64,000 nt of DNA, from positions 1 through 64,000 of the forward strand of contig JAPDJT010000016.1 in assembly GCA_029258955.1 (NCBI GenBank), read 5' to 3'. Source of the DNA: Thermoplasmatota archaeon (GTDB taxonomy: Archaea; Thermoplasmatota; E2; UBA202; JdFR-43). The notes under the pieces were generated by a model. It had not been told where the DNA came from and made no database searches. It was given only the letters and a program-made list of their open reading frames with translations. Both the position numbers and the translations under genes were made by a program. The first letter of the stretch is position 1; every line of letters begins with the position of its first letter. This document shows, piece by piece, positions 1 through 64,000 of this stretch.

Positions 1-510
1 GGTCGAGGAGTCCTTCAGCAGCTCGTAGATCAGCATCTCCGTCGAAGAGATCACGGCCCCTTCGACCCTCAACCTTTCCAACCCGATCTCCTTATCTTCG
101 GGGCTCCTAGACGAAACGGCATCCGAAACGACGACTACCCTGTACCCCCTGTCTAGAGCATCTAGGGCCGTCTGCGCCACGCATATGTGGGCCTCTATCC
201 CGCTCAGGATCAGCGTCTTCGCCCCGATCTCCTCCAGCCTCTTCACGAACTCCTTGGAGCCGAAGCAGTTGAAGGTCGTCTTCACGATCGCGTCCCCAGC
301 TACCTCCTCCTTCACCACCTTTAGGGTCGGGCCCAGACCCTTTGGATACTGCTCGGTCAGGACGATCGGGATTCCGATGAGCTTCGAGAACCTTACGAGC
401 TTGAGGATTTGCTTGAGCACCGACTCCCCGTCGGCTACGTGCGTGAACAGCCTCTCCTGAATGTCTATGACGACCAGGCAGGCCCCCTCCCTTTCGAGTA
501 GCCTGGGCAT
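1..510 (-). CDS. Isochorismatase-family hydrolase (3' end cut by window edge)
   Basis: The 170 visible residues have the cysteine-hydrolase fold of the isochorismatase/nicotinamidase family. The catalytic triad can be placed: Asp16 in VIDIQ, Lys77 in AIVKTTF and Cys110 in EAHICVAQT. The family hydrolyses small amides or vinyl ethers; the substrate here cannot be told. The start is the ATG at 510 and the frame stays open to base 1, so the C-terminus lies outside. Codon use (AGG, CTC, GTC, high GC) differs sharply from everything beyond about 1,604. The paralogue at 53,938 is AT-rich and clearly different. Confidence 0.85.
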   Translation of the reverse strand, partial: MPRLLEREGACLVVIDIQERLFTHVADGESVLKQILKLVRFSKLIGIPIVLTEQYPKGLGPTLKVVKEEVAGDAIVKTTFNCFGSKEFVKRLEEIGAKTLILSGIEAHICVAQTALDALDRGYRVVVVSDAVSSRSPEDKEIGLERLRVEGAVISSTEMLIYELLKDSST

Positions 511-543
511 GCCACTTTTAGGCGGGTTGAGATTTAAGGCTTG

Positions 544-1080
544 CTAAATCCTGAAAACCCTTTCGGAAACGGGGTAAACAAGGGAGACCCCCTTCCTGGT
601 CGCCGAGTCCAAAACCAAGTGGCTCAGGTAGGAGAGGAGCCATGAGAGAGATACCCAAGGAGATACGAACGCGAACGGAAGGGATGTAATTAGCATGGAG
701 AAGACGTTGTGGTAGAGCTTCCTGTGATGAGGGCTGTTCCTGCCGGCCATGTCGAGGTCTGGAAACCTCGATCCGATGTATCCGGTCGTCAAAAATGCGA
801 GGCACGTAAACGCCTCATAAAAGCAAGCTAGGTCCAGATTGCAGACGAGCAAGGTCATCGCCGCCAGTAGGACATCTTCGCCCATAAGCCTGAGCAGCCA
901 GTCGAAGCCCTTCCTGAGCTTGTTATGTCTGAAGTAGGAGTAAGGCTTCGCAACGGTCCTGAGCGAGTTCACCACCAGCGGCACGAGTATGGCCATGCAC
1001 GGCTCTAGGCTCAAGCCCGATAGGTAGAACAGTAGGAGCGAGATCGAAACACCGGTTAAGTTGTGGACCCACCTCCTCAA
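544..1080 (-). CDS. DUF457/YdjM-like membrane-bound metal-dependent hydrolase
   Basis: A 178-residue multi-pass membrane protein. It has an N-terminal His (VHNLTGVSIS), a central FPDLD followed by SPHHRKLYHNVF, and a late SYLSHLVLDSATRKGV motif. This pattern of His and Asp residues between hydrophobic segments is typical of the DUF457/YdjM family, predicted metal-dependent hydrolases acting in or on the membrane; the true substrate is unknown. It lies 33 bases from the isochorismatase-like gene on the same strand and belongs to the GC-rich segment. Confidence 0.7.
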   Translation of the reverse strand: MRRWVHNLTGVSISLLLFYLSGLSLEPCMAILVPLVVNSLRTVAKPYSYFRHNKLRKGFDWLLRLMGEDVLLAAMTLLVCNLDLACFYEAFTCLAFLTTGYIGSRFPDLDMAGRNSPHHRKLYHNVFSMLITSLPFAFVSPWVSLSWLLSYLSHLVLDSATRKGVSLVYPVSERVFRI

Positions 1081-1130
1081 TCCGGTTTAGATCGCGCCCG
1101 TTACTTAAATCAGTGACGAAAACCGCATAG

Positions 1131-1139
1131 ATTTAAATA
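1131..1139 (+). promoter_or_regulatory. TATA-like box before the small membrane protein
   Basis: The run TTTAAATA is centred about 27 bases before the ATG at 1163. This is the spacing expected for an archaeal TATA box driving a leaderless transcript. Confidence 0.5.
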
Positions 1140-1162
1140 AGGCACTTGAGAGAAGCTTTGAT

Positions 1163-1393
1163 ATGAACAGGGATCAGGTGATAGGTTGGGCCATATTCTT
1201 TGCGAGCATAATCGTCGCGATAATTTACGGCTGGCTCATCTTCACGCCCTCCATAGCCACTATCGTAATTCAGATAACCATATTCGTCGCCGTAGCGGCC
1301 CTGTTGGGGATCTTGGCCTGGATAGGGTACACGATGGCTACGACCCCGGCCCCCACCGAGCTAGAGGTCGAAGAGGAGCAGTCAGGCTCCTAA
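1163..1393 (+). CDS. Small two-helix membrane protein
   Basis: A 76-residue protein with two predicted transmembrane helices (about residues 8-28 and 35-58) and an acidic C-terminal tail ending EVEEEQSGS. No enzymatic motif is seen and I do not recognise a named family. A TATA-like box 27 bases upstream supports the ATG. Its 3' end overlaps the convergent dehydrogenase fragment by 12 bases. GC-rich codon use places it with the foreign-looking left segment. Confidence 0.6.
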   Translation: MNRDQVIGWAIFFASIIVAIIYGWLIFTPSIATIVIQITIFVAVAALLGILAWIGYTMATTPAPTELEVEEEQSGS

Positions 1394-1603
1394 CTCCCTC
1401 TTCCTCCTCTCGTTGCTCTCCTCTATCGCATCGAGGAACTTCGACTTGAAGTCCAACTTCAATAACTTCAGGTTCGGCATGAGGCAGTGCCCCCCTATGA
1501 CTCCAGGGTAGAAGACGGGCCTCAAGTGCTGGTATCCGCTCTCCTTCGTTATCCTGCCTATGAACTCGCACACCTCGTCGAAGTCCGCCCCGACCTTGTT
1601 GCA
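1382..1603 (-). CDS. C-terminal fragment of a nucleotide-sugar (UDP-glucose/GDP-mannose type) dehydrogenase-like protein
   Basis: Read on the minus strand, the last 73 residues include NKVGADFDEVCEF, then FYPGVIGGHC and a short charged tail. This resembles the substrate-binding region of UDP-glucose/GDP-mannose dehydrogenases, where a catalytic Cys or His lies in a G-GGxC/GHC segment. The reading frame is lost abruptly near 1,603, where sequence from a different gene begins. It is therefore a truncated gene at a junction, not a naturally short protein. The family call is moderate because only the tail remains. Confidence 0.55.
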   Translation of the reverse strand, partial: CNKVGADFDEVCEFIGRITKESGYQHLRPVFYPGVIGGHCLMPNLKLLKLDFKSKFLDAIEESNERRKRELGA

Positions 1604-1612
1604 TGGAAACCC
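1590..1612. other. Composition and gene-content breakpoint (probable chimeric join)
   Basis: To the left the DNA is GC-rich with AGG/CTC/GTC-type codons. To the right it is AT-rich with AGA/ATA codons. At about 1,601-1,604 (gcat) a minus-strand dehydrogenase is cut and a plus-strand gingipain-like protease begins in mid-domain at its catalytic His. No insertion-sequence end or tRNA is seen. A metagenome mis-join sharing a few bases of identity is the simplest explanation; a real deletion or transfer is possible. Confidence 0.75.
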
Positions 1613-2150
1613 AATGAGCTGGGCAACTCATCCTCCACATGATGAAGAAACATGGATAGGCGGACTAATCGTTTCAGATATGCCAAAATTGAGCAATAAA
1701 GATATGTATCCGGTTTGTGTTGTTGGAGGTTGCCATAACAGTCAGTTCAATGTGAGCGTCTTCAATCTCCTCAAATTCAAAAAACTTTATGAGACATATT
1801 ATAAATCCGAATGGAGCCCAGAGTGCTGGAGCTGGTGGCTTGCCCGCAAAATAGATGGAGGTAGCATTGCCACTATAGGATGCACTGGATTAGGCTATGG
1901 CTACATTGGAGATTATAATGATGATGGAATTCCAGATTGTATACAGGGATTGGGAGGATGGATTGATATAGAATTCTTTAGAATTTATGGGCAGGAAGGA
2001 AAGGAGATACTCGGAGAAATACATTCAACAGCAATAGCAAATTACGTTATGAATTTCCCAGTAATGAAAGACCCAATAGACTGTAAGACAGTTGAAGAAT
2101 GGGTGCTGTTAGGAGATCCAACACTTAAGATAGGAGGATATCCAAGCTAA
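1602..2150 (+). CDS. Gingipain-like (peptidase family C25) cysteine protease, C-terminal part
   Basis: About 182 residues from the back half of a C25-type catalytic domain. It starts at HGNPMSWATHPPHD, which fits the catalytic His-Gly segment, and continues to VVGGCHNSQF, which fits the catalytic Cys segment. The tail EEWVLLGDPTLKIGG (about residues 166-180) is common near the end of these domains. Family members are secreted proteases. The N-terminus, with any signal peptide, is lost at the breakpoint near 1,602; an upstream ATG in the same frame (1,560) belongs to the foreign segment and is not its start. Confidence 0.75.
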   Translation, partial: HGNPMSWATHPPHDEETWIGGLIVSDMPKLSNKDMYPVCVVGGCHNSQFNVSVFNLLKFKKLYETYYKSEWSPECWSWWLARKIDGGSIATIGCTGLGYGYIGDYNDDGIPDCIQGLGGWIDIEFFRIYGQEGKEILGEIHSTAIANYVMNFPVMKDPIDCKTVEEWVLLGDPTLKIGGYPS

Positions 2151-2186
2151 TGCCAAATTTTTTATTCCCTTCTTTTTATTTTTTAT

Positions 2187-2483
2187 ATGTTTAAATTCCT
2201 GCTGTTAATATTAACTTTAGTTAGCTTGGTATTACCAATCATTTCTTATAGATATTTTGTAAAATTAATGAAAATAGCAAAAATAAAAACAGCAGATGCA
2301 ATCGTTGCAGGCGTTGCAACAATGTTTGCAGGCTACATATTTTTCATGCTACCTTGGATTTTCATTGGAGAGGAAATAGAATTCATAAGAGTTTTTTCCT
2401 ACTTCATAGTTCTTGCAGGATTAATTATATTGCTTTATGCTGTAGTTAAAATATATAGTGAATGGAAAGAAGTGATGAGATGA
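2187..2483 (+). CDS. Three-helix membrane protein, partner of the sensor kinase
   Basis: A 98-residue protein that is almost entirely hydrophobic, with helices at about residues 2-22, 37-57 and 67-88. It has no catalytic motif. Its stop codon overlaps the ATG of the following histidine kinase (ATGA). That kinase itself starts with about three helices, so the two may together form a six-helix sensor. This pairing is inference from overlap and topology. A T-rich stretch containing TTTTATTTTTTATATG precedes the ATG. Confidence 0.65.
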   Translation: MFKFLLLILTLVSLVLPIISYRYFVKLMKIAKIKTADAIVAGVATMFAGYIFFMLPWIFIGEEIEFIRVFSYFIVLAGLIILLYAVVKIYSEWKEVMR

Positions 2484-4219
2484 AGCTAATAATTGTATTA
2501 ATAAATGCAATTTTATCCATTTTCATTTTATCTATTGCATTCAAAGTTTATAACATATACAGGAGAAAATATCTATTTTGGTTCCTCATCTCATTAATAA
2601 TAATTACATTCACTTTCATTTATTCCCCGATAGAAATGCTTTATTTAAATCAGTATGCAATCATATTTTATCCAGTTGCCATAATATTGGCAGAGATTAC
2701 CATTATTATGGCGGAAAAGGAACTACTTACATCGTTAAAAATAGAAAAGGGAGAAGAATATAAGTTTTTGATAAGAGAAGATATTGCTTTAATAAGAGCT
2801 TATCAAAAATTAATAAACCATTTTATAAGAAGAATTGCGCCATTTATTGGTGTAAAGAGCATAGAAAATTTGCTCGATGAGTGCATAGAAAAATATCCAA
2901 TTCTTGCTGGATGCTACATTGGCATAGATGAAAGGTTGATAACAAAAGCTGTAGAGGAAAATATAAATGTTATAAGAGAGGAAGGAAAAGAAAAGATATG
3001 CGAGGCATTCACATATCTTTTAAGCAAGCTCATCGATTTGCATTCTGCTTTTGTGCCATATGACGAAATTGCTGATGAACTTAGAAAAGAAATTGGAAAA
3101 ATTGAGAGAAGATTAACCAAATATTTCATTTATTTTGCCTTGTTTAAGCTTGTTATTGAGCCTATTTTAAGGAAATGTAAGGCAGAGGAGCTAAAAGCTG
3201 TAAGGATATCTATAGATATAAAAGGCATTTATATCAATAAGAGGGGAGGATTAGAAATTCATCAGCTTTATTATTATGATGATTCAGAAAAAGAAAAGAA
3301 ATTCCTGAATTTCTTACATAGATTATCAACAATTTTGGGGAAGAAGGAAGAAATTACAAATAATTTCAGAAATTTACCACCAAATATTAAGGAAGAAATA
3401 TACAAGCATGAATTTATGAGTAAGTTACCAAAAGGAATCATGGAGGAAGAAAAAATAGCTTTAGCAAGTAAAGAAAAACTTATTGAAGAATTGGTAGAAA
3501 AGAAAAGAAAGCTTGAGGAAGCATATATGAGGCTAGCAGAAGCAAAATTAGATAGAATGAAATCAAGATTTATCGACATAGTGGCTCATGAGTTAAAAAC
3601 ACCTCTTACTGCAATAAAAACATACAATGAACTGCTTTTAAAAGAGAAGCTCGGTAAACTTAATAAATTGCAAAAAGAAAAGCTGGAAAAAATGGCAAAA
3701 AGTATAGAAAGACTAACAAATTTAGTAGATGATATGCTTCAGATACCATCCATAGATAGAAAAGAACTTGAATTACGCAAAGAAAAATTTTATGCCAAAG
3801 ATTTATTTGAAAAAATGCTGGGAGAAATTGAAGAAATATCTGCAGAAAAGAAACAAATTATTGAAACTGAAATTGATGAAAAAGCAACAATTTTCGGCGA
3901 TCAAAAGCTAATTGAAAAGGCAATTAAGAATATTCTGATTAATGCTGTCAAATACACTCCAGCTGGAGGAAAAATAAGAATAAGGGTAAGCAGAAATGCA
4001 AGCTTTTCGCACATTCAAATTTCAGATACAGGAAAAGGAATAAGAAAAGAAGAATTAGAAAAAATTTTTGAACCATTTTATACAGGCGAAGGAGGGGGCG
4101 TCGGCTTAGGATTGGCAATTGCAAAAAATATTGTAGAAAGCCATGGCGGAAAAATATGGGCTGAAAGTATGGTTGGAAAAGGCTCTACATTTCATATAGT
4201 TTTGAGAGGTGAAAAATGA
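2480..4219 (+). CDS. Membrane sensor histidine kinase
   Basis: A protein of 579 residues from the ATG at 2480, chosen over the ATG at 2462 because it gives an ATGA overlap with the gene before. It has about three N-terminal helices, a long cytoplasmic linker and a coiled coil (EELVEKKRKLEEAYMRLAEA). The HisKA domain carries phospho-His near residue 370 (IVAHELKTPLT). The HATPase domain has an N-box (ILINAVKYTPAGG) and G-boxes (DTGKGI, GVGLGLAIAKN). It should phosphorylate the response regulator encoded by the next, overlapping gene. The signal sensed is unknown. Confidence 0.9.
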   Translation: MKLIIVLINAILSIFILSIAFKVYNIYRRKYLFWFLISLIIITFTFIYSPIEMLYLNQYAIIFYPVAIILAEITIIMAEKELLTSLKIEKGEEYKFLIREDIALIRAYQKLINHFIRRIAPFIGVKSIENLLDECIEKYPILAGCYIGIDERLITKAVEENINVIREEGKEKICEAFTYLLSKLIDLHSAFVPYDEIADELRKEIGKIERRLTKYFIYFALFKLVIEPILRKCKAEELKAVRISIDIKGIYINKRGGLEIHQLYYYDDSEKEKKFLNFLHRLSTILGKKEEITNNFRNLPPNIKEEIYKHEFMSKLPKGIMEEEKIALASKEKLIEELVEKKRKLEEAYMRLAEAKLDRMKSRFIDIVAHELKTPLTAIKTYNELLLKEKLGKLNKLQKEKLEKMAKSIERLTNLVDDMLQIPSIDRKELELRKEKFYAKDLFEKMLGEIEEISAEKKQIIETEIDEKATIFGDQKLIEKAIKNILINAVKYTPAGGKIRIRVSRNASFSHIQISDTGKGIRKEELEKIFEPFYTGEGGGVGLGLAIAKNIVESHGGKIWAESMVGKGSTFHIVLRGEK

Positions 4220-5259
4220 TTAGGAAAATACTCTTTGTTGATGATGATGAAAGTATATTAGATGCAGCAAAAACTGCTTTAGAGGTTTATGGTTATGAAG
4301 TAGAAACAGCTTCCTCAGGCTATGAATGCTTAGAAAAAATAAATGATGTAGATTTGGTATTCCTTGACATAAAAATGCCAGGAATGGATGGGATAGAAAC
4401 ATTAAAGGAAATAAAAAAGCGCCGACCTTCCTTGCCAGTAATCATGATAACTGCATATGCTACAGTAGATACAGCAATAGAAGCAATGAAAAGGGGAGCT
4501 TTTGATTATATTAGGAAGCCATTTGACATGGAAGAGCTTGAGAATAGTATCCTTGCTGTTATAGAAGATTTGAAATTCAGGAAGTTTGAGGATTTGCCAA
4601 AGAAAGATTGCTATAGCAAATTCAGAAGCCTTATAAAAGGAAAGAAGGGATTATGCATATCAAGACAATTTGATAAGCTGAGGGATTTAGACAATGTTAT
4701 TTTTATAAGCTTGGAGAAAGATTTACAGCCAAGAGGAGTAAATGAGCTAAAGAAAGAGATAGAAGAAAATATTTCAGGAATATCAGCTATTCTTCTCACT
4801 GACTTAGAATATCTGCTTAAAGGGAATAGTGTTGAAGAAGTAAGGGAATTTTTGGAATGGTTAAACAGGAAGGCATTGATGGAAAATTGCAAATTAATCC
4901 TTTCTGCAAATCTTGAGAAAATAGATGAAAAGCAGAGAAATATTTTGCAAGATTTGATAGCAGATATACACTTGGGCGTGATATCAGATTCAATATCAAA
5001 CTTTTTAAGGAGGAAAATCATAAGCTTGCTTTCAACAGGAGAAAAGTATCCATTTACAAAAATAGCTCAGGAATTAGGGATAAAAGACAATCCAAAGCTA
5101 AGTTTCCATTTAAAAAAGTTAAAGGAGGAAGGTGTGCTAGAGCAAGATGAAGAGAAAAAATATTATTTATCAAAAATGGGGAAAGAAATTGCAGAGCTTA
5201 TAGAAAAAATAAAGGAGGAAAAATTGAGGAAGGGAGAAATTTTGTGGATGCCAAAATAA
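4216..5259 (+). CDS. Response regulator: receiver, DUF835-like and winged-helix domains
   Basis: Of 347 residues, 1-115 are a receiver domain with acidic pocket FVDDDE, phospho-acceptor Asp51 (VFLDIKMPG), switch Thr in MITAYA and Lys in IRKPF. A middle region beginning GLCISRQFDKLRD and running to about residue 250 resembles the archaeal DUF835 module. The last about 90 residues are an ArsR-like winged helix (LSFHLKKLKEEGVLEQ). This would be a DNA-binding regulator controlled by the kinase just upstream, whose stop overlaps this ATG by four bases. The DUF835 call is moderately sure. Confidence 0.9.
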   Translation: MIRKILFVDDDESILDAAKTALEVYGYEVETASSGYECLEKINDVDLVFLDIKMPGMDGIETLKEIKKRRPSLPVIMITAYATVDTAIEAMKRGAFDYIRKPFDMEELENSILAVIEDLKFRKFEDLPKKDCYSKFRSLIKGKKGLCISRQFDKLRDLDNVIFISLEKDLQPRGVNELKKEIEENISGISAILLTDLEYLLKGNSVEEVREFLEWLNRKALMENCKLILSANLEKIDEKQRNILQDLIADIHLGVISDSISNFLRRKIISLLSTGEKYPFTKIAQELGIKDNPKLSFHLKKLKEEGVLEQDEEKKYYLSKMGKEIAELIEKIKEEKLRKGEILWMPK

Positions 5260-5260
5260 A

Positions 5261-5557
5261 TTATATTTTTTCTTTCAATTCCTTCATTTTTTCTTCCGGC
5301 AAACATTCCTTGCATATGCCAAGCAAAGTCCAAAAGCAAGACAGGCAGGCAATTTTTCCACATTCTATGCATCTATATTTTGCTTCTCTTCCCTCACAGA
5401 TTTCACATTTTCCCTCTATTTTTTCCTCTTTTTCCTCTTTTTCTTCCAATTTTATTCCATGTTCTTCTGCCCATTTTTTGAGCTCTTCATTCATCTCCTC
5501 CAGTTCTCTTTGCTGTAATCTTTGCCTTATAAACTTAATTATTTCTTCATCATCCAT
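5261..5557 (-). CDS. Small B-box/HIT-like zinc finger protein
   Basis: A 98-residue protein with an acidic coiled first half (EEMNEELKKWAEEH) and a cysteine cluster CEIC-x6-YRC-IEC-GKIAC-LSC then CKEC. The spacing resembles B-box or HIT-type zinc fingers, which bind protein or RNA partners. No catalytic function is suggested. It is convergent with the response regulator, with one base between the stop codons, and lies 4 bases before carS on the same strand. Confidence 0.6.
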   Translation of the reverse strand: MDDEEIIKFIRQRLQQRELEEMNEELKKWAEEHGIKLEEKEEKEEKIEGKCEICEGREAKYRCIECGKIACLSCFWTLLGICKECLPEEKMKELKEKI

Positions 5558-5561
5558 TTCT

Positions 5562-6077
5562 TCACCACGGAACTTTCTTTAGTTTTAATAAATAGGCTAT
5601 TATATTTGTTGCTAAATGTATTGCTGGAGTTATAATTAAAAGGAATATAATTATATGTAATTTAAAATTAGTTAAAAACCAGTTTTTATTTAAAATATAT
5701 GTAAAAAGAAATGCACCTAATAAAAAATCAATCTGGTCCGCAATAATCCATTTTTCCCCTCTTTTCTTTCCAATCCTCCTTTTAATAAAGCTTTTTATTA
5801 AGTCTCCAGCTAATGCCCCAAATGAAAGAGCAAATATTACAGTAAATGCTTCGATACCATTTCCAAAATAAGATGTAAAGTAATTTATCAAACACCCTGT
5901 TGCTATACCACATAAACAACCTCCTATAAGCCCTCTCCATGTTTTTCCTTTACCAAAAATTGGTTTTCCTCCCCATGTTTTTCCAAAATCAATTGGTTTT
6001 CCTCCTCCAATTACAACGGCTGATGCATTTGCTACATATGCAGGAAATATAAGCAATATAGCTTTTATTAACTCCAT
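5562..6077 (-). CDS. carS: CDP-archaeol synthase
   Basis: A 171-residue multi-pass membrane enzyme that transfers CMP from CTP to unsaturated archaetidic acid, making the activated precursor of archaeal polar lipids. Signatures seen are GKTWRGLIGG, GDLIKSFIKRRIGKKRGEKW, DQIDFLLGA and a C-terminal TPAIHLATNIIAYLLKLKKVPW-type ending. Length matches the family. Its start overlaps the end of the DUF1614-RDD gene by 10 bases, indicating co-transcription. Confidence 0.93.
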   Translation of the reverse strand: MELIKAILLIFPAYVANASAVVIGGGKPIDFGKTWGGKPIFGKGKTWRGLIGGCLCGIATGCLINYFTSYFGNGIEAFTVIFALSFGALAGDLIKSFIKRRIGKKRGEKWIIADQIDFLLGAFLFTYILNKNWFLTNFKLHIIIFLLIITPAIHLATNIIAYLLKLKKVPW

Positions 6078-7246
6078 TTCTCTCTCACCACTATTGTATC
6101 CGCAATTATATCTCCAAATCTCTGTTTTTTGGGTGTAAGTAATATGAATAGCAGACTGACTAAATAAAACCCTAAGAAAAATTCAAGTGGGCGGAGAATA
6201 TTTCTTGTAAATGCACCCATAAAATCCAGTTTATCATTATCTACAGTTTTGACTTTAATTTCTGCAATTGCTTTCCCTATAGATGCTCCAAAAAAATATT
6301 CTAAAAACATGAAATAGAAGATTTGCAGGGAAAGAAGAATATAAATGAATGCAATTATGTCAAATCCTTGGAAAAAAAGAATAAGCAACACAAAGGATAA
6401 AATAGATAAAATGGCAAAATCAATGAGAAACGCTAAGATTCTTGCGAATAAATTTACAAAAGGAGCATTTTCATAAAGTTTTCTGATGATTGTATTGAAT
6501 TCTTTCTTTGTTATATAATTTTCTTTTAAAAAATCTACAGGTATTCTTCCTTCAGTTAGCTTGCTTGCAATTCTCAATTCCTTTTCAAATTTTCTTCTTA
6601 ATCTTTCCCATTTACTCAACTTTTCTTTTTTTACAAATGGAAAAGTTATGCAAAATGAAATAAGTCCTGATAGATATACCAAATCATATATGCCAGCGCC
6701 TCCCATTGAGCCCATGAAAGGCTTTCTAAATAGCTCTGGTAAATGAGAGAAGTCTCCTCCTATAATAACGCCTAATGTTGAGCATATGTAAGCAAAGGCT
6801 GTTGCAGATGGATTGCGATAATAAAAAAGTAATGCCAAGAGAAAAGATAGAATTATTGGAAGAAAATAGTAGGGAAAATATGAAATTACACCCTCTTCTT
6901 TGACAATTGTCACCATATAAGTGGCAAATGCTACTAATGAAACAGCTAACAGTATTTTCAAAAACCTCATGTTATTTTTACATATTAAATAAAAAGATAA
7001 AACAAGAGGGATTAATGCCCCACCAACATTTAATGCCAAAAGATAGCTTTTATATACAAAAATCGGTAAATCAAAAAATTTTGTTGATAAGGAGCCAACA
7101 ATAAGCAAAGATAATTCCCTTTTCCCAAAACCAATTTTTTCAAATGTTTCCTTGTAAATAATGAATAAAATAGACAAAAGTAGCAGGAAAATAAATGGAA
7201 AGAATATTGTTAAGAGTAGCGTTAGCACAATTTTATATGCTGTCAT
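6068..7246 (-). CDS. DUF1614-like membrane protein with C-terminal RDD domain
   Basis: A 392-residue integral membrane protein with two parts. Residues 1-200 carry DUF1614-like segments: GFGKRELSLLIVGSL, a DLPIF-x11-LNVGGALIPL stretch, and IGGDFSHLPELF with GSMGGAGIYDLVYLSG. The last about 150 residues form an RDD domain (ARILAFLIDFAILS, GASIGKAIAEIKVK, TRNILRPLEF, RFGDIIADTIVV). RDD proteins are membrane proteins, some implicated in ion transport. The role of this combination is unknown, but overlap with carS suggests a link to the membrane or its lipids. Minus-strand promoter in the 7,247-7,295 gap. Confidence 0.75.
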   Translation of the reverse strand: MTAYKIVLTLLLTIFFPFIFLLLLSILFIIYKETFEKIGFGKRELSLLIVGSLSTKFFDLPIFVYKSYLLALNVGGALIPLVLSFYLICKNNMRFLKILLAVSLVAFATYMVTIVKEEGVISYFPYYFLPIILSFLLALLFYYRNPSATAFAYICSTLGVIIGGDFSHLPELFRKPFMGSMGGAGIYDLVYLSGLISFCITFPFVKKEKLSKWERLRRKFEKELRIASKLTEGRIPVDFLKENYITKKEFNTIIRKLYENAPFVNLFARILAFLIDFAILSILSFVLLILFFQGFDIIAFIYILLSLQIFYFMFLEYFFGASIGKAIAEIKVKTVDNDKLDFMGAFTRNILRPLEFFLGFYLVSLLFILLTPKKQRFGDIIADTIVVREKWS

Positions 7247-7295
7247 TTAAAAAATCTTATGGAAATTTACTTATACAGAGCATCATTATTTTTTG

Positions 7296-8078
7296 ATGCG
7301 AGGAAAAACGAGATGTCCATATTGCAATAAACAAGTTATTGTTGAGGTGCCAGATGGGGCTGTTGGCTTACAAAAAACTAAATGCCCAAATTGTGGAATG
7401 AATATAGTTGTAGATGTTAAGGGGAAAGAAGAAAAGAAGGAAGAAAGCTTTGTTATACATCCATTGGTAAAAAAGGAAAAAACATCCAAGCCCATGATTG
7501 CTGGCACATTGCTTGTTATAGTTTTTGTTACGGGAATTTTGTTGGGCTCATTTATTTTGTTATCCCAGGAGAGTATTTTTAAGGGGTATGGAGAATATAA
7601 AGCAAAGGTTTTTGACGAGGAAGGCAAACCATTGCAAGGAGTAAAAGCTTATTTAGATAATAAAACAGTAGTAAGCGATAAGGAAGGAATTATACATTTT
7701 TCTAATGTATCAGCAGGGAAACATATCCTATGGCTTTACAAGGAGGGATATAAAAGCATGAAAATAAAGGTTCTTGTTTTGCCATGGAGAAACTTTTTGA
7801 CAGATAAATTTAAAATGGAGAAAGGAAATGGAACAATAGAAAGAAAAAGTTTCCTTTATACAGCTTCTCTATTTCTTCCCTATCTTGCTTTTGGCATAAT
7901 TATAGTTTCAATTCCAGCATTAATAGGTGCAATCTTTTGCTTTCTGAGGAAACAAGCTTTAATTGCTCTAATTTGCTCCATATTCGGCATCTTTTCCATT
8001 GGTCCTTTCTTTATAGGAAGCATACTAAGCATAGTTGCTTTAGCTTTAATTGTGCTCTCCAGAGATGAATTCAGCTAA
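7296..8078 (+). CDS. Zinc-ribbon membrane protein with carboxypeptidase-regulatory-like domain
   Basis: A 260-residue protein. The N-terminal zinc ribbon has CPYCNKQV and CPNCGMNI. A helix at about residues 67-90 follows, then a beta-sandwich like carboxypeptidase regulatory domains (AKVFDEEGKPLQGVKAYLD ... GYKSMKIKV), then two C-terminal helices. The ribbon should be cytoplasmic and the sandwich outside. The ATG at 7296 is preferred to the TTG one codon earlier because a TATA-like stretch (TTTACTTATA) lies about 25 bases before it. Function unknown. Confidence 0.65.
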   Translation: MRGKTRCPYCNKQVIVEVPDGAVGLQKTKCPNCGMNIVVDVKGKEEKKEESFVIHPLVKKEKTSKPMIAGTLLVIVFVTGILLGSFILLSQESIFKGYGEYKAKVFDEEGKPLQGVKAYLDNKTVVSDKEGIIHFSNVSAGKHILWLYKEGYKSMKIKVLVLPWRNFLTDKFKMEKGNGTIERKSFLYTASLFLPYLAFGIIIVSIPALIGAIFCFLRKQALIALICSIFGIFSIGPFFIGSILSIVALALIVLSRDEFS

Positions 8079-8109
8079 AGCTTAAATATCACTACAAATA
8101 TTGTAAGCG

Positions 8110-9057
8110 ATGGGAAAATTAGGGCTATATGCAAGACTAATATTTGCAATAGCATTGTTATTTGCTATAATATATGGCTTGCTTGTTTTGATAGCATATT
8201 TTATGGGTTACGCTCAGCCAATTGTGCTGGCTGTGCTTGCTGCATTTATTATAATCTTGCAATATGTAATGAGTCCGAAAATCGTAGAAATGACAATGCG
8301 AGTTAGATATATCAAAAAGGAGGATATGCCTCGCCTTTATTCCATGGTGGAAAAATTGGCTAAAGAAGCTAACATTCCCATGCCCAAGATTGGTATAGCT
8401 GAAATTGAACTGCCAAATGCTTTTGCTTTTGGAAGAAGTGTAAGAGATGGGAGGGTTTGTGTAACGAGGGGATTGCTTAAAATATTAAATGATGAAGAGC
8501 TGGAAGCTGTTTTAGGACATGAAATTTCTCATTTGAAGCATAGAGATATGGCAATAATAACAATGCTGTCTGTCATTCCTTTAATCTGCTATCTTGCTTT
8601 CTGGAGCCTTTTATGGGGAAGAAGAAGAGATTCATCATCTTCAGCCTTAGCATTCCTTGCATTCATCATATATTTTATTACAAATCTCATTGTTTTATAT
8701 GTGAGCAGAATAAGGGAATATTATGCTGACTATGGTTCAGCAATGCTAACTAAAAAACCACATGCATTAGCTTCAGCTCTCTATAGAATAACAACAGCAA
8801 CAGCAACTTTGCATCCGTCAAAAATTAAAAAGGTTGAAGGAATGAGGGCTTTTTTTGCAACTGATCCTGTAAGGGCGAGAAAAGATGTATTTGACTTAAG
8901 ACAGGCAGATTTGAATATGGATGGACACATTGATGAAAATGAGTTGCAATACTTTGCCCAGCACGCCAGAACAACCGCAACTGATAAATTGATGGAATTG
9001 TTTTCATCTCATCCAAATGTGGTGGAAAGAATAAAAAGGTTGGCTGAGTTAAGATGA
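8110..9057 (+). CDS. htpX: HtpX-type M48 membrane metalloprotease with EF-hand-like loop
   Basis: A 315-residue protein with N-terminal helices, the zinc motif HEISH (His137, His141), a pair of helices, and a third ligand Glu in SRIREYYADYGS. HtpX proteases degrade misfolded membrane proteins. Unusually, residues 267-278 (DLNMDGHIDENE) match the 12-residue calcium-binding EF-hand loop, with Asp1, Asn3, Asp5, Asp9 and Glu12. TTAAATATC about 25 bases before the ATG suggests a leaderless transcript. The next gene overlaps by ATGA. Confidence 0.92.
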   Translation: MGKLGLYARLIFAIALLFAIIYGLLVLIAYFMGYAQPIVLAVLAAFIIILQYVMSPKIVEMTMRVRYIKKEDMPRLYSMVEKLAKEANIPMPKIGIAEIELPNAFAFGRSVRDGRVCVTRGLLKILNDEELEAVLGHEISHLKHRDMAIITMLSVIPLICYLAFWSLLWGRRRDSSSSALAFLAFIIYFITNLIVLYVSRIREYYADYGSAMLTKKPHALASALYRITTATATLHPSKIKKVEGMRAFFATDPVRARKDVFDLRQADLNMDGHIDENELQYFAQHARTTATDKLMELFSSHPNVVERIKRLAELR

Positions 9058-9491
9058 AAGAGAAATTAGTTAAAATGGATGTTTATCCACATGTTTATCA
9101 TAGCGATAGATATTCAGAAATAATTTTGGTAAATGAAGATATGGCTTTGCCAATTTATGTAAGCTATACTCAAGCAGAGAGCATAATGAATGGATTACAT
9201 GGCAAACGTTTTCATCGCCCTCTCACCCATGATTTATTTATCCAAGTGATAAACTTGCTTGGAGGGGCAATTAAAAAAATTGTAATAGATGACTTAGTTG
9301 ATGGCATATTTATGGCTAAATTATACATAGAGTATTACAAGGAAGGAAAGATTGAAGAAGTAGTTGTTGACGCTCGTCCAAGCGATTGCATTGCATTAGC
9401 AGTAAGGGAGGGATGCGACATATATGTAGCTGAAAAAGTGCTTAAGGAAGCAGGAAGAAGCAAAGAAGAAATGGGAATAGAGAATTTTTAA
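9054..9491 (+). CDS. Bifunctional nuclease family protein (DUF151)
   Basis: A 145-residue protein with the DUF151 core: ALPIYVSYTQAESIM, the HDLF segment, LVDGIFMAKLYIE and DARPSDCIALAVREG. Plant and bacterial members have been reported to have DNase and RNase activity; archaeal roles are not established. The ATG overlaps the stop of htpX, so the two are co-transcribed. Confidence 0.88.
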   Translation: MKEKLVKMDVYPHVYHSDRYSEIILVNEDMALPIYVSYTQAESIMNGLHGKRFHRPLTHDLFIQVINLLGGAIKKIVIDDLVDGIFMAKLYIEYYKEGKIEEVVVDARPSDCIALAVREGCDIYVAEKVLKEAGRSKEEMGIENF

Positions 9492-9494
9492 ATA
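9484..9494 (+). promoter_or_regulatory. TATA-like box before AMMECR1
   Basis: TTTTTAAATA lies about 25 bases upstream of the ATG at 9512. This favours that ATG over the in-frame TTG at 9500 and suggests a leaderless transcript. Confidence 0.5.
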
Positions 9495-9511
9495 TTTCTT
9501 TGATTAAGAAC

Positions 9512-10099
9512 ATGGATTTGAAGGATGGAGAAAAACTGGTTAGATATGCAAGAGAAGTTATAGAAAAACATGTTAAAGGAGAGAAAATTCCAGATTTAGA
9601 AAATTTTGAAGAAAAAGCAGGCGTTTTTGTTACAATAAATAAATATCCTAGCCATATGCTCAGAGGATGTATAGGAATACCAGAGCCAATTTATCCATTA
9701 AATAAAGCAATAAAAGAAGCAGCTATCTCTGCTTGTCATGATCCTCGTTTTCCAGATTTGGAAAAAGATGAGCTTGATGAAATTGTTGTTGAAGTAACTG
9801 TTTTAACACCTCCACAACTTATAAAATGTGAGCCAAAGGATTATCCAAGGCATATTAAAATTGGAAGAGACGGATTGATTGTTGAAAAAGGATTTTATAA
9901 AGGTTTATTGCTTCCTCAAGTAGCTGTGGAGTATAAATGGAATGCTGAGGAATTCCTAAGCCAGACATGCATTAAAGCTGGATTGCCTCCAGATGCATGG
10001 TTTGATGAAGAAACAAAAGTTTATAAATTTCAAGGAGAAGTTTTTGCTGAAAAGGAGCCAAGAGGAGAAGTAATTAAGCTGGAGTTGGAAAATGCTTGA
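9512..10099 (+). CDS. AMMECR1 domain protein
   Basis: A 195-residue protein of the AMMECR1 family. Diagnostic segments are GVFVTINKYPSHMLRGCIG, the run AAISACHDPRFPDL and EVTVLTPPQLI. It is a soluble protein widespread in archaea and conserved to humans; its biochemical role is not settled. AMMECR1 genes often sit with radical SAM genes, as here, where the radical SAM start overlaps by 8 bases. Confidence 0.92.
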   Translation: MDLKDGEKLVRYAREVIEKHVKGEKIPDLENFEEKAGVFVTINKYPSHMLRGCIGIPEPIYPLNKAIKEAAISACHDPRFPDLEKDELDEIVVEVTVLTPPQLIKCEPKDYPRHIKIGRDGLIVEKGFYKGLLLPQVAVEYKWNAEEFLSQTCIKAGLPPDAWFDEETKVYKFQGEVFAEKEPRGEVIKLELENA

Positions 10100-10964
10100 A
10101 AAATATTTTGCAATTCTGGAAGGGGAAGAAAAAAGCAAATACTTGCAAAATAAAGAGAAAATTCCATTGTTGATAAGGAAAGCCGAAGAGATTTTCCAAA
10201 ATTGTCATTTTTGCGAGCATAGATGTGGGGTAAATAGATATGAAAGAGCTGGAAAGTGTAGGGTAAAGCAAGCTAGCGTAGCCTCCCATTTCTTCCATTA
10301 TGGTGAGGAATCTATGCTAATTCCTTCATATACAATTTTTTTCTCAGGCTGTACTTTTTATTGTGTATATTGTCAGAACTGGGATATTTCTCAATACCAT
10401 GCTGGAATATATATTGAGCCAGAAAAAATGGCCTTTATGATAGAAAAAGCTTGGGAAAGAGGAGCAAAAAATGTAAATTGGGTTGGGGGCGAGCCTACGC
10501 CCAATCTTCTCTATATATTGCAAGTGCTGGAAAAATGCAATGCAAATTTGCCCCAGATATGGAATTCAAATATGTATTGCAGTATTCAAACAATGGATTT
10601 GCTAAAGGAAATTGTTGATGTGTATTTGACAGATTTTAAGTATGGCAATAATCAATGTGCTGAAAGGTTATCCAAAATAAAGAACTATTGGGATATTATT
10701 ACAAGAAATCATAAAATTGCATATGAACAGGGAGAAATGATTATTCGCCATCTTATACTTCCAAATCATGTAGAATGTTGTTCAAAGCCAATTTTGGAAT
10801 GGATTGCTGAAAATGTGCCAGATGCTATGGTAAACATAATGGACCAATATTATCCAACATATAAAGCAATGGAATATGAGGAGATAAACAGAAGAATAAA
10901 AATGGCAGAATATGATGAAGTTTATGATTATGCAAAAGAACTAGGTATAAATATAATTAAATAA
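10092..10964 (+). CDS. PflX-like radical SAM protein (COG1313 type)
   Basis: A 290-residue enzyme. It has an N-terminal cysteine motif NCHFCEHRCGVNR, then the radical SAM cluster Cys87-Cys91-Cys94 (CTFYCVYC), followed by QNWDIS and a GGEPTPN SAM-binding segment. It resembles the uncharacterised PflX group of pyruvate-formate-lyase-activase relatives. It overlaps the AMMECR1 gene, recalling AMMECR1/MEMO/radical SAM associations, though the classic partner is another subgroup. No MEMO gene is seen nearby. Confidence 0.85.
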   Translation: MLEKYFAILEGEEKSKYLQNKEKIPLLIRKAEEIFQNCHFCEHRCGVNRYERAGKCRVKQASVASHFFHYGEESMLIPSYTIFFSGCTFYCVYCQNWDISQYHAGIYIEPEKMAFMIEKAWERGAKNVNWVGGEPTPNLLYILQVLEKCNANLPQIWNSNMYCSIQTMDLLKEIVDVYLTDFKYGNNQCAERLSKIKNYWDIITRNHKIAYEQGEMIIRHLILPNHVECCSKPILEWIAENVPDAMVNIMDQYYPTYKAMEYEEINRRIKMAEYDEVYDYAKELGINIIK

Positions 10965-11021
10965 GGATTGATGGGCAAATGAAAAAATTTTTGTCCTGTA
11001 TTTTTGGAATTATCAAAAATT

Positions 11022-11097
11022 ATAATGAAATAGATTGTGGTTATAGCGTATCTTATCGTGCAACGATAGCCAATGACCACCTCTTTTTCATTTATTT
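11022..11097 (+). repeat. Dispersed hairpin repeat, copy 1
   Basis: Left arm AATGAAATAGATTGTGGTTA, right arm AATGACCACC then TTTTTCATTTATT. The inner stem GTGGTTAT/ATGACCAC differs from other copies in both arms, with pairing kept. It lies between the radical SAM gene and dCTP deaminase. Confidence 0.8.
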
Positions 11098-11129
11098 TTC
11101 ACAATTCTAAAATAAAAGGAGAAAGGAGG

Positions 11130-11576
11130 TCATTCAAGTTTTACAGTTTTTTGCCCTTTATACTTTCCTTCATAATATTTTGAAGGTCGAGATAGCAGTT
11201 TTTCAAACACAATCTGGCAGAATCTGTCCCCTTCTTTTATTTCTATCTCCTGATGAGTGTTAAAGCATGAAATTGTTAAGCACCCTTCAAAACCTGCATC
11301 TACCTTGCCGAATGTAGATAGGACTCCTTTTCTTGCATAGCTGGAACGTAGCCACAACTGAGCGGTGACGTTCTTAAGTTTTACATATTCCTTTGTAGAA
11401 ATGGCAAACCATTGCAATGGCTTTATTTTAGCTTCCTTAACTACTTTTCCTTCAATGAAAATTTCTCCTATAGTTAAATCATAGCCATTAGGGGTTAAAT
11501 TATTAGGATTAAATGGCTCAATGCTTATTTCGCCTTTTAAAACCGCTTCTCTGATATCTCTATCCGACAAAATCAT
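11130..11576 (-). CDS. dcd: dCTP deaminase / dUTPase family protein
   Basis: A 148-residue trimer-type nucleotide enzyme. Key segments are LTPNGYDLTIG, LRSSYARKGV, VDAGFEGCLTI and KEGDRFCQIVF. The Arg-Ser-Ser motif and the GxxxDAGFEG loop mark the dCTP deaminase branch, which makes dUMP or dUTP for thymidylate synthesis. It is shorter than bacterial Dcd but usual for archaeal forms. Its start overlaps the cold-shock gene stop by four bases. Confidence 0.88.
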   Translation of the reverse strand: MILSDRDIREAVLKGEISIEPFNPNNLTPNGYDLTIGEIFIEGKVVKEAKIKPLQWFAISTKEYVKLKNVTAQLWLRSSYARKGVLSTFGKVDAGFEGCLTISCFNTHQEIEIKEGDRFCQIVFEKLLSRPSKYYEGKYKGQKTVKLE

Positions 11577-11773
11577 TCCAACAATTCCACATTCTTTGCT
11601 CTTGGTCCTTTTTCAGTTTCCACCAAATCAAACTTTACCTTCTGCCCAACTTTCAGGCTTATATATCCTTCCTTTTTTACATCGGAATAGTGAACAAAAA
11701 CATCTTTTTGTCCATCTACTCCGATAAAACCGTACCCCTTCTTATTTACCCATTTTTTTACGGTTCCTTCCAT
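11573..11773 (-). CDS. Cold-shock domain RNA-binding protein
   Basis: A 66-residue OB-fold protein from the ATG at 11773 (MEGTVKKWVNKKGYGFI). RNP1-like KGYGFI and RNP2-like DVFVHY are present. A GGGG-type ribosome site lies just upstream, and a TATA-like TTTTTATATAGGG about 30 bases before the start. A longer in-frame start would add 35 residues unlike the family, so it is rejected. It probably acts as an RNA chaperone. Confidence 0.9.
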   Translation of the reverse strand: MEGTVKKWVNKKGYGFIGVDGQKDVFVHYSDVKKEGYISLKVGQKVKFDLVETEKGPRAKNVELLE

Positions 11774-11879
11774 ATTTTTCCCCTTCTTACATCGCATCCC
11801 TATATAAAAAGGTTTGTATGCTTTGAAATCACATGCTGTGAAATTCTTGAAAATGAATAAAGGAATGAATGATACCATA

Positions 11880-11946
11880 CATGGAAAGGAATGTTGTTAT
11901 AGGTAATTTTTTCATGCAATAAATAACAGCTAATTTTATCATTTGA
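11880..11946 (+). repeat. Dispersed hairpin repeat, copy 2 (partly decayed)
   Basis: Left arm GGAATGTTGTTATAG, middle ATGCAATAAATAACAGC, ending TTATCATTT. The inner stem TGTTAT/ATAACA remains. Confidence 0.55.
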
Positions 11947-12000
11947 GATTTCTATTCTTTGTGGGAGACAATAAAAATGGATGGGTGAACCAATACGATT

Positions 12001-12112
12001 TATTTCATGTTCATTTGCTATTATTGCATAAGAAATTACAATCCACTATGTGTATTGGGATTTACTGTAGCAACATTCCAATTTTTTTATTTATTTTTTC
12101 ATATAAAAAACG
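12001..12112 (-). repeat. Dispersed hairpin repeat, copy 3 (expanded)
   Basis: On the minus strand it reads TTGGAATGTTGCTACAGTAA, and after about 25 extra bases ATGCAATAATAGCAAATGA, then CATGAAATAAA. The whole 11,880-12,200 gap holds no gene; it contains three repeat copies. Confidence 0.5.
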
Positions 12113-12124
12113 AGGTTATCCAAA

Positions 12125-12198
12125 AATAAATGAAATGGATGTTGTCACAGTAAAATTCCTCCAATGCAATAGGATAATGACAACCTTTTCTTTCACTT
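12125..12198 (+). repeat. Dispersed hairpin repeat, copy 4, abutting IS110 remnant 1
   Basis: AAATAAATGAAATGGATGTT starts the copy. The inner stem GTTGTCA/TGACAAC is perfect, and the right arm is CTTTTCTTTCACTTA. The insertion-sequence remnant begins within about 7 bases of its end, after TTTTCGACACC. Confidence 0.8.
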
Positions 12199-12204
12199 AA
12201 TTTT

Positions 12205-13027
12205 CGACACCTATGTAAAGCCCGCCTGTTTTATATGCAATTTCAATTTTTATGCCTTATGATATACACCTATTCGTGGCAAAGCCACATTATGCCTACT
12301 TCATCCATAGCTAAGAAGCTCCAATTATTGCAACATTTTCATGTTTTCCTTTTCTCTTTAGCTTTCTATAAAATTCTGTTATTTTGCTATGCCCACAATA
12401 AACTTTATCTCCAGATTTATGAACTGATGGAACCAATCCAGCATAAGAAAATATTTTCTTTTCATCTAGAAATCTATTTACATCTCCTATCTCTGCCAAT
12501 ATAACTAATGCTGAAAATGTTGTTGCTGACAAGCTTTTTAAGCAATTTTACTTCTTTAAATTTCTTTTCTTCTTCCTTTAATCTTTTATCCATCTTCTTT
12601 ATCTCTTCTTCCAATTTTTCCATTATAGATAGATATGTTTCTATTGCTGGAATTTTTAAGCTATGTAGCCATTTTCTTCCAGATTTAGTAAAAATATTCT
12701 CTGCCTAACTAATCTCTTAACTCCCTTATTTCCTTTGGAGGAATCCATGATGTTGGCAACAAATTTCCTCTTGTTAAATCTGCCAATATTTTTGCATCAG
12801 CTATAGCTCTTGTTCTTAATGGATGTGCCACTAAAACTTCATAGCCTTCTTTTACTAAAGCATCTACAATGTAGCTATAGTTTGTAGATGCTTCTATAGC
12901 TACTTTTACATTCTTTAGTCCATAAAAGAATTCTCTTATTTCTTTTTCTTCTTATGCACATCCATACCTGCATACAACATTTTACCGCCTCCTTCATGCT
13001 TATATGGAGCGGGCTTTAACATGTCGT
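12205..13027 (-). mobile_element. IS110-family element remnant 1 (internally deleted)
   Basis: The ends carry imperfect inverted repeats, ATGTAAAGCCCGCCTG at the left and, read on the minus strand, CATGTTAAAGCCCGC at the right. Between them lies a broken IS110-type transposase on the minus strand. The element is about 820 bases, shorter than an intact member. A second, shorter relative lies at 60,904-61,236 with near-identical ends. Its left edge touches a hairpin repeat. Confidence 0.8.
12311..12980 (-). pseudogene. IS110-family (DEDD/transposase 20) transposase, degraded
   Basis: It starts at ATG 12980 with a strong GGAGGCGG site: MLYAGMDVHKK, then a frame change near 12,950. It continues through EIREFFYGLKNVKVAIEAS and an RTRAIADAKILADLTRG stretch, a broken coiled middle, and the C-terminal domain GDVNRFLDEKKIFSYAGLVPS. 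After GHSKITEF it jumps to YRKLKRKGKHENVAI, implying loss of about 35 residues. Several stops and shifts mean it cannot be active. Confidence 0.85.
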
Positions 13028-13082
13028 CATCAAACCCCATAAAAACAGAAAGCTTAATAAGGTAAAATCTAATACTCATAAC

Positions 13083-13319
13083 ATGCCAGTAGTGGGTTTC
13101 GTTTTGATTTCAACAGCTCCAGCAAAAGAGCATCAAGTATATAATGAACTACTTAAAATAAAGGAGATTGTTGAGCTCCATCCTTTATTTGGAGAATATG
13201 ATTTAATTGCAAAAGTTGAAGTAAATGATTTAGAAGAGTTAGGAAAAGTAGTTGTTGAGAAAATACGCTCCATAGATGGGGTTGCAGATACTAAAACCCT
13301 TACTGGCACAAAATTTTAA
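13083..13319 (+). CDS. Stand-alone Lrp/AsnC ligand-binding (RAM) domain protein
   Basis: A 78-residue RAM domain without a DNA-binding part. It contains GFVLISTAPAKEHQVYNEL, the LFGEYDLIAKVEVND strand-turn and a final GVADTKTLTGTKF. Such proteins are oligomeric amino-acid sensors that can pair with full Lrp-type regulators. It is followed after 12 bases by a membrane protein with a good ribosome site. CTTAATAAG upstream may be the TATA box. Confidence 0.85.
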   Translation: MPVVGFVLISTAPAKEHQVYNELLKIKEIVELHPLFGEYDLIAKVEVNDLEELGKVVVEKIRSIDGVADTKTLTGTKF

Positions 13320-13331
13320 GGAGGTGAAAAA

Positions 13332-13634
13332 ATGGGTCCATATATGCAGTTGTTTGTGAGCATGCTTTTGCTTGTGTTTGCAATTGGAACAATACTTGCA
13401 GGAGCATTTACAATATACTTTGGTTCTGGAAGAAGCCGAGCAATAGGGAGTATATTGTTTCTTATAGGCATAATAGTTGCTCTAATATTTTACAACTACA
13501 GTGGTGGAGAACTATGGGGAGAAAGAGAATGGACATGGGAAATTGTTAAGGCAGGAATAGCATCAATTATTGGAGGTATAATAGGGGCATTGGTGGCATT
13601 GGGTGTATTCTTGGCAGGAATAATGAAGGCTTAA
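13332..13634 (+). CDS. Small three-helix membrane protein
   Basis: A 100-residue protein with helices at about 6-28, 36-54 and 72-97 and a short hydrophilic loop rich in Trp and Glu (GGELWGEREWTWE). AAGGAGGTGA seven to eight bases before the ATG is a strong ribosome site. It is translationally coupled to the nitroreductase (TAA immediately followed by ATG). No known family is recognised. Confidence 0.6.
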   Translation: MGPYMQLFVSMLLLVFAIGTILAGAFTIYFGSGRSRAIGSILFLIGIIVALIFYNYSGGELWGEREWTWEIVKAGIASIIGGIIGALVALGVFLAGIMKA

Positions 13635-14165
13635 ATGGATGTAAAAGAAGCTATAGAAAAAAGACGCTCTATAAGGAAATACAAAAAACAACCTATTGAG
13701 CGAGAATTAGTTGAGAGATTACTCCATTATGCAAATTTAGCACCTTCTGCAGGAAATTTGCAAGCAAGAGATTTCATTATTGTTGATGATGAAAATGTAA
13801 AGAAAAAGTTAGCAAGAGCTGCTTACAATCAAAAATTTATTGAGGAAGCTCCAATTGTTGTTGTATTTTGTGCAAACTTACAAAGAATAGCCCCTTATGG
13901 ACAAAGAGGAATAAACTTCTATTGCCTGCAAGATGTTGCAGCAGCTATTCTAAATTTCTTGTTAGTGGCAACATCTGAAGGACTTGCTACATGTTGGGTA
14001 GGAGCTTTTGACGATGAAGAAGTTGCAGAAATTTTAGAATTGCCACCACATATAAAGCCAGTTGCAATTGTGCCTGTTGGTATTGGTGATGAAAAGCCAA
14101 TTAAAACAGAGAGATATGATTTGAAAGAGCTGATACACTACAACAAATGGGGAGGCAAGATTTAA
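13635..14165 (+). CDS. Nitroreductase-family FMN oxidoreductase
   Basis: A 176-residue flavoprotein. RRSIRKYKKQPI and APSAGNLQARDF are the FMN-phosphate-binding motifs at the N-terminus, and the DVAAAILNFLLVATSEGLATCWVG region is the central helix and flavin-binding loop. The family reduces nitro groups, quinones or flavins; the substrate is unknown. ATG directly follows the stop of the membrane protein, so they form one operon with the RAM-domain gene. Confidence 0.92.
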   Translation: MDVKEAIEKRRSIRKYKKQPIERELVERLLHYANLAPSAGNLQARDFIIVDDENVKKKLARAAYNQKFIEEAPIVVVFCANLQRIAPYGQRGINFYCLQDVAAAILNFLLVATSEGLATCWVGAFDDEEVAEILELPPHIKPVAIVPVGIGDEKPIKTERYDLKELIHYNKWGGKI

Positions 14166-14473
14166 CAAATCTCTTCCAGAATATCTATTTTTTCCTTTAT
14201 AATTTTACAAATTCTGCAGATTTCCTTTACTGCATCTTCTCCATTTAAAATTGCATTGGCTGATTTTTCTATCTCGCCATTAATTTCATCACTAAGCTTA
14301 ACATTTCCTCCTCTTTTATCAGTTATATATTGAGAAATTGCTGCATTACTTACTCCAAGTTTTTCCGCAATTTCCTTTTGGCTAAGCCCCTTGCCAAGTA
14401 AATTTTTTGCAAGTTTTTTTCTAATGCAAGGCAGTACAGTCCAAACTATCATTTCACAAGGTGTCTTTTTCAT
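14162..14473 (-). CDS. HTH transcriptional regulator (COG2522-like)
   Basis: A 103-residue protein from the ATG at 14473 (MKKTPCEMIVWTVLPCIRK). The XRE-type helix-turn-helix is GLSQKEIAEKLGVSNAAIS, followed by QYITDKRGG and a C-terminal helix with Cys residues (EICRICKIIKEKI). The 7-codon longer form is less like family members. Its end overlaps the convergent nitroreductase by four bases. Target genes are unknown. Confidence 0.85.
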   Translation of the reverse strand: MKKTPCEMIVWTVLPCIRKKLAKNLLGKGLSQKEIAEKLGVSNAAISQYITDKRGGNVKLSDEINGEIEKSANAILNGEDAVKEICRICKIIKEKIDILEEIC

Positions 14474-14501
14474 GAAAATTAAATCAATTAACAATATTAA
14501 A

Positions 14502-14666
14502 TTATTCCTTCTCTCTCCACAGTCCTATGAAATGACAATTCTCACATTCATATGCAACAGCTTCTTTAATCCATTCCGGAATTTTTATGAACGGCAAAGA
14601 AGGTATCTCAAATTCGCTCAACATTTTATTCATTTTTCCATTACAAATAGGGCATAATTTTTCCAT
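14502..14666 (-). CDS. Small zinc-ribbon protein (54 residues)
   Basis: A short gene on the minus strand starting MEKLCPICNGKMNKML and ending FIGLWREKE. Two cysteine pairs, CPIC and CENC, are spaced as in a zinc ribbon. It ends about 30 bases before the HTH regulator and is transcribed divergently from the DNA ligase, sharing the AT-rich 14,667-14,700 promoter region. Homologous zinc ribbons commonly accompany archaeal HTH genes; the function is unknown. Confidence 0.65.
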   Translation of the reverse strand: MEKLCPICNGKMNKMLSEFEIPSLPFIKIPEWIKEAVAYECENCHFIGLWREKE

Positions 14667-14700
14667 AAAGGTAATTTACTTGCTAAATTTAATATTTGGG

Positions 14701-16152
14701 ATGGATTTAAAAGATTTGATTTCTATAGCAGAAAAATTGAAATCTACTGCAAAGAAAAAAGAAAAAATAGCTATTGTTGCAAATTTTATAAAAAATTTAA
14801 GAGAAGAAGAAATTGAACCAGCTATCAATTTACTTTTAGGCAATTTACCAAAAATAAATGTTGGGTATGCAACTATTGCAAAGTTTCAAAAAGTATTGCC
14901 ATTTGAAAAAATTCCTAAGGACGTTAAATCAATTTATTCTTATCTTATTAAAATTGGGGAAACATCAAAAGAAAAAGAAAAGGAAAGCATGCTTTCTGCT
15001 TTGCTTTCTCAACTTGATAGTAAAGAAAGAGAATTTATAATAAATGCATTACTTGGAGAGCAAAGACATGGTGTAAGCCAAGGTTTATTTTTAGAAGCAA
15101 TTGCAGACGCATTTGGCTATACAAAAGAAAACATTGAAAAAGCTTATTTGATATCCTCCCTGCCAGAAATTTTGAGTTATGCGAGAAAAAATGAATTGGA
15201 CAAAATAAAAGTTAAACTATATAAGCCAATAAAGCCAATGCTTACAGATATGGCAAAATTTGAGGATTTAAAAGGAACATATTGTGTAGAATATAAATTT
15301 GATGGAATAAGAGCACATTTGCATATTGGAAACAAAGGAATAAAAATATTTTCTAGGAATCAAAGAGAAATAACAGACTATTTTCCAGAAATTGTTGAAG
15401 AAATGAAAAGTATAGATGGAGAAGTTATTTTAGATGGCGAGATAATTGCATTTAAAGACAAACCATTGCCCTTTCAGGAACTCATGAAAAAATTCAGGAA
15501 AGAGAAAAGCATGGATATTCCAACTAAATTATATTTGTTCGATATTCTTTATAAAGATGGAAAAGAGCTTCTTGATTTACCTTTTGAAAAAAGAAGAGAA
15601 ATTTTAAAAGAGATGGCTTCCTCTTATCTTCCACCACATATTATTACCAATAAGCCTGATGAAATGAAAAAATTTTTTGAAAAAGCTGTTAATGAAGGCT
15701 TTGAGGGAATTGTGGCAAAAGATGTAAAAAGCAAGTATAGGCTGAGAAGAGGTTGGTATAAAGTAAAGAAGAGTCATTCCTTAGATGTAGCTATTATTGC
15801 TGCAGAATGGGGGCATGGGCGCCGTTATAAATGGCTAAGCGACTACTGGCTTGCTGTTTTAGATAATGGTGAATTTCATATGGTGGGCAAGACATTCAAG
15901 GGGCTAACTGATGAGGAGTTTGAGGAAATTACAAAGGAATTGCTTAAAAATAAGGTAAGAGAGGAGGGAAGAGTTATTTTTGTAAAGCCGACTATAGTTG
16001 TGGAAGTGGAATTTGATGACATACAAAAAAGTGATAGATATGGATATGCCCTAAGATTCGCAAGAGTAAAAAGAATAAGATGGGACAAAGATGTAAATGA
16101 AATAAACACCCTTGAAGATGTAAAGAAGCTATATAAGGAAATGAAAAAGTAA
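14701..16152 (+). CDS. lig: ATP-dependent DNA ligase (archaeal/eukaryotic type)
   Basis: A 484-residue ligase. The nucleotide-binding Lys199 lies in motif I (EYKFDGIRAH). Motif III is LYLFDILYKDG, motif IV GFEGIVAKD and motif V WYKVKK. A C-terminal OB-fold follows (VEVEFDDIQKSDRYGYALRF). The N-terminal DNA-binding domain is short: Lys199 is earlier than the usual approximately 240-250. The ATG at 14701 is preferred because AAATTTAATATTT precedes it and the upstream 38 in-frame codons look like the divergent gene's region. It seals Okazaki fragments and repair nicks. Confidence 0.93.
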   Translation: MDLKDLISIAEKLKSTAKKKEKIAIVANFIKNLREEEIEPAINLLLGNLPKINVGYATIAKFQKVLPFEKIPKDVKSIYSYLIKIGETSKEKEKESMLSALLSQLDSKEREFIINALLGEQRHGVSQGLFLEAIADAFGYTKENIEKAYLISSLPEILSYARKNELDKIKVKLYKPIKPMLTDMAKFEDLKGTYCVEYKFDGIRAHLHIGNKGIKIFSRNQREITDYFPEIVEEMKSIDGEVILDGEIIAFKDKPLPFQELMKKFRKEKSMDIPTKLYLFDILYKDGKELLDLPFEKRREILKEMASSYLPPHIITNKPDEMKKFFEKAVNEGFEGIVAKDVKSKYRLRRGWYKVKKSHSLDVAIIAAEWGHGRRYKWLSDYWLAVLDNGEFHMVGKTFKGLTDEEFEEITKELLKNKVREEGRVIFVKPTIVVEVEFDDIQKSDRYGYALRFARVKRIRWDKDVNEINTLEDVKKLYKEMKK

Positions 16153-16233
16153 TTTTCCATCAATTTTTTCTCATTTTTAGTATTTAGAATAATTTAGAAA
16201 TTAAATGAACCAAAAAGAAGTTAAATTTGACCA

Positions 16234-16341
16234 TCAGTTCGACAGTATTCTTTCACATAGTATTGGAATGCCTTTTCCACTCTTCTTTTCCCCTTTAAAT
16301 CTGTAATAAACATTGTATATTATCTTCCTTTTTACTTTCAT
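16234..16341 (-). CDS. Possible 35-residue basic protein
   Basis: It begins MKVKRKIIYNVYYRF and ends CERILSN. It has a near-perfect AAGGAGGT ribosome site five to six bases before the ATG, which is the only reason to list it. It is strongly basic. It could be a remnant. No family is recognised. Confidence 0.3.
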   Translation of the reverse strand: MKVKRKIIYNVYYRFKGEKKSGKGIPILCERILSN

Positions 16342-16377
16342 GCTCTACCTCCTTCTTTACACGAGATGGTTTTTATT

Positions 16378-16491
16378 TTACCGATAATCTTTCTTCAGAA
16401 CAGTTTCCTCTATGCCCATTTTCCTCAATCTATTCATGACTCGATCATCCACACTAATAACAATTTCAACTGGCAAAATTACTACCTCCAC
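16378..16491 (-). CDS. Possible 37-residue protein upstream of the basic mini-ORF
   Basis: A GTG-started frame (VEVVILPVEIVISVDD ... VLKKDYR) ends about 37 bases before the basic mini-ORF on the same strand. The beta-strand then Arg/Lys-rich helix pattern resembles small antitoxin-like or remnant proteins, but this is weak. Confidence 0.2.
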   Translation of the reverse strand: MEVVILPVEIVISVDDRVMNRLRKMGIEETVLKKDYR

Positions 16492-16560
16492 AACAGGGAA
16501 AAACAACAGGTGCAAATTACAGGTGTCTGTTGATTAAAATTCTATCTATAAGCGGGGTGA

Positions 16561-16634
16561 TGGGCCCGGCCGGATTTGAACCGGCGACCATCTGGTTATG
16601 AGCCAGACGCTCCACCTGGCTAAGCTACGGGCCC
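16561..16634 (-). tRNA. tRNA with CAU anticodon (Ile2 or elongator Met)
   Basis: A full cloverleaf on the minus strand: acceptor GGGCCCG/CGGGCCC with discriminator A, D-arm GCTT..GAGC, anticodon arm TCTGG-CTCATAA-CCAGA and T-arm GCCGG-TTCAAAT-CCGGC. The anticodon stem lacks the three G-C pairs of an initiator. Whether C34 is modified to agmatidine (Ile2) or it is elongator Met cannot be decided from sequence alone. CCA is not encoded and there is no intron. Confidence 0.93.
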
Positions 16635-16736
16635 CTAAAAAGAAAATATCTACAATATAAAAAATTTGTCAAATAAGATTCATCGAAAATTAATGATGAT
16701 TTTTTCATTTGCCAGAAAAACCTTCGGGTCTGTCGA

Positions 16737-16816
16737 AAATTAAATGAAATAGGGTATTGTCATAGTAAGTTCTCTTTCAGGCAATAGTGACCAATAATAG
16801 CCATTTCTTCTATTTG
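16737..16816 (+). repeat. Dispersed hairpin repeat, copy 5
   Basis: AAATGAAATAGGGTATTGTC begins the copy. Inner pairing is GG-TATT/AATA-CC, and the right end is CCATTTCTTCTATTT. TGTCGAAAAT just before it matches the TCGA flank seen at other copies. Confidence 0.65.
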
Positions 16817-16847
16817 TTCAACAAACCCAATACCTTCCTTCACAAAA

Positions 16848-16860
16848 TTTTTATATAATA
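16848..16860 (+). promoter_or_regulatory. TATA-like box of tfs
   Basis: TTTTTATATAATA lies about 22-28 bases before the ATG at 16876, consistent with a leaderless transcript. Confidence 0.55.
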
Positions 16861-16875
16861 TGCTTTTCCTTTCTT

Positions 16876-17178
16876 ATGTTCTGTCCTAAATGTGGCTCTT
16901 TGCTTTATCCAAAAGGTAAGGAAATGATTTGTAAGAGATGCGGATTTAAAAAAGCGAAGGATAATAGTATGGAGAGAATAATTGTTTCTAAAAGAAGAGA
17001 TTTGGACTCTGCAATTATAGAAACAGATATGGAACTGTTACCAAAAACAAATGTTGTTTGTCCGAGATGTGGGCATAATGAAGCTTATTGGGTCCTTCGC
17101 CAAACAAGAGCTGCTGATGAGCCTGAGACAAGAATATATACATGCACAAAATGCGGACATAGATGGAGAGAATATTAA
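16876..17178 (+). CDS. tfs: Transcription factor S (TFIIS-like cleavage factor)
   Basis: A 100-residue protein with two zinc ribbons. The N-terminal one has CPKC and CKRC (Rpb9-like), the C-terminal one CPRCGH and CTKCGH. The acidic hairpin ADEPETR carries the Asp-Glu pair that enters the polymerase to stimulate cleavage of backtracked RNA. Length and domain order match archaeal TFS. Confidence 0.95.
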   Translation: MFCPKCGSLLYPKGKEMICKRCGFKKAKDNSMERIIVSKRRDLDSAIIETDMELLPKTNVVCPRCGHNEAYWVLRQTRAADEPETRIYTCTKCGHRWREY

Positions 17179-17208
17179 ATTTTTTAAATTTGCATAATAT
17201 AAATATAT

Positions 17209-18275
17209 ATGCAAAAATTAGCTCTCATTTTTATCAGCATTTTCTTTTTACAACCATTTATTTTTCAACCTATCGAAACACAAAGTACAATAGTTTTTTG
17301 CGAGGTTGCCACTGCGACCTGGTGCAAAGCTTGTCCTTTAGCAGAAAGAGCATTATACAGCATATATTCTTCAGGAAATTATCCTTTTTATTATGTAAAT
17401 TTGGTAACGGATAGAAATATGATTGCATTTAATAGATGTCAGAAGTACAATTTTAAATATCTACCAACCTGCTTTTTTGATGGAGGATATAAAGTTGTAG
17501 TTGCCGGATACACTAATGAGAAGCCGTACAAAGAGGCAATTGAAGATTCCTGAACAGGGAAAGAAAAAATATTTTGGTGTATGCGGATGCCAAGCCTATT
17601 GATTCAAAAGGAATAGAGATAAAGGTTAACATTAAGAATATAGAAAAAGAAGAATACAAGGGCATATTAAAAATATATGCTGTGGAGATAAATTCTAGAT
17701 GGAGAAATAGTGCTGGGGAGCCATACCATTTTGCTTTTTTGGATTTAGCAATTAATAAAAATTTCACAATACACAGTTATGAAAATTATAATATTTCAGT
17801 AATTTGGAAAAATAATTGGGATGTATCCTTAGATAATTTAGTATTTTTTATTATTGTCTTTAATCAGGAAAAGCATATAGGATATTCTGACCCACCAGAA
17901 AACAATCGCTCATTTATTGCTTATTATCCAGATAATATTGCCGTTGCCCCCATAAATAAATTGTTAATAAAAATTACCAAACCATTAGAAGGTTATATTT
18001 ATGTTTTTAATAGAGAAACTTTTAAATTGCCAACTAGAAAAGCCATTGTTATTGGAAAAATAACGATGGTGGCAAGTGTAATAGGAAGAGCAAATAAGGT
18101 GGAATTTTATATTGTTGAAGGAGGCAAAGAAAGAAAAATAGCTAATTTTTCTACTCCTCCATATGAAGTAATTGTAGATGAAAAAACAGGTTTATATTCT
18201 TTAAAGGCTATAGCTTATGGCGAGGAAACTGTTACGGATTCTTGCAGGCTATTAATCATAAACTTTGATAGCTAA
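17209..18275 (+). pseudogene. Secreted thioredoxin-like protein broken by a frameshift
   Basis: The first frame (17,209-17,553) encodes a signal-like N-terminus, then FCEVATATWCKACPLAERAL, whose WCKAC resembles a redox CxxC motif, and LPTCFFDGGYKVVVAGY. It stops after AIEDS. The protein continues in another frame from about 17,544 (RFLNRERKNILVYADAKPID) to 18,275 with beta-rich domains. Continuity of sense across the join argues for one gene of about 355 residues disrupted by a single indel, real or from sequencing. TATATATGC starts it. Confidence 0.65.
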
Positions 18276-18305
18276 AAATAAATAACTTATAATGTATTTT
18301 TTATC

Positions 18306-18938
18306 ATGAAAACGCTGAAAGTTTGTTTTATTTTGTTTCTACTAATTGTCCCTATTTTTTCTGCAGCTGAAGAAGGAGAAGCACTTATTAAAATAAACTT
18401 TTATGGAAAAATAACAAAGAAAAGCATATCTTGTGATGAAGCGAAAAGAATAATTTCTGTGTTAAAAAATAACAATGAATCAAAAATTTCTCAATTATTA
18501 CATAAATTTGGGATTAATGCATCCTTAAAAATTTTTCAGAGAAATTTTGTATCCGATGGGTATTTTAATTATTTTTGTCATGTTCAAGGTTTTGGTTATA
18601 TTATGGATGAAAGAACCTCCGTAGGTATAACTGCTGGTGAACTATATTTGATGGGTTTTGAAAAAATAGCCAACATAATTTTAATGATGGTTGCGATAAG
18701 AAATAGCCTGCCATGGATACGATTTCCTTTTATAAATGTTGTCGCTATCAGCAATCAATGTGAGATTGAAACTAAAGGATATATGGGTTATTGGAAATTA
18801 TCTACACAAAATGAATTTCTTATATTTCTAATTCTGGGATTTTCTGGAATTTGGATACAAATAAGAGATGCTCCAATAGCTTTTGATTGGCTAAATGGAT
18901 TTGCTATCTCTGTTACCGCCAGCTATGTATCTGTTTAA
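18306..18938 (+). CDS. Hypothetical exported or membrane protein
   Basis: A 210-residue protein with a clear N-terminal signal sequence (KVCFILFLLIVPIFSAAEEGE). It has a hydrophilic middle and two later hydrophobic stretches (about residues 113-130 and 172-185). No known domain is recognised. AACTTATAATGT about 20 bases before the ATG is a TATA candidate. It follows the broken thioredoxin-like gene and may once have been functionally linked to it; this is only proximity. Confidence 0.5.
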   Translation: MKTLKVCFILFLLIVPIFSAAEEGEALIKINFYGKITKKSISCDEAKRIISVLKNNNESKISQLLHKFGINASLKIFQRNFVSDGYFNYFCHVQGFGYIMDERTSVGITAGELYLMGFEKIANIILMMVAIRNSLPWIRFPFINVVAISNQCEIETKGYMGYWKLSTQNEFLIFLILGFSGIWIQIRDAPIAFDWLNGFAISVTASYVSV

Positions 18939-18967
18939 TTTTAACTATTTCTTTTAATTTAACCACC

Positions 18968-19013
18968 ATGCTTATATATTACTTTTATATTCCATTTTGC
19001 CTATGATAGGAGG
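18968..19013 (+). promoter_or_regulatory. Promoter and ribosome site of the L7Ae operon
   Basis: GCTTATATATT at 18,970-18,980 is a TATA-like box. GGAGG at 19,009-19,013 is a ribosome site 9 bases before the ATG. Unlike most genes here, this mRNA should have a short leader. Confidence 0.55.
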
Positions 19014-19022
19014 CGATTTAAA

Positions 19023-19388
19023 ATGCCAATGTACGTAAGATTTGAAATGCCTGAGGATTTGATGAAGAAAGTGTATGAAGCGGTAGAGAAGGCAAGAGAT
19101 ACTGGAAAAGTGAAGAGAGGAACAAATGAAACAACAAAAGCTGTAGAGAGGGGAGAAGCAAAGCTTGTAGTCATGGCAATGGATGTCTCGCCAGAAGAAA
19201 TACTTGCTCACATGCCTTATTTATGCGAGGAGAAAGGCATTGCATATGCTTATGTGCCTTCCAAGGAAGAGCTAGGAAGAGCAGCTGGCTTGGAAGTAGC
19301 TGCTGCTTCTGTTGCCATCATTGATGAAGGGGAAGCTAAAAGCTTAGTAGAGGAAATTATTAAAAAGGTGAATGAAATAAAGGGATAA
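19023..19388 (+). CDS. rpl7ae: Ribosomal protein L7Ae (kink-turn RNA-binding protein)
   Basis: A 121-residue protein with the L7Ae signature: [18 protein letters not shown], then [19 protein letters not shown] and [14 protein letters not shown]. In archaea it binds kink-turns in 23S rRNA, box C/D and H/ACA guide RNAs and RNase P RNA. It leads the conserved L7Ae-S28e-L24e-Ndk operon, with one base to S28e. Confidence 0.97.
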
Positions 19389-19389
19389 G

Positions 19390-19602
19390 ATGCCAGAGGA
19401 CGAGGGAATTCCAGCAGAAGTTGTGGAAATCATTGGAAGAACAGGTATGTGTGGAGAAGTTATACAAGTTAGAGTTAAAATTTTAGAAGGAAAAGATAAG
19501 AATAGAGTTATAACCCGCAATGTAATGGGTCCTGTGAGGAAAGGAGATATTTTAATGTTGAGAGAAGCTGAAAGAGAAGCTAAGAAGTTGAGCGTGAAAT
19601 AA
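19390..19602 (+). CDS. rps28e: Ribosomal protein S28e
   Basis: A 70-residue OB-fold protein of the small subunit. [20 protein letters not shown] and [20 protein letters not shown] are characteristic, including the conserved [11 protein letters not shown] loop. The stop TAA shares its last base with the ATG of L24e. Confidence 0.97.
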
Positions 19603-19778
19603 TGGCGAGAAAATGCACTTTCTGCGGAAATGAAATTGAACCCGGCACAGGCATGATGTATGTTAAAAAAGATGGTACAATCTATTATTTTTGCTCAGGC
19701 AAATGCAGGAAGAATATGCTAAAATTAAAAAGAGACCCAAAGAAAGTCAGATGGACTAAATATTATAGAAAAACATGA
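19602..19778 (+). CDS. rpl24e: Ribosomal protein L24e
   Basis: A 58-residue protein: [20 protein letters not shown] at the start, then FCSGKCRKN and a [12 protein letters not shown] tail. The zinc ribbon is CTFC...CSGKC. It overlaps S28e by one base and Ndk by ATGA, in the usual archaeal order. Confidence 0.96.
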
Positions 19779-20227
19779 TGGAAAGAACATTTGTTATGAT
19801 AAAGCCAGATGGAGTGCAACGCCGTTTAATAGGAAAAATTTTGCAGAGGTTTGAAGAAGCTGGTTTAAAAATAGTTGCAATGAAATTTTTGAAAGTAAGT
19901 CACGAACTGGCGGAAAAGCATTATGAAGTTCACAAAGGAAAACCATTTTATGAAAGTTTAATCAAATACATTACTTCTGGCCCTGTAGTAGCAATGGTTA
20001 TAGAAGGACAAAATGCAATAGAAAGGGTAAGAAAAATGGTTGGCGCTACAGACCCACAAAAAGCAGAACCAGGCACCATAAGAGGAGATTTTTGTCAGCA
20101 TATAGGAAGGAATGTTATCCATGCAAGCGATGGAAAAGAAACTGCAGAGAAAGAAATAAGCTTGTGGTTCAGCGAAGATGAAATAATAAGCTATTCAATG
20201 GATGATGAAAGATGGATTTATGAATGA
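19775..20227 (+). CDS. ndk: Nucleoside-diphosphate kinase
   Basis: A 150-residue enzyme that transfers the gamma phosphate from ATP to other NDPs. The catalytic His lies in NVIHASDG and the N-terminus reads [18 protein letters not shown]. It is the fourth gene of the L7Ae operon. infB, often next in other archaea, is absent; the convergent gatE follows with 10 bases of overlap. Confidence 0.97.
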
Positions 20228-22077
20228 AGCACTTTTTCCATTTCTTCTTTTAATATTTTGCTCACCAAAGCACCATCTGCTTTTCCTCTAAGTTCTTTCA
20301 TAGCTATTCCCATAAGGGGCGAGAATGCCCTTTCCTTTTTTTCCTTTATAAGTTGCTCCTTCTCCTCAACTATCCCTTTAATTATTCTTCTAATTTCCTT
20401 TTCCTCCATAAATCCTGCTTTGCACTTCTTAATTGCCTCATCTAAGCCAGCTTTTGGATTTTTTGTTAAATATCTCAATAAATCATCTACTGCTTCTTTT
20501 GCAAACAGCTTTTTATTCAATCCTTCAAGCACTTCATTTACTCTTTTTAAAGCAATGTCAATATCATAGCCTTCTTTTTCCATCTCTGCCATTACATTTA
20601 ATAAAATTCTTGCAACAATTCTTTCATATCCATACTTCTTTACAAGTTCTTCAAATACATCATCTCTTCCCCTATAAACAAGTTGTTTAGCTTCTTCATA
20701 ACTTATTTTGTACTCTTTACTCATTCTATTTATCCTTTTTTCTGGCATCTCTGGTAAATTTTTTCTAATCCTTGCTAATCTCTCTTTTGTTATTCTAATT
20801 GGAGGAATATCTGTCTCTGGATACATTCTTGCCGCGGTAGGCATTGGGCGCATATATTCTGTAAAACCATCTGGTAATGCTCTCCTAACTTCTTTTGGCA
20901 CTCCCTCCAAAGCTTGCATTGCCCTTCTTTTAACAGCTTCCAAACAATTTTTGGCTGTGTTTTCATTTCCTACAGATATAACAAATGCATCTTTTTCATT
21001 GCATCCAAGAATCTTCTTAACTTCCTTTACCTCATTTTCGCTTATTCCATAAGCTGGAAGCTCATCCGAATGTATTATTCCTCCTCCTTCTATTTTTGCA
21101 TGCACTGCAAATTCTTTTCCTAATCTATGCTCTTTATATTTTACTCCTCCAATTAATCCAGCAAAATTTGGAAGTTTTATAGCTAAAACTTTTCCACTTT
21201 TCAAGGCTTTTTTTATGAATTTGCACTGTGTTTTTTCAAACATCATGCTTACATCTTTAATTTCCTGTTTTTTTATGTCATCTGCTTTTACTCCTTTCAA
21301 TTTTTTAGCTATTTCTATCAATTCAAGCTGTCTTTTCACTTCATTTTCTAAAATTTTTGGAATGTCATTGAGATCCTGTACCCCCTTAATTTCTACTCTA
21401 TTTCCTTCTCTTATTGATACATTCAAATCCTGTCTTATTGTTCCTATTCCTCTTTTAACTTTCTTTGTAGCTCTTAAAATAAGCCCTATTTTTTCGGCAA
21501 TTTTTCTGGCTTCTTGAGGAGAAGAAATATCTGGAGAAGTAGCAATTTCTATTAATGGTATTCCAAGCCTGTCCAAAGCATATTCAACTTTTTTTCCTTC
21601 TTCTCTTAACTTTCTTGCAGAATCTTCTTCCAAACAAATTGTCTCAATTTTTATTCCATCTATTTCGCCATTCAAAGCTATTAAAGCGGTTCTTTGGAAG
21701 CCTGTTGTATTTGAACCATCTATAACTATTTTTCTCATAAAGTGGATTTCATCTATTATATCTGCTTTTAAAAGCAAAGCTACTGTTAAAGCAACATCCA
21801 CTGCTTCTTCATTTGCTTCATGAGGGGGCTCTTCATCTGCTTCAACTAAGCAAGAGGATGGCGATGCATAATAAACAAATCTCTTTTTTCTTCTCGCTTC
21901 CTCAAGAGCTGCTTTATCTAACTCTCCTAATTCAGATTGAGTGGGACGGAGAATGCGCTCAAATTTTCCATTATAGTTTTCTGTAAGTTCTGAAGGACAT
22001 TTGCAGAATAATTTACTTGTTGCTAACTGCTGATGAATCTCCAAGCCTGCTTTGAAACCTAAAGCTTTGTAATCCAT
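20218..22077 (-). CDS. gatE: Glu-tRNA(Gln) amidotransferase subunit E
   Basis: A 619-residue archaeal GatB/GatE-family protein. [20 protein letters not shown] begins the cradle domain, [16 protein letters not shown] and [11 protein letters not shown] are core motifs, and an insertion at about residues 280-410 fits the AspRS-like domain that distinguishes GatE from GatB. A Yqey-like helical tail follows ([20 protein letters not shown]). With GatD, not in this window, it converts Glu-tRNA(Gln) to Gln-tRNA(Gln). Confidence 0.95.
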
Positions 22078-22113
22078 TGAAAAAGAAATGCAAAAGGAAT
22101 TATTATCTTTTGG

Positions 22114-22434
22114 CTACCATCCCCAACTTATGAATCCTCTTATGAGACCCATTGCCAACAAAATAGTTGCTCCAATAATCATTGCTGCCCTCACATTTAC
22201 ATCTATTTCATCATTTACTAATGCCCCCAAATAAAGAGTTCCTCCCAATCCAATTATTCCTAAATCATATATAACAGCTCCTAACTTGTCGCCTGATGGC
22301 TTATCAGCAGCAATCATTATTAAGATGCCTATAAGTAAAAGTAATATTGCAATGCCTCCGGCAAGCACTATCAAGCTTTTTGATAATTTTAAATTAATGG
22401 CAACAGGTGCCTCTATTTTCTTTTCCTCGTTCAT
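22114..22434 (-). CDS. Small membrane protein, three helices
   Basis: A 106-residue protein with helices at about residues 20-44, 55-72 and 82-102 and a short charged N-terminus (MNEEKKIEAPVAINLKLSK). It is probably co-transcribed with gatE, 36 bases away on the same strand. It resembles small archaeal integral membrane proteins of unknown function. Confidence 0.55.
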   Translation of the reverse strand: MNEEKKIEAPVAINLKLSKSLIVLAGGIAILLLLIGILIMIAADKPSGDKLGAVIYDLGIIGLGGTLYLGALVNDEIDVNVRAAMIIGATILLAMGLIRGFISWGW

Positions 22435-22593
22435 GCTTTAACTTATCTCATTTGATTATAAATTTCTTTTTATTTTTTTCAGTAGCAACAGACGAAACAA
22501 AGATATGGAGAAAGAAATGTTGCATAAATTTTCCTTCATCAATGCAAAATCTTTTCTTCCAAAAAATAATAAAAGGGGAAAAATATAACACAT

Positions 22594-23862
22594 ATGCAAT
22601 TCAGAGAATTTATTGATTATTTGGATGAAAAGAAAAAGCTTTTAAGGATAAAAAAAGAAGTAAGCGTTGAATATGAAATCTCCTCCTTAATGCGCTTATT
22701 AGATGGTAAGCCTATTCTTTTTGAAAATGTATCTGGCTATGACATACCTGTTGTTGCAAATGTTTTTAGCAGTAGAAATTTGTTGGCGGAGGGCCTTAAA
22801 ATAAAGCCAGAAAATTTGATTAAAAAAATGTTAAATGCAATTGAAAATCCTGTTGAGCCAGAGGTTAAGGAAGCAAACGGTTATAAATTACTAAAAAGCT
22901 TGGATGATTTGCCTATCTTGCTTCATTATCCTCAAGATGGAGGAAAATACATTTCCTCTGCCATTATAATTGCAAATGACAAGGAATATGGTTTAAATGC
23001 TTCCTACCATAGAATGATGGTTATTGACAAAGATAAAGTAGTGATGAGAATTTTGCCGAGAGATTTCCATAAATATCTGGAAAGAGGGGTGAAAGAATTT
23101 GTAATATGTATTGGAAATCCTGTTTCTGTTGCTATTGCTTCTGCCATCTCAATGCCTACAGAAGTAAATGAATTGGCTATAGCAAATGCATTATATCCTA
23201 CGCATCTAATAAAAATAGATGGTCATTTGGCAACGCCCTCTGAAATCATAATGATTGCTGAAATTACAGATGAAATGCATGATGAAGGTCCTTTTTTAGA
23301 TTTGACAGAAACTTTTGATATAGTAAGGAAACAAAGAGTGGCAAAAATAAAGAAGATATATGCAAAAGAAAATGCCATTTATCATGCTTTATTACCTGGC
23401 GGACTAGAGCATAAAACTTTAATGGGCACTCCAAAAGAGCCAACTATATTTTATGAAGTTTCAAAAGTATGTGAGGTGAAGGATGTTTATATTACTCCTG
23501 GCGGTTGTTCATGGCTTCACGGCGTTGTAAGCATAAAAAAGCGAAATGCAGATGATGGAAAAAAAGCTATAGAAGCTGCTTTTCGCGGACATAAATCAAT
23601 GAAGCATGTTTTTGTTGTAGATGATGATATAGATATCCATGACTGGAAGCAAATAGAGTGGGCAATGGCAACTCGTTTCCAGGGAGATAAAGACATGGTG
23701 ATAAAGAAGGAAAAAGGTTCTTCTTTGGATCCATCTGCAGATCCAGAAACAAGGCTTACAACAAAAATTGGATTTGATTTAACGATTCCATGGGATAAAG
23801 AGAAAGAGAACTTTAAAAAGCCTGATGTTCCAATGAAACTTAATTTAGATGACTATCTATAG
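22594..23862 (+). CDS. UbiD-family decarboxylase (possible anhydromevalonate phosphate decarboxylase)
   Basis: A 422-residue UbiD-type enzyme needing prenylated FMN. Recognisable parts are LFENVSGYDIPVV, YRMMVIDKDKVVMRILPRD, EGPFLDLTETFD and TPGGCSWLHGVVSIKKR. In archaea a UbiD homologue of this size decarboxylates trans-anhydromevalonate 5-phosphate in the modified mevalonate pathway; that assignment is likely but cannot be proved here. The decarboxylase catalytic Glu should be within EGPFLDLTE. It overlaps trmY by 14 bases. Confidence 0.85.
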   Translation: MQFREFIDYLDEKKKLLRIKKEVSVEYEISSLMRLLDGKPILFENVSGYDIPVVANVFSSRNLLAEGLKIKPENLIKKMLNAIENPVEPEVKEANGYKLLKSLDDLPILLHYPQDGGKYISSAIIIANDKEYGLNASYHRMMVIDKDKVVMRILPRDFHKYLERGVKEFVICIGNPVSVAIASAISMPTEVNELAIANALYPTHLIKIDGHLATPSEIIMIAEITDEMHDEGPFLDLTETFDIVRKQRVAKIKKIYAKENAIYHALLPGGLEHKTLMGTPKEPTIFYEVSKVCEVKDVYITPGGCSWLHGVVSIKKRNADDGKKAIEAAFRGHKSMKHVFVVDDDIDIHDWKQIEWAMATRFQGDKDMVIKKEKGSSLDPSADPETRLTTKIGFDLTIPWDKEKENFKKPDVPMKLNLDDYL

Positions 23863-24445
23863 ACATTTTTATGTAAAATCTCATGCAATAACAACACCAA
23901 AGATAAATTTGAAGGATTTGCCAGGCTCAGCAGGCAGAATGGATGTCCTGGCAAGATGCATCAACTCTGCATTCTGGCTTTCATATGGTATAAGAAGAAA
24001 TGTTATTTTCCATACAATTCTGCATGGTGAGCCAAACCCTCCAGTCTATATAAGAATGGAAGGAGAAAAGCTAAGGAAAGTATCGCCAGATGAAAGGAGC
24101 ATCGCAATTTTTATTAAAAAAGCTTTAGAAAGAATGAAAGAAGGAATGGAAGTAGAATCTACCTCTGGCATCTTTGTAAGCAAAAAATCTTTTGAAGAGC
24201 TTTTGGAAGAAAATAAAGATAAAGATTTTTATTTATTAGATGAAAAAGGAGAAGATATTGAAAGCATAGAAATAAGCAATAAACCCTTCTTTTTCTTAGG
24301 AGACTATAAAGATTTGGAAGAGGGAGAGAAAGAAATTCTTTTTAAATATGGAGCGACACCTATTTCAATAGGGAAAAAATCTTATCTGAGTAGTCATTGC
24401 ATAGCCATAATAAACTGGATTTTAGACAAAAGAAATTTTGATTAA
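23849..24445 (+). CDS. trmY: tRNA (pseudouridine54-N1)-methyltransferase
   Basis: A 198-residue SPOUT-fold protein of the TrmY/DUF358 family. Diagnostic parts are DLPGSAGRMDVLARCINSA, SYGIRRNVIFHTILHGEPNP and a C-terminal FLGDYKDLEEGEK. It makes N1-methylpseudouridine at position 54 of archaeal tRNAs. It begins inside the end of the UbiD-like gene, so both share a transcript. Confidence 0.93.
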   Translation: MTIYRHFYVKSHAITTPKINLKDLPGSAGRMDVLARCINSAFWLSYGIRRNVIFHTILHGEPNPPVYIRMEGEKLRKVSPDERSIAIFIKKALERMKEGMEVESTSGIFVSKKSFEELLEENKDKDFYLLDEKGEDIESIEISNKPFFFLGDYKDLEEGEKEILFKYGATPISIGKKSYLSSHCIAIINWILDKRNFD

Positions 24446-24540
24446 ATGAAATTGTTATAGCGACTATTTATACATGAGAAAACTATGATATTGTATTAAT
24501 TTTCCGTAATTTCCATAAGATAACAGTTAATGGATGACCG

Positions 24541-25875
24541 CTATTTAGCCACCTTCTCCACCATTTTCTTGTATTTTTCCGCAATTTTTTCCGCATCTTT
24601 CTGGCTTTTCCCTTCCGCATATATTCTTATGATTGGCTCAGTTCCAGAGGGTCTAATTAAAACCCATCCATTATCAAAGAAAGCCTTTATTCCATCTGTA
24701 AAATCAAATTTCTTTGCATCTATTTTTTCTTTTAACTTCTCCATAACTTCTTTTTTATTGTTACACTTCACCTTTGTTTTTATTAAGTAATATTTTGGCA
24801 CTTTTTCAACCAGTTCAGATAGCTTTTTATTTTTAATGGCAAGCAATTCAAGCATAGCCATTGTTGCCATACCTCCATCCCTACAAAATTGATGCTCTGG
24901 AAATATTAGCCCGCCATTTTCTTCCCCTCCAAAAACAGCATTTATCTCAAGCATTTTTCTTGCTACAATAGGAGCACCTACTTTTGTATAAACTATCTCT
25001 CCTCCTTTAGCTTTAACATATTCTTCAACACAACTTGAAGTTGAAACTGGAGTAACAACTTTGCCACGTTTTTTTTCCACTTTAAATCCAGCCATTATTG
25101 CCAAGCTTTTATCTCCATAAACAAAGTTTCCATTTTCATCAACAAAAATAGCCCTATCAGCATCTCCATCATAAGCTACTCCTAAATCAGCATCAAATTC
25201 TTTTACTGCCTTCATTAATTCCCTTATGCTTTCTGGCGTTGGCTCTGGTTGGCGCCCAGGAAAATTTCCATCTGGTTGGGCATTTAGGGTAATAACTTTA
25301 GCTACTTGGCTAACTAAATAAGGCATTGTGAAACATGCTGCTCCATTGCAACAATCCAAAACAACTTTGAAATTTTTTTTCCTTATCTCATCTTCATTTA
25401 TTAAGGAAAGAATACCTTCAATATAGAAATCGAGGATATCAACATCATATACTTTTCCAAGCTCATTCCATGCAACCCTTACAAATTTCTCATTAAAATA
25501 AATTTTCTCTATTTCCTTTTCTTTATTTCTGGAAAGTTCTACCCCATCCTTATCAATAACTTTTATTCCATTAAACTCTGGAGGGTTATGCGAGGCAGTT
25601 ATAATTACACCTGCATCTGCATCACTATTTTTAACATAATATTGCAAAGCTGGTGATGGCGCAATTTTTGCATCAAAAACATTGCACCCTGTAGAAATCA
25701 GCCCAGCTATAACAGCATTTTTTAGCATTTCATTTGATGTTCTTGTATCTGTTGCTATAATTATATTTCCTTGGAAAAATGTTCCTATGGCTTTTCCTAA
25801 TTTTAATGCAAGCTCAGGAGACATATCCTCATTTGATACTCCCCTTACCCCGTTTGTTCCAAATAGACGTTGCAT
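24541..25875 (-). CDS. glmM: Phosphoglucosamine mutase / phosphohexomutase
   Basis: A 444-residue alpha-D-phosphohexomutase. The phospho-Ser is Ser95 in TASHNPPEFNG, the metal loop is DGDADRAIF, the sugar loop GGEENGG and the phosphate loop RPSGTEPIIRIYAE. The N-terminus LFGTNGVRG is typical of archaeal GlmM. It supplies glucosamine-1-phosphate for surface glycans. TTTTTATAG about 25 bases before the start suggests a leaderless transcript beginning after the GC-rich element at 25,906. Confidence 0.9.
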   Translation of the reverse strand: MQRLFGTNGVRGVSNEDMSPELALKLGKAIGTFFQGNIIIATDTRTSNEMLKNAVIAGLISTGCNVFDAKIAPSPALQYYVKNSDADAGVIITASHNPPEFNGIKVIDKDGVELSRNKEKEIEKIYFNEKFVRVAWNELGKVYDVDILDFYIEGILSLINEDEIRKKNFKVVLDCCNGAACFTMPYLVSQVAKVITLNAQPDGNFPGRQPEPTPESIRELMKAVKEFDADLGVAYDGDADRAIFVDENGNFVYGDKSLAIMAGFKVEKKRGKVVTPVSTSSCVEEYVKAKGGEIVYTKVGAPIVARKMLEINAVFGGEENGGLIFPEHQFCRDGGMATMAMLELLAIKNKKLSELVEKVPKYYLIKTKVKCNNKKEVMEKLKEKIDAKKFDFTDGIKAFFDNGWVLIRPSGTEPIIRIYAEGKSQKDAEKIAEKYKKMVEKVAK

Positions 25876-25905
25876 AATGTAAAAGAAAGAAAGCTATAAA
25901 AATGT

Positions 25906-25960
25906 GCCTGGGGAGGAGCGACTCCATCCTCATGGTTCGGAGGAGCTGGTTACCCCAGGC
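25906..25960. ncRNA. GC-rich structured element, possible non-coding RNA
   Basis: A 55-base island in otherwise AT-rich DNA. Its ends form an 8-bp stem, GCCTGGGG/CCCCAGGC. Inside, GGAG-CGA-CTCC and TCCTC-ATGGTTCG-GAGGA can form two more hairpins, giving a three-way-junction-like fold. It is upstream of the glmM TATA box, so it is not a glmM leader. TATA-like sequences flank both sides, so either strand may be transcribed. No known RNA family is recognised. Confidence 0.5.
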
Positions 25961-26150
25961 AATTTTTATATTGCCACAAAAGAAAAAATTTTTGGTAGAA
26001 AATTTGGCTATGATGCCATCCAGCAAATGAAGAAAGTTGCAGCATTGGTGCATCAATAAATGAGAGGAATAACTGCCGTAAGCTTTGCTGCATAGAAGAA
26101 AAATTATACAACTTTTCTTTTCATTAAATTCTTCTTGCCATTTATCGTAA

Positions 26151-26160
26151 TTTTAATAAG
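26151..26160 (+). promoter_or_regulatory. TATA-like box of the lipoprotein gene
   Basis: TTTTAATAAG lies about 25 bases before the GTG at 26180 and decides that start over the ATG at 26135. Confidence 0.45.
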
Positions 26161-26179
26161 CAGAGAAGCATTTTTCCCC

Positions 26180-26671
26180 GTGAATAAAAAAGCTTTGATT
26201 ATTGTTGCTCTCTTACTATTGCCTGCTTTATCAGGTTGTGTTGGTCCCCAAGATGTTTATAAGAAAATGGCAGAGTTTTTTAGACACCCCCCTAAATATG
26301 AATGGATAAAAATAATAACTGCTCAAGAAGAATTTGGATGGATGGATATGGTAAATGAAGATTTCGCAAAAGTATCTGAATATCCTTTTATGATAAAAAA
26401 TGAAACCGAATATTTACGAATCTACATAGAAGTTAATTTTTCAAACCCTATCAGCCCCAGAATAGAAAGCTTAAATCAAGGCCATCTAAATATTACAATT
26501 CTTTCTCCATCAAAAAATTATACAAAAACTTATTGCACAACATTAAAATCAAATGAATATGTTGATTACTTTTATTTTGCAGATCCTGAGCCTGGAAACT
26601 GGAAAATAATTGTAAAAGTTGCAGGATATGGAAAATATAAGTTAGTTGCAAAGGTTTATCAGCCAACTTAA
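26180..26671 (+). CDS. Lipoprotein with a beta-sandwich domain
   Basis: A 163-residue protein from the GTG at 26180: basic N-terminus, hydrophobic core and lipobox LSGC (VNKKALIIVALLLLPALSGC). The remainder is beta-rich and ends GNWKIIVKVAGYGKYKLVAK, like pre-peptidase or P-type sandwich domains. It should be anchored to the outer face of the membrane. Substrate or partner is unknown. Confidence 0.6.
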   Translation: MNKKALIIVALLLLPALSGCVGPQDVYKKMAEFFRHPPKYEWIKIITAQEEFGWMDMVNEDFAKVSEYPFMIKNETEYLRIYIEVNFSNPISPRIESLNQGHLNITILSPSKNYTKTYCTTLKSNEYVDYFYFADPEPGNWKIIVKVAGYGKYKLVAKVYQPT

Positions 26672-26696
26672 TATATACTTGCCTAATTTTTATTGA

Positions 26697-26768
26697 GCCG
26701 CCGTAGCTTAGCGGTAGAGCGTCTGATTCGTAATCAGAAGGTCGCGGGTTCAAATCCCGCCGGCGGCT
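26697..26768 (+). tRNA. tRNA-Thr(CGU)
   Basis: Acceptor GCCGCCG/CGGCGGC with discriminator U, anticodon arm TCTGA-TTCGTAA-TCAGA (anticodon CGU) and T-arm GCGGG-TTCAAAT-CCCGC. AATATATAC about 25 bases upstream is a good TATA box. There is no intron and no encoded CCA. Confidence 0.95.
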
Positions 26769-26863
26769 TTATTATGAAATGATTGGAATTATGCCAACAA
26801 TGGTATTAACTTCGCAAAAATTAGCAAACAAAATCCAATTCATTTACAATTTTAACGTTGTCG

Positions 26864-26946
26864 AAATAAATGAAATAGGATGTTCTCATAGTAATTCATC
26901 CCTTTGCATAATAGCTAATGACAACCTTTTCTTCCATTTATTCATT
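26864..26946 (+). repeat. Dispersed hairpin repeat, copy 6
   Basis: GTCGAAATAAATGAAATAGG begins the copy. Inner arms are GTTCTCAT and ATGACAAC with one mismatch. The right end is TCTTCCATTTATTCATT. It fills the gap between tRNA-Thr and the Asp-box protein. Confidence 0.75.
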
Positions 26947-26987
26947 AAACTCGGTTTTAACAAAAAATTAATAAAAAGAGGGAAGAG

Positions 26988-28544
26988 TTATAATCCTAGC
27001 ACCAGTGGACCAAGTATGAAACCACTTGCTGTTGCTGTTGTGCCTCCTGCAGTAACAGTTATTGTTGTTGGTCCAAAGCCAAATACGAATCCTGGTCCTA
27101 CTTCAACACTTTCTCCTGGACCAAGTTCATCAATTGTTCCTTCTGTATGCTTTCCAACAAATACTAAGCCAGACAAGTCTACCGACCAATCAATATTCTT
27201 TGCCGCCTCTAAGCCTGTATTGGCTATAGTTGCCTTAACTCCAAATCCTCCAGTTATGCTAATTTCAATCTTTGGTGCTGGAAGTGGTGAATAGTAAATG
27301 TCCTTATTTCCGTTCCTTGCATCAACCCAGACAATACCTGCTCCGGTTATGTCAACTGCTCTTGGTTCCTCTACAACTGTTCCATCAGCATCATTTATTT
27401 TGACTGGCTCACCCCATGTTGCTCCTCCATCCTCTGATTTTGCTAAATAAAGATTTCCGTTCTTTATGAAAGCACAGTATACTGCATTTCCTATTATATA
27501 TACTGCTGGATATACCTCATCATCTGCACTGTTAGCAACTACGCTTTCACTCCAGTTTCCACCATCATCATGGCTGTATGAACAGTAAATATCCCAGTTT
27601 CCATTTCTATTGCTCATATAAACTACTACGAAATTGCTTCCTGATGCTGAAACACTTGGACATCTTGAATCAAAATCTCCTTTGCCTAAGTAACCCTGCC
27701 ATGGCCATACTTCAATGTCTGAATACTTGTCCATTCCGCCTGGTCCTCCGCCCTGAGTGAGCAACAAATCTTTATCTGTAACTGTCATCTTATAGGCAAT
27801 TTCACTGTGTCCAGTTGTTTCATTGTCATGCTGCATAACCATCATGATACGGTTTGTTCCAGTTGCCATATCTGGATAACTTGCTGGAGCTGTCTTCAAT
27901 ATGGATTGTCCATCAAAATACAAGCCCCAGTTGTCCTGCTCCTGCTCCCATTCTGTTGTCCAATATGCTAATGTTGGTGTCTGTGACAAGCCATAATCTG
28001 GCTCATCGTTTATAATGAGCTGTAAGAACCAGTCTGCAACATATCCAGATGCAACATAATTGTAATTTTCTCCGCCCATCCAGCCCCACCTTATGCCGTT
28101 GTATGATTCAAGGTCTGTTATGTCAACAATCTGGAAACCGTATATTGGATAATCTGCTGCTGGATCAAGGAAAGAAAGTAATACACGCTGAGTTGTTGGT
28201 TGATAGGCAATAGATGGAGATGTTGCAGCACCACTCTCTGTTGTTATTTCTGCAACTGCTGTCCATGTTTGACCATCTTCAGAATATGATATGTCCAAAT
28301 AATTCTCCATGATGCTAACGCTTCTTATGTATGCAACAATGTATCTTCCTTGATTATCCATTGTAATAACTGGTTGCATTTCATTGTCTGGTGTAGCTGT
28401 TACTTGCACATTTCCTTGATATGTTGTAACAACCATATTTAATGGCTTTATGTTTATTGCTGGGCTACTGTCATTACTCACATTGCTTGCCAATGACATA
28501 CTTGCCATTACCAACAATACACCTATAACTATTGCTTTCTTCAT
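26988..28544 (-). CDS. Secreted Asp-box (BNR, sialidase-like) beta-propeller protein
   Basis: A 518-residue protein from the ATG at 28544, placed 7 bases after GGAGG. Signal peptide MKKAIVIGVLLVMASMSLAS. Asp-box repeats include SEDGQTW, SHDDGGNW and SEDGGATW, as in sialidase-type propellers. The last about 85 residues are a separate beta domain (ATIANTGLEAAKNIDWSVDL ... FILGPLVLGL) seen at the ends of secreted archaeal proteins. Sialidase catalytic Arg triad is not evident, so it is probably a binding or structural surface protein. TATA candidate TTTATATAGT near 28,576. Confidence 0.75.
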   Translation of the reverse strand: MKKAIVIGVLLVMASMSLASNVSNDSSPAINIKPLNMVVTTYQGNVQVTATPDNEMQPVITMDNQGRYIVAYIRSVSIMENYLDISYSEDGQTWTAVAEITTESGAATSPSIAYQPTTQRVLLSFLDPAADYPIYGFQIVDITDLESYNGIRWGWMGGENYNYVASGYVADWFLQLIINDEPDYGLSQTPTLAYWTTEWEQEQDNWGLYFDGQSILKTAPASYPDMATGTNRIMMVMQHDNETTGHSEIAYKMTVTDKDLLLTQGGGPGGMDKYSDIEVWPWQGYLGKGDFDSRCPSVSASGSNFVVVYMSNRNGNWDIYCSYSHDDGGNWSESVVANSADDEVYPAVYIIGNAVYCAFIKNGNLYLAKSEDGGATWGEPVKINDADGTVVEEPRAVDITGAGIVWVDARNGNKDIYYSPLPAPKIEISITGGFGVKATIANTGLEAAKNIDWSVDLSGLVFVGKHTEGTIDELGPGESVEVGPGFVFGFGPTTITVTAGGTTATASGFILGPLVLGL

Positions 28545-28588
28545 TTTCACGCCTCCAGAAAATGTAAATGGAAAAGGTTTATATAGTT

Positions 28589-28913
28589 TATGAGTAAGTT
28601 ACCAATGTGTTATAATTGATTTATGAATAAAAATTCATGGGTTGGTATATAAATATTTATATGTGATTTGTTGTCATCGACTATTATTGCATGAAAGAAA
28701 TTTCTTGGCAAACACTCATCTCGTTTATTTTTAATCAAACTCAATTGAATAAGCAAACAACTTTAAAAAGAAAGGCACAATAGCCATTACATAAGAAAAA
28801 TATCATAACAATGAGAATAGTTACTATCGCCACAACAAACACTCCCAATTCATTTAATTTATTACAGAAGCTTTCCAACAAATTTTTAAGTTTAATACCC
28901 ATATTATTTTGTA
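28589..28913. other. Gap with one hairpin repeat and the promoter of the next gene
   Basis: About 325 bases without a convincing gene. It contains hairpin repeat copy 7 and, near 28,888, TTTAATAC as a TATA candidate for the gene at 28,914. Confidence 0.5.
28664..28735 (-). repeat. Dispersed hairpin repeat, copy 7 (minus orientation)
   Basis: On the minus strand: AAATAAACGAGATGAGTGTT, later ATGCAATAATAGTCGATGA and CAACAAATCAC. Arms are partly decayed. Confidence 0.5.
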
Positions 28914-29663
28914 ATGAAAGATATGGGGGAAATAAAACCTGGAAGAAATTTGTTAATTGCCTTTGCTGGCATATTAATTATACTTATAGTAATCATTGCA
29001 GTTCCATATATTTATCAGAGTTATCAACGAGTTTTTAATCCCGTGCGTGATAGGGATGGAGACGGTGTTCCAGACAATGAAGATACTTTTCCTGATGATC
29101 CAAAAGAATGGAAAGATAGTGATGGAGATGGAATAGGAGATAATGAGGATAATGATGATGATAATGATGGCATTTTAGACAGTCAAGATTATCTTCCATA
29201 TAATGATGCTGGAATAAGGGTAGAAATATGGAAAATTAGAGTAAATGAAAAAACAAGATGGCTTTCAAATACAGCAAAAATATATGCCAAAATTTACATT
29301 GATGATGTTGAATATGTTTTGCCACCAGAAGAATTTAAGGAAGTAAATATAGATGAAGATGTTATTGTTAATTGGAATGTTTCCCAAAATATTGATGATA
29401 AAATTGGCTATCATACTGTTAAAATAGAACTCTATTATAAGGATATTTTAGGAGATAAGTTGCTGGATATAAACGGGGATGTTGCAGATAAAACAGAAGA
29501 AGGAAAAATTTTGAGCATAAATTATTACATTGGAAATAAAGTTGGAAATCAATATCCAGAAGAAGGTGGTTATGCAATTGCTGATGGAAGCTTTGATGAC
29601 AATAAGCGGGAGAAGGATGCAAGGGTCTATTTTAGAATAGTAACAATTGATGTTAAATCTTGA
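28914..29663 (+). CDS. Membrane-anchored protein with thrombospondin-3-like Ca-binding repeats
   Basis: A 249-residue protein with a cytoplasmic N-terminus and one helix at about residues 13-32. Aspartate-rich repeats follow (DRDGDGVPDNEDTFPDD, DSDGDGIGDNEDND, DDNDGILDSQDY), typical of calcium-binding thrombospondin type 3 motifs. Residues about 105-249 form a beta-rich outer domain. It is probably displayed on the cell surface. Its end overlaps the convergent phosphodiesterase by 11 bases. Confidence 0.7.
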   Translation: MKDMGEIKPGRNLLIAFAGILIILIVIIAVPYIYQSYQRVFNPVRDRDGDGVPDNEDTFPDDPKEWKDSDGDGIGDNEDNDDDNDGILDSQDYLPYNDAGIRVEIWKIRVNEKTRWLSNTAKIYAKIYIDDVEYVLPPEEFKEVNIDEDVIVNWNVSQNIDDKIGYHTVKIELYYKDILGDKLLDINGDVADKTEEGKILSINYYIGNKVGNQYPEEGGYAIADGSFDDNKREKDARVYFRIVTIDVKS

Positions 29664-31068
29664 GAGCCAACTTCCTTATTATCTCCCTTTCTTTTTCACT
29701 TAGCCAATATTTTTCCCAATCAACTTTTCTAACTGCTCTTTTTTCTTTAAATATATCAAGAACTTTTCCATCTAAATAATTTGGAATTGGTAGCTTCATG
29801 GAATGCAATATAGTTGGCATAACATCTGTTATTTTTGCTTTCTCATCCATTTCTTTAAATATTTTTCCATATGTCATAAAAACGCCTTCTTTGGCATGCT
29901 CTCTTTTAAAATTAAATTTTTCGGGCTTTGAAATCATGCCTTCAAAATTTAATAAGTCCATTAAAAAATAACCATCCTTTAAATCAGCTACCATATAACT
30001 CCAATCTTTAATATATGGATATTTCAATTCTTTTAGCTTTAACACTTTTTCTCCATTTAATTTTATGCTTTCAATCTCCTTTACTACTTCATCTTTATGC
30101 TCTCTTCTCATTAATATAGCTCTTGAGCTTGATGACAAACAAAAGGCAATAGAAGATGAAAAATCTATAACATTTTCTTTTTTTGCAATGGAAAAGAGCA
30201 TTTTTTTAACAAATGGCAAATGAGTAAATTTTCTCGGCAGAAATCTCAAGAAATTTGCTATCCTTTTTCCAAATTTTAATTTCCCTTCCTTTTTCTTTAT
30301 CTTTAGAAAACCTTTTTCGTATAAGAAATTGTTTATATTGATATTTTTTCTTATCTTGCAGAATCCGTGATCGGATACAACAAAATAATTTGCTTTTACA
30401 TTCTCCATAATTTTTGCTATTTCTTCATCCACTTTCTTATAAATTTGATAAACATATTCATCATCCAAAAAATGCTGAGCTAAATCTGTTGCTCTATAAA
30501 CAACCATACAGAAATCAAAACCATATTTTGAAATTAGCCTTAAAACTGCTTTTGTTCTCCATCCTATCCATTCATTTAGCATAGTCAAAACTTTCTCTGG
30601 ATAATAATATGATGCTATCCTTATGGGCAAATCATCAACTATAAGATGCTCCATTTTATAGCCTTTCAATAATTTTTCTGCTCCATTTGGAAAAACAAAT
30701 TTTGCTTTTGGAGGGGTGAGCAAACCAGAAACAATTACACCATTTATTTTCTCTGGTGGATATGTAACTGGAACATTTACAACAATGCTTTTCATTCCTA
30801 AACTGCTAAGCAAATTCCATATTGCAGGCTTTTTCCTATACCTAGAATTTACAACTTTTATCTCTCCATCAAAATAAAAGAAATCATATATCCAGTGCTT
30901 CTCTGGCTCCACCCCAGTTACTACACTAGTCCAAGCAGGCGCCGACGAAGGCGGAAGAGTAGATTCAAGTTTGCAAAAATTGAAATTGGCTAATGTAGGT
31001 AACTCATCCTGCCATTTTTGAATTAGTGATGGCTCTGCTCCATCTATGCCAATTAATATGCTTCTCAT
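29653..31068 (-). CDS. Alkaline-phosphatase-superfamily phosphodiesterase / nucleotide pyrophosphatase
   Basis: A 471-residue protein. Metal-binding Asp lies in LIGIDGAEPS. The nucleophile region is TLPPSSAPAWTSVVTGV, in the place of the usual Thr or Ser. A metal site DHGFCKIRKN is also seen (VVSDHGF). This is the type I phosphodiesterase/AP family. There is no signal peptide, so a cytoplasmic role is likely. The substrate is unknown. It overlaps the small EF-Tu-domain-2-like gene by four bases. Confidence 0.85.
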   Translation of the reverse strand: MRSILIGIDGAEPSLIQKWQDELPTLANFNFCKLESTLPPSSAPAWTSVVTGVEPEKHWIYDFFYFDGEIKVVNSRYRKKPAIWNLLSSLGMKSIVVNVPVTYPPEKINGVIVSGLLTPPKAKFVFPNGAEKLLKGYKMEHLIVDDLPIRIASYYYPEKVLTMLNEWIGWRTKAVLRLISKYGFDFCMVVYRATDLAQHFLDDEYVYQIYKKVDEEIAKIMENVKANYFVVSDHGFCKIRKNININNFLYEKGFLKIKKKEGKLKFGKRIANFLRFLPRKFTHLPFVKKMLFSIAKKENVIDFSSSIAFCLSSSSRAILMRREHKDEVVKEIESIKLNGEKVLKLKELKYPYIKDWSYMVADLKDGYFLMDLLNFEGMISKPEKFNFKREHAKEGVFMTYGKIFKEMDEKAKITDVMPTILHSMKLPIPNYLDGKVLDIFKEKRAVRKVDWEKYWLSEKEREIIRKLALKI

Positions 31069-31313
31069 TCTACTTTGTATACTTTATCTCCTTCTCTTAC
31101 CCTTTCTTTAACTTTTATGCCTATTTCATCTCCAGGTTTTGCTTCATCTATCTTTTGTTTATTTATTTCCATTGATTCCACCACTTGCTCAAAATCTGTT
31201 GTTGCTCCCTTTATGCGAATTTTATCTCCAATTTTGAGGTTGCCATTTGTAATTTTTATTGCTGCTACACTTATCTTAGAAAAATAATGTGTAACTTCTC
31301 CTATTTCTTCCAT
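31065..31313 (-). CDS. Small translation-factor-domain-2-like beta-barrel protein
   Basis: An 82-residue protein resembling domain 2 of EF-Tu/IF2 (VAAIKITNGNLKIGDKIRIK, KPGDEIGIKVKERVREGDKV). Archaeal genomes often have this stand-alone barrel, whose role is unknown. It is co-transcribed with the phosphodiesterase (ATGA overlap). Confidence 0.75.
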   Translation of the reverse strand: MEEIGEVTHYFSKISVAAIKITNGNLKIGDKIRIKGATTDFEQVVESMEINKQKIDEAKPGDEIGIKVKERVREGDKVYKVE

Positions 31314-31369
31314 AATAGTATATAAAACTACTTATTTTACTTTTTGTATATCCAATTTTCTTTTACCTA

Positions 31370-31441
31370 TGGGAAAAGATATTGTTATAAAACCATCATG
31401 CATGATCTTTAGCCAATGACAACAAATTCTTCATTTATGAG
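31370..31441 (+). repeat. Dispersed hairpin repeat, copy 8
   Basis: Left arm GATATTGTTATAAAACC, right arm AGCCAATGACAACAAATTC then TTCATTTATGA. The TTGTTAT/ATGACAA stem is kept with a G-U pair. Confidence 0.55.
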
Positions 31442-31448
31442 ATGCATA

Positions 31449-31517
31449 AATTAGTGAAATAGGAAGTTGTAGTAAATCCTTCTAATGCAATAAGTCATGA
31501 TAAATATTTTTCATCAT
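31449..31517 (+). repeat. Dispersed hairpin repeat, copy 9 (decayed)
   Basis: TTAGTGAAATAGGAAGTTGT begins it, then CTAATGCAATAAGTCATGA and TTTTTCATCATT. It lies in the false N-terminal extension of the kinase gene. Confidence 0.5.
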
Positions 31518-31537
31518 TCAATCCTCATGAATTATCA

Positions 31538-31604
31538 AATTAATGAAAAGGAAGTTGCCACATGCAATAAGTTTATTGACGCTATTTCTTCCATTTCTTT
31601 ATTC
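31538..31604 (+). repeat. Dispersed hairpin repeat, copy 10
   Basis: AATTAATGAAAAGGAAGTTG begins it, then CATGCAATAAGTTTATTGAC and TCTTCCATTTCTTTATT. It lies between copy 9 and the kinase promoter. Confidence 0.5.
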
Positions 31605-31621
31605 AATCCTTATGCCACTAA

Positions 31622-31634
31622 CTTTATATATATT
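31622..31634 (+). promoter_or_regulatory. TATA-like box of the PAS histidine kinase
   Basis: CTTTATATATATT is about 22-28 bases upstream of the GTG at 31650. This, with repeats occupying the upstream frame, fixes the start as GTG 31650. Confidence 0.6.
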
Positions 31635-31649
31635 CCATTAATTTTGCTT

Positions 31650-33413
31650 GTGGATGAACTGTTAAAGCTTCTCGAAGACTATTCATTTTTCAGGTTAGAT
31701 GAAAAAGGCACTATAGTAGATGCGACAGGTGAGTTTGAAAAAGTTATTGAGAAGAATTTTAATGATATTGTTTTGCATACTGATAAAAAGAAGATAGCGA
31801 GAGCGTTCATTGAATTGCAAAGAAAAAAAGTTGCAAGCGCAAAATTGCTAATGAATATTGATGGAAGAAAGAGCTTCAAAATAAGTTTTGTTAAAGGAGA
31901 CGGAGAAATTTTGGGAGTTGCAAAAAGATTAGATGTGGATGAGCCATCTTTTATTTCGGATTTTATGGGAAATATAATATATGCAAAGGAAGAATGGAAA
32001 GATTTGGAAGGTAAAAATATTTTCGATTTGGCAGAAAATAGAGAGAGCTTATTAGATGCAATTGAAGATGCAATTCGTGAAGGAGAATGTGAGAAAGAGA
32101 TTTTCATAAATGATAAAAAAGCATTGGTAAAGATTAAGGTAAATGATAACATTGAGTTTTATATAAAAGAGGATATCTTCTCCTTTATAAAGGATATATT
32201 GAGGAGCAAAAATGAAGAGGAATTATTACAAAATGTTAAAAAGGCTGTTGAAGCTCTAAAAATAAAATATGAAATAAATGGAGGAGAAGATGCAATCCAT
32301 CTTTTCCCAATATATAAGGAAGATAAAATTGAATACCAGATTGCAGTATATGAGGAGATAGATGAAAGGAAAAGAAATCTTTTACAATTCATTTCAACAT
32401 CAGCTTCTGCAACTCTAGAAAAATTAAATGGATTTGAAAAAATATTACAGCATTTCCCAATTTACAAGATAGATGAAAAAGGATTTTTTGTTTATGTTAA
32501 TGATAAATTTGAAGAATTAATTGGCTACAGTTTTTCCGAATTGAAAAATAAAAAGGTAGATGAACTTGCAGAAAAAAGAAATGAATTTTTTGAAAAATTA
32601 AAAAAGGGAAAATTGGAAAATTTTGTTTCCAAATGGAAAGGAAAGGGAAAAGAAGTTTTTGTTTGTGAATATGCATGGAAGCTTAATGGAGAGACAATTG
32701 TTTTGCTACAGGACATAACTAAAGAAAAAGAAAAGGAAAGAGAAGCTGAATTTTATAATTCATTACTCAGACACGATATTTTCAACAAAAATGAGATTGC
32801 ATTAGGTTATATTGGACTGCTTGAAAAAACAAATTTAACAAAAAAACAAAAGGAATTCCTTAAAAAAATAAGAGATGCTATAGCTGACTCCAATAAGCTC
32901 ATAGAAAATATAAGAAAGGCTGAGGAAATTAGAAAAAGTAAAAGTAAATTGGAAAGCATAAATCTAAAAGAGATTGTTGAAAAAATCTGTGAAGAATTTG
33001 AAGAAGAAGCCTTAAAAAGAAATGTGAAAATATCTTACAATTTAGACGATGCTATAGTATATGCAGACAATCTAATTAAAGAGGTTTTTTCAAATCTAAT
33101 AAAAAATGCTTTACAGCATGCTGAATGCAACAACATTATGATATATGGAGAATTCGAAAACAATTATTATAAAGTTTACGTGGAAGATGACGGAAAAGGC
33201 ATTGATGAGGAAGATTTACCAAAAATATTTGAGGAGGGCTGGCGAAAAGACGGAGGAAGCGGATTGGGTTTGTATATAGTCAAAAAATTGATGGAGAGAT
33301 ATAATGGAAAAATTGATGTGGAGAGCAAAGTTGGTAAGGGAACAAAATTTATTCTTTACTTTAAGCTGGCTAGAAAAAAGGCAAAGAAGGAGTTTTTAAA
33401 GATTAGATTCTAA
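31650..33413 (+). CDS. Cytoplasmic PAS-domain sensor histidine kinase
   Basis: A 587-residue protein from GTG 31650 (VDELLKLLEDYSFFRLDEKG). No transmembrane helix remains with this start. It has PAS-like repeats at about 15-95 and 250-360 (FPIYKIDEKGFFVYVNDKFE, ELIGYSFSELKNKK). The H-box is LLRHDIFNKN with His375. The HATPase has NLIKNALQHAE, EDDGKGIDEEDL and GGSGLGLYIVKKL. No response regulator is adjacent. Three decayed hairpin repeats precede it. Its end overlaps the convergent gene by 18 bases. Confidence 0.88.
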   Translation: MDELLKLLEDYSFFRLDEKGTIVDATGEFEKVIEKNFNDIVLHTDKKKIARAFIELQRKKVASAKLLMNIDGRKSFKISFVKGDGEILGVAKRLDVDEPSFISDFMGNIIYAKEEWKDLEGKNIFDLAENRESLLDAIEDAIREGECEKEIFINDKKALVKIKVNDNIEFYIKEDIFSFIKDILRSKNEEELLQNVKKAVEALKIKYEINGGEDAIHLFPIYKEDKIEYQIAVYEEIDERKRNLLQFISTSASATLEKLNGFEKILQHFPIYKIDEKGFFVYVNDKFEELIGYSFSELKNKKVDELAEKRNEFFEKLKKGKLENFVSKWKGKGKEVFVCEYAWKLNGETIVLLQDITKEKEKEREAEFYNSLLRHDIFNKNEIALGYIGLLEKTNLTKKQKEFLKKIRDAIADSNKLIENIRKAEEIRKSKSKLESINLKEIVEKICEEFEEEALKRNVKISYNLDDAIVYADNLIKEVFSNLIKNALQHAECNNIMIYGEFENNYYKVYVEDDGKGIDEEDLPKIFEEGWRKDGGSGLGLYIVKKLMERYNGKIDVESKVGKGTKFILYFKLARKKAKKEFLKIRF

Positions 33414-33776
33414 TTCTTTTCTCTCTTCAGGTGTAGGCTCTCTCAAATTGTTGAATAATTCTTCTACATCAATAACTATAAATTTTGGATATGTTGCAGG
33501 GCTGATTTTGCAAGTAAATTCAGTAAAATAGAAAGTATGATCCCTGCTTATTATACCTGAGAGTTTAAAAGTGGCATCCTTGTCTTTGAAATCAAAATCT
33601 CCTTCTGTAATTTCAACAATCATGCCTTCAGCTTCTATTTTCCCAGATGGGAGCATAAATATTTCCAAATTGAATATACATTCTCCCAGCCTTTTATCAC
33701 CTTGTAAAACATCTCCTATCCCTGCATATAAGCCAAGGTATTCCTCCCTGCCCATATTGTGGAATTTTAAATTCAT
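33396..33776 (-). CDS. Hypothetical protein, 126 residues
   Basis: A soluble, beta-rich protein (GECIFNLEIFMLPSGKIEAE, KDATFKLSGIISRDHTFYFT) with a C-terminal charged helix (PTPEERKELESNL). No family is recognised. The ATG at 33776 gives an ATGA overlap with the membrane gene upstream, supporting that start over an internal ATG. The overlap suggests the two products work together. Confidence 0.55.
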   Translation of the reverse strand: MNLKFHNMGREEYLGLYAGIGDVLQGDKRLGECIFNLEIFMLPSGKIEAEGMIVEITEGDFDFKDKDATFKLSGIISRDHTFYFTEFTCKISPATYPKFIVIDVEELFNNLREPTPEERKELESNL

Positions 33777-33976
33777 ATAAAAATTCTATTCTTAATGTAC
33801 CAATATACAGGATAAGGAATCAAAATGAGCCATAATACAATTCCTCCAGCTAAAGCAATGTAAAAATCGAAGTTTGTGAGGGTATATCCAAAATAAATTA
33901 CAGAAATTAGAGGCATAATAACAAGCACATAAAATAAGAAAAGCAAATCTTTTTGCCAATTTTTAGAACATCTCAT
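33773..33976 (-). CDS. Small two-helix membrane protein
   Basis: A 67-residue protein with helices at about 12-31 and 38-60 (ALAGGIVLWLILIPYPVYWY). It is translationally coupled to the 126-residue protein. No family is recognised. Confidence 0.5.
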   Translation of the reverse strand: MRCSKNWQKDLLFLFYVLVIMPLISVIYFGYTLTNFDFYIALAGGIVLWLILIPYPVYWYIKNRIFI

Positions 33977-34012
33977 GGGATTAATTGCTCAGATAATATA
34001 AAAAATTTTTGA

Positions 34013-34086
34013 AGAAATAAAAGAAATGCCATCAATAGCTTATTGCATGGATTTACTATGGCAACATCCTATTTCATTAATTTTTG
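34013..34086 (-). repeat. Dispersed hairpin repeat, copy 11 (minus orientation)
   Basis: Read on the minus strand: AATGAAATAGGATGTTGCCA, then TCCATGCAATAAGCTATTGA and TGGCATTTCTTTTATTTC. The inner stem TGCCAT/ATGGCA is a paired change relative to TGTTAT/ATAACA copies. Confidence 0.75.
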
Positions 34087-34106
34087 ATAATCACAAGATA
34101 AAGACA

Positions 34107-34176
34107 AAAAATGAAAATAGAATGTTGTATAGCAATTTCTCATGCAAAATATGATAAGCCTCCCATTCATTCAATG
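34107..34176 (+). repeat. Dispersed hairpin repeat, copy 12
   Basis: AAAAAATGAAAATAGAATGT, TTCTCATGCAAAATATGAT and CCCATTCATTC. Right inner arm is decayed. Confidence 0.5.
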
Positions 34177-34243
34177 AATTCAGATGAAAAATATGCTATT
34201 GTTGCCTATGGCAATATTCAATTCACTATTTTTTTTTCACATT

Positions 34244-34322
34244 GAATAAATGAAAATAGTTTGCCAATGACTATTATCACATGAAAAATTGCTATAGCAG
34301 CAATCCTATTTCATGTATTTTT
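34244..34322 (-). repeat. Dispersed hairpin repeat, copy 13 (minus orientation)
   Basis: On the minus strand: ACATGAAATAGGATTGCTGC, TTTCATGTGATAATAGTCA, TTGGCAAAC and ATTTTCATTTATTC. TTGC/GCAA pairs in place of TTGT/ACAA. Confidence 0.7.
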
Positions 34323-34536
34323 TCTAAGCCATTTTTCAACGCCATCCTTTGAGGCATTTGAAGAAAAGCATTTCCAGAATCCTTCTATTGCATTTCTACT
34401 CTGATTTTGCATTAGGAGGAGTATTCCTCATTTTTTAAATTTTCAACTTCTTGAAGTTCCACAAGGCGCACCAAAAAGTTTTTATATGCTAGAGAAGGAC
34501 TCAAAGTTTAATAAAGCAATTTAAATTTCAATATAG

Positions 34537-35646
34537 ATGAAAATTTTGCATGTTGCAGATAGCCATATAGGCTATTCAGCATATCATAAATTAGCACCAA
34601 GTGGGCTTAATCAAAGAGAAGTAGATACTTATAATTCTTTTAAGCAATTTATAGAGTATGCTTTAAAATCAAAACCAGATTTAATAATACATGCTGGCGA
34701 TTTGTTTGATAGTGTTAGACCAACAAATAGAGCCATTTCTTTTGTAATGCAACAATTGTTGAGGCTGTCTGAAGCAAATATACCATTTATTGTTATCTCT
34801 GGAAATCATGAAACACCAAAATTAAGAGAGACTGGCAGTGTATTCCGAATTTTTGAGCATTTGGAAAATGTGTATCCGATATATAAAGGAAAATTGGAGC
34901 AAATTGAAATTGATAATGCTGTAATACATGCTATTCCTCATTGCTTCTCAAATGAAGAATTGAAAAAAAATATAGAAATGGCTAAGCCTATTGAAAACAG
35001 AATAAATATTCTTGTTTTGCATGTTGGAATAATTGGAATAAAAGAATTCAGTTATACTAGAGGAGATTTTAATGAACAAGTTATTCCTTCTGGCTATCTT
35101 TCTCCTCAATTTGATTATATAGCATTAGGACATTTTCATAAACCTACAAAAGTTACAGAAAATGCATATTATGCTGGCTCAACAGAGCATTTTTCATTTA
35201 AAGAAGCTGGTGAGAGAAAAGGCTTTTATGAAATTGAACTTGGTTCATCGCCTCAAATCAAATTTATTGAACTAAATGTAAGGGGAATGATGGATTTAGG
35301 AGAGATAGATTGTTTTAATTTAAGTTCAGAGCAAATAACATATGAAATAGTTAGAAAGTTTGAGGAAATTGAAGAAGGGAAAATAGTTAGAATTTTTTTA
35401 AGAAGGATAAGCAGAGCAAAATATAAAGCTTTAGATTGGAATAGAATAAAGAAAGCTGGATCAAAAGCTCTTCATTTTGAAATTGCCCATGAATTTCATG
35501 AAATTGAGCATGAGCTAATGGGAAAAAGCAGAATAGGAAGTTTAACAGAAGAGTGGAAGGAATTCATATCAAAACATCCATTGGGGAAAAATAGAAAAGA
35601 GTTAGAAGAGCTTGCTATCAAATATTTAACTGAGGTGTTGCAATGA
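34537..35646 (+). CDS. mre11: Mre11 DNA double-strand-break repair nuclease
   Basis: A 369-residue calcineurin-like nuclease. Phosphodiesterase motifs are seen in order: VADSHIG, HAGDLFD, SGNHET, LVLHVGI and LGHFHKPTK. With Rad50 it resects and tethers DNA ends and opens hairpins. Length is normal for archaeal Mre11. Its stop overlaps the ATG of rad50. HerA and NurA, which often accompany it in archaea, are not in this window. Confidence 0.96.
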   Translation: MKILHVADSHIGYSAYHKLAPSGLNQREVDTYNSFKQFIEYALKSKPDLIIHAGDLFDSVRPTNRAISFVMQQLLRLSEANIPFIVISGNHETPKLRETGSVFRIFEHLENVYPIYKGKLEQIEIDNAVIHAIPHCFSNEELKKNIEMAKPIENRINILVLHVGIIGIKEFSYTRGDFNEQVIPSGYLSPQFDYIALGHFHKPTKVTENAYYAGSTEHFSFKEAGERKGFYEIELGSSPQIKFIELNVRGMMDLGEIDCFNLSSEQITYEIVRKFEEIEEGKIVRIFLRRISRAKYKALDWNRIKKAGSKALHFEIAHEFHEIEHELMGKSRIGSLTEEWKEFISKHPLGKNRKELEELAIKYLTEVLQ

Positions 35647-38045
35647 AACTTATAAGTCTGCAACTTCATAACTTCAGGAAATATAAAGATGCAGAAATTA
35701 GGTTTCCAGAAGGAATTATTGGACTCATTGGAAACAATGGCTCAGGAAAATCAACAATAATTGAAGCTATAGGATGGGCAATATATGGAAACAGGGCATC
35801 TAGAACTTCAAAAGATGAAATAAAAAGGCAGGGCGCCAGCAGGAGCGATGACTGCTGGGTGAAACTTGTTTTTGAGCTTGGTGGTGATGAATATGAAGTT
35901 TTTAGAATTATAAGTGGAAGCTCTACTGATGCGAGAGTAAAAGTGAATGGTTTAATTACTGCATCTTCTTCTCAAAAAGTTACTGAATATCTTGAAAAGA
36001 AGCTTGGTATGGATTATGATTCTTTTTTTACATCTATAGTTGCGAAACAGCAGGAATTGAATGCTCTTTCTGATAAATCACCAGGAGAGAGAAGGAAAAG
36101 CATGCTTAGGATGCTTGGAATAGATGTATTGGAAGAAGCTATTAAAAGAGTGAGAGAAGATAGAAGAAATAAGGAGAAAATTCTGGATTTCATTGAAAAA
36201 ACTTTTAAAGATATTGATGAGCTGGAAAAACAACTTCAGAAAGAAAAGGAAAATTTGACAACACTTTTTTCAAATAAGAGGGGATTGGAAGAAGAGTTGA
36301 AGAAAGTTGAAGCGGAATTGAAGAAAATTGAAGAAGAGAGAAATAGGGAAAGGGAAAAAGCAGAAAAATATAAGCAATTGAATGAGAGGAAAAAACTCCT
36401 TGAAATAAAATTGGGAAATAAGGAAAATTTAATAGAAGAAAAGAAAAGAGAGAAAGAGGAGATTATTAAAAAGAAAGCAGAGCTAGAAAATATAAAGCCA
36501 GTTTTAAATGAATTTGATAAATTATATGCAAGAAAAGAAACCTTAGAAAATTTAAGGAAAAAGTTTTATGAGAAGAAAAATCTGCAAGAACAATTGAACC
36601 TAACGATTCAAAAAATAAGCTCATTAAGCAAAGAACTGGAAGGCTATATAGAGGAGATTGAGAAATTAAAGAAATCTGTTGAGTTGTATAACAGAATAAA
36701 TGATGAAATTTTGGAAAGGGAAAATAATATAAAGAAAATTGAAAGAGAAATTGAGAGATATAAAGCTGAAATTAATTCTCTGTTAAAAGAAAGAAAAAAT
36801 TATGAAGAGAAAAGAAATAAAATTGTTTCTTTAGGACCAGATAGCGAATGTCCTACATGTGGGAGAATTCTTGGTGAAAAATATGGAGAGATTCTTTCAA
36901 ACTTTGAAAATAAAATTAAAGAAATTGATGAAGAAATAAAGGAAAAGGAGAAGGAAAAATCCCAATCACTGGCTATTTTAAGCAAAGAAAGAGAAGCCAT
37001 TGATTCCCTCAAAAGAGAGAAATTGGTGATAGAAAAGGAATATATGGATTATAGAACAAAGGAGAAGCTTATTGAAAGAGTTCAACAAAAAATAAATGAG
37101 GAGAAGGAAAGAAAAAAGAAACTGGAGGAAAATCTGCTTGTCATTGGAGAGGTTGAATTTGATGAAGCTGAATATGAAATGATTTCAAATAAAGTTAAGG
37201 AGCTTCTTCCAATAAAGAATAAGGCAATTGTTTTAGAAAATGAAGTGAAAAGATTACCATCTATTGAGAAGGATTTGATAGAGTTGGAAAAGGATGTAGA
37301 GATGATTGAAAATGATATCAAAGCTTGCATTAATGAGATTCAACAATTAGGATTTAATGAGGAAAAATATAAAGCCATTGAAAAAAGCTATGAGGAATTA
37401 AGGAATAAATTCTTTGAAAAAAGAGAAGAATTTATAAGAATCGAAGGAAAAATTGAGACTGTAAAAAAAGATATTGATAGAATAGAAAAGGAAATTAAGG
37501 AGCAAAAGGAGCAAAGGGAAAGAGCAAAACAGCTTAGAAAAGAAATAGAATTGCTTGAAGAGTTAGCAGGAGAAAGAGACAAAGGATTGTTAAATGAATT
37601 CAAAACATATCTTATATCCAGAATACGTCCCTTATTGGCGCATTATGCATCCCATTTCATAAACATTTTTACAAATGGAAAGTATAAGGAAATAGAGCTT
37701 GATGAAAAATATGATATTTACATTTATGATAGAGGAGAAAGATTCCAGCTTGATAGATTTTCAGGAGGAGAAAAAGATTTAGCTAATCTATCTCTTCGTT
37801 TAGCAATATCTCAACTGATTGCTCAAAGAGCAGATATATCCTTGAATTTTATAGCTCTCGATGAAATCTTTGGCTCACAAGACAGGGAGAGAAGAAGAAA
37901 TGTGCTGAATGCTCTGGCAGAGCTTAAAAAACAGTTTAAGCAAATCATACTCATAACGCACATTGATGAAATAAAGGATTCAATGGAACATATAATAAGA
38001 GTTTATGAAGATGAAGATGGCATTTCTCATGCTATATTAGAATAA
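35643..38045 (+). CDS. rad50: Rad50 ATPase
   Basis: An 800-residue SMC-like ATPase. Walker A is GNNGSGKST near residue 32, the zinc hook is CPTC (Cys403, Cys406), and the signature RFSGGEKDLANLSLRLA and Walker B FIALDEIFGSQD are near the C-terminus. Two long coiled coils flank the hook. It is somewhat shorter than many archaeal Rad50 proteins, implying shorter arms. It forms the MR complex with the overlapping mre11. Confidence 0.97.
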   Translation: MKLISLQLHNFRKYKDAEIRFPEGIIGLIGNNGSGKSTIIEAIGWAIYGNRASRTSKDEIKRQGASRSDDCWVKLVFELGGDEYEVFRIISGSSTDARVKVNGLITASSSQKVTEYLEKKLGMDYDSFFTSIVAKQQELNALSDKSPGERRKSMLRMLGIDVLEEAIKRVREDRRNKEKILDFIEKTFKDIDELEKQLQKEKENLTTLFSNKRGLEEELKKVEAELKKIEEERNREREKAEKYKQLNERKKLLEIKLGNKENLIEEKKREKEEIIKKKAELENIKPVLNEFDKLYARKETLENLRKKFYEKKNLQEQLNLTIQKISSLSKELEGYIEEIEKLKKSVELYNRINDEILERENNIKKIEREIERYKAEINSLLKERKNYEEKRNKIVSLGPDSECPTCGRILGEKYGEILSNFENKIKEIDEEIKEKEKEKSQSLAILSKEREAIDSLKREKLVIEKEYMDYRTKEKLIERVQQKINEEKERKKKLEENLLVIGEVEFDEAEYEMISNKVKELLPIKNKAIVLENEVKRLPSIEKDLIELEKDVEMIENDIKACINEIQQLGFNEEKYKAIEKSYEELRNKFFEKREEFIRIEGKIETVKKDIDRIEKEIKEQKEQRERAKQLRKEIELLEELAGERDKGLLNEFKTYLISRIRPLLAHYASHFINIFTNGKYKEIELDEKYDIYIYDRGERFQLDRFSGGEKDLANLSLRLAISQLIAQRADISLNFIALDEIFGSQDRERRRNVLNALAELKKQFKQIILITHIDEIKDSMEHIIRVYEDEDGISHAILE

Positions 38046-38074
38046 CTTTTTTATCTCTTTGAATATAAAATCAA

Positions 38075-38146
38075 GGGCCGGTAGATCAGGGGAAGATCGC
38101 TGCCTTCGCAAGGCAGAGGTCGCGGGTTCAAATCCCGCCCGGTCCA
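38075..38146 (+). tRNA. tRNA-Ala(CGC)
   Basis: Acceptor GGGCCGG/CCGGTCC contains the G3-U70 identity pair of alanine tRNAs. Anticodon arm CTGCC-TTCGCAA-GGCAG gives anticodon CGC. T-arm GCGGG-TTCAAAT-CCCGC. There is no intron and no encoded CCA. GAATATAAAA just upstream is a possible TATA box, though close. Confidence 0.95.
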
Positions 38147-38152
38147 TAAAAA

Positions 38153-38668
38153 TTATTCACAAATTTCTCCATTTATAACAATATTCCTTACGACAGCTTC
38201 TATTCTTTCTATTGCTGTTTTTATCTTTTCTACCTTTATTTTATCTTCTGGGCTTAAATTTTTATCCATTAACAAATCCAAATAACCTTTTGCAATTATA
38301 ATTGGATTGAAGAAATAATGAGCTATGTTTTGTTTAAATAACTTCACTTTTTGATGTGCAAAATTCACATATTCCCTCATTTTTATTATTTCATCTAAGC
38401 TTCTTATAATTCCAAAATGAAATCTTAATTCATTTCCATCCATTATTGGATAAATGATAATTTCTTTGTTTCCTCTTCTCACAACAACTTTTTTCTTGCC
38501 CAACAATTTTCTTATCTCCCCTCTTATCCTGTATATCTCTTTAGCTTTTTTATTTGCAAAGACAATTTTTCCCTGCTCATCCAAAATAAATATTCCTTCT
38601 TTATCCTCTATTGATTTTAAATTTTGCTTTTCATTGCATATTTTTTCAAATGCAAGCATTTCTCTCAT
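38153..38668 (-). CDS. Orphan PAS plus kinase-dimerization protein lacking an ATPase domain
   Basis: Of 171 residues, about 20-100 are PAS-like (GIFILDEQGKIVFANKKAKE). Then comes an H-box-like helix, FKQNIAHYFFNPIIIAKGYL, where IAHDLRNP is usual, and a second helix. The protein ends there, without the HATPase domain. It could be a phosphotransfer or dimer partner of another kinase, such as that at 31,650, or a truncated kinase; no ATPase remnant follows, as tRNA-Ala lies directly downstream. Confidence 0.65.
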   Translation of the reverse strand: MREMLAFEKICNEKQNLKSIEDKEGIFILDEQGKIVFANKKAKEIYRIRGEIRKLLGKKKVVVRRGNKEIIIYPIMDGNELRFHFGIIRSLDEIIKMREYVNFAHQKVKLFKQNIAHYFFNPIIIAKGYLDLLMDKNLSPEDKIKVEKIKTAIERIEAVVRNIVINGEICE

Positions 38669-38766
38669 AGTCGAACACTATATCAAAAAATCATATATAT
38701 TGCTAATTTTGAACAAAATTGTTGAGCGAGAGCAAAATTTTATATATTCTTTGCTTCACCCACAAT

Positions 38767-39777
38767 TCAACGATGCATTTGTATTGCTTTTTGGCGAAAC
38801 GCCCTTACTTCCTCCATTGTTGGCAGCTCTATAGCCACTTTCTTTTTCCTTCTATTATATTCTTCTTTTCCCATGCTGTTTAATATTTCTCTGCCTTTCT
38901 CTCTAACTTCATCTAACTTTTCATTTACTTTATCTACCGTATGCCTTAGCAGAAAAGCCATTCCAGAAAGTAATGACTTAAACATTACTGGAAAACCTTC
39001 AAAAATTATGTCTCTTTCTGGTATTCTTTTCCTCCAAGCTGGCTCCTCTCCAAACTCTGCAACTGGCAAGCCCATGCCTGCCTCCAGCTCATCAGAAAAA
39101 GTTGGGTCAAGTTGTATCCATTCTCCATCTATCCAAAGTTCTGCGCATCCATGCAATGCATCTAAAAAGCCCAGCAATTCATATGTTTCTTTTAGCACAG
39201 GGTCATGATTAAGCATTACATCTGCCATTTCATTAGCAGGTGTAAAAGCATATAGCCTATATCTTGCCTTAATTCCGCCTGCTCTTGCAAGAGCAATTAA
39301 AAGGTTCATTTGATCTAAGCATACTCCTCCCTTGCTTTTTAAAACTCCTACAGCCCCTCTCAATGGTTTGAAAACAAGATATTTTTTATTCTTTACAAAA
39401 TAGAAAATGCTTTTAGCATATTCCAAAGGCTCCTTTTCATATGCTCCCAGTTTTTTTGCCATCGCCCTTATCTCTTTTGAATCACACTCGCAAAACCTTG
39501 TTGGGCGGAGATATTTCTCATCATGAACAGCTGGCAAATCTTTATAGTCATCATCAGATAGCAATTTTGTTGCATCGTATTTACTCTCATCCTCAATATG
39601 CTCCCATGGTGGTTTAGAAATCTCTAATCTTTTTTTCCATGCATTTACAGTTTTAAACATTACATTTGGATTTTTTGCTAAAACATAGGACAATGGCAAG
39701 CTTGCTTTCATAAAATTTTTAATTAAAGAAAAGGGAGGAATATTGCCTACATCAACCATTTCTTTAAAAAATCCCAT
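38767..39777 (-). CDS. Transglutaminase-like protein
   Basis: A 336-residue protein. The transglutaminase-like core is KGGVCLDQMNLLIALARAGG (nucleophile Cys), with HGCAELWIDGEWIQLDPTF supplying the His and Asp of the triad. In archaea such domains act as thiol proteases or amide-bond enzymes; the substrate is unknown. It has no signal peptide and so is cytoplasmic. It lies 4 bases after the LuxE-like gene on the same strand, so the two should be co-expressed. Confidence 0.8.
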   Translation of the reverse strand: MGFFKEMVDVGNIPPFSLIKNFMKASLPLSYVLAKNPNVMFKTVNAWKKRLEISKPPWEHIEDESKYDATKLLSDDDYKDLPAVHDEKYLRPTRFCECDSKEIRAMAKKLGAYEKEPLEYAKSIFYFVKNKKYLVFKPLRGAVGVLKSKGGVCLDQMNLLIALARAGGIKARYRLYAFTPANEMADVMLNHDPVLKETYELLGFLDALHGCAELWIDGEWIQLDPTFSDELEAGMGLPVAEFGEEPAWRKRIPERDIIFEGFPVMFKSLLSGMAFLLRHTVDKVNEKLDEVREKGREILNSMGKEEYNRRKKKVAIELPTMEEVRAFRQKAIQMHR

Positions 39778-39781
39778 ATTT

Positions 39782-41125
39782 TCACCTCATTTCCTCAGCC
39801 ATTATTTCCCTCATTAAATTTCCACATCCTTTTGCCTCTGCTTCTGCCATTCTTGTTATTTCTCCTTCAATAACTATTTCTTCTCTTCCACACTCTGGAC
39901 AAGCTTCAAGTAGCTTAACTTTATCTCCTGTAATTATAAATCCTGGATAGCTATTTGCAGCAGGGTCAAGAAAAGCAAATCTTCCCACCTCGCCAAAATC
40001 CATTGGTTCCAAATTTTCATCTAATACCATTGGATAAATCCATGGATGAAGGTGCTTATATCTTGCTTCACATTCTAAAGCTAATCCATTCATTTCTGAC
40101 ATTCCATATACATCTCTGTAATTGTTCTTATTAATTCCAAAAAATTCTTCAATCATTTTTGCAAATTCATCTGTTGATATTTTTCTGTGCTCATGTATTT
40201 TCCATCCTCCTCCTGTTATTATAACAGAATTGCTCTCTCCAAAATTCAGATATACACCTTCCTCTTCCATCATTTTCATCAAATCATAAAGCTGGAAAGG
40301 AAAAGTAAGTATGTAAATTTGCTCTCCCTTTTTATCCATTTCCTTAAGCATATTTAAAAGCTTAATCTGCCCTTTATGCATAGCCTTACTTATTATCATA
40401 AGCTTTAATTTATCTCCCATTCCTCTAACTTGCCCAGCTAACAAGCGGACAATATCAATTGTCAATGCTTTATCTGTCAAAAAATGTCTGTATTCTTGCT
40501 TAAATATTTTTGTTCCTTCAGCAATCCACCTTCCCATTGTTAAATGAGTTTTTATTGGACCTGGATAAATTATATGGGCATTTTCAGATGGAGGATATAT
40601 GGAAAACAACAATGTTTTACCAGCTGAATAAAACATCCTTCTCCTTGTTATATCGTCTCTAAAAATGAAACTAAATTTTCCTGTTGTGCCAGATGAGTGG
40701 GTTACAATTCCATTTAGCTTATTTTCCGCCCACACTAAGAAATCTTGTAAAGTTTTTCCTTTAAAATCAAATTCCCCTATATCTACAGATGTTATCCTAT
40801 ATAACCATTCATATAAAATTCTCGGATCCTCATCAGGATAATCTTTGAAAAACTTATCTGGAATTAGTGGAATTTTCTTTAAATCCTCCTCATCCTTAAT
40901 ATCATGTGGCAAAACATTATTTTCCTTGCAGTATTTATGATAAAAAAGATTATTTTCATAGTGGTGCATGAACGCTTCTTTTATTGCTTTGAATCTTTGC
41001 TCCCTTACCTTTTTTGCATCATATAGGAAGTAATCTTCTAGTCCATAAATTAATTTATCAACCTCTTTCCATTCATCTTTTGGAATTGAAAAATACTCCT
41101 CCAAATTCTTCTGTAAGTAATTCAT
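39782..41125 (-). CDS. LuxE-like acyl-protein synthetase (adenylate-forming)
   Basis: A 447-residue protein of the ANL-related LuxE family. THSSGTTGKFSFIF is the adenylate-forming loop and YGMSEMNGLALECE a later active-site segment. Cys residues in LEACPECGREE form a possible metal site. LuxE activates fatty acids as acyl-AMP and passes them to a Cys; here the acceptor is unknown. Partner gene: the transglutaminase-like protein. Confidence 0.8.
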   Translation of the reverse strand: MNYLQKNLEEYFSIPKDEWKEVDKLIYGLEDYFLYDAKKVREQRFKAIKEAFMHHYENNLFYHKYCKENNVLPHDIKDEEDLKKIPLIPDKFFKDYPDEDPRILYEWLYRITSVDIGEFDFKGKTLQDFLVWAENKLNGIVTHSSGTTGKFSFIFRDDITRRRMFYSAGKTLLFSIYPPSENAHIIYPGPIKTHLTMGRWIAEGTKIFKQEYRHFLTDKALTIDIVRLLAGQVRGMGDKLKLMIISKAMHKGQIKLLNMLKEMDKKGEQIYILTFPFQLYDLMKMMEEEGVYLNFGESNSVIITGGGWKIHEHRKISTDEFAKMIEEFFGINKNNYRDVYGMSEMNGLALECEARYKHLHPWIYPMVLDENLEPMDFGEVGRFAFLDPAANSYPGFIITGDKVKLLEACPECGREEIVIEGEITRMAEAEAKGCGNLMREIMAEEMR

Positions 41126-41244
41126 ATTTTTTTATATGGCTTTAAATATAACATTTCTTTAAAGAAGGTTTAAGCATTGTTAAAATTTTTTTATATGCTT
41201 TATCCTCTCCCAAAAGATTTTTTATATTCAGCCATTAAAATAAT
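41126..41244. promoter_or_regulatory. Divergent promoter region, LuxE-like gene and nreA
   Basis: AT-rich 119-base gap. TTTTTTATATTC at about 41,218-41,229 is a TATA candidate for nreA. On the other strand ATATTTAAAG near 41,148 serves the LuxE-like gene. Confidence 0.4.
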
Positions 41245-42507
41245 GTGAAAGTTAAGCCAAAAAAGTTTATTAGCTTGGATGAAAGCATATGCATTAAATG
41301 TAGAGGTGCAAAATTACTTTGTGGAAAGGCAAGATGCCCTGTTTTGGTAAGATATTATAAAAATTTGGAAGCTAAACCATTGGTGGAGAAAAAGGTTATA
41401 TTTGGCTCATCACCTCCATCAGTTTTTGTTGGAAGAAATGGTTATCCAAAAGTATATGCTGGACCAATGTTGCCTCCTTTACAAGGAGATACATCCTATA
41501 TGGATACTCCAGAGTTATGGCATGGTAAAGGAATAGATGATATCGTTGATTTTAGAATGAAGTTAATAAGGGGGAAATATAGAATTGATGTTAGAAGAGT
41601 GGATGGCAAAATAGCTGAATATACGCAGGAAATAGCTATGGCAAAAAAACCAGTTGAAATGGAAGTGGAATTTGAAAAGAAGCCAAGAGGAGTAATTGCA
41701 CTATATGATGAAGTTCAGCCTCATGGCCCTTCTGCGCCAATAAAAAAGCTGTGGGTGGCAAATCCTAAGGTAGATAAGAGGATAGAAAAAGTTTTTTATG
41801 ATGAAATGAAAGCTACAGAAGCTGTTTTATGGCTCTATGAACAGGGTTTATTTGTTTCTTCCATTCAAAAAGCTTTTTCTGCTGGGATTTTTGGCATAGA
41901 AAAGAAATTTGTGCCTACTCGTTGGAGTATAACAGCAGTAGATGACATTATAGGAAAGAAGCTGGTTAATGAAGTAAAGCAATATCCATGGCTCAACGAA
42001 TATCGCATATATTACACAAAAAGTTTGGATAATTTATGGGTAATTTTTATGTTTCCAAGTAGTTGGCAGTATGAGCTCATAGAGGCATGGTATCCCAATA
42101 CAACATGGAATCCACTTGGCAAAAAAATAGTCATGTATGGAGACCATGAATATTATAATGGAAGGAGTAGCTATGCCACCATAGGAGGATGTTATTATGC
42201 AGCCCGTTTGGCGGTGGCTGAGAAGTTAAGAGCAGAAAAAAAGCAGGCTGGAGCAGTTGTTTTAAGGGAAATACATCCCGGCTATATAATGCCTGTTGGT
42301 GTATGGAATGTTAGGGAAAATGTAAGAAAAGCTTTGAGAAATGAGCCAAAGAAATTTGATGATTTAAAGGAAGCGATACTTTTCATTTCTTCTTTGCTTC
42401 ATATTCCAATTAAAAAATGGATTGAAGTTAGCGAGCTTTTAAAGAACGTTTTATATCAAAGGAAGTTAGATGATTATGAAAGTATATTGCAAAACAGCAT
42501 TATCTAA
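41245..42507 (+). CDS. nreA: DNA repair protein NreA (DUF650/DUF651)
   Basis: A 420-residue protein with an N-terminal zinc site Cys16-Cys19-Cys26-Cys31 (CIKCRGAKLLCGKARCP), YAGPMLPPLQGDTSYMDTPE and a GSSPPSVFVGRNGYPKVY region. NreA is needed for repair of mitomycin C damage in haloarchaea. The C-terminal PCNA-binding box known from Haloferax is not obvious here. The start is GTG; an ATG two bases earlier is in another frame and followed by TGA. It overlaps the radical SAM gene by 38 bases. Confidence 0.9.
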   Translation: MKVKPKKFISLDESICIKCRGAKLLCGKARCPVLVRYYKNLEAKPLVEKKVIFGSSPPSVFVGRNGYPKVYAGPMLPPLQGDTSYMDTPELWHGKGIDDIVDFRMKLIRGKYRIDVRRVDGKIAEYTQEIAMAKKPVEMEVEFEKKPRGVIALYDEVQPHGPSAPIKKLWVANPKVDKRIEKVFYDEMKATEAVLWLYEQGLFVSSIQKAFSAGIFGIEKKFVPTRWSITAVDDIIGKKLVNEVKQYPWLNEYRIYYTKSLDNLWVIFMFPSSWQYELIEAWYPNTTWNPLGKKIVMYGDHEYYNGRSSYATIGGCYYAARLAVAEKLRAEKKQAGAVVLREIHPGYIMPVGVWNVRENVRKALRNEPKKFDDLKEAILFISSLLHIPIKKWIEVSELLKNVLYQRKLDDYESILQNSII

Positions 42508-43234
42508 ATCAAAAATTCCTGGCATAGATTATTCATTGAATCCTTATATTGGCTGTCAGCATGCATGCATTTATTGTTATGTGCCTTCCATGTTTAATAT
42601 TGATTTTAATGAATGGAAAAAGCCAAAAGTAAAGAAAAATATACCAAATGTTTTGATGAAGGAGTTAAGAAAAAAGAAAAGAGGAATTGTAGGCATCTCC
42701 ACCTCTACTGACGCTTATCAACCATTGGAATTAAAATATGAAATTACTCGCAAATGTCTAAATTTACTTTTAAAGCATGGATGGAGCATAGATATATTAA
42801 CAAAATCAAAGAATGTGTTGAGAGATTTGCAGATAATAAAAAAATTTGATTCAGCAAAGGTAGGGATAACAATAACAACTTTTAGCAATGAAAAATGGGA
42901 GGGAGGTAGCAAAGCAGAAGAAAGGCTTGAAGCAATAAAAAAATTTGCTAATGAAGAAATTTTTACCTATATTTTCTTTGGACCCATCTTTCCTTTAATG
43001 AGCGACGAAGAAATTGAATATTGCATAGAAGAATTTATTTCATCAAATGTAGATGCAATTGTAATGGATAAACTCCATTTAAAAAAAGGGTTGCTTAATC
43101 GCCTTAAAAATACATATCCAGATGAATTCAATGAAATGAAAAAAGCTTTATTAGGAAATTTTTATGAAAGAGCATTTAAAAAAGTTTTTGAAATTGCAAG
43201 AGGAAGAATAAAAGTCATTAAAGCATGGGATTAG
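42470..43234 (+). CDS. SplB-like radical SAM protein (COG1533 type)
   Basis: A 254-residue enzyme. The cluster-binding motif is Cys29-Cys33-Cys36 (CQHACIYC) after NPYIG. GISTSTDAYQPLE is a later conserved part. It resembles the spore-photoproduct-lyase-like group of radical SAM proteins, common in archaea, with unproven function. The 38-base overlap with nreA suggests a link to DNA repair; that is inference. GGAAGTT precedes the ATG. Confidence 0.85.
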   Translation: MIMKVYCKTALSKSKIPGIDYSLNPYIGCQHACIYCYVPSMFNIDFNEWKKPKVKKNIPNVLMKELRKKKRGIVGISTSTDAYQPLELKYEITRKCLNLLLKHGWSIDILTKSKNVLRDLQIIKKFDSAKVGITITTFSNEKWEGGSKAEERLEAIKKFANEEIFTYIFFGPIFPLMSDEEIEYCIEEFISSNVDAIVMDKLHLKKGLLNRLKNTYPDEFNEMKKALLGNFYERAFKKVFEIARGRIKVIKAWD

Positions 43235-43262
43235 ATTTTTATCCAGCAAAGCATTTATTCCT

Positions 43263-44423
43263 ATGAAATGGCTCATCATTTTGATTTTATTAAGCTTAGC
43301 TATGCAATCTTTTGATAATGAATTTGGCATTCAGTGGGAGAAAAGCTATGGAAAGCTTTGGTGGTGGTCAGCGAGATATGAAGGTCCTCAGCCTGTAGGA
43401 GATGCAGACAACGATGGCTTAAATGAATTGCTCATTGGAGGAAGAGATCCTTTCCTTAGAGTAATGAAATGGAATGGAGAAACTTATGTTGAAGTTGCAA
43501 AGCTTATTGACCCTGTTTTTGGCATTGGCTACTCTTTTTTGGGTATTCCTGAACCATTTGGCTCTGCTACCGGATTTGCTATTGGCGATGCAGACAATGA
43601 TGGCTTGAACGAGATATGCGTTGCTTGGGGGCGCCATTTAACAGCTTATAAGTGGAATGAAAAGAAATATGAGATTATTGGGAGGTATATTGTTTATGAT
43701 GGAAAAAGATGGGGAACAACCTTAGATTGCATTATTGGAGATGTTGACAACGATGGAAAGAATGAAGTTGTTGTGACAGGAGGTTATTACGATGCTCCAG
43801 AAGTTTTGGTTTTGAAATGGAATGGAAATGAGTTTGTTAAAAAAGCGGAATGGGATTATCCTGGCAATTACTGGGTTTATTTTCCATGGATTGCCGATGT
43901 TGACAATGATGGAAAAAATGAGCTAATATGCAATACAAATAGAACATATGTTCTGGAATGGAATGGAAACGGATGGAATGAAAATATAGTTGCTGAGCAT
44001 GAAGAATATCCTTTTGGGTGCGTTGCCAAAGATAGCGATTTTGATGGCAAGCCAGAAATACATGTTACATTTGCTGCTCCAATGCTAAAAATTTATGAAT
44101 ATGAAAATGGAAAATATGTGGAGAAGGCGAGCTTTTACTGGCAAGGAGAAGAAGATACAATTGAAGCAATAGATGTTGGAGATGTTGATGATGATGGCTT
44201 ACCAGAGGTGGCAGTGGGAACAAATTATGTGCATATCCTCCAATGGAATGGTTCTGGCTATGAAGAGGAATATGTAATAAAATATACTCATGGATTACTT
44301 GCTGTAACATGTATTGGAGATATGGACAATGATGGAAAAAATGAAATTCATGCTGGAATGGTTGGAAGAAGTTCGAGAGGCGAGGAATATGAAGCATGGA
44401 TTTTCAAATACGGCTGGAGCTAA
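43263..44423 (+). CDS. Secreted FG-GAP/VCBS repeat beta-propeller
   Basis: A 386-residue protein with an N-terminal signal sequence (KWLIILILLSLAMQS). Seven calcium-binding repeats are seen: GDADNDGLNELL, GDADNDGLNEIC, GDVDNDGKNEVV, ADVDNDGKNELI, KDSDFDGKPEIH, GDVDDDGLPEVA and GDMDNDGKNEIH. They are separated by strands ending KWNG, giving a likely seven-bladed propeller like integrin alpha subunits. It is a surface or secreted binding protein with no catalytic residues evident. Confidence 0.85.
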   Translation: MKWLIILILLSLAMQSFDNEFGIQWEKSYGKLWWWSARYEGPQPVGDADNDGLNELLIGGRDPFLRVMKWNGETYVEVAKLIDPVFGIGYSFLGIPEPFGSATGFAIGDADNDGLNEICVAWGRHLTAYKWNEKKYEIIGRYIVYDGKRWGTTLDCIIGDVDNDGKNEVVVTGGYYDAPEVLVLKWNGNEFVKKAEWDYPGNYWVYFPWIADVDNDGKNELICNTNRTYVLEWNGNGWNENIVAEHEEYPFGCVAKDSDFDGKPEIHVTFAAPMLKIYEYENGKYVEKASFYWQGEEDTIEAIDVGDVDDDGLPEVAVGTNYVHILQWNGSGYEEEYVIKYTHGLLAVTCIGDMDNDGKNEIHAGMVGRSSRGEEYEAWIFKYGWS

Positions 44424-45105
44424 AGCTTTCATAATTATTCTTTTCTTTTTCTTTCCCAACATAACACATGAGGAAAAAGTTGTTTTAATTACAGGATTTG
44501 AGCCATTTGGAAAATGGGAGGTAAATCCTTCTGAGCTTGTTGCTGAAAATTTAAATGGAAGCAAAATAGGAAATGCAAAAGTTATAGGAATTGTTCTTCC
44601 TGTTGATTATAACGAATCTTTTAAAAAGTTGGAAAAAGCCATAGCCAAATACAAGCCTGATTTGATAATATGCTTGGGATTAGATGGTTCAGCAAGAGCA
44701 ATAAATGTTGAAGTGGTGGCTTTAAATTTAAAAAGAGATGGATGGAAGTTTGAAAGAATCAATGAAAAATTATTTTATACTTCAACTCTTCCATGTAAAG
44801 AAATTGTTAATGAGCTAAGAAAAGAAAAAATAAAAGCAAGATTATCATTTTTTGCTGGCTTTTATCTCTGCAATTTCATTTTTTACAATACAATGAAATA
44901 TATTGAAGAAAATGGGCTTGATATAAAAGCAGGATTCATTCATATTCCTCCTTTGAAATCACAAGCATCATATGGGATGGATTTGGAAGAAATTATAAAA
45001 GCTATAAAAATAGCAGTTGAAGTTAGCTTAGATAGCCATTCTTTTAATGGAAAGATTGTATTTTTTGATGATTCTCCTAAAAGCATTGTGACTATTGCTA
45101 CATAA
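44392..45105 (+). CDS. pcp: Pyroglutamyl-peptidase I (C15), possibly exported
   Basis: From ATG 44392 the protein has 237 residues. The core matches family C15: ITGFEPFGKWEVNPSE, a Glu in INVEVVALN, nucleophile Cys in GFYLCNFIFYN and His in FIHIPPLKSQ. It removes N-terminal pyroglutamate from peptides. The start is ambiguous; the one chosen adds AFIIILFFFFPNIT, a hydrophobic stretch like a signal peptide, unusual for C15 enzymes. It overlaps the propeller gene by 32 bases and the convergent helicase by 78. Confidence 0.8.
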   Translation, partial: KHGFSNTAGAKAFIIILFFFFPNITHEEKVVLITGFEPFGKWEVNPSELVAENLNGSKIGNAKVIGIVLPVDYNESFKKLEKAIAKYKPDLIICLGLDGSARAINVEVVALNLKRDGWKFERINEKLFYTSTLPCKEIVNELRKEKIKARLSFFAGFYLCNFIFYNTMKYIEENGLDIKAGFIHIPPLKSQASYGMDLEEIIKAIKIAVEVSLDSHSFNGKIVFFDDSPKSIVTIAT

Positions 45106-46113
45106 AATTGTTATTGCCTTTCCTTTACTACCTGCTCTTGCTGTTCTTCCGATTCTATGTATATAATCATCTGGATAATTTGGAACATCATAGTTAAAAA
45201 TATGAGAAATGCTTTTTATATCAAGTCCTCTTGATGCAACATCTGTTGCACATAGCAATTCTATTTTTCCATGCCTGAATTCCTCTGTAATTCTATCTCT
45301 TTTTGATTGATTTAATCCTCCATGCAATGCCTTTGCATTGTATCCTAATGCCATAAGCTTTTTTGCAAGCATCTCCGCCATAATCCTTGTATTGGTAAAA
45401 ATGAGTGCTTTTTCTGGCTTTTCTTTCCTTATTAAGTTTATTAGCATTGCAAATTTTTCCTTAGGCAATGCTTCGCAATAAAATTGCTCCAGATAATCTT
45501 TGCTTACAATTTTTTCATTTTCTATATGCATAGCATTTTTCATAAATTTTTTTGCAAGTCTTTTTATTTCATACGGTATTGTTGCAGAAAGCATTATAGT
45601 TTGTCTTTTTCTTGGCAGTTTAGCAATAATTTCTTCAATATCTTCGATGAAACCCATATCTAGCATTCTATCTGCTTCATCTATAACGAGGAATTTAATG
45701 TTAGAAAGATTAATTGTTTTCCTTCTCATATGGTCCAAAAGTCTTCCGGGAGTTGCAACAACTATGTTTGCCTTCTTTAGCCTTTCAATTTGTGGCTGAA
45801 TTGCTACACCTCCGTGAATATTTGCTATAACTAAGTTTTTATAGGAATATCTTTTAAACACCTTCTCTATTTGATTTGCCAATTCTCTTGTAGGAGTTAT
45901 TATCAAAGCTTCCATTTGTCCAGCAACATCCTCAATTATTGGGATAGCAAAAGCTAATGTTTTACCAGAGCCAGTTTCAGATTGTACAATAGCATCTTTT
46001 CCATCTTTGATGACTGGCAAAGCTAAACGCTGTATTTCCGTTGCAGTAAAAATCCTATCTTCTTTTAAAAGATTCAATATTCTTCCATCTATATCCATTT
46101 TTTCAAATTCCAT
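45028..46113 (-). CDS. DEAD-box RNA helicase
   Basis: A 361-residue minimal helicase with two RecA domains. Motifs are Q (FTATEIQRLALP), I (SETGSGKT), Ia (PTRELANQI), II (DEAD), III (SAT), IV-V (LIFTNTRIMAE, ATDVASRGLDI) and VI (HRIGRTARAG). It remodels RNA, for example in ribosome assembly or cold response. There is no C-terminal extension. The last 78 bases lie over the 3' end of the convergent peptidase gene. Confidence 0.95.
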   Translation of the reverse strand: MEFEKMDIDGRILNLLKEDRIFTATEIQRLALPVIKDGKDAIVQSETGSGKTLAFAIPIIEDVAGQMEALIITPTRELANQIEKVFKRYSYKNLVIANIHGGVAIQPQIERLKKANIVVATPGRLLDHMRRKTINLSNIKFLVIDEADRMLDMGFIEDIEEIIAKLPRKRQTIMLSATIPYEIKRLAKKFMKNAMHIENEKIVSKDYLEQFYCEALPKEKFAMLINLIRKEKPEKALIFTNTRIMAEMLAKKLMALGYNAKALHGGLNQSKRDRITEEFRHGKIELLCATDVASRGLDIKSISHIFNYDVPNYPDDYIHRIGRTARAGSKGKAITILCSNSHNAFRRIIKKYNLSIKRMAI

Positions 46114-46292
46114 TTTTACACCGGAAAAGAGAATTCCTTTCCGTGCTTAATACAATCCCATTATATAAACTTTGGTAATGACGAAAATGAACTTAGATTG
46201 AAAAATTAGTGCTATTGCTATTACACATGGGAGATAAGCTACGACCATTGCAATAAATTCATCAGTTGACACGCAAGATTGATGAAAAGTTA

Positions 46293-46357
46293 ATGAAATG
46301 TTGCCATAGTTTTTATGCAATAAAGCCAATAAACAATCCATATTTTTTCATTTATTC
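46293..46357 (+). repeat. Dispersed hairpin repeat, copy 14
   Basis: TAATGAAATGTTGCCATAG, then TTATGCAATAAAGCCAATA and TTTTTTCATTTATTC. A decayed minus-oriented neighbour is visible at about 46,190-46,270. Confidence 0.65.
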
Positions 46358-46373
46358 AGCAACTCAAAAATTG

Positions 46374-46389
46374 CATAAATCTTATATCA
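46374..46389 (+). promoter_or_regulatory. TATA-like box of fhs
   Basis: CATAAATCTTATATCA lies about 20-35 bases before the ATG at 46409. Confidence 0.45.
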
Positions 46390-46408
46390 TTGGCTTTTAT
46401 TACCCTAA

Positions 46409-48046
46409 ATGCTGGAAATACAGGAAGTTGCAAAAAAAATTGGAATAAAGGGTAATGAGCTTATTTTATATGGGAAATATAAGGCAAAAGTTGATTTAAA
46501 AATATTTAAAAGAGTTAATAGAAGAAGAGATGGCAAACTCATTTTAGTTTCAACAATAAATCCTACCTTTGAGGGAGAAGGAAAAACTACCATAACAATA
46601 GGATTAGCCCAAGCTTTGGCAAAACTTGGCAAAAAAGTTTGCTTAGCCATAAGGGAGCCGAGCATAGGCCCAGTAATGGGAATAAAAGGGGGAGGCACTG
46701 GAGGAGGAAAAAGCCAAGTTTTACCTGCAGATGATATAAACTTGCATTTTAACGGAGATTTACATGCTATTACCTCCGCCCACAATTTGCTTTCTGCTTT
46801 GCTCGACAACCATATCTTTCATGGAGACAGATTCCACATTGATCCACGCTACATAGTATGGCCTCGTGTTTTGGATATGAATGATAGAAGCTTAAGAAAT
46901 GTTGTTGTTGGGTTAGGCGGACCTAAAGATGGAATTCCACGTCAAGACAGATTTTCTATAACTGCAGCAAGCGAAATCATGGCAATTCTATGCTTAAGCC
47001 AGAGCATGGAAGAGTTGAAGAAAAGATTAGCAAAGATAATAGTTGCATATTCATATGATGAAGAGCCTATTACAGCAGAGCAATTAAATGCTGTTGGAGC
47101 GATGGCGGCATTACTTAAAGATGCTATAAAGCCGAATTTAGTGCAGACAACTGAAGGCGTGCCAGCTTTTGTTCATGGAGGACCATTTGCCAACATTGCC
47201 CATGGAACAAGTAGTTTAATCTCTGCAAAACTTGGCTTAAAGCTTGCTGATTATTTTGTTACTGAAGCTGGTTTTGGCACTGACTTAGGGGCGGAGAAAT
47301 TCTTCAACATAGTTTGTAGATATGGTATAAAGCCAGATGTTGTGGTTCTTGTTGTTTCTTTAAAAGCTTTGAAATGGCATGGAGGAATGAATTTAGATGA
47401 GATAAAGAAAGGAAAGAAAAGCGTAAGAGCTGTTAAAAAAGGATTAGAGAATTTAGAAAAACATGTTGAAAACATAAAACTTTTTGGCGTGCCATTAGTT
47501 ATTGCTTTAAATAAGTTTGATGGAGATAGGGAAGAGGAAATGAAAATTGTTGAAGAATTTGCAGAAAAAAATGGTATACCTTTTGCTGTTGCAGATGTAT
47601 ATAGGCAAGGAGGAGAAGGTGGCATTGAACTTGCTGGAAAAGTAATTAGCACAATTTATAGTCAAAAACCAAGATTCAAGTTTCTTTATGCTCTCGACTT
47701 GCCAGTGAAGGAAAAAATAGAAACTATAGCAAAAAAGATATATGGGGCTGGAAGAGTTGTTTATAGTTTAACTGCAGAGGATGACATAAGGATAATAAAT
47801 AAACTTGGGCTAAATGATTTGCCGATTTGCATGGCTAAAACACCTTATAGCTTAACAGATGATGCAAGCATAAGGGGAAGACCAAGAAATTTCAAAATAA
47901 CAATAAAAGAGATAAGAATATCTGCTGGAGCTGGTTTTCTTGTGCCGATTACTGGCAAAATAACGACAATGCCTGGATTACCAGCAAAGCCAGCAGCAGA
48001 AAAAATAAATGTTGATGAAGATGGAAACATTATAGGCATTGAATAG
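46409..48046 (+). CDS. fhs: Formate-tetrahydrofolate ligase
   Basis: A 545-residue enzyme making 10-formyl-tetrahydrofolate from formate, folate and ATP. The P-loop is PTFEGEGKTT, followed by LREPSIGPVMGIKGGGTGGG-like glycine-rich loop, INLHFNGDLHAITSAHNLLS and VVLVVSLKALKWHGG. Most archaea lack it; its presence, with GcvT at 54,650, implies folate-type one-carbon metabolism, as in Thermoplasma relatives. Bacterial origin is likely in the distant past, though codon use matches the neighbours. Confidence 0.95.
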   Translation: MLEIQEVAKKIGIKGNELILYGKYKAKVDLKIFKRVNRRRDGKLILVSTINPTFEGEGKTTITIGLAQALAKLGKKVCLAIREPSIGPVMGIKGGGTGGGKSQVLPADDINLHFNGDLHAITSAHNLLSALLDNHIFHGDRFHIDPRYIVWPRVLDMNDRSLRNVVVGLGGPKDGIPRQDRFSITAASEIMAILCLSQSMEELKKRLAKIIVAYSYDEEPITAEQLNAVGAMAALLKDAIKPNLVQTTEGVPAFVHGGPFANIAHGTSSLISAKLGLKLADYFVTEAGFGTDLGAEKFFNIVCRYGIKPDVVVLVVSLKALKWHGGMNLDEIKKGKKSVRAVKKGLENLEKHVENIKLFGVPLVIALNKFDGDREEEMKIVEEFAEKNGIPFAVADVYRQGGEGGIELAGKVISTIYSQKPRFKFLYALDLPVKEKIETIAKKIYGAGRVVYSLTAEDDIRIINKLGLNDLPICMAKTPYSLTDDASIRGRPRNFKITIKEIRISAGAGFLVPITGKITTMPGLPAKPAAEKINVDEDGNIIGIE

Positions 48047-48122
48047 CAATTTTTCATGAATGTACTAAAAAGTTCGACAATTGTCGCATATTCTTTATAA
48101 ATAAAATAAAATTGCCTGAATG

Positions 48123-48148
48123 GGGGAGGGAAATGCCTCCCCTTTTTT
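48123..48148 (+). terminator. Hairpin followed by six T
   Basis: GGGGAGG and CCTCCCC form a 7-bp stem around a 6-base loop, then TTTTTT. It lies about 75 bases after fhs and can end its transcript like an intrinsic terminator. Confidence 0.6.
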
Positions 48149-48156
48149 AATGCTTT

Positions 48157-48191
48157 CCCCTCCCCCTGCCTCCGCCTCCCGCCTCCCCTCC
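48157..48191 (-). other. G-rich tract after a radical SAM gene (quadruplex-capable)
   Basis: On the minus strand, right after the stop at 48198, come runs GGGG, GGG, GG, GGGGG and GGGG separated by short AGGC-type spacers. It is very unusual in this AT-rich DNA. It may form a G-quadruplex in DNA or in the 3' end of the mRNA. Confidence 0.6.
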
Positions 48192-48197
48192 TTCTTT

Positions 48198-49355
48198 TTA
48201 TGATTCCTCTGCGACATATATGTTATGCTTGTTTCTGATAATTCTAATATTTGTATATTCTCCCACCTTTTTATTAGTTTCTGTGATTTGGATGACTCTA
48301 TCTCTTTCAAAAGCGAGCATTTCATTTTTCATTCTTCCTTCCATTTCAATTTTTACTTTTAGCTTTTCTCCCACTTTAAATTTCTTTGGCAAAGATTTGC
48401 ATTTCACTATTCCAAAATCTTCTGGATACAATCTTAGCCCTTCCCCCATTTCTTCAAGCTTTTTATAAAACACTTTGAAATTCATTTCTTTTACTCCTTT
48501 TGGTTTTCTTCCAAACTTATATTTTATGTATTTTTGTATTCCAAATGGTTTCCATTTTTTTCCAGCTCCTATTTTATTTCCAAATTCAATGATTTTTTTC
48601 ATATCTTCATCATTATATCCGGGAACCCAGACAGGGGCGATGAGCAAGTCTATTTGGCTTACTGCAATTTCTTCAGCTATTTCCAAAACATGCTTTAAGT
48701 TATATGTTGGCACCCCCGCCAAAACTTTTGCCATTTTTTCATCCATGCTATTTATAGATAAATTTATTCTATCTAAATAGCCTTCAAGCCTTTTTATCAT
48801 GTCTTTTGTAATGAGAATTCCGTTTGTTTGTATGGAAACAACATCAGCTATTTTGCTTAACTTTCTTATTAGCTCGACAATATAAGGATATATAAAAGGC
48901 TCCCCCTGTCCATCTATGTGGGCTTCTATTCCATTTTTGCAATGCTTTCTTTTAAAATCAGCTACTTCTTCAAATTTCTCCACCAGATAATCAACATCTA
49001 CCATATAATCTGTTACTCTCGTTCTGCTTTTCCCTTCATCCACAGAGCAAAATATGCAATTTAAATTGCAACCAGTGCAAGGACGAACTTGAAGCAAATT
49101 TGTACCTCTGTCTATAATCCCAAATGCAGTATGTCCTATGAGGGGAACCCCACTTTCCTTTGTTATGTAGTAAAGTTTTCTTTTAGTAATGGCATTATAA
49201 ATATTTTTATGAGGACAAAATGAAATGATTTCTTCATCGCTATAATTTCTTCTATACTTTTCGTAAATTTTTTTGGGAATTCTTACTTCTATAACATTAT
49301 GCAAAATAAAAACAACTTCGTTTTTCTTGCCATCAACAAATTTTTCATACATCAT
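48198..49355 (-). CDS. Radical SAM protein with C-terminal TRAM domain (COG2100 type)
   Basis: A 385-residue enzyme. The radical SAM cluster is Cys96-Cys100-Cys103 (CNLNCIFC), with GQGEPFIYP and LSINSMDE as SAM and substrate regions. The last about 70 residues (LPKKFKVGEKLKVKIEMEGR) form a TRAM-like beta barrel, which binds RNA or tRNA in other enzymes. It may modify RNA. The ATG shares one base with the stop of the PaaK-like gene, so they form one operon. Confidence 0.85.
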   Translation of the reverse strand: MMYEKFVDGKKNEVVFILHNVIEVRIPKKIYEKYRRNYSDEEIISFCPHKNIYNAITKRKLYYITKESGVPLIGHTAFGIIDRGTNLLQVRPCTGCNLNCIFCSVDEGKSRTRVTDYMVDVDYLVEKFEEVADFKRKHCKNGIEAHIDGQGEPFIYPYIVELIRKLSKIADVVSIQTNGILITKDMIKRLEGYLDRINLSINSMDEKMAKVLAGVPTYNLKHVLEIAEEIAVSQIDLLIAPVWVPGYNDEDMKKIIEFGNKIGAGKKWKPFGIQKYIKYKFGRKPKGVKEMNFKVFYKKLEEMGEGLRLYPEDFGIVKCKSLPKKFKVGEKLKVKIEMEGRMKNEMLAFERDRVIQITETNKKVGEYTNIRIIRNKHNIYVAEES

Positions 49356-50752
49356 TAGAGCAAGGCTTCTTCAACTATTTTTCTATCGAGCTTTGATATG
49401 ATGAGAGGCGGAGAGGTTGCTCCTTCTGGCTTTTCTACTTCCTTCGCTTCTTTTACTTCAATGTCTATGTCTTCCTTTAAAAACTCCTTGTAGTTCTTTT
49501 CAATCTCCTTTAGCAAAGTTTCTACATCTACCCCTTTATTCCTTTCTTCCTCATCAATTTCAATTCTTATTTCTAATTTATCCAAAGCATGCTGAACAAT
49601 CTGGAATCTTTTTATTTGGTAAGTTCCATATTTATTTGCTGCTTCCGCCAACGGCATTGGAATTGTTGCTGGCGGGAATATTTTTCCAGAAGGCATTACA
49701 ATTGCATCTTTTTTGCGGCCTTCTAAGCTTTTTAGCAATGGAGTATGCATTCCACAATTGCAACCATTTCCTTCAAATGAAGCAATATCATTTAGTCCAG
49801 TATATCTTATTATTGGCGTTCCTCCTGGATAGAGGCGGGTTATGACAATGCTACCAAATTCTCCTTCATTTACTGGTTCTCCCTCCTTATCAAGAATTTC
49901 AACGTGAACAAAATCATTGTTTATATGGAAACCATTCTCTAAGCATTCAAAAGCTATTGTGCCCCCTTCAGTTGTTGCATACAGGTTAAACACTCTTGCA
50001 TTAAAAGCTTCTTGTATGTAATTTCTTGAATATGAATCGAGAACTTCACCGCTTGATATAACATATTTTGGATTGATTTTTTCGCCGAGCCCCTTCTTTT
50101 TAAGAGTTGCTATCCCCATTAAAACACTTGTATATCCAATTAGCAACTCCGGCTGAAACTTTTCCATTTTTTTGATTAAATTCTTTGCTTCCTCCCCAGT
50201 ATAAAGATTCTGATAGTTATTTAATGAAAAGAAAGCAGATAAGCTTTTTAACAAGCCCTTCTTCAAGCACTCTTCATCTGCTGTTTTTGGAACAGAAAAG
50301 TCACCAATATTCGTTATCTTTGTTTTCTTCCAACTCATTCCATATGCTTTAAGTTGTCTCACTCCTCCCAGAGCTTCAATAAAAATGTATTCATAATCCT
50401 TATACATCATAACGGGGCGCCCAGACGAGCCAGAGGTGCCAACAAGAAAAGCTTTTTCCCTTTTATATCCAACAGGAACAATATCATCTGGAAAACCTCT
50501 TATTAAATCTTCCTTTGTAATCAATGGCAACTTGTGCAAATCATCTATTCCTTTTATGTCATCCGGATAGACCCCAGCTTCTTTATATTTCCTTCTATAA
50601 AGAGGAACTTTATATGCATATTTTAATGTCTTCTTTAAAGCTTTATCTTGATATCTTTTTATTTCCTCTTTACTTTTCCAAGCTCTTTTTACATCTGTCA
50701 AATAATGTTTTAAAATTTTTGCTGTGAATATAGGATTGAAAAAAGGATTCAT
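49355..50752 (-). CDS. PaaK-like phenylacetate-CoA ligase / adenylate-forming enzyme
   Basis: A 465-residue ANL-family enzyme. The P-loop is GTSGSSGRPVMM, the adenine-binding region LYATTEGGTIAFEC and the sugar-binding Asp region RYTGLNDIASF. A Cys pair in NGCNCGMHTP may bind metal. Relatives activate phenylacetate or coenzyme F420; the substrate here is unknown. Co-transcribed with the radical SAM-TRAM gene. Confidence 0.85.
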   Translation of the reverse strand: MNPFFNPIFTAKILKHYLTDVKRAWKSKEEIKRYQDKALKKTLKYAYKVPLYRRKYKEAGVYPDDIKGIDDLHKLPLITKEDLIRGFPDDIVPVGYKREKAFLVGTSGSSGRPVMMYKDYEYIFIEALGGVRQLKAYGMSWKKTKITNIGDFSVPKTADEECLKKGLLKSLSAFFSLNNYQNLYTGEEAKNLIKKMEKFQPELLIGYTSVLMGIATLKKKGLGEKINPKYVISSGEVLDSYSRNYIQEAFNARVFNLYATTEGGTIAFECLENGFHINNDFVHVEILDKEGEPVNEGEFGSIVITRLYPGGTPIIRYTGLNDIASFEGNGCNCGMHTPLLKSLEGRKKDAIVMPSGKIFPPATIPMPLAEAANKYGTYQIKRFQIVQHALDKLEIRIEIDEEERNKGVDVETLLKEIEKNYKEFLKEDIDIEVKEAKEVEKPEGATSPPLIISKLDRKIVEEALL

Positions 50753-50783
50753 ATGATGCTAAAAAGCCAATTATATTTAAATT

Positions 50784-50850
50784 TTAGTGAAGGAAATATT
50801 ATGATTGGCTTTTGTTGCACGGGAAAATATGCATATAACAACATCATTAA
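50784..50850 (-). repeat. Dispersed hairpin repeat, copy 15 (decayed, minus orientation)
   Basis: On the minus strand: TTAATGATGTTGTTATATGC, then GTGCAACAAAAGCCAATCAT and TTTCCTTCACTA. Confidence 0.45.
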
Positions 50851-50892
50851 TTCTGCTGAAGCAGGTTTTTAAATAGTAGTATATTCAAGCAA

Positions 50893-51513
50893 GTGGATAA
50901 GCTATTAAAAGAAATAGAAAAGCTAAAGAAAAGTGAAATAAAAGAAGTCGTTGAACATAGGATTAAAGAGTTTAAAGAAATTGGAAAAGATGAAGAAAAA
51001 ACATTCAAAGAATTATGCTTTTGCATTTTGACAGCTAATTTTAACGCTGAGAAAGCTATAAAAATGCAGGAAGAAATTGACAATGGCTTCATTAATTGGG
51101 ATAAAAATAAACTGGAAGAAAAGCTGAGGAAACTTGGTCATAGATTTGCTAGAAAGAGGGCGGAATATATTGTTGGAGCAAGAAAATTTCTGCACATAAA
51201 GAAATTTTTAGAAAAATTTTCTGATGAAAGGAAGGCAAGGGAATGGCTTGTAAAAAATATAAAAGGAATTGGATATAAGGAAGCAAGCCATTTTTTAAGA
51301 AACATTGGCTGTGAAAATGTTGCAATTCTTGATTTTCATATACTTGATTTATTGGAAAAATATAAGATTATAAATAAGCCTAAGAGCTTAACAAAAAAAA
51401 GATATATGGAAATAGAGAGGATATTAGAAAAATTAGCAGAGAAAACAAAATTAAGTTTGGCAGAGTTGGATTTATATCTTTGGTATATGGAAACTGGAAG
51501 AATTCTCAAATAG
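50893..51513 (+). CDS. 8-oxoguanine DNA glycosylase/lyase, Ogg2 type
   Basis: A 206-residue helix-hairpin-helix glycosylase. KGIGYKEASHFLRNIG holds the HhH motif and catalytic Lys129; Asp147 is in AILDFHILD. FCILTANFNAEKA is the N-terminal family segment. It excises 8-oxoguanine and cuts the abasic site. The GTG start is supported by TTTTTAAATA about 25 bases upstream. Its end overlaps queH by 8 bases (convergent). Confidence 0.92.
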   Translation: MDKLLKEIEKLKKSEIKEVVEHRIKEFKEIGKDEEKTFKELCFCILTANFNAEKAIKMQEEIDNGFINWDKNKLEEKLRKLGHRFARKRAEYIVGARKFLHIKKFLEKFSDERKAREWLVKNIKGIGYKEASHFLRNIGCENVAILDFHILDLLEKYKIINKPKSLTKKRYMEIERILEKLAEKTKLSLAELDLYLWYMETGRILK

Positions 51514-52045
51514 ACTTTTTACCGAATCTTTCCCATTCACTAATCAAACATCCGCAATATTTCTGGCTATACAAGCTATAAACTTTTGCTATTTCCTTTC
51601 CTTGTTTCCATCCTTGTCGAAAATCTTCATAATAAAATTTTATTCCATATTTTTTCTCTAACTCTTCCCCCACTTTCCTTATTTCATTATGGTATTGATG
51701 ATGAGAAACAAGCAGAGTTGTAGAGAAAGCATCGAATCCATTTTCCTTAGCATATTTTGCCACTCTCTCCAATCTATATTTATAGCAGTTAATGCATCTT
51801 TCTGGTCTTTCAATATTTTTCAATTGAATTCTTAAATAATCAATAAAATCATATTCATCATAAACAACTTCGACATTTTCTAATTCAGCATATTTCTTAA
51901 CAGCATCCAATCTCGCTTCATATTCCATATATGGATGAATATTTGGATTATACCAATATCCTACAACTTCATGTCCTTCCTCTCTTAACCTTTTATGAGG
52001 ATAGGCAAAACAAATTGCGCAGCATATATGCATAAGGATTTTCAT
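51506..52045 (-). CDS. queH: QueH-type epoxyqueuosine reductase (DUF208)
   Basis: A 179-residue protein with conserved Cys pairs: HICCAICFAYP at the N-terminus, RCINCYKYRLE in the middle and YSQKYCGCLIS near the end, which bind an Fe-S cluster and metal. QueH makes queuosine in bacterial tRNA; archaea carry archaeosine, so the archaeal substrate is uncertain. Monocistronic, flanked downstream by a convergent gene. Confidence 0.85.
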   Translation of the reverse strand: MKILMHICCAICFAYPHKRLREEGHEVVGYWYNPNIHPYMEYEARLDAVKKYAELENVEVVYDEYDFIDYLRIQLKNIERPERCINCYKYRLERVAKYAKENGFDAFSTTLLVSHHQYHNEIRKVGEELEKKYGIKFYYEDFRQGWKQGKEIAKVYSLYSQKYCGCLISEWERFGKKSI

Positions 52046-52084
52046 AATATGAAGAAACGCATATATAAAAAGATTTTTTGGAAA

Positions 52085-52150
52085 TGAAAATGAAATGGGA
52101 TGTTGTTATAGTAAATTCCAGCAAGAATTTAATGACTATTTTCTTACAGG
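52085..52150 (+). repeat. Dispersed hairpin repeat, copy 16
   Basis: AAATGAAATGGGATGTTGTT then ATAGTAAATTCC is identical to the best copy (60,828); the right half AATGACTATTTTCTTAC is decayed. Confidence 0.65.
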
Positions 52151-52204
52151 GAATTAAAATAGTCTGTGCACTATTCTTACCATTTTTTCAATTATCACAA
52201 GCTA

Positions 52205-52280
52205 AATAATGAAAAGAGATGTTGCGGGGTATTTCTCTTTCTGCAACAATAACCAATGACAGCAAGATAATTTTTCGCAT
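52205..52280 (+). repeat. Dispersed hairpin repeat, copy 17
   Basis: AAATAATGAAAAGAGATGTT, then TGCAACAATAACCAATGAC and AGCAAGATAATTTTTCGCAT. TTGC/GCAA can pair. Confidence 0.55.
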
Positions 52281-52360
52281 AAAGCTATAGCAACTTCTTT
52301 TTCCATTTAAATATGAAATAAGACGGTTGCGGTTTTAGAACAAATCAAATCGCTAAATTA

Positions 52361-52371
52361 TTTATATATAA
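52361..52371 (+). promoter_or_regulatory. TATA box of the disulfide oxidoreductase
   Basis: TTTATATATAA is about 22 bases before ATG 52388, fixing that start over the in-frame TTG at 52373, which lies directly against the box. Confidence 0.6.
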
Positions 52372-52387
52372 ATTGGCATATCCCCTC

Positions 52388-53026
52388 ATGATAAGTGCGG
52401 AAGATAGAGAATATATAAAGAAAAGATTCGAGAAAGAGTTGGCTGGAAACGTGAAAATAATTTATTTTACACAGGATTTTGAATGCCAGTTTTGTAAAGA
52501 AACAAGGCAATTATTGGAAGAAATTAAAGAGTTAAGTGATAAAATAGAATTGGAAATCCATGAGTTTAATAAGGAAAAAGAATTAGCAGAAAAATATGGA
52601 GTAGATAAAATACCAGCAACCTTAATTTTTGGTGAAAAGGAATATGGAGTAAGATTTTTTGGAATACCTTCTGGATATGAATTTTCCACATTAATTGAGG
52701 ATATAATCCATGTTTCAAAAGGAGAAACTGATTTGGATGATAAAATTAAGGAAGAAGTTAGGAAAATAGATAAAGAAGTACACATACAAGTTTTTGTTAC
52801 TCCCACCTGCCCATATTGTCCAACAATGGTTCATATAGCGCATCAAATGGCTGTTGAAAATGAAAAAATAAAAGCAGATATGGTAGAAGCCATTGAATTT
52901 CCTCATCTTGCCCAAAAATATAGAGTGGTGGGAGTTCCGAAGACAATAATAAATGAAAAAAGAGAAATTGTTGGGGCTGTTCCGGAAGAAGTATTTCTGG
53001 AGGAGATAAAGAGAGCATTGGAATAA
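52388..53026 (+). CDS. Protein disulfide oxidoreductase with two thioredoxin folds
   Basis: A 212-residue PDO-type protein. Active sites are CQFC (33-36) and CPYC (141-144), each followed by a cis-Pro segment (KIPATL, GVPKTI). Such proteins act in cytoplasmic disulfide chemistry of thermophiles, with thioredoxin-reductase-like partners. The presence of PDO suggests, but does not prove, a thermophilic or disulfide-rich lifestyle. Confidence 0.93.
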   Translation: MISAEDREYIKKRFEKELAGNVKIIYFTQDFECQFCKETRQLLEEIKELSDKIELEIHEFNKEKELAEKYGVDKIPATLIFGEKEYGVRFFGIPSGYEFSTLIEDIIHVSKGETDLDDKIKEEVRKIDKEVHIQVFVTPTCPYCPTMVHIAHQMAVENEKIKADMVEAIEFPHLAQKYRVVGVPKTIINEKREIVGAVPEEVFLEEIKRALE

Positions 53027-53080
53027 ATGAAGAATGTTGGATATTTATGCAATAGGTAATGCAAACAATAAGTAAAGTTT
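53021..53080 (+). repeat. Dispersed hairpin repeat, copy 18 (short, decayed)
   Basis: AATAAATGAAGAATGTTGG, TTATGCAATAGGTAATGC and AAACAATAAG between the oxidoreductase and rpoK. Confidence 0.4.
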
Positions 53081-53132
53081 TTAAATGCTTTTTATATACC
53101 TTTTTGCGTTGTTTTAGGGATAAGGGGATAAT

Positions 53133-53330
53133 TTGAAGTATACAAGGTTTGAAAAAGCTCGAATCATAGGGGCAAGGGCATTACAAATTGCAATGGGTGC
53201 GCCATTACTTATAAAGCCTCCAGAAGGAGTAGTTGATCCTGTTCAACTTGCAATGTTGGAATTTGAAAAAGGATTGATACCTATAACAGTTAGGAGGAGA
53301 GGAAAGCTTATAAAGGGGCCAGTTGTATAG
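53133..53330 (+). CDS. rpoK: DNA-directed RNA polymerase subunit K (Rpb6-like)
   Basis: A 65-residue subunit: [26 protein letters not shown] and ARMTVRR-like [10 protein letters not shown]. It stabilises the polymerase clamp. The start is TTG, with AAGGGGATAA just before it. It leads the rpoK-rps2 part of the usual archaeal ribosomal/polymerase cluster, here without S9, L13 or enolase. Confidence 0.94.
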
Positions 53331-53338
53331 GTGGCAGA

Positions 53339-53941
53339 ATGGGAGAGAAAAAGTTGTTGGTTCCAGAGGAAATGTATATATCATGTGGGGCGGAAATAGG
53401 TACTCAACAAAAAACAGCTTACATGAAACCATTTATAGCAAGAGTCAGAAATGATGGTCTTTATTTAATAAACATTGAAGCAACCGATAAGAGAATAAGA
53501 GCTGCAGCAAAATTATTGGCAAGATATGATCCAGATAAAGTAATGGTTGCTGCAGTCCGCCACTATGCAAGGAAACCAATAACAAAGCTTGCTGAAGCAT
53601 GCGGTTTTATAGCCCAGCCAGGAAGATTTTTACCTGGAACATTAACAAATCCTTTGTCAGAGAATTATCATGAGGTAGATATTTTGCTTATAAATGATCC
53701 AATTGGAGATAAGCAGGCAATGGCGGAGGCAATAAAAATTGGAATACCAATAGTTGCTTTATGTGATACAAACAATGATACACGTTTTGTTGATTTGGTT
53801 ATACCAGTAAATAACAAGGGAAGGAAGGCTTTGGCGTTAACTTACTGGCTTTTGGCAAGAGAAATTCTGAAGGAAAGAAAAGAGATAAAGAGCGATGAGG
53901 AATTTAAATATAGCGTTGAAGACTTTGAAGCAGAATTATGA
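53339..53941 (+). CDS. rps2: Ribosomal protein S2
   Basis: A 200-residue small-subunit protein. Conserved parts are YISCGAEIGTQQKT, PGRFLPGTLTNP, DPIGDKQAMAEAIKIGIPI and ALCDTNN. It lies 8 bases after rpoK and overlaps the isochorismatase-like gene by ATGA. Confidence 0.97.
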   Translation: MGEKKLLVPEEMYISCGAEIGTQQKTAYMKPFIARVRNDGLYLINIEATDKRIRAAAKLLARYDPDKVMVAAVRHYARKPITKLAEACGFIAQPGRFLPGTLTNPLSENYHEVDILLINDPIGDKQAMAEAIKIGIPIVALCDTNNDTRFVDLVIPVNNKGRKALALTYWLLAREILKERKEIKSDEEFKYSVEDFEAEL

Positions 53942-54462
53942 TTTCTAGGGACACAGCCCTCATTATAATTGATTTTCAGCAAAGAATGATTCCTCATGTT
54001 TTTAACAATGAAGAAATTTTGAGGAATGCAAGGAAGCTTGTTAAAGCTTTTAAAATTTTTAAAATGCCAATATTGAGGACTGAGCAAAGAAAATTGGGAA
54101 AGACAGTTGAAGGGCTAAATGAAGGGAAAGCGATAGAGAAGATTACATTTAGCTGTTATAAAGAAAGAAAATTTGTTGAGGAATTGGAGAAATTAAATGT
54201 TAAAAATTGTTTGCTAATAGGCATAGAAACTCATATCTGTGTTTTACAGACTGCTTTAGATTTAAAAAATAATGGCTACAATGTATATGTTGCTGTTGAC
54301 TGTACAGGGGCAAGAAAAAAGATTGATATGGAGGTAGCATTAAAAAGGTTAGCAAATGAAGGTGTAAAGCTGACAACCGCTGAAACGGCAATATATGAAA
54401 TACTCGAATCTGCAGATGCAAAAGAATTCAAGGAAATCTTGAAGCTAATAAAAGAAGAGTAA
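53938..54462 (+). CDS. Isochorismatase-family cysteine hydrolase
   Basis: A 174-residue enzyme with the triad Asp12 (IIIDFQQ), Lys68 (AIEKITFSC) and Cys101 (GIETHICVLQT). It is related in fold to the gene at 1-510 but with different sequence and AT-rich codons. The substrate, an amide such as nicotinamide or another, is unknown. It is the last gene of the rpoK-rps2 operon by a four-base overlap, an odd partner for a ribosomal protein. Confidence 0.9.
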   Translation: MISRDTALIIIDFQQRMIPHVFNNEEILRNARKLVKAFKIFKMPILRTEQRKLGKTVEGLNEGKAIEKITFSCYKERKFVEELEKLNVKNCLLIGIETHICVLQTALDLKNNGYNVYVAVDCTGARKKIDMEVALKRLANEGVKLTTAETAIYEILESADAKEFKEILKLIKEE

Positions 54463-54649
54463 TTTATAGTTCTAAAGCAGATTGCCCCCGTCACCAGCTA
54501 AACCTATTATTGGCTGCGAACTATTTTCCAATTATTAAACCATTTATTGTACAGTTTTCATCGGCAATGAGGATTGCTAATGATGACATGATAACCCTGC
54601 TTTTCCTTCGTGTCCCAAAAATTCATATGTAAATTTGCATTTCATTCCT

Positions 54650-55747
54650 ATGAAAACTGCTTTGTATGATTTGCACAAAGAGTTAGGAGCAACTTTTACC
54701 AATTTTATGGGTTATGAAATGCCCTTGAAGTATAGTAGCGTAAAAGAAGAGCATCTGAATGTTCGTCATAAAGTAGGTATATTTGATGTTAGTCACATGG
54801 GAAATATTTTTGTTAGAGGAAAAGATGCTGAAAAATTTATTAGCAAAATAACTGTAGAAAATGCTAAAAAAATAAAGGAGGGAATGGGACAATATACTGT
54901 ATTGCTTGATGAAAATGGAGATATAATAGATGATGAAGTTTTCCTGCATTTAGAAGATGAGTATCTTTTCATACCGAATTCTGGAGTGCATGAAAAAATT
55001 GCTGAATGGATGAGGAAAAATGCAGAAGGAGATATAGAAATTGAAGATGTAACAGATGAATATTCAATTTTGGCTGTTCAGGGACCCCTTTCCAAAGAAG
55101 TTATGGAAGAAGTTATAAATTTTGATTTTGACAATTTGCCTTTATTTGGATGTGTTGAGCTTAAAAAAGAAAACTTTAAAGTAAATTTTGATGGAAGATG
55201 CATTTTATCAAGAACAGGATATACGGGGGAGAGAGGATATGAACTTTATATACATCCCGCAGAAGAAGCTATAGGAATATTCAAAGCTTTTCTCGAAAAA
55301 GGAGAAAAATATGGAATAATGCCAATTGGTTTAGGAGCAAGAGATACGTTAAGGCTGGAAAAAGGATTTTTGCTTGCATGTAATGAATTTAAAGGTGGCA
55401 GAAATCCAATTGAAGCAAATTTAGAATGGCTTATTGATTGGGAACATGATTTTATTGGAAAGGAAGCTTTAATTGAATTTAAGAAAAAAGAAGAATATGA
55501 GAAGTTAACCTTTTTAGAATGCATCTCTCCAGGCATACCAAGACATGATGATGAAGTATATGAAAATGAAAATAGGGTAGGCATAGTTTCCTCTGGTAAT
55601 TTCTCTCCATGCTTAGGAAAAGGAATTGCATTAGCATACGTAAATATTAAGCACAGGAAAATAGGAAAAGAGCTTATTATAAGGGGAAGGAGAGACATTA
55701 AAGCAAAGGTTATAAAAGGACCATTTGTTAAAAAAGGAGAATGCTGA
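54650..55747 (+). CDS. gcvT: Glycine cleavage system T protein (aminomethyltransferase) family
   Basis: A 365-residue folate-dependent protein from ATG 54650. FMGYEMPLKYSSVKEEHLNV, GIFDVSHMGN, SRTGYTGERGYELYI and a GLGARDTLRLEKGFLL segment define the family. With GcvP, GcvH and Lpd it splits glycine; these are not nearby, so it might act alone in another methyl or formyl transfer. Its end overlaps xseA by 7 bases, an unusual partnership. Confidence 0.93.
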   Translation: MKTALYDLHKELGATFTNFMGYEMPLKYSSVKEEHLNVRHKVGIFDVSHMGNIFVRGKDAEKFISKITVENAKKIKEGMGQYTVLLDENGDIIDDEVFLHLEDEYLFIPNSGVHEKIAEWMRKNAEGDIEIEDVTDEYSILAVQGPLSKEVMEEVINFDFDNLPLFGCVELKKENFKVNFDGRCILSRTGYTGERGYELYIHPAEEAIGIFKAFLEKGEKYGIMPIGLGARDTLRLEKGFLLACNEFKGGRNPIEANLEWLIDWEHDFIGKEALIEFKKKEEYEKLTFLECISPGIPRHDDEVYENENRVGIVSSGNFSPCLGKGIALAYVNIKHRKIGKELIIRGRRDIKAKVIKGPFVKKGEC

Positions 55748-56919
55748 AAAAAATATTTACTGTTGGAGAAATTACAGAATATATAAAGAATTTAATTGAA
55801 GGAGGAGAGTTAAAAAACATATGGATTGAAGGGGAAATTTCCAATTTTAGAAAAGCAATAGGAAACTTTTATTTTGATTTGAAAGACGAAAAAGCTTTGC
55901 TTAGATGCGTTATGTTTAGTCCCACATTGTCATTTACCCCAAAAAATGGAATGAAAGTAATTGTTAAAGGAGATATAAGAGTTTATGAGAAGAGAGGTTA
56001 TTATCAACTTTATGTTAAAGACATAAAAATAGGAGGGGTGGGCGAACTATTCATAAAATTTTTGGAATTGAAGGAAAAGCTCAGGAAAGAAGGTCTTTTT
56101 GATGAAAAATATAAAAAGCCGTTGCCAAAAATTCCAAATAAAATAGGCATCGTTACTTCCCCAAATGGAGCAGCAATAAAAGACATACAAAAGGTTCTCT
56201 CTAAAAGATTCCCAGTAAAAATTGTTCTTGCCCCTGTGAGAGTGCAGGGGGAAGGAGCAGCAGAAGAGATAGAGAAGGCTATAAAAATTTTGAATGAAAG
56301 AAATGACATTGATTTGATTATTGTTGGAAGAGGAGGAGGTAGCTTTGAAGATTTATGGGCATTTAATGAGGAAAGGGTAGCAAGGGCTATTTTCCAATCT
56401 AGAATACCCATAATATCTGCTGTAGGACATGAAACAGATTTTACTATTGCTGATTTTGTTGCAGACGCAAGAGCTCCTACACCTTCTGCTGCTGCGGAAA
56501 TGGCTGTGCCAGATAGAAATGAAATTTTGGAATGGGTGGATGGTGTGGTTAAAAGGATGGAGAAAATTTTGGGGAACATGTTTTCATTTTATAGGCAAAG
56601 GATTGAGGGAATAGAAAAAAGGAAGGCTTTTATGTATCCTTATGAAATCATTTATAACAAAATTTTAGAATTTGAAGAAGCGATGGAAAAACTTAGGAAA
56701 CAAATTGAGAAGTTAAAGGAGACGAGGCAAAAAGTAGAAAAAATGGAAATGAGGATAAAAAATCTGAGCCCTTATAAAGTTCTGGAAAGGGGATATAGTA
56801 TTTGTTTTAGGGTAAGAGATGGGAAATTATTTAGTAGCATTGGAGATATTGAGATTGGAGAAAGAATAAGAGTTGTTGTTAAGGACGGTGAAGCAATATG
56901 CAAAGTGGAGAAGAAATAA
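55741..56919 (+). CDS. xseA: Exodeoxyribonuclease VII large subunit
   Basis: A 392-residue protein. N-terminal OB-fold (WIEGEISNFRKAIGNFYFDL), catalytic domain with TSPNGAAIKDI, GRGGGSFEDLWAFNEE and VGHETDFTIADFVADARAPT, then a coiled coil and a C-terminal YSICF barrel. It degrades single-stranded DNA with XseB. This enzyme is bacterial-type and patchy in archaea. Confidence 0.96.
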   Translation: MLKKIFTVGEITEYIKNLIEGGELKNIWIEGEISNFRKAIGNFYFDLKDEKALLRCVMFSPTLSFTPKNGMKVIVKGDIRVYEKRGYYQLYVKDIKIGGVGELFIKFLELKEKLRKEGLFDEKYKKPLPKIPNKIGIVTSPNGAAIKDIQKVLSKRFPVKIVLAPVRVQGEGAAEEIEKAIKILNERNDIDLIIVGRGGGSFEDLWAFNEERVARAIFQSRIPIISAVGHETDFTIADFVADARAPTPSAAAEMAVPDRNEILEWVDGVVKRMEKILGNMFSFYRQRIEGIEKRKAFMYPYEIIYNKILEFEEAMEKLRKQIEKLKETRQKVEKMEMRIKNLSPYKVLERGYSICFRVRDGKLFSSIGDIEIGERIRVVVKDGEAICKVEKK

Positions 56920-57098
56920 AATTTGAAGAAGCTTTGGAAAGATTGGAAAAGATTGTTGAAGAACTTGAAAAAGGAGAACTTTCATTGGAAGAAACTATAA
57001 GAAAATTTGAGGAAGGAGTAAAATTATGTAAATTTTGCAAAAAGAAATTGGAAGAAGCTGAAGCAAAAATTGAAGAATTGTTAGAAGAATTAAAATGA
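56898..57098 (+). CDS. xseB: Exodeoxyribonuclease VII small subunit
   Basis: A 66-residue helical protein: FEEALERLEKIVEELEKGEL, SLEETIRKFEEGVKL and CKKKLEEAEAKI. It coats the coiled coil of XseA. It overlaps xseA by 22 bases and the archaeosortase by four. Confidence 0.95.
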   Translation: MQSGEEIKFEEALERLEKIVEELEKGELSLEETIRKFEEGVKLCKFCKKKLEEAEAKIEELLEELK

Positions 57099-58006
57099 GG
57101 CATGCTTTATTCTTCTTCGGATTGCCAACTATTGCATTAATTTCATTTCATTATGTAGTTTGGAATATTTCATATGGATTTTTTAACTGGCTAACTATTC
57201 CAATTCTTTTCTTTGGTTTAATTTTGCTTGGCATTGGCTATTTTATGAAGGATGTAAAAAAACATTTCATACGTTTTTTAGGATGGCTCATCTTTGCCAT
57301 TTATTGGACATCTCAGCCAGAGTACCTATACTATAAAGGAGACGGAGACATTGTAAATGCAATCTTTTGTATAGTCGGCGTATATTTTTTGTCCTATATT
57401 TCCTACCATGAATATTTGAGTTATAAGAGGGGAGAGGAGATTAGCTCGCTGAAATTTTTAGCAGGCGCCACATTTATGGCAGGTATGATTTATTTTTTAA
57501 TTCAAAAGATTGATTTTCTATCCGGCTTTCTTATAAAGACTGTTGCTGAACAAACTGTATGGATTTTGAAAGCTTTTAATTATCCCGTTAAAGCTGGAGG
57601 AATAGAATATGGAATGAACGCATATGTGCCCATCTATTATAATGGGGAGCAAACTGTACAGATTATTTTAGCTTGTACTGGTTTGCAGTCAATGGCAGTA
57701 TTTATTGGAGTATTCTTTGCAGTAAATGCAGATTTAAATAGGAAACTAAAGGCTTTTTTAATTACAGTGCCAACAATATACGTGCTAAACCTAATAAGAA
57801 ATGTAGGAGTTATATATGGAATGGAAGAACTCGGACTGAGCTTTTATACAATGCATAATGTAATAGGGAAATTAGGCTCTTTAATTGCTTTAATAATTTT
57901 AGCATTTGTTGCCTTTGATATTTTGCCAGAGTTATATGATGAGATAGTTGGTTTGTTTAATCTGCCAAAAAGAAGAGGGCCAATAGAAAGGATGTTTATA
58001 AGATGA
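57095..58006 (+). CDS. artA: Archaeosortase (exosortase family transpeptidase-like)
   Basis: A 303-residue multi-pass membrane protein. The catalytic set is Cys194 (ACTGLQSM), Arg235 (LIRNVG) and His254 (MHNVIGK). Archaeosortase A cuts C-terminal PGF-type sorting tails and joins surface proteins to a lipid. The gene for archaetidylserine decarboxylase follows with ATGA overlap, matching the known dependence of ArtA on archaetidylethanolamine. Subfamily A is likely, not certain. No PGF-tailed substrate is seen in this window. Confidence 0.88.
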   Translation: MRHALFFFGLPTIALISFHYVVWNISYGFFNWLTIPILFFGLILLGIGYFMKDVKKHFIRFLGWLIFAIYWTSQPEYLYYKGDGDIVNAIFCIVGVYFLSYISYHEYLSYKRGEEISSLKFLAGATFMAGMIYFLIQKIDFLSGFLIKTVAEQTVWILKAFNYPVKAGGIEYGMNAYVPIYYNGEQTVQIILACTGLQSMAVFIGVFFAVNADLNRKLKAFLITVPTIYVLNLIRNVGVIYGMEELGLSFYTMHNVIGKLGSLIALIILAFVAFDILPELYDEIVGLFNLPKRRGPIERMFIR

Positions 58007-58596
58007 TAGCAAAGAACTGCATACATATAGCTTTGAGTCCATTGCCTTTCCTTCTTATTTTTTTCGTTTTATCTCTTTTCCATTTAATTTTCATGACGTT
58101 TGCCATAATTTTTGCTTTATTGGAGGCATTTTTCTTTTATTTCTTTAGAGATGTTAAAAGAGAAATTGAAGGAGGTATAGTTTCGCCAGCTGACGGAAAA
58201 ATAATGGAAGCGAAAAATAACAAAGTATCCATATTTATGAGCTTATTTGACATGCATGTTAATTTAATGCCTTGTGATGGAAGAATTTTGGAAATGAAAT
58301 ATTATAGAGGGCAACATAAACCAGCTTTTAAAAACGTTGAAAAAAATGAAAGATTAGAAATAGAAATAGAAAGTGATATAGGAAGAATAAAGCTTGTTCA
58401 GATAGCTGGAATTTTTGCAAGAAGAATAGTTCCGTATATAAAGGAAGGAGATTTTGTTAAAAAAGGAGAAAAAATAGGAATTATAAGATTTGGTTCAAGA
58501 GTTGAATTATATTTGCCAAAGAATTGTGAAATTGTTGTAAAAAAAGGAGAAAAAATAAAAGCTGGAAAAACTATAGCAGTGGTAAAATGCACATAA
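58003..58596 (+). CDS. asd: Archaetidylserine (phosphatidylserine-type) decarboxylase
   Basis: A 197-residue pyruvoyl enzyme. N-terminal helices, then SPADGKIMEAKNN, LFDMHVNLMPCDG and IFARRIVPYIKEGD. Self-cleavage site Gly164-Ser165 (RFGSRVELYLP). It decarboxylates archaetidylserine to archaetidylethanolamine at the membrane. Overlaps the archaeosortase before it and the small membrane protein after it. Confidence 0.93.
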   Translation: MIAKNCIHIALSPLPFLLIFFVLSLFHLIFMTFAIIFALLEAFFFYFFRDVKREIEGGIVSPADGKIMEAKNNKVSIFMSLFDMHVNLMPCDGRILEMKYYRGQHKPAFKNVEKNERLEIEIESDIGRIKLVQIAGIFARRIVPYIKEGDFVKKGEKIGIIRFGSRVELYLPKNCEIVVKKGEKIKAGKTIAVVKCT

Positions 58597-58742
58597 AAAA
58601 GCTATTTTACACAACTTTTCTCGTTTTGTTTATTTGCTGGCTTATTTTTATTGTAGCTTTTTATAATCTTAGAATAGCTTTTTTGTTAGCTGTGAATTTT
58701 GTGTTGATTATGTACCTAATTTTCGTTTTGAAGTATAAATGA
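58587..58742 (+). CDS. Small membrane protein linked to the decarboxylase
   Basis: A 51-residue protein: MHIKKLFYTTFLVLFICWLI then two helices ending YLIFVLKYK. It starts 10 bases before the decarboxylase stop, so it is translationally coupled. Nothing else is recognised; a role as partner of the archaeosortase or decarboxylase is inference. Confidence 0.6.
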   Translation: MHIKKLFYTTFLVLFICWLIFIVAFYNLRIAFLLAVNFVLIMYLIFVLKYK

Positions 58743-58759
58743 TTGGGTAAAATGGGGTC

Positions 58760-58828
58760 GGAAAATGAAAAGGGAAGTTGCTACGTAAATTTTCTCTATG
58801 CTATACTTGACAATAGCTATTTTCCCAT
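58760..58828 (+). repeat. Dispersed hairpin repeat, copy 19 (with partial neighbour)
   Basis: GAAAATGAAAAGGGAAGTTG, TGACAATAGCTATTTTCCC. A half copy in the other direction lies at about 58,855-58,890 (minus strand AATGAAATGTTGCTACTATA). Confidence 0.5.
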
Positions 58829-58896
58829 CGAAAAAGTGACTTGCCTCATCCCCGCAATGAAATTTATAGTAGCAACATTTCATTCAATCATATTCT

Positions 58897-59649
58897 TTAT
58901 CCATACATTGGTTCTGCATATGCAGGCTTAGTTGGCTTTGCTTTTTCTATATTTGCCTTTATTTGCTTTTCAATCTCCTCTGCCTGCCTGTAAAGTGGCT
59001 CCGGGTCAATTTCTATTTCTGGAAGCATTTTATTTACAACTTCTAAAATTTTTGCAGCTGCTTTAGCGTCTGGATAGTCAGCATGTGTTCCTGCCAGCAA
59101 ACAGGCAACATCAAAGTTCCTTCTTTTTCCTTCATAAAGTAATATGCCAGATAGCCCGCTTACCATTCCTTCCTGCATTAATTCTACGCCATATTTCTTT
59201 AACATTTCCTTAGCTCCATCTGTGCTTCCAACCCCAATTAAAGGAATATTTTCTGTTTTCTCTCCCAAATTAAAGCCCTCAATGCACACTATAGTTTCAC
59301 AATTATTTTCCTTGCACCATTCAATCATTTTATTTGCTAATGGGCGGAGAGTAGCAAAATGGGGGACAAATTCAGAAAGAATAACAACAAGTTGCTCACA
59401 TTTGCCATTTGGTCCGCATTTCTTCTCACCAGCATATATTCTTATTGGAGGCAATGGTTCATAATTTGATACAACTGTAACAGGTGGAAAATAATCAGAA
59501 AGAAAAGCCCCTAGCAATCGCAATTTCAATTCATGTATGATGAAGCGATTTGCTATTGTACCCACAAGTCCAACAGTAGGAAAACCAGTTATAACAAAAG
59601 CATTCTCTAAATTCATCTTTTCATATTCATAAACCTCTATTTCCTCCAT
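58897..59649 (-). CDS. PAC2-family proteasome assembly chaperone-like protein with HbYX tail
   Basis: A 250-residue protein. The PAC2 core is FVITGFPTVGLVGTIANRF, with EGFNLGEKTENIP and GMVSGLSGILLYEG. It ends -Met-Tyr-Gly, matching the hydrophobic-Tyr-any motif by which proteasome activators and archaeal PbaA/PbaB-like proteins dock on the 20S ring. It may help assemble or open the archaeal proteasome; no proteasome gene is in the window. Confidence 0.88.
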   Translation of the reverse strand: MEEIEVYEYEKMNLENAFVITGFPTVGLVGTIANRFIIHELKLRLLGAFLSDYFPPVTVVSNYEPLPPIRIYAGEKKCGPNGKCEQLVVILSEFVPHFATLRPLANKMIEWCKENNCETIVCIEGFNLGEKTENIPLIGVGSTDGAKEMLKKYGVELMQEGMVSGLSGILLYEGKRRNFDVACLLAGTHADYPDAKAAAKILEVVNKMLPEIEIDPEPLYRQAEEIEKQIKANIEKAKPTKPAYAEPMYG

Positions 59650-59747
59650 AAAATTTTATCTCTTGCAAGCTTATAAAGTTTTATAAAAAGGATAGAAAGG
59701 TGTATATGGCTACAAAGAAAAAGCAATAGCAAGCATAAAGGCTTTCT

Positions 59748-60689
59748 TCATTCTTTTATTTCCTTAATAAGCCATTTTGCAGTCATCCTAACAGCTTCCT
59801 TGCTTCCATATTTGGGTTTCCAGCCCAATGCTTTAAGTTTGCTTATATCCAGGCGCATGAATTTAACATCTCCTTTCCATCCTCTGCCATCTATGCCTCC
59901 AGTAAATTTGTATTCTGGCTTCAAGCCCATTTCCTCGCTAACTATATCTGCTATCTCTTTTACCTCTATCCAATCTTCAGAGCCAATATTGAATATTTCC
60001 ACCTGCTCTTCCTTCTTCTGCATTCCAAAAAGCATAGCATCTATGCAATCATCAATATAAAGATATGATTTTCTTTGCTTTCCATCTCCAAGAATTTCTA
60101 ATTCATTAGGATTTTTTCTGAGCTTTTTAATAAAATCATATATGACGCCATGCGTGCTCCTCGGTCCAACAACATTTGCAAATCTGTAGATTATTGCTTC
60201 CATATCAAAAGTATGGCAATATGAGCAGATTAAAGCTTCTGCAGCAAGTTTTGAAGCACCGTACAATGAAATTGGAATCAAGGGAGCATAGTTTTCAGGA
60301 GTAGGTATTTTTTCTGCATCTCCATAAACTGTGGATGATGAAGTAAATACAATCTCTTTTACTCCTGCACCCTTCATTTCTTCCAATAGATTATATGTAG
60401 CTAAAATATTATTATCAAAATGAACCTTTGTATTTACAACACCAACTCTAACATCAGGATTTGCAGCAAGGTGGAAAACAATCTCACATCCTCTCAAAGC
60501 TTCCTTAATATCTTCTCTATTTAACAAATCTCCTTCAATAAGCTCTATTTTATCCAAATTATGCTCAATAAATTCTTTTTTGCCAGAAGAAAAGTTATCA
60601 AAACAAACAACATCAAAACCCTCTTCCAGCAAAGCATCTATCAAATGGCTTCCTATGAAGCCTGCCCCGCCTGTAACTAAAACTCTCAT
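59748..60689 (-). CDS. NAD-dependent sugar epimerase (UDP-glucose 4-epimerase type)
   Basis: A 313-residue extended SDR. NAD-binding TGGAGFIGSHLIDALLEEG, FHLAANPDV, TSSSTVYGD and catalytic YGASK (Tyr-x3-Lys). It interconverts UDP-glucose/galactose or their N-acetyl forms, feeding surface glycans. It is a single gene with the promoter in the repeat-rich region upstream. Confidence 0.88.
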   Translation of the reverse strand: MRVLVTGGAGFIGSHLIDALLEEGFDVVCFDNFSSGKKEFIEHNLDKIELIEGDLLNREDIKEALRGCEIVFHLAANPDVRVGVVNTKVHFDNNILATYNLLEEMKGAGVKEIVFTSSSTVYGDAEKIPTPENYAPLIPISLYGASKLAAEALICSYCHTFDMEAIIYRFANVVGPRSTHGVIYDFIKKLRKNPNELEILGDGKQRKSYLYIDDCIDAMLFGMQKKEEQVEIFNIGSEDWIEVKEIADIVSEEMGLKPEYKFTGGIDGRGWKGDVKFMRLDISKLKALGWKPKYGSKEAVRMTAKWLIKEIKE

Positions 60690-60737
60690 AGAAGAAAATG
60701 GTCATCTGGTATAAATAATTAGCCTAAATGATGTTTG

Positions 60738-60815
60738 AAAAATGAAATGGATTGTGTAATAAATTAGCATTTTCAATCGAATTACAACCAATGACATTTA
60801 ATTTTTCATTTATTC
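60738..60815 (+). repeat. Dispersed hairpin repeat, copy 20
   Basis: AAAAATGAAATGGATTGTGT, TTACAACCAATGACATTTAA and TTTTTCATTTATTC. Confidence 0.65.
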
Positions 60816-60827
60816 ATTGCATACGAA

Positions 60828-60900
60828 AATAAATGAAATGGGATGTTGTTATAGTAAATTCCCATGCAAAGGCCAATAACAACATTTTCTTCCATTTTTT
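60828..60900 (+). repeat. Dispersed hairpin repeat, copy 21 (best preserved), abutting IS110 remnant 2
   Basis: AAATAAATGAAATGGGATGT starts it. The inner stem TGTTGTTAT/ATAACAACA is 9 bp and perfect; the right end is TTTTCTTCCATTT. The insertion remnant begins within about 5 bases. Confidence 0.85.
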
Positions 60901-60903
60901 TTT

Positions 60904-61236
60904 CGACCACCCATGTAAAGTCCGCCTGTTTTATATGCAGTTTTTAATTTTATCACTTTTAATTTTTGCATCAGCTATAGCTCTTGTTCTTAATGAATGT
61001 GCCACTAAAACTTCATAGCCTTCTTTTACTAAAGCATCTACAATGTAGCTATAGTTTGTAGATGCTTCTATAGCTACTTTTACATTCTTTAGTCCATAAA
61101 AGAATTCTCTTATTTCCTTTTCATTTGTTCTTATTTTTCCTTTTCTTACAACTTCTCCTTCTTATGTATATCCATACCTGCATACAACATTTTACCGCCT
61201 CCTTCATGCTTATATGGAGGCGGGCTTTAACATGTC
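60904..61236 (-). mobile_element. IS110-family element remnant 2 (short deletion derivative)
   Basis: The left end CCATGTAAAGTCCGCCTG and the right end GGAGGCGGGCTTTAACATG match remnant 1. Only about 330 bases remain. It keeps both ends and the N-terminal coding part, with most of the transposase removed, like a MITE in the making. Confidence 0.8.
60960..61190 (-). pseudogene. IS110 transposase N-terminal fragment
   Basis: From ATG 61190: MLYAGMDIHKKEKL, stop, then in a shifted frame VVRKGKIRTNEKEIREFFYG and STNYSYIVDALVKEGYEVLV, ending after RTRAIADAKI. The DEDD domain is incomplete and the C-terminal domain missing. Confidence 0.8.
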
Positions 61237-61339
61237 ATCAACCCCAAAAATTGCATACGAAAAATGAAGGAAAGGCTGTTACTGTTGGAAAATGCAACTT
61301 ATACACAAAATATTATATCTTTTTCAATATTCTTTTCCT

Positions 61340-62245
61340 ATGATTGTTGAGGATATAGAGCTAAACGAAATTAAAGGAATAGATGATCTGTTGAAGCAAT
61401 TTTATAAAGCAGGAGGCTTTACAGCAAAGAAAGTTGGTATAGCCATAAATATAATGGAAGAAATGGTAAAAGATGATTATTTTATCTTTTTAACATTTCC
61501 AGCATGTATTGTTGCTACTGGAACAAGAGGAGTTATTAAGGAGCTGGTGAGAAAAAAAATTGTTAATGCAATAATAACAACTTGCGGAAGCTTAGACCAT
61601 GATTTAGCAAGAAGCTTTAAAGAATATCATCATGGAACATTTGATGCAGATGATGCAGAACTTAGAAAGAAAGGAATACACAGGCTTGGTAACATTTTCA
61701 TCCCTGAAGAAAATTATGGGAAAATTATAGAGGAAAAAATACAGGAAATATTTAAAGAAGGGAAATACAGTAGCAAGGAAATTGCGTGGGAAATTGGAAA
61801 AAATTTGAATGAAAATGCTTTTCTTTTCTGGGCATGGAAAAATAAAATACCAGTTTATGTTCCAGCTATTACAGACGGTGCAGTTGGCTGGCAACTATGG
61901 ATGCTCAGCCAAACAAAGAAAATTGAGATTGATTTGTTGAAAGACGAAAATGAACTTGCAGACATATTCTTCTCAGAGAAAAAAATAGGAGGTATAATTT
62001 TAGGGGGAGGCGTTTCAAAGCACCATTTAATATGGTGGGCTCAATTTCATAATGGCTTAGATATGGCAGTATATATAACTTCTGCACCTGAATGGGATGG
62101 CTCTTTATCTGGGGCAAGAACGAGAGAAGCTATTTCTTGGGGAAAATTGAAAGAAAAAGCCAAACATGTCACCATAGAAGGAGATGCAACAGTTATATTT
62201 CCTTTATTAATAGCTGGGTTGTTTGAGCGTTTATCCCTTCGATGA
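61340..62245 (+). CDS. dys: Deoxyhypusine synthase
   Basis: A 301-residue enzyme from ATG 61340 that transfers the aminobutyl group of spermidine to a Lys of initiation factor aIF5A. Catalytic Lys227 lies in GGGVSKHHLIWWAQF. Also ACIVATGTRGVIKELV, TCGSLDHDLAR and TSAPEWDGSLSGARTREA. The TATA-like AATATTATATC at about 61,308-61,318 fixes the start over the upstream ATG at 61292. Implies polyamines are made or imported. Confidence 0.95.
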   Translation: MIVEDIELNEIKGIDDLLKQFYKAGGFTAKKVGIAINIMEEMVKDDYFIFLTFPACIVATGTRGVIKELVRKKIVNAIITTCGSLDHDLARSFKEYHHGTFDADDAELRKKGIHRLGNIFIPEENYGKIIEEKIQEIFKEGKYSSKEIAWEIGKNLNENAFLFWAWKNKIPVYVPAITDGAVGWQLWMLSQTKKIEIDLLKDENELADIFFSEKKIGGIILGGGVSKHHLIWWAQFHNGLDMAVYITSAPEWDGSLSGARTREAISWGKLKEKAKHVTIEGDATVIFPLLIAGLFERLSLR

Positions 62246-62284
62246 TTGTTCGACATTATTTATAAAATATGAGGTAATAAAATT

Positions 62285-63337
62285 ATGCGATGGTTCTTCC
62301 TGTTTACAATAGCTATCATTTTCTTGCCCTTGTCTTCAGCAATTGAAATTGGAGAAGTGCAAGTAGAAGATGGCAAGATTATGGGTAAGTATTTGCCTGC
62401 TGGACTAGAAGGGAAAATTTCCTGTTATTCGGGAGGAAAGCACATTCTAGATTTAGTATATAACAATGATTCAATAGAAATTTCTTTGAAATATTTTGGA
62501 GGAGAAATTGAAAGAATTCTAGAAAGAAACCCATTTTTAAAAGAAGAAATAGAGAAATCATTAATGGCTATTAATATTAGTGGGGCAGCATATGAAATAG
62601 AATATGCAGGATGTAGAGTAGAGTTGCATGATGTGCCAACAAGATTTTTAAGGATTATAGCAGATGAAATTGTTTTTAGTAATCTTAACTACACTATTAA
62701 AAAAGTTGATGAGCACACAATTAAGCTGAGGAAAGATAATTTTACTGCAATGATTTTATGCGAGGGCAAGCTAGCAATAGATAAGAATACAATATTTGCA
62801 ACACATGAGATAATGCTCATTAGCTTTGCTTATCAGGAAGAAAAACACATTGAAGACGCAATAAAGAATAAAGTGCTGGGTGGAGAAATAACAATTGTTT
62901 CGTATGATGTTAAAAATGGAACAGATTGTATATCATATTTTGGTAATGTTTCCGTTACTCCAGCAAAATTAGAAAAAGGAAAAATAGTGCTAAAAGTTGA
63001 TGGAGACGAAAAGGCAGGAGGAAAAATAGTTAAAATAAATCTTGGAAAAAATGTTTGCTTGTCAGATGAATTTAAAATAAAATTTGATGGCAGGTTGTTA
63101 CATGAAGCAAGCAATTTAGAAGATATATTGAATCCAGATGACGATGGTATTGAGCCAGAATATTATTTGCTTGCTACAAAACAAGAAGGAATTATCCTCC
63201 TTGTTTCAATTCCTCATTTTAGTGAGCATTTGTTAAGCATTGAATTTATTGTGGAAAATGTTATAACAAAAACATTGACTTTTCTTTCTGCATTTTTAAT
63301 TGTGGCTGTAGCAGCCATTTATATGTTTAAAAAATAA
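62285..63337 (+). CDS. Secreted, C-terminally membrane-anchored protein of unknown function
   Basis: A 350-residue protein with a signal peptide (RWFFLFTIAIIFLPLSSAIE). A beta-rich middle follows, with SISCYSGG-type and GTDCISYFGNVSV strands, and a C-terminal helix ending AAIYMFKK. There is no PGF motif before the helix, so it is probably not an archaeosortase substrate. Its stop abuts the convergent regulator. Similar proteins with adjacent wHTH genes are common in archaea. Confidence 0.6.
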   Translation: MRWFFLFTIAIIFLPLSSAIEIGEVQVEDGKIMGKYLPAGLEGKISCYSGGKHILDLVYNNDSIEISLKYFGGEIERILERNPFLKEEIEKSLMAINISGAAYEIEYAGCRVELHDVPTRFLRIIADEIVFSNLNYTIKKVDEHTIKLRKDNFTAMILCEGKLAIDKNTIFATHEIMLISFAYQEEKHIEDAIKNKVLGGEITIVSYDVKNGTDCISYFGNVSVTPAKLEKGKIVLKVDGDEKAGGKIVKINLGKNVCLSDEFKIKFDGRLLHEASNLEDILNPDDDGIEPEYYLLATKQEGIILLVSIPHFSEHLLSIEFIVENVITKTLTFLSAFLIVAVAAIYMFKK

Positions 63338-63865
63338 TTAGGGCTTACTCAAAGACACCCATGTATCAACAAATTTATCAACAGCCCTATCCAAAAATGT
63401 GCTTTTGTATGTAACGAGCAAATCAATAACTTTTTCTGGATTTTTAACAACATATGCCTTCTCTTTGCCTAAAGAAATTTCTTCAATAATTCCAGCTTCA
63501 ATAAGTTTTTTCAAATGAAAGGAAACTGTAGAAGGGGCTTTTTTAACGTGCTGACAAATTTCCTTATGAATTGCTCTCGGCTTTTCCAGCAAAAACAGAA
63601 TTATTCGGCGAGGCGTTTCTTGGCGGAGAAGGGGCAAAATTCTTTTATCCTCAGGCTTAGCTTCAGCAACAAAATATCTCTTATATTTTCCATCAAATTT
63701 TGCAATAACCAAGGATTTCTTTTCCATGTAATGCAAGTGATAATCAATTGTGCTAAGAGACATGTTGAGCTCACGGGCAATCTCTCTTTTGTGCAATCCA
63801 GGAGATTTTGAAATAAGCTCATAAATTTTTCTGCGAGTCTCCAAAGCTAAGTAATCTTCCTTCAT
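63338..63865 (-). CDS. Double winged-helix transcriptional regulator
   Basis: A 175-residue protein with two ArsR/MarR-like winged helices: residues about 8-65 (LHKREIARELNMSLSTIDYH) and about 85-145 (AIHKEICQHVKKAPSTVSFH). The pattern is typical of archaeal regulators near membrane-anchored surface proteins. Starts divergently from the gene at 63,896 with only 30 bases between, so it may control that gene. Confidence 0.85.
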   Translation of the reverse strand: MKEDYLALETRRKIYELISKSPGLHKREIARELNMSLSTIDYHLHYMEKKSLVIAKFDGKYKRYFVAEAKPEDKRILPLLRQETPRRIILFLLEKPRAIHKEICQHVKKAPSTVSFHLKKLIEAGIIEEISLGKEKAYVVKNPEKVIDLLVTYKSTFLDRAVDKFVDTWVSLSKP

Positions 63866-63895
63866 TTTTTGACTGTAGCTAAATAAAGTAGTATT

Positions 63896-64000
63896 ATGAT
63901 GAGCAAGTCAAATAGTATTAATGAGGAGGCTATTTTGAGCAACAAAGCAATGATCCCTTTAAGAAAAAATATAAAAAAAGCGGTTGAAATGAATAACAAT
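63896..64000 (+). CDS. Start of an unidentified gene (cut by window edge)
   Basis: An open frame runs from ATG 63896 to the end (35 codons), including NKAMIPLRKNIKKAVEMNN. GAGGAGG at about 63,923 suggests a TTG start at 63935 instead. Too short to classify. Confidence 0.4.
   Translation, partial: MMSKSNSINEEAILSNKAMIPLRKNIKKAVEMNNN

What the first reader, a model, noticed from the sequence alone, without database searches (positions are those of the whole stretch)
60828..61236. IS110 remnant 2 repeats the same arrangement with the best hairpin copy
At a second, independent place the same IS end follows the same repeat with the same flank, TTTTTCGACCACC. Two of two is unlikely by chance. Either the IS targets hairpins, or the hairpin is part of the element (for example its non-coding RNA end) that also spreads alone.
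Basis: partly seen in the sequence, partly recalled or inferred. Interest (0 to 1): 0.72.

Follow-up and report, generated by a model that had tools for sequence, protein, structure and literature searches.

The report
RNA-guided jumping gene inside mini-transposons
In an archaeal genome, an RNA-guided jumping gene (IS110/IS1111 type) has repeatedly inserted itself five bases inside the end of a small hairpin-shaped mini-transposon that is scattered through the genome in about 150 or more copies, apparently because its guide RNA carries the sequence of that end; this kind of behaviour is known from bacteria, and the specific pair appears new.

Summary
At 60816-61258 a decayed IS110-type element (60910-61240, minus strand) sits against a palindromic repeat, as does remnant 1 (12109-13038). 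In the window's own genome 12 of 13 intact right ends abut this repeat (about 1% of the genome).

The hairpin is outside the IS. It is a separate, roughly 102-bp miniature transposon (MITE): terminal repeats GGGTTTGTYGAA, 9-bp target-site duplications, at least 149 copies in this genome, 3 in a same-genus genome, none found in five others. The IS lies inside the MITE, 5 nt from its end (GGGTT^TGTCGAAAAA). MITE duplications bracket MITE plus IS at another locus (GAAGCTTTT, 9/9) and at this finding (GTATGCAAT, 60816-60824 and 61250-61258).

An intact relative (Ca. Thermoplasmatota S4B5_HD70) shows IS1111 anatomy: a 326-aa DEDD transposase and a downstream non-coding region of about 170 nt whose stem-loop carries both halves of the target (GTCGAAAAA, GGGTTTG). 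Right guides match their own flanks best of 1,680 assignments.

So this is an archaeal IS1111-group element, apparently guide-RNA-programmed to a transposon's terminal repeat, as IS4321/IS5075 are found in Tn21. New member of a known kind; moderate interest. Mechanism is inferred from sequence only.

The parts
60816..60824 (.). Left copy of the 9-bp target-site duplication of the MITE (ATTGCATAC on +, GTATGCAAT on -)
   Evidence: Exact 14-nt direct repeat 60816-60829 / 61250-61263; 9/9 at the MITE's duplication length, 0 of 72 cross-pairings of other copies reach 9
60825..60909 (-).
   Evidence: Covariance-model hit 60812-60911, 95.6 bits; imperfect inverted repeat 60826-60852 / 60876-60902
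60910..61240 (-). IS1111-group IS110 remnant, 331 bp; right end CCCATGTAAAGTCCGCCTG at 60910-60928, left end ending ..ACATGTCATCA at 61240; transposase middle and the guide-RNA region are deleted
   Evidence: Nucleotide match to the intact G001:C15 element 86%; ends defined from 28 left and 18 right junctions
60940..61192 (-). Truncated IS110 transposase reading frame (starts MLYAGMDIHKK; N-terminal DEDD part only, frame-disrupted)
   Evidence: Match 60940-61167 to the transposase, E 4e-39, one stop
61241..61249 (-). Outer tip of the MITE left beyond the IS left end (GGGGT on -, preceded by TTTT)
   Evidence: 28-junction left-flank profile G, G/A, G, T/G, T at -5 to -1, no preference further out
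61250..61258 (.). Right copy of the 9-bp MITE target-site duplication (ATTGCATAC)
12109..12209 (-). MITE carrying IS remnant 1
   Evidence: Covariance-model hit 12109-12212, 99.6 bits
12210..13032 (-). IS1111-group remnant 1 (frame-shifted transposase; guide stem-loop deleted)
   Evidence: PF02371 match 12383-12514
13033..13038 (-). Outer tip of the MITE (GGGGTT on -) beyond remnant 1
16726..16828 (-). IS-free MITE of the young subfamily, with duplications GAAGGTATT / GAAGGTTTT; an unoccupied target site in the window
   Evidence: 96% to the young consensus; 8/9 duplication
26851..26953 (-). IS-free MITE copy
   Evidence: 88.4 bits
11003..11107 (-). IS-free MITE copy
   Evidence: 61.2 bits
34001..34097 (+). 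IS-free MITE copy
   Evidence: 54.6 bits

Best explanation
The feature is a decayed copy of an IS1111-group IS110 element inserted 5 nt inside the terminal repeat of a pre-existing MITE. SHOWN from sequence: the hairpin repeat is a MITE of about 102 bp with its own ends (GGGTTTGTYGAA...TTCGACARACCC) and 9-bp duplications; the IS (TGATGACATGTTAAAGCCC...GGGCTTTACATAGG) starts and stops at the same point inside that end, GGGTT^TGTCGAAAAA, without duplicating bases, at either MITE end; in the intact relative the non-coding region after the transposase folds into a stem-loop whose two internal strands match the right side (complement of GTCGAAAAA) and left side (GGGTTTG) of the MITE end; different guide versions match different right flanks. 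INFERRED from the characterised family: that region is transcribed as a guide (seek/bridge) RNA, the DEDD transposase binds it, a circular intermediate forms, and base-pairing with both strands places the IS. The high MITE copy number offers many near-identical landing sites, which would explain the local abundance of the IS; later internal deletions left remnants such as this one.
For: 12 of 13 right ends in the genome abut the MITE at the same base, against about 1% expected from MITE coverage. Left flanks read G, G/A, G, T/G, T then random in 28 junctions. IS-free MITEs show the uninterrupted end and 9-bp duplications: 9 of 25 with at least 7/9 match, shuffled mean 0.58, maximum 3 in 2,000; six perfect at length 9 against 0-1 at other lengths. 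Duplications bracket MITE plus IS at C24 (GAAGCTTTT) and at this finding (GTATGCAAT), 9/9 each, while no cross-pairing reaches 9. Intact element with 326-aa transposase: PF01548 and PF02371, NF033542 254.8 bits, IS621 8wt6 E 1e-18. Guide stem-loops fold with z -4.4 to -5.3. Right-guide matches 8, 9, 8, 8, 8, 7, 8, 8 of 9, best of 1,680 assignments. The adjacent MITEs are more diverged (mean identity 62%) than the IS ends (79%) across copies.
Against: No orthologous empty site for this exact insertion: synteny with the same-genus genome breaks here. The window copies have lost the guide region, so the guide is read from relatives and sister copies. Left-guide matches are weaker (60 of 1,680 permutations do as well) and fail outright for the type C copy at C3:101k (0 of 7). 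Of nine copies examined with both ends, only two show a duplication clearly better than cross-pairs. The 9-bp duplication here implies a MITE whose outer tips differ from the consensus.
Confidence: 0.92

Rival explanations
1. The hairpin is part of the IS (its right end or non-coding RNA end), and solo copies spread as a derivative of it.
For: The hairpin follows nearly every right end in this genome, and right-end hairpins exist in other IS families.
Against: The same IS lies at non-hairpin sites in G001 (2 of 3) and AUK146 (2 of 2). IS ends are more conserved than the adjacent hairpins. The hairpin has its own 9-bp duplications without any IS. The IS enters either hairpin end (orientations). 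The RNA region is inside the IS.
Confidence: 0.03
2. The IS recognises DNA hairpin structure, not sequence, in the manner of single-strand transposases.
For: Most copies in this genome are at palindromes.
Against: Junctions fall on one base in a defined sequence, sister copies use that sequence without a hairpin, and guide loops encode it and vary with the flank.
Confidence: 0.02
3. The association is a by-product of a few ancestral IS insertions later copied with their surroundings (segmental duplication or recombination between repeats).
For: Most copies are decayed; one left junction is shared with G001:C20, so some insertions are old.
Against: Flanks beyond the MITE differ at every junction, and the adjacent MITEs are diverged from one another.
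Confidence: 0.03

Closest known systems
[quoted passage not shown]
   Same: An IS1111-group element inserts at a fixed point inside the terminal repeat of another transposon.
   Different: Here the host is archaeal (Thermoplasmatota), the target is a MITE of about 102 bp with at least 149 copies, and the guide sequence for that end can be read in the element's non-coding region.
ISPa11, ISPpu9, IS621 and others in REP palindromes (Tobes and Pareja, PMC1525189; PMC11187229; PMC11208160; PMC8450116)
   Same: IS110-family elements that insert into an abundant extragenic palindrome, by guide RNA where tested.
   Different: The palindrome here is a MITE with terminal inverted repeats and 9-bp duplications; the insertion is at its outer end.
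ISEc11 / ISXne4 seekRNA elements (PMC11187229)
   Same: Non-coding region downstream of the transposase; top-strand complement precedes bottom-strand match; natural reprogramming between relatives.
   Different: Different targets; experimental proof exists there, none here.

Membership tests
IS110 family, IS1111 group | DEDD (RuvC-like) transposase with C-terminal Transposase_20 domain | tested here: met
   PF01548 E 1.9e-25, PF02371 E 1.8e-26; NF033542 254.8 bits over a cut-off of 140; acidic DEDD positions and a serine align with IS621 (which residues are catalytic is from my own knowledge)
IS110 family, IS1111 group | Long non-coding region downstream of the transposase (right end), short left end | tested here: met
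   About 50 nt before the ATG, about 170 nt after the stop in the intact element
IS110 family, IS1111 group | Subterminal inverted repeats | tested here: met
   Left ATGTTAAAGCCCGCCT, right (reverse complement) ATGTAAAGCCCGCCT, 7 nt and 3 nt from the ends
IS110 family, IS1111 group | Fixed target, no added target duplication | tested here: met
   Left and right flanks join to the uninterrupted MITE end
IS110 family, IS1111 group | Guide RNA with top-strand complement first, then bottom-strand match | tested here: met
   Order TTTTTCGAC ... GGGTTTG; right-guide covariation. Sequence only; the RNA itself was not observed
IS110 family, IS1111 group | RNA bound to transposase; circular intermediate | not testable with these tools
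   Needs expression experiments
IS110 group proper (guide RNA in left end) | Long left non-coding end | tested here: not met
   Left end about 50 nt
MITE | Terminal inverted repeats, short, no ORF, multicopy | tested here: met
   At least 149 copies of about 105 positions; ends GGGTTTGTYGAA / TTCGACARACCC
MITE | Target-site duplication of fixed length | tested here: met
   9 bp
MITE | Autonomous partner with the same ends | tested here: inconclusive
   None found with the young consensus in this genome, which is an incomplete assembly
REP / BIME palindromes | Short palindrome that does not carry target-site duplications | tested here: not met
   9-bp duplications
REP / BIME palindromes | Linked RAYT (REP-associated tyrosine) transposase | not tested
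   No search for RAYT genes was run

The most novel reading that the evidence does not exclude
The IS tracks the MITE: its guide loop changes to follow MITE end variants. Two different guide types in this genome (A, GTCGAAAAA; C, GAAAGAATC) each match the right-side end of the MITE variant next to them, so the MITE bloom would act as an evolving landing platform that drives natural reprogramming of an archaeal guide-RNA transposon.
Probability: 0.2. Interest if true: 0.6.

Novelty: new member of a known kind. Interest (0 to 1): 0.4.

Why it matters
It extends guide-RNA-programmed insertion into transposon ends to a little-studied archaeal lineage, and gives a natural set of at least three guide versions with their targets from which the recognition register can be read. 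A MITE present in at least 149 copies offers an unusually rich pool of occupied and empty sites to measure tolerated mismatches. It also shows how one selfish element can supply landing sites for another.

Tried and rejected
The hairpin as the RNA end of the IS: rejected (IS copies without it; own duplications). The hairpin as an Rfam family: no hit. Hairpin significance from folding alone: not significant (z -0.6 and -0.7). Search for a longer autonomous MITE parent with the young consensus: only MITE-sized or fragmentary hits, e.g. C4:58643, a variant of about 120 bp. Orthologous empty site for this insertion in G001: synteny is broken, and the flanking genes lie on two contigs without MITE or IS. 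The G001:C15 site has a syntenic right flank in G000:C18 that lacks both MITE and IS, but its left flank is not syntenic, so it is only half an empty site. The 392-aa IS110 transposase gene at C1 is a different element.

Full report
WHAT IS THERE. The window lies in a 1.7-Mb, 49-contig archaeal genome (G000; 94% complete, 7.3% contamination). The nearest held relative, same genus, is Candidatus Thermoplasmatota archaeon S4B5_HD70 (G001). At 60816-61258 there are, from left to right on +: a 9-mer ATTGCATAC, an 85-bp hairpin repeat, an internally deleted IS110 element on the minus strand, nine bases ending the hairpin unit, and ATTGCATAC again. Remnant 1 at 12109-13038 has the same order of hairpin and IS. 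The two flanks are similar, not identical: CGACCACC here and CGACACC there; the exact 13-mer occurs once in the genome.

THE IS. A search of the genome found many decayed copies of the IS and dozens of isolated hairpins. Lining up left and right junctions gives the ends TGATGACATGTTAAAGCCCGCC... and ...GGCGGGCTTTACATAGG. An intact copy exists in G001 (L076:971-2168, about 1,198 bp). Its 326-aa transposase matches both Pfam IS110 domains, NCBIfam's RNA-guided IS110 transposase and the solved IS621 transposase, with the DEDD and serine positions aligned. The left end is about 50 nt and the right non-coding region about 170 nt, with subterminal inverted repeats 7 and 3 nt from the ends. This is IS1111-group anatomy as described in PMC11187229 and PMC11208160.

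THE HAIRPIN IS A MITE. A covariance model built from 15 copies found at least 149 in G000 (the search scored only 150 candidates), 3 in G001 and none in G002, G006, G018 or the AUK146 and AUK162 genomes. Printed with flanks, many copies show ends GGGTTTGTYGAA and TTCGACARACCC followed by duplications. Of 25 copies with both ends recognisable, 9 have 9-bp duplications matching at 7 or more positions (shuffled mean 0.58, maximum 3 in 2,000). Perfect duplications number six at length 9 and 0 or 1 at lengths 4-8 and 10-12. A young subfamily has about 17 copies at 90-99% identity. So the hairpin moves, or moved, on its own.

THE IS IS INSIDE THE MITE. In G000, 12 of 13 right ends continue directly into the MITE (10 by model hit, C24:341 by a weak model hit, C15 by eye with a rearranged MITE; the exception is C8). 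MITE coverage is about 1%. Left flanks in 28 junctions read G, G/A, G, T/G, T at positions -5 to -1 with no preference further out, i.e. only the last five bases of the MITE remain on that side. Joining the sides gives GGGTT^TGTCGAAAAA, the uninterrupted MITE end. The IS enters either MITE end (orientation of the model hits relative to the IS). The strongest single proof is C24:19273-20037: GAAGCTTTT-GGGAGAC-[IS]-TGTCGAAAAATAAATG...CATCAAACCC-GAAGCTTTT, a perfect MITE duplication outside MITE plus IS. The finding itself has the second such case, GTATGCAAT on both sides; none of 72 cross-pairings reaches 9/9. The other seven copies examined show nothing clearly better than cross-pairs, as expected for old, decayed loci.

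HOW THE TARGET IS CHOSEN. In the intact element the region after the stop codon folds into GGCTAAGAA...TTCTTAGCC, with an internal loop on each side of a small hairpin. The 5' side reads CTCTTTTTCGAC, the complement of GTCGAAAAA; the 3' side reads GGGTTTG. These are the two halves of the MITE end, in the order reported for IS1111 seekRNAs (PMC11187229). Three other guide versions were found: in G001:C20, in G000 C3:101k and C24:46, and in G006. Each right guide matches its own flank at 7 to 9 of 9 bases, and the true assignment is the best of 1,680. Left guides are weaker, and the one at C3:101k does not match at all. Registers were chosen by eye after seeing the flanks, but one register serves all four types. 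In AUK146 the same IS sits at GGGGTTG left flanks and TGTCGAAAAA or TGTTGATTATT right flanks with no hairpin, so sequence, not hairpin shape, is recognised.

WHAT IS INFERRED. Transcription of the guide, its binding to the transposase, the circular intermediate and the recombination chemistry are taken from the characterised family, not shown here. The window's two copies have lost the guide stem-loop and have broken transposase genes, so they are dead as autonomous elements.

COMPARISON. IS1111-group elements in transposon terminal repeats (IS4321/IS5075 in Tn21) and IS110-family elements in REP palindromes are established. I found no report of a MITE in Thermoplasmatota and none evident for an IS110-MITE pair in archaea (titles and abstracts only; a library of open papers). 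I therefore file this as a new member of a known kind.

LIMITS. No orthologous empty site for this exact insertion was available because synteny breaks there in G001. The autonomous partner of the MITE was not found.

Noticed in passing
G000 C8:33554, C8:43136, C8:66637, C8:69906, C6:64192, C10:65244, C28:10905, C30:6692 (loci L038-L049, L057, L192): Eight copies of the MITE lie inside another decayed repeat (GCTGGGATAAGAGGATTTGCG[MITE]TTATTGGGGATAAG) whose remains look like a DDE (IS6-like, by eye only) transposase gene; the MITE seems to have hitch-hiked when that element multiplied.
   Followed up: partly
window 12948-14927 and G001:C20:23645-25592: Remnant 1 and the G001:C20 IS copy share the same left junction next to the same gene, but the right flanks differ (MITE here, TGTAGCACAATTT there), which suggests IS-mediated rearrangement in one lineage.
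   Followed up: partly
window 60690-61290: Synteny break: the flanking epimerase-like and deoxyhypusine-synthase-like genes (named by eye) lie on two separate contigs of the same-genus genome.
   Followed up: partly
G000 C2, C24, C30, C32 contig ends: Several assembly contigs end inside IS copies, so more (perhaps intact) copies are probably missing from the assembly.
   Followed up: no
window 61247-61339: Half of a second MITE-like sequence (CGAAAAATGAAGGAAAGGCTGTTACTGTTGG) right of the IS, weak model score 18.5 bits; MITEs may be clustered here.
   Followed up: no
G000 C4:58643-58670 (locus L261): A variant of about 120 bp with the young MITE's exact first 28 bases but a different interior (GGGTTTGTTGAACAAATAGAAGAAATGG...TTGACAGTCCCG).
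   Followed up: partly
G000 C1:4219-5397 (locus L032:703-1881): A separate, intact 392-aa IS110-family transposase gene; its sequence is only distantly related to the MITE-associated element (28% identity over part).
   Followed up: no
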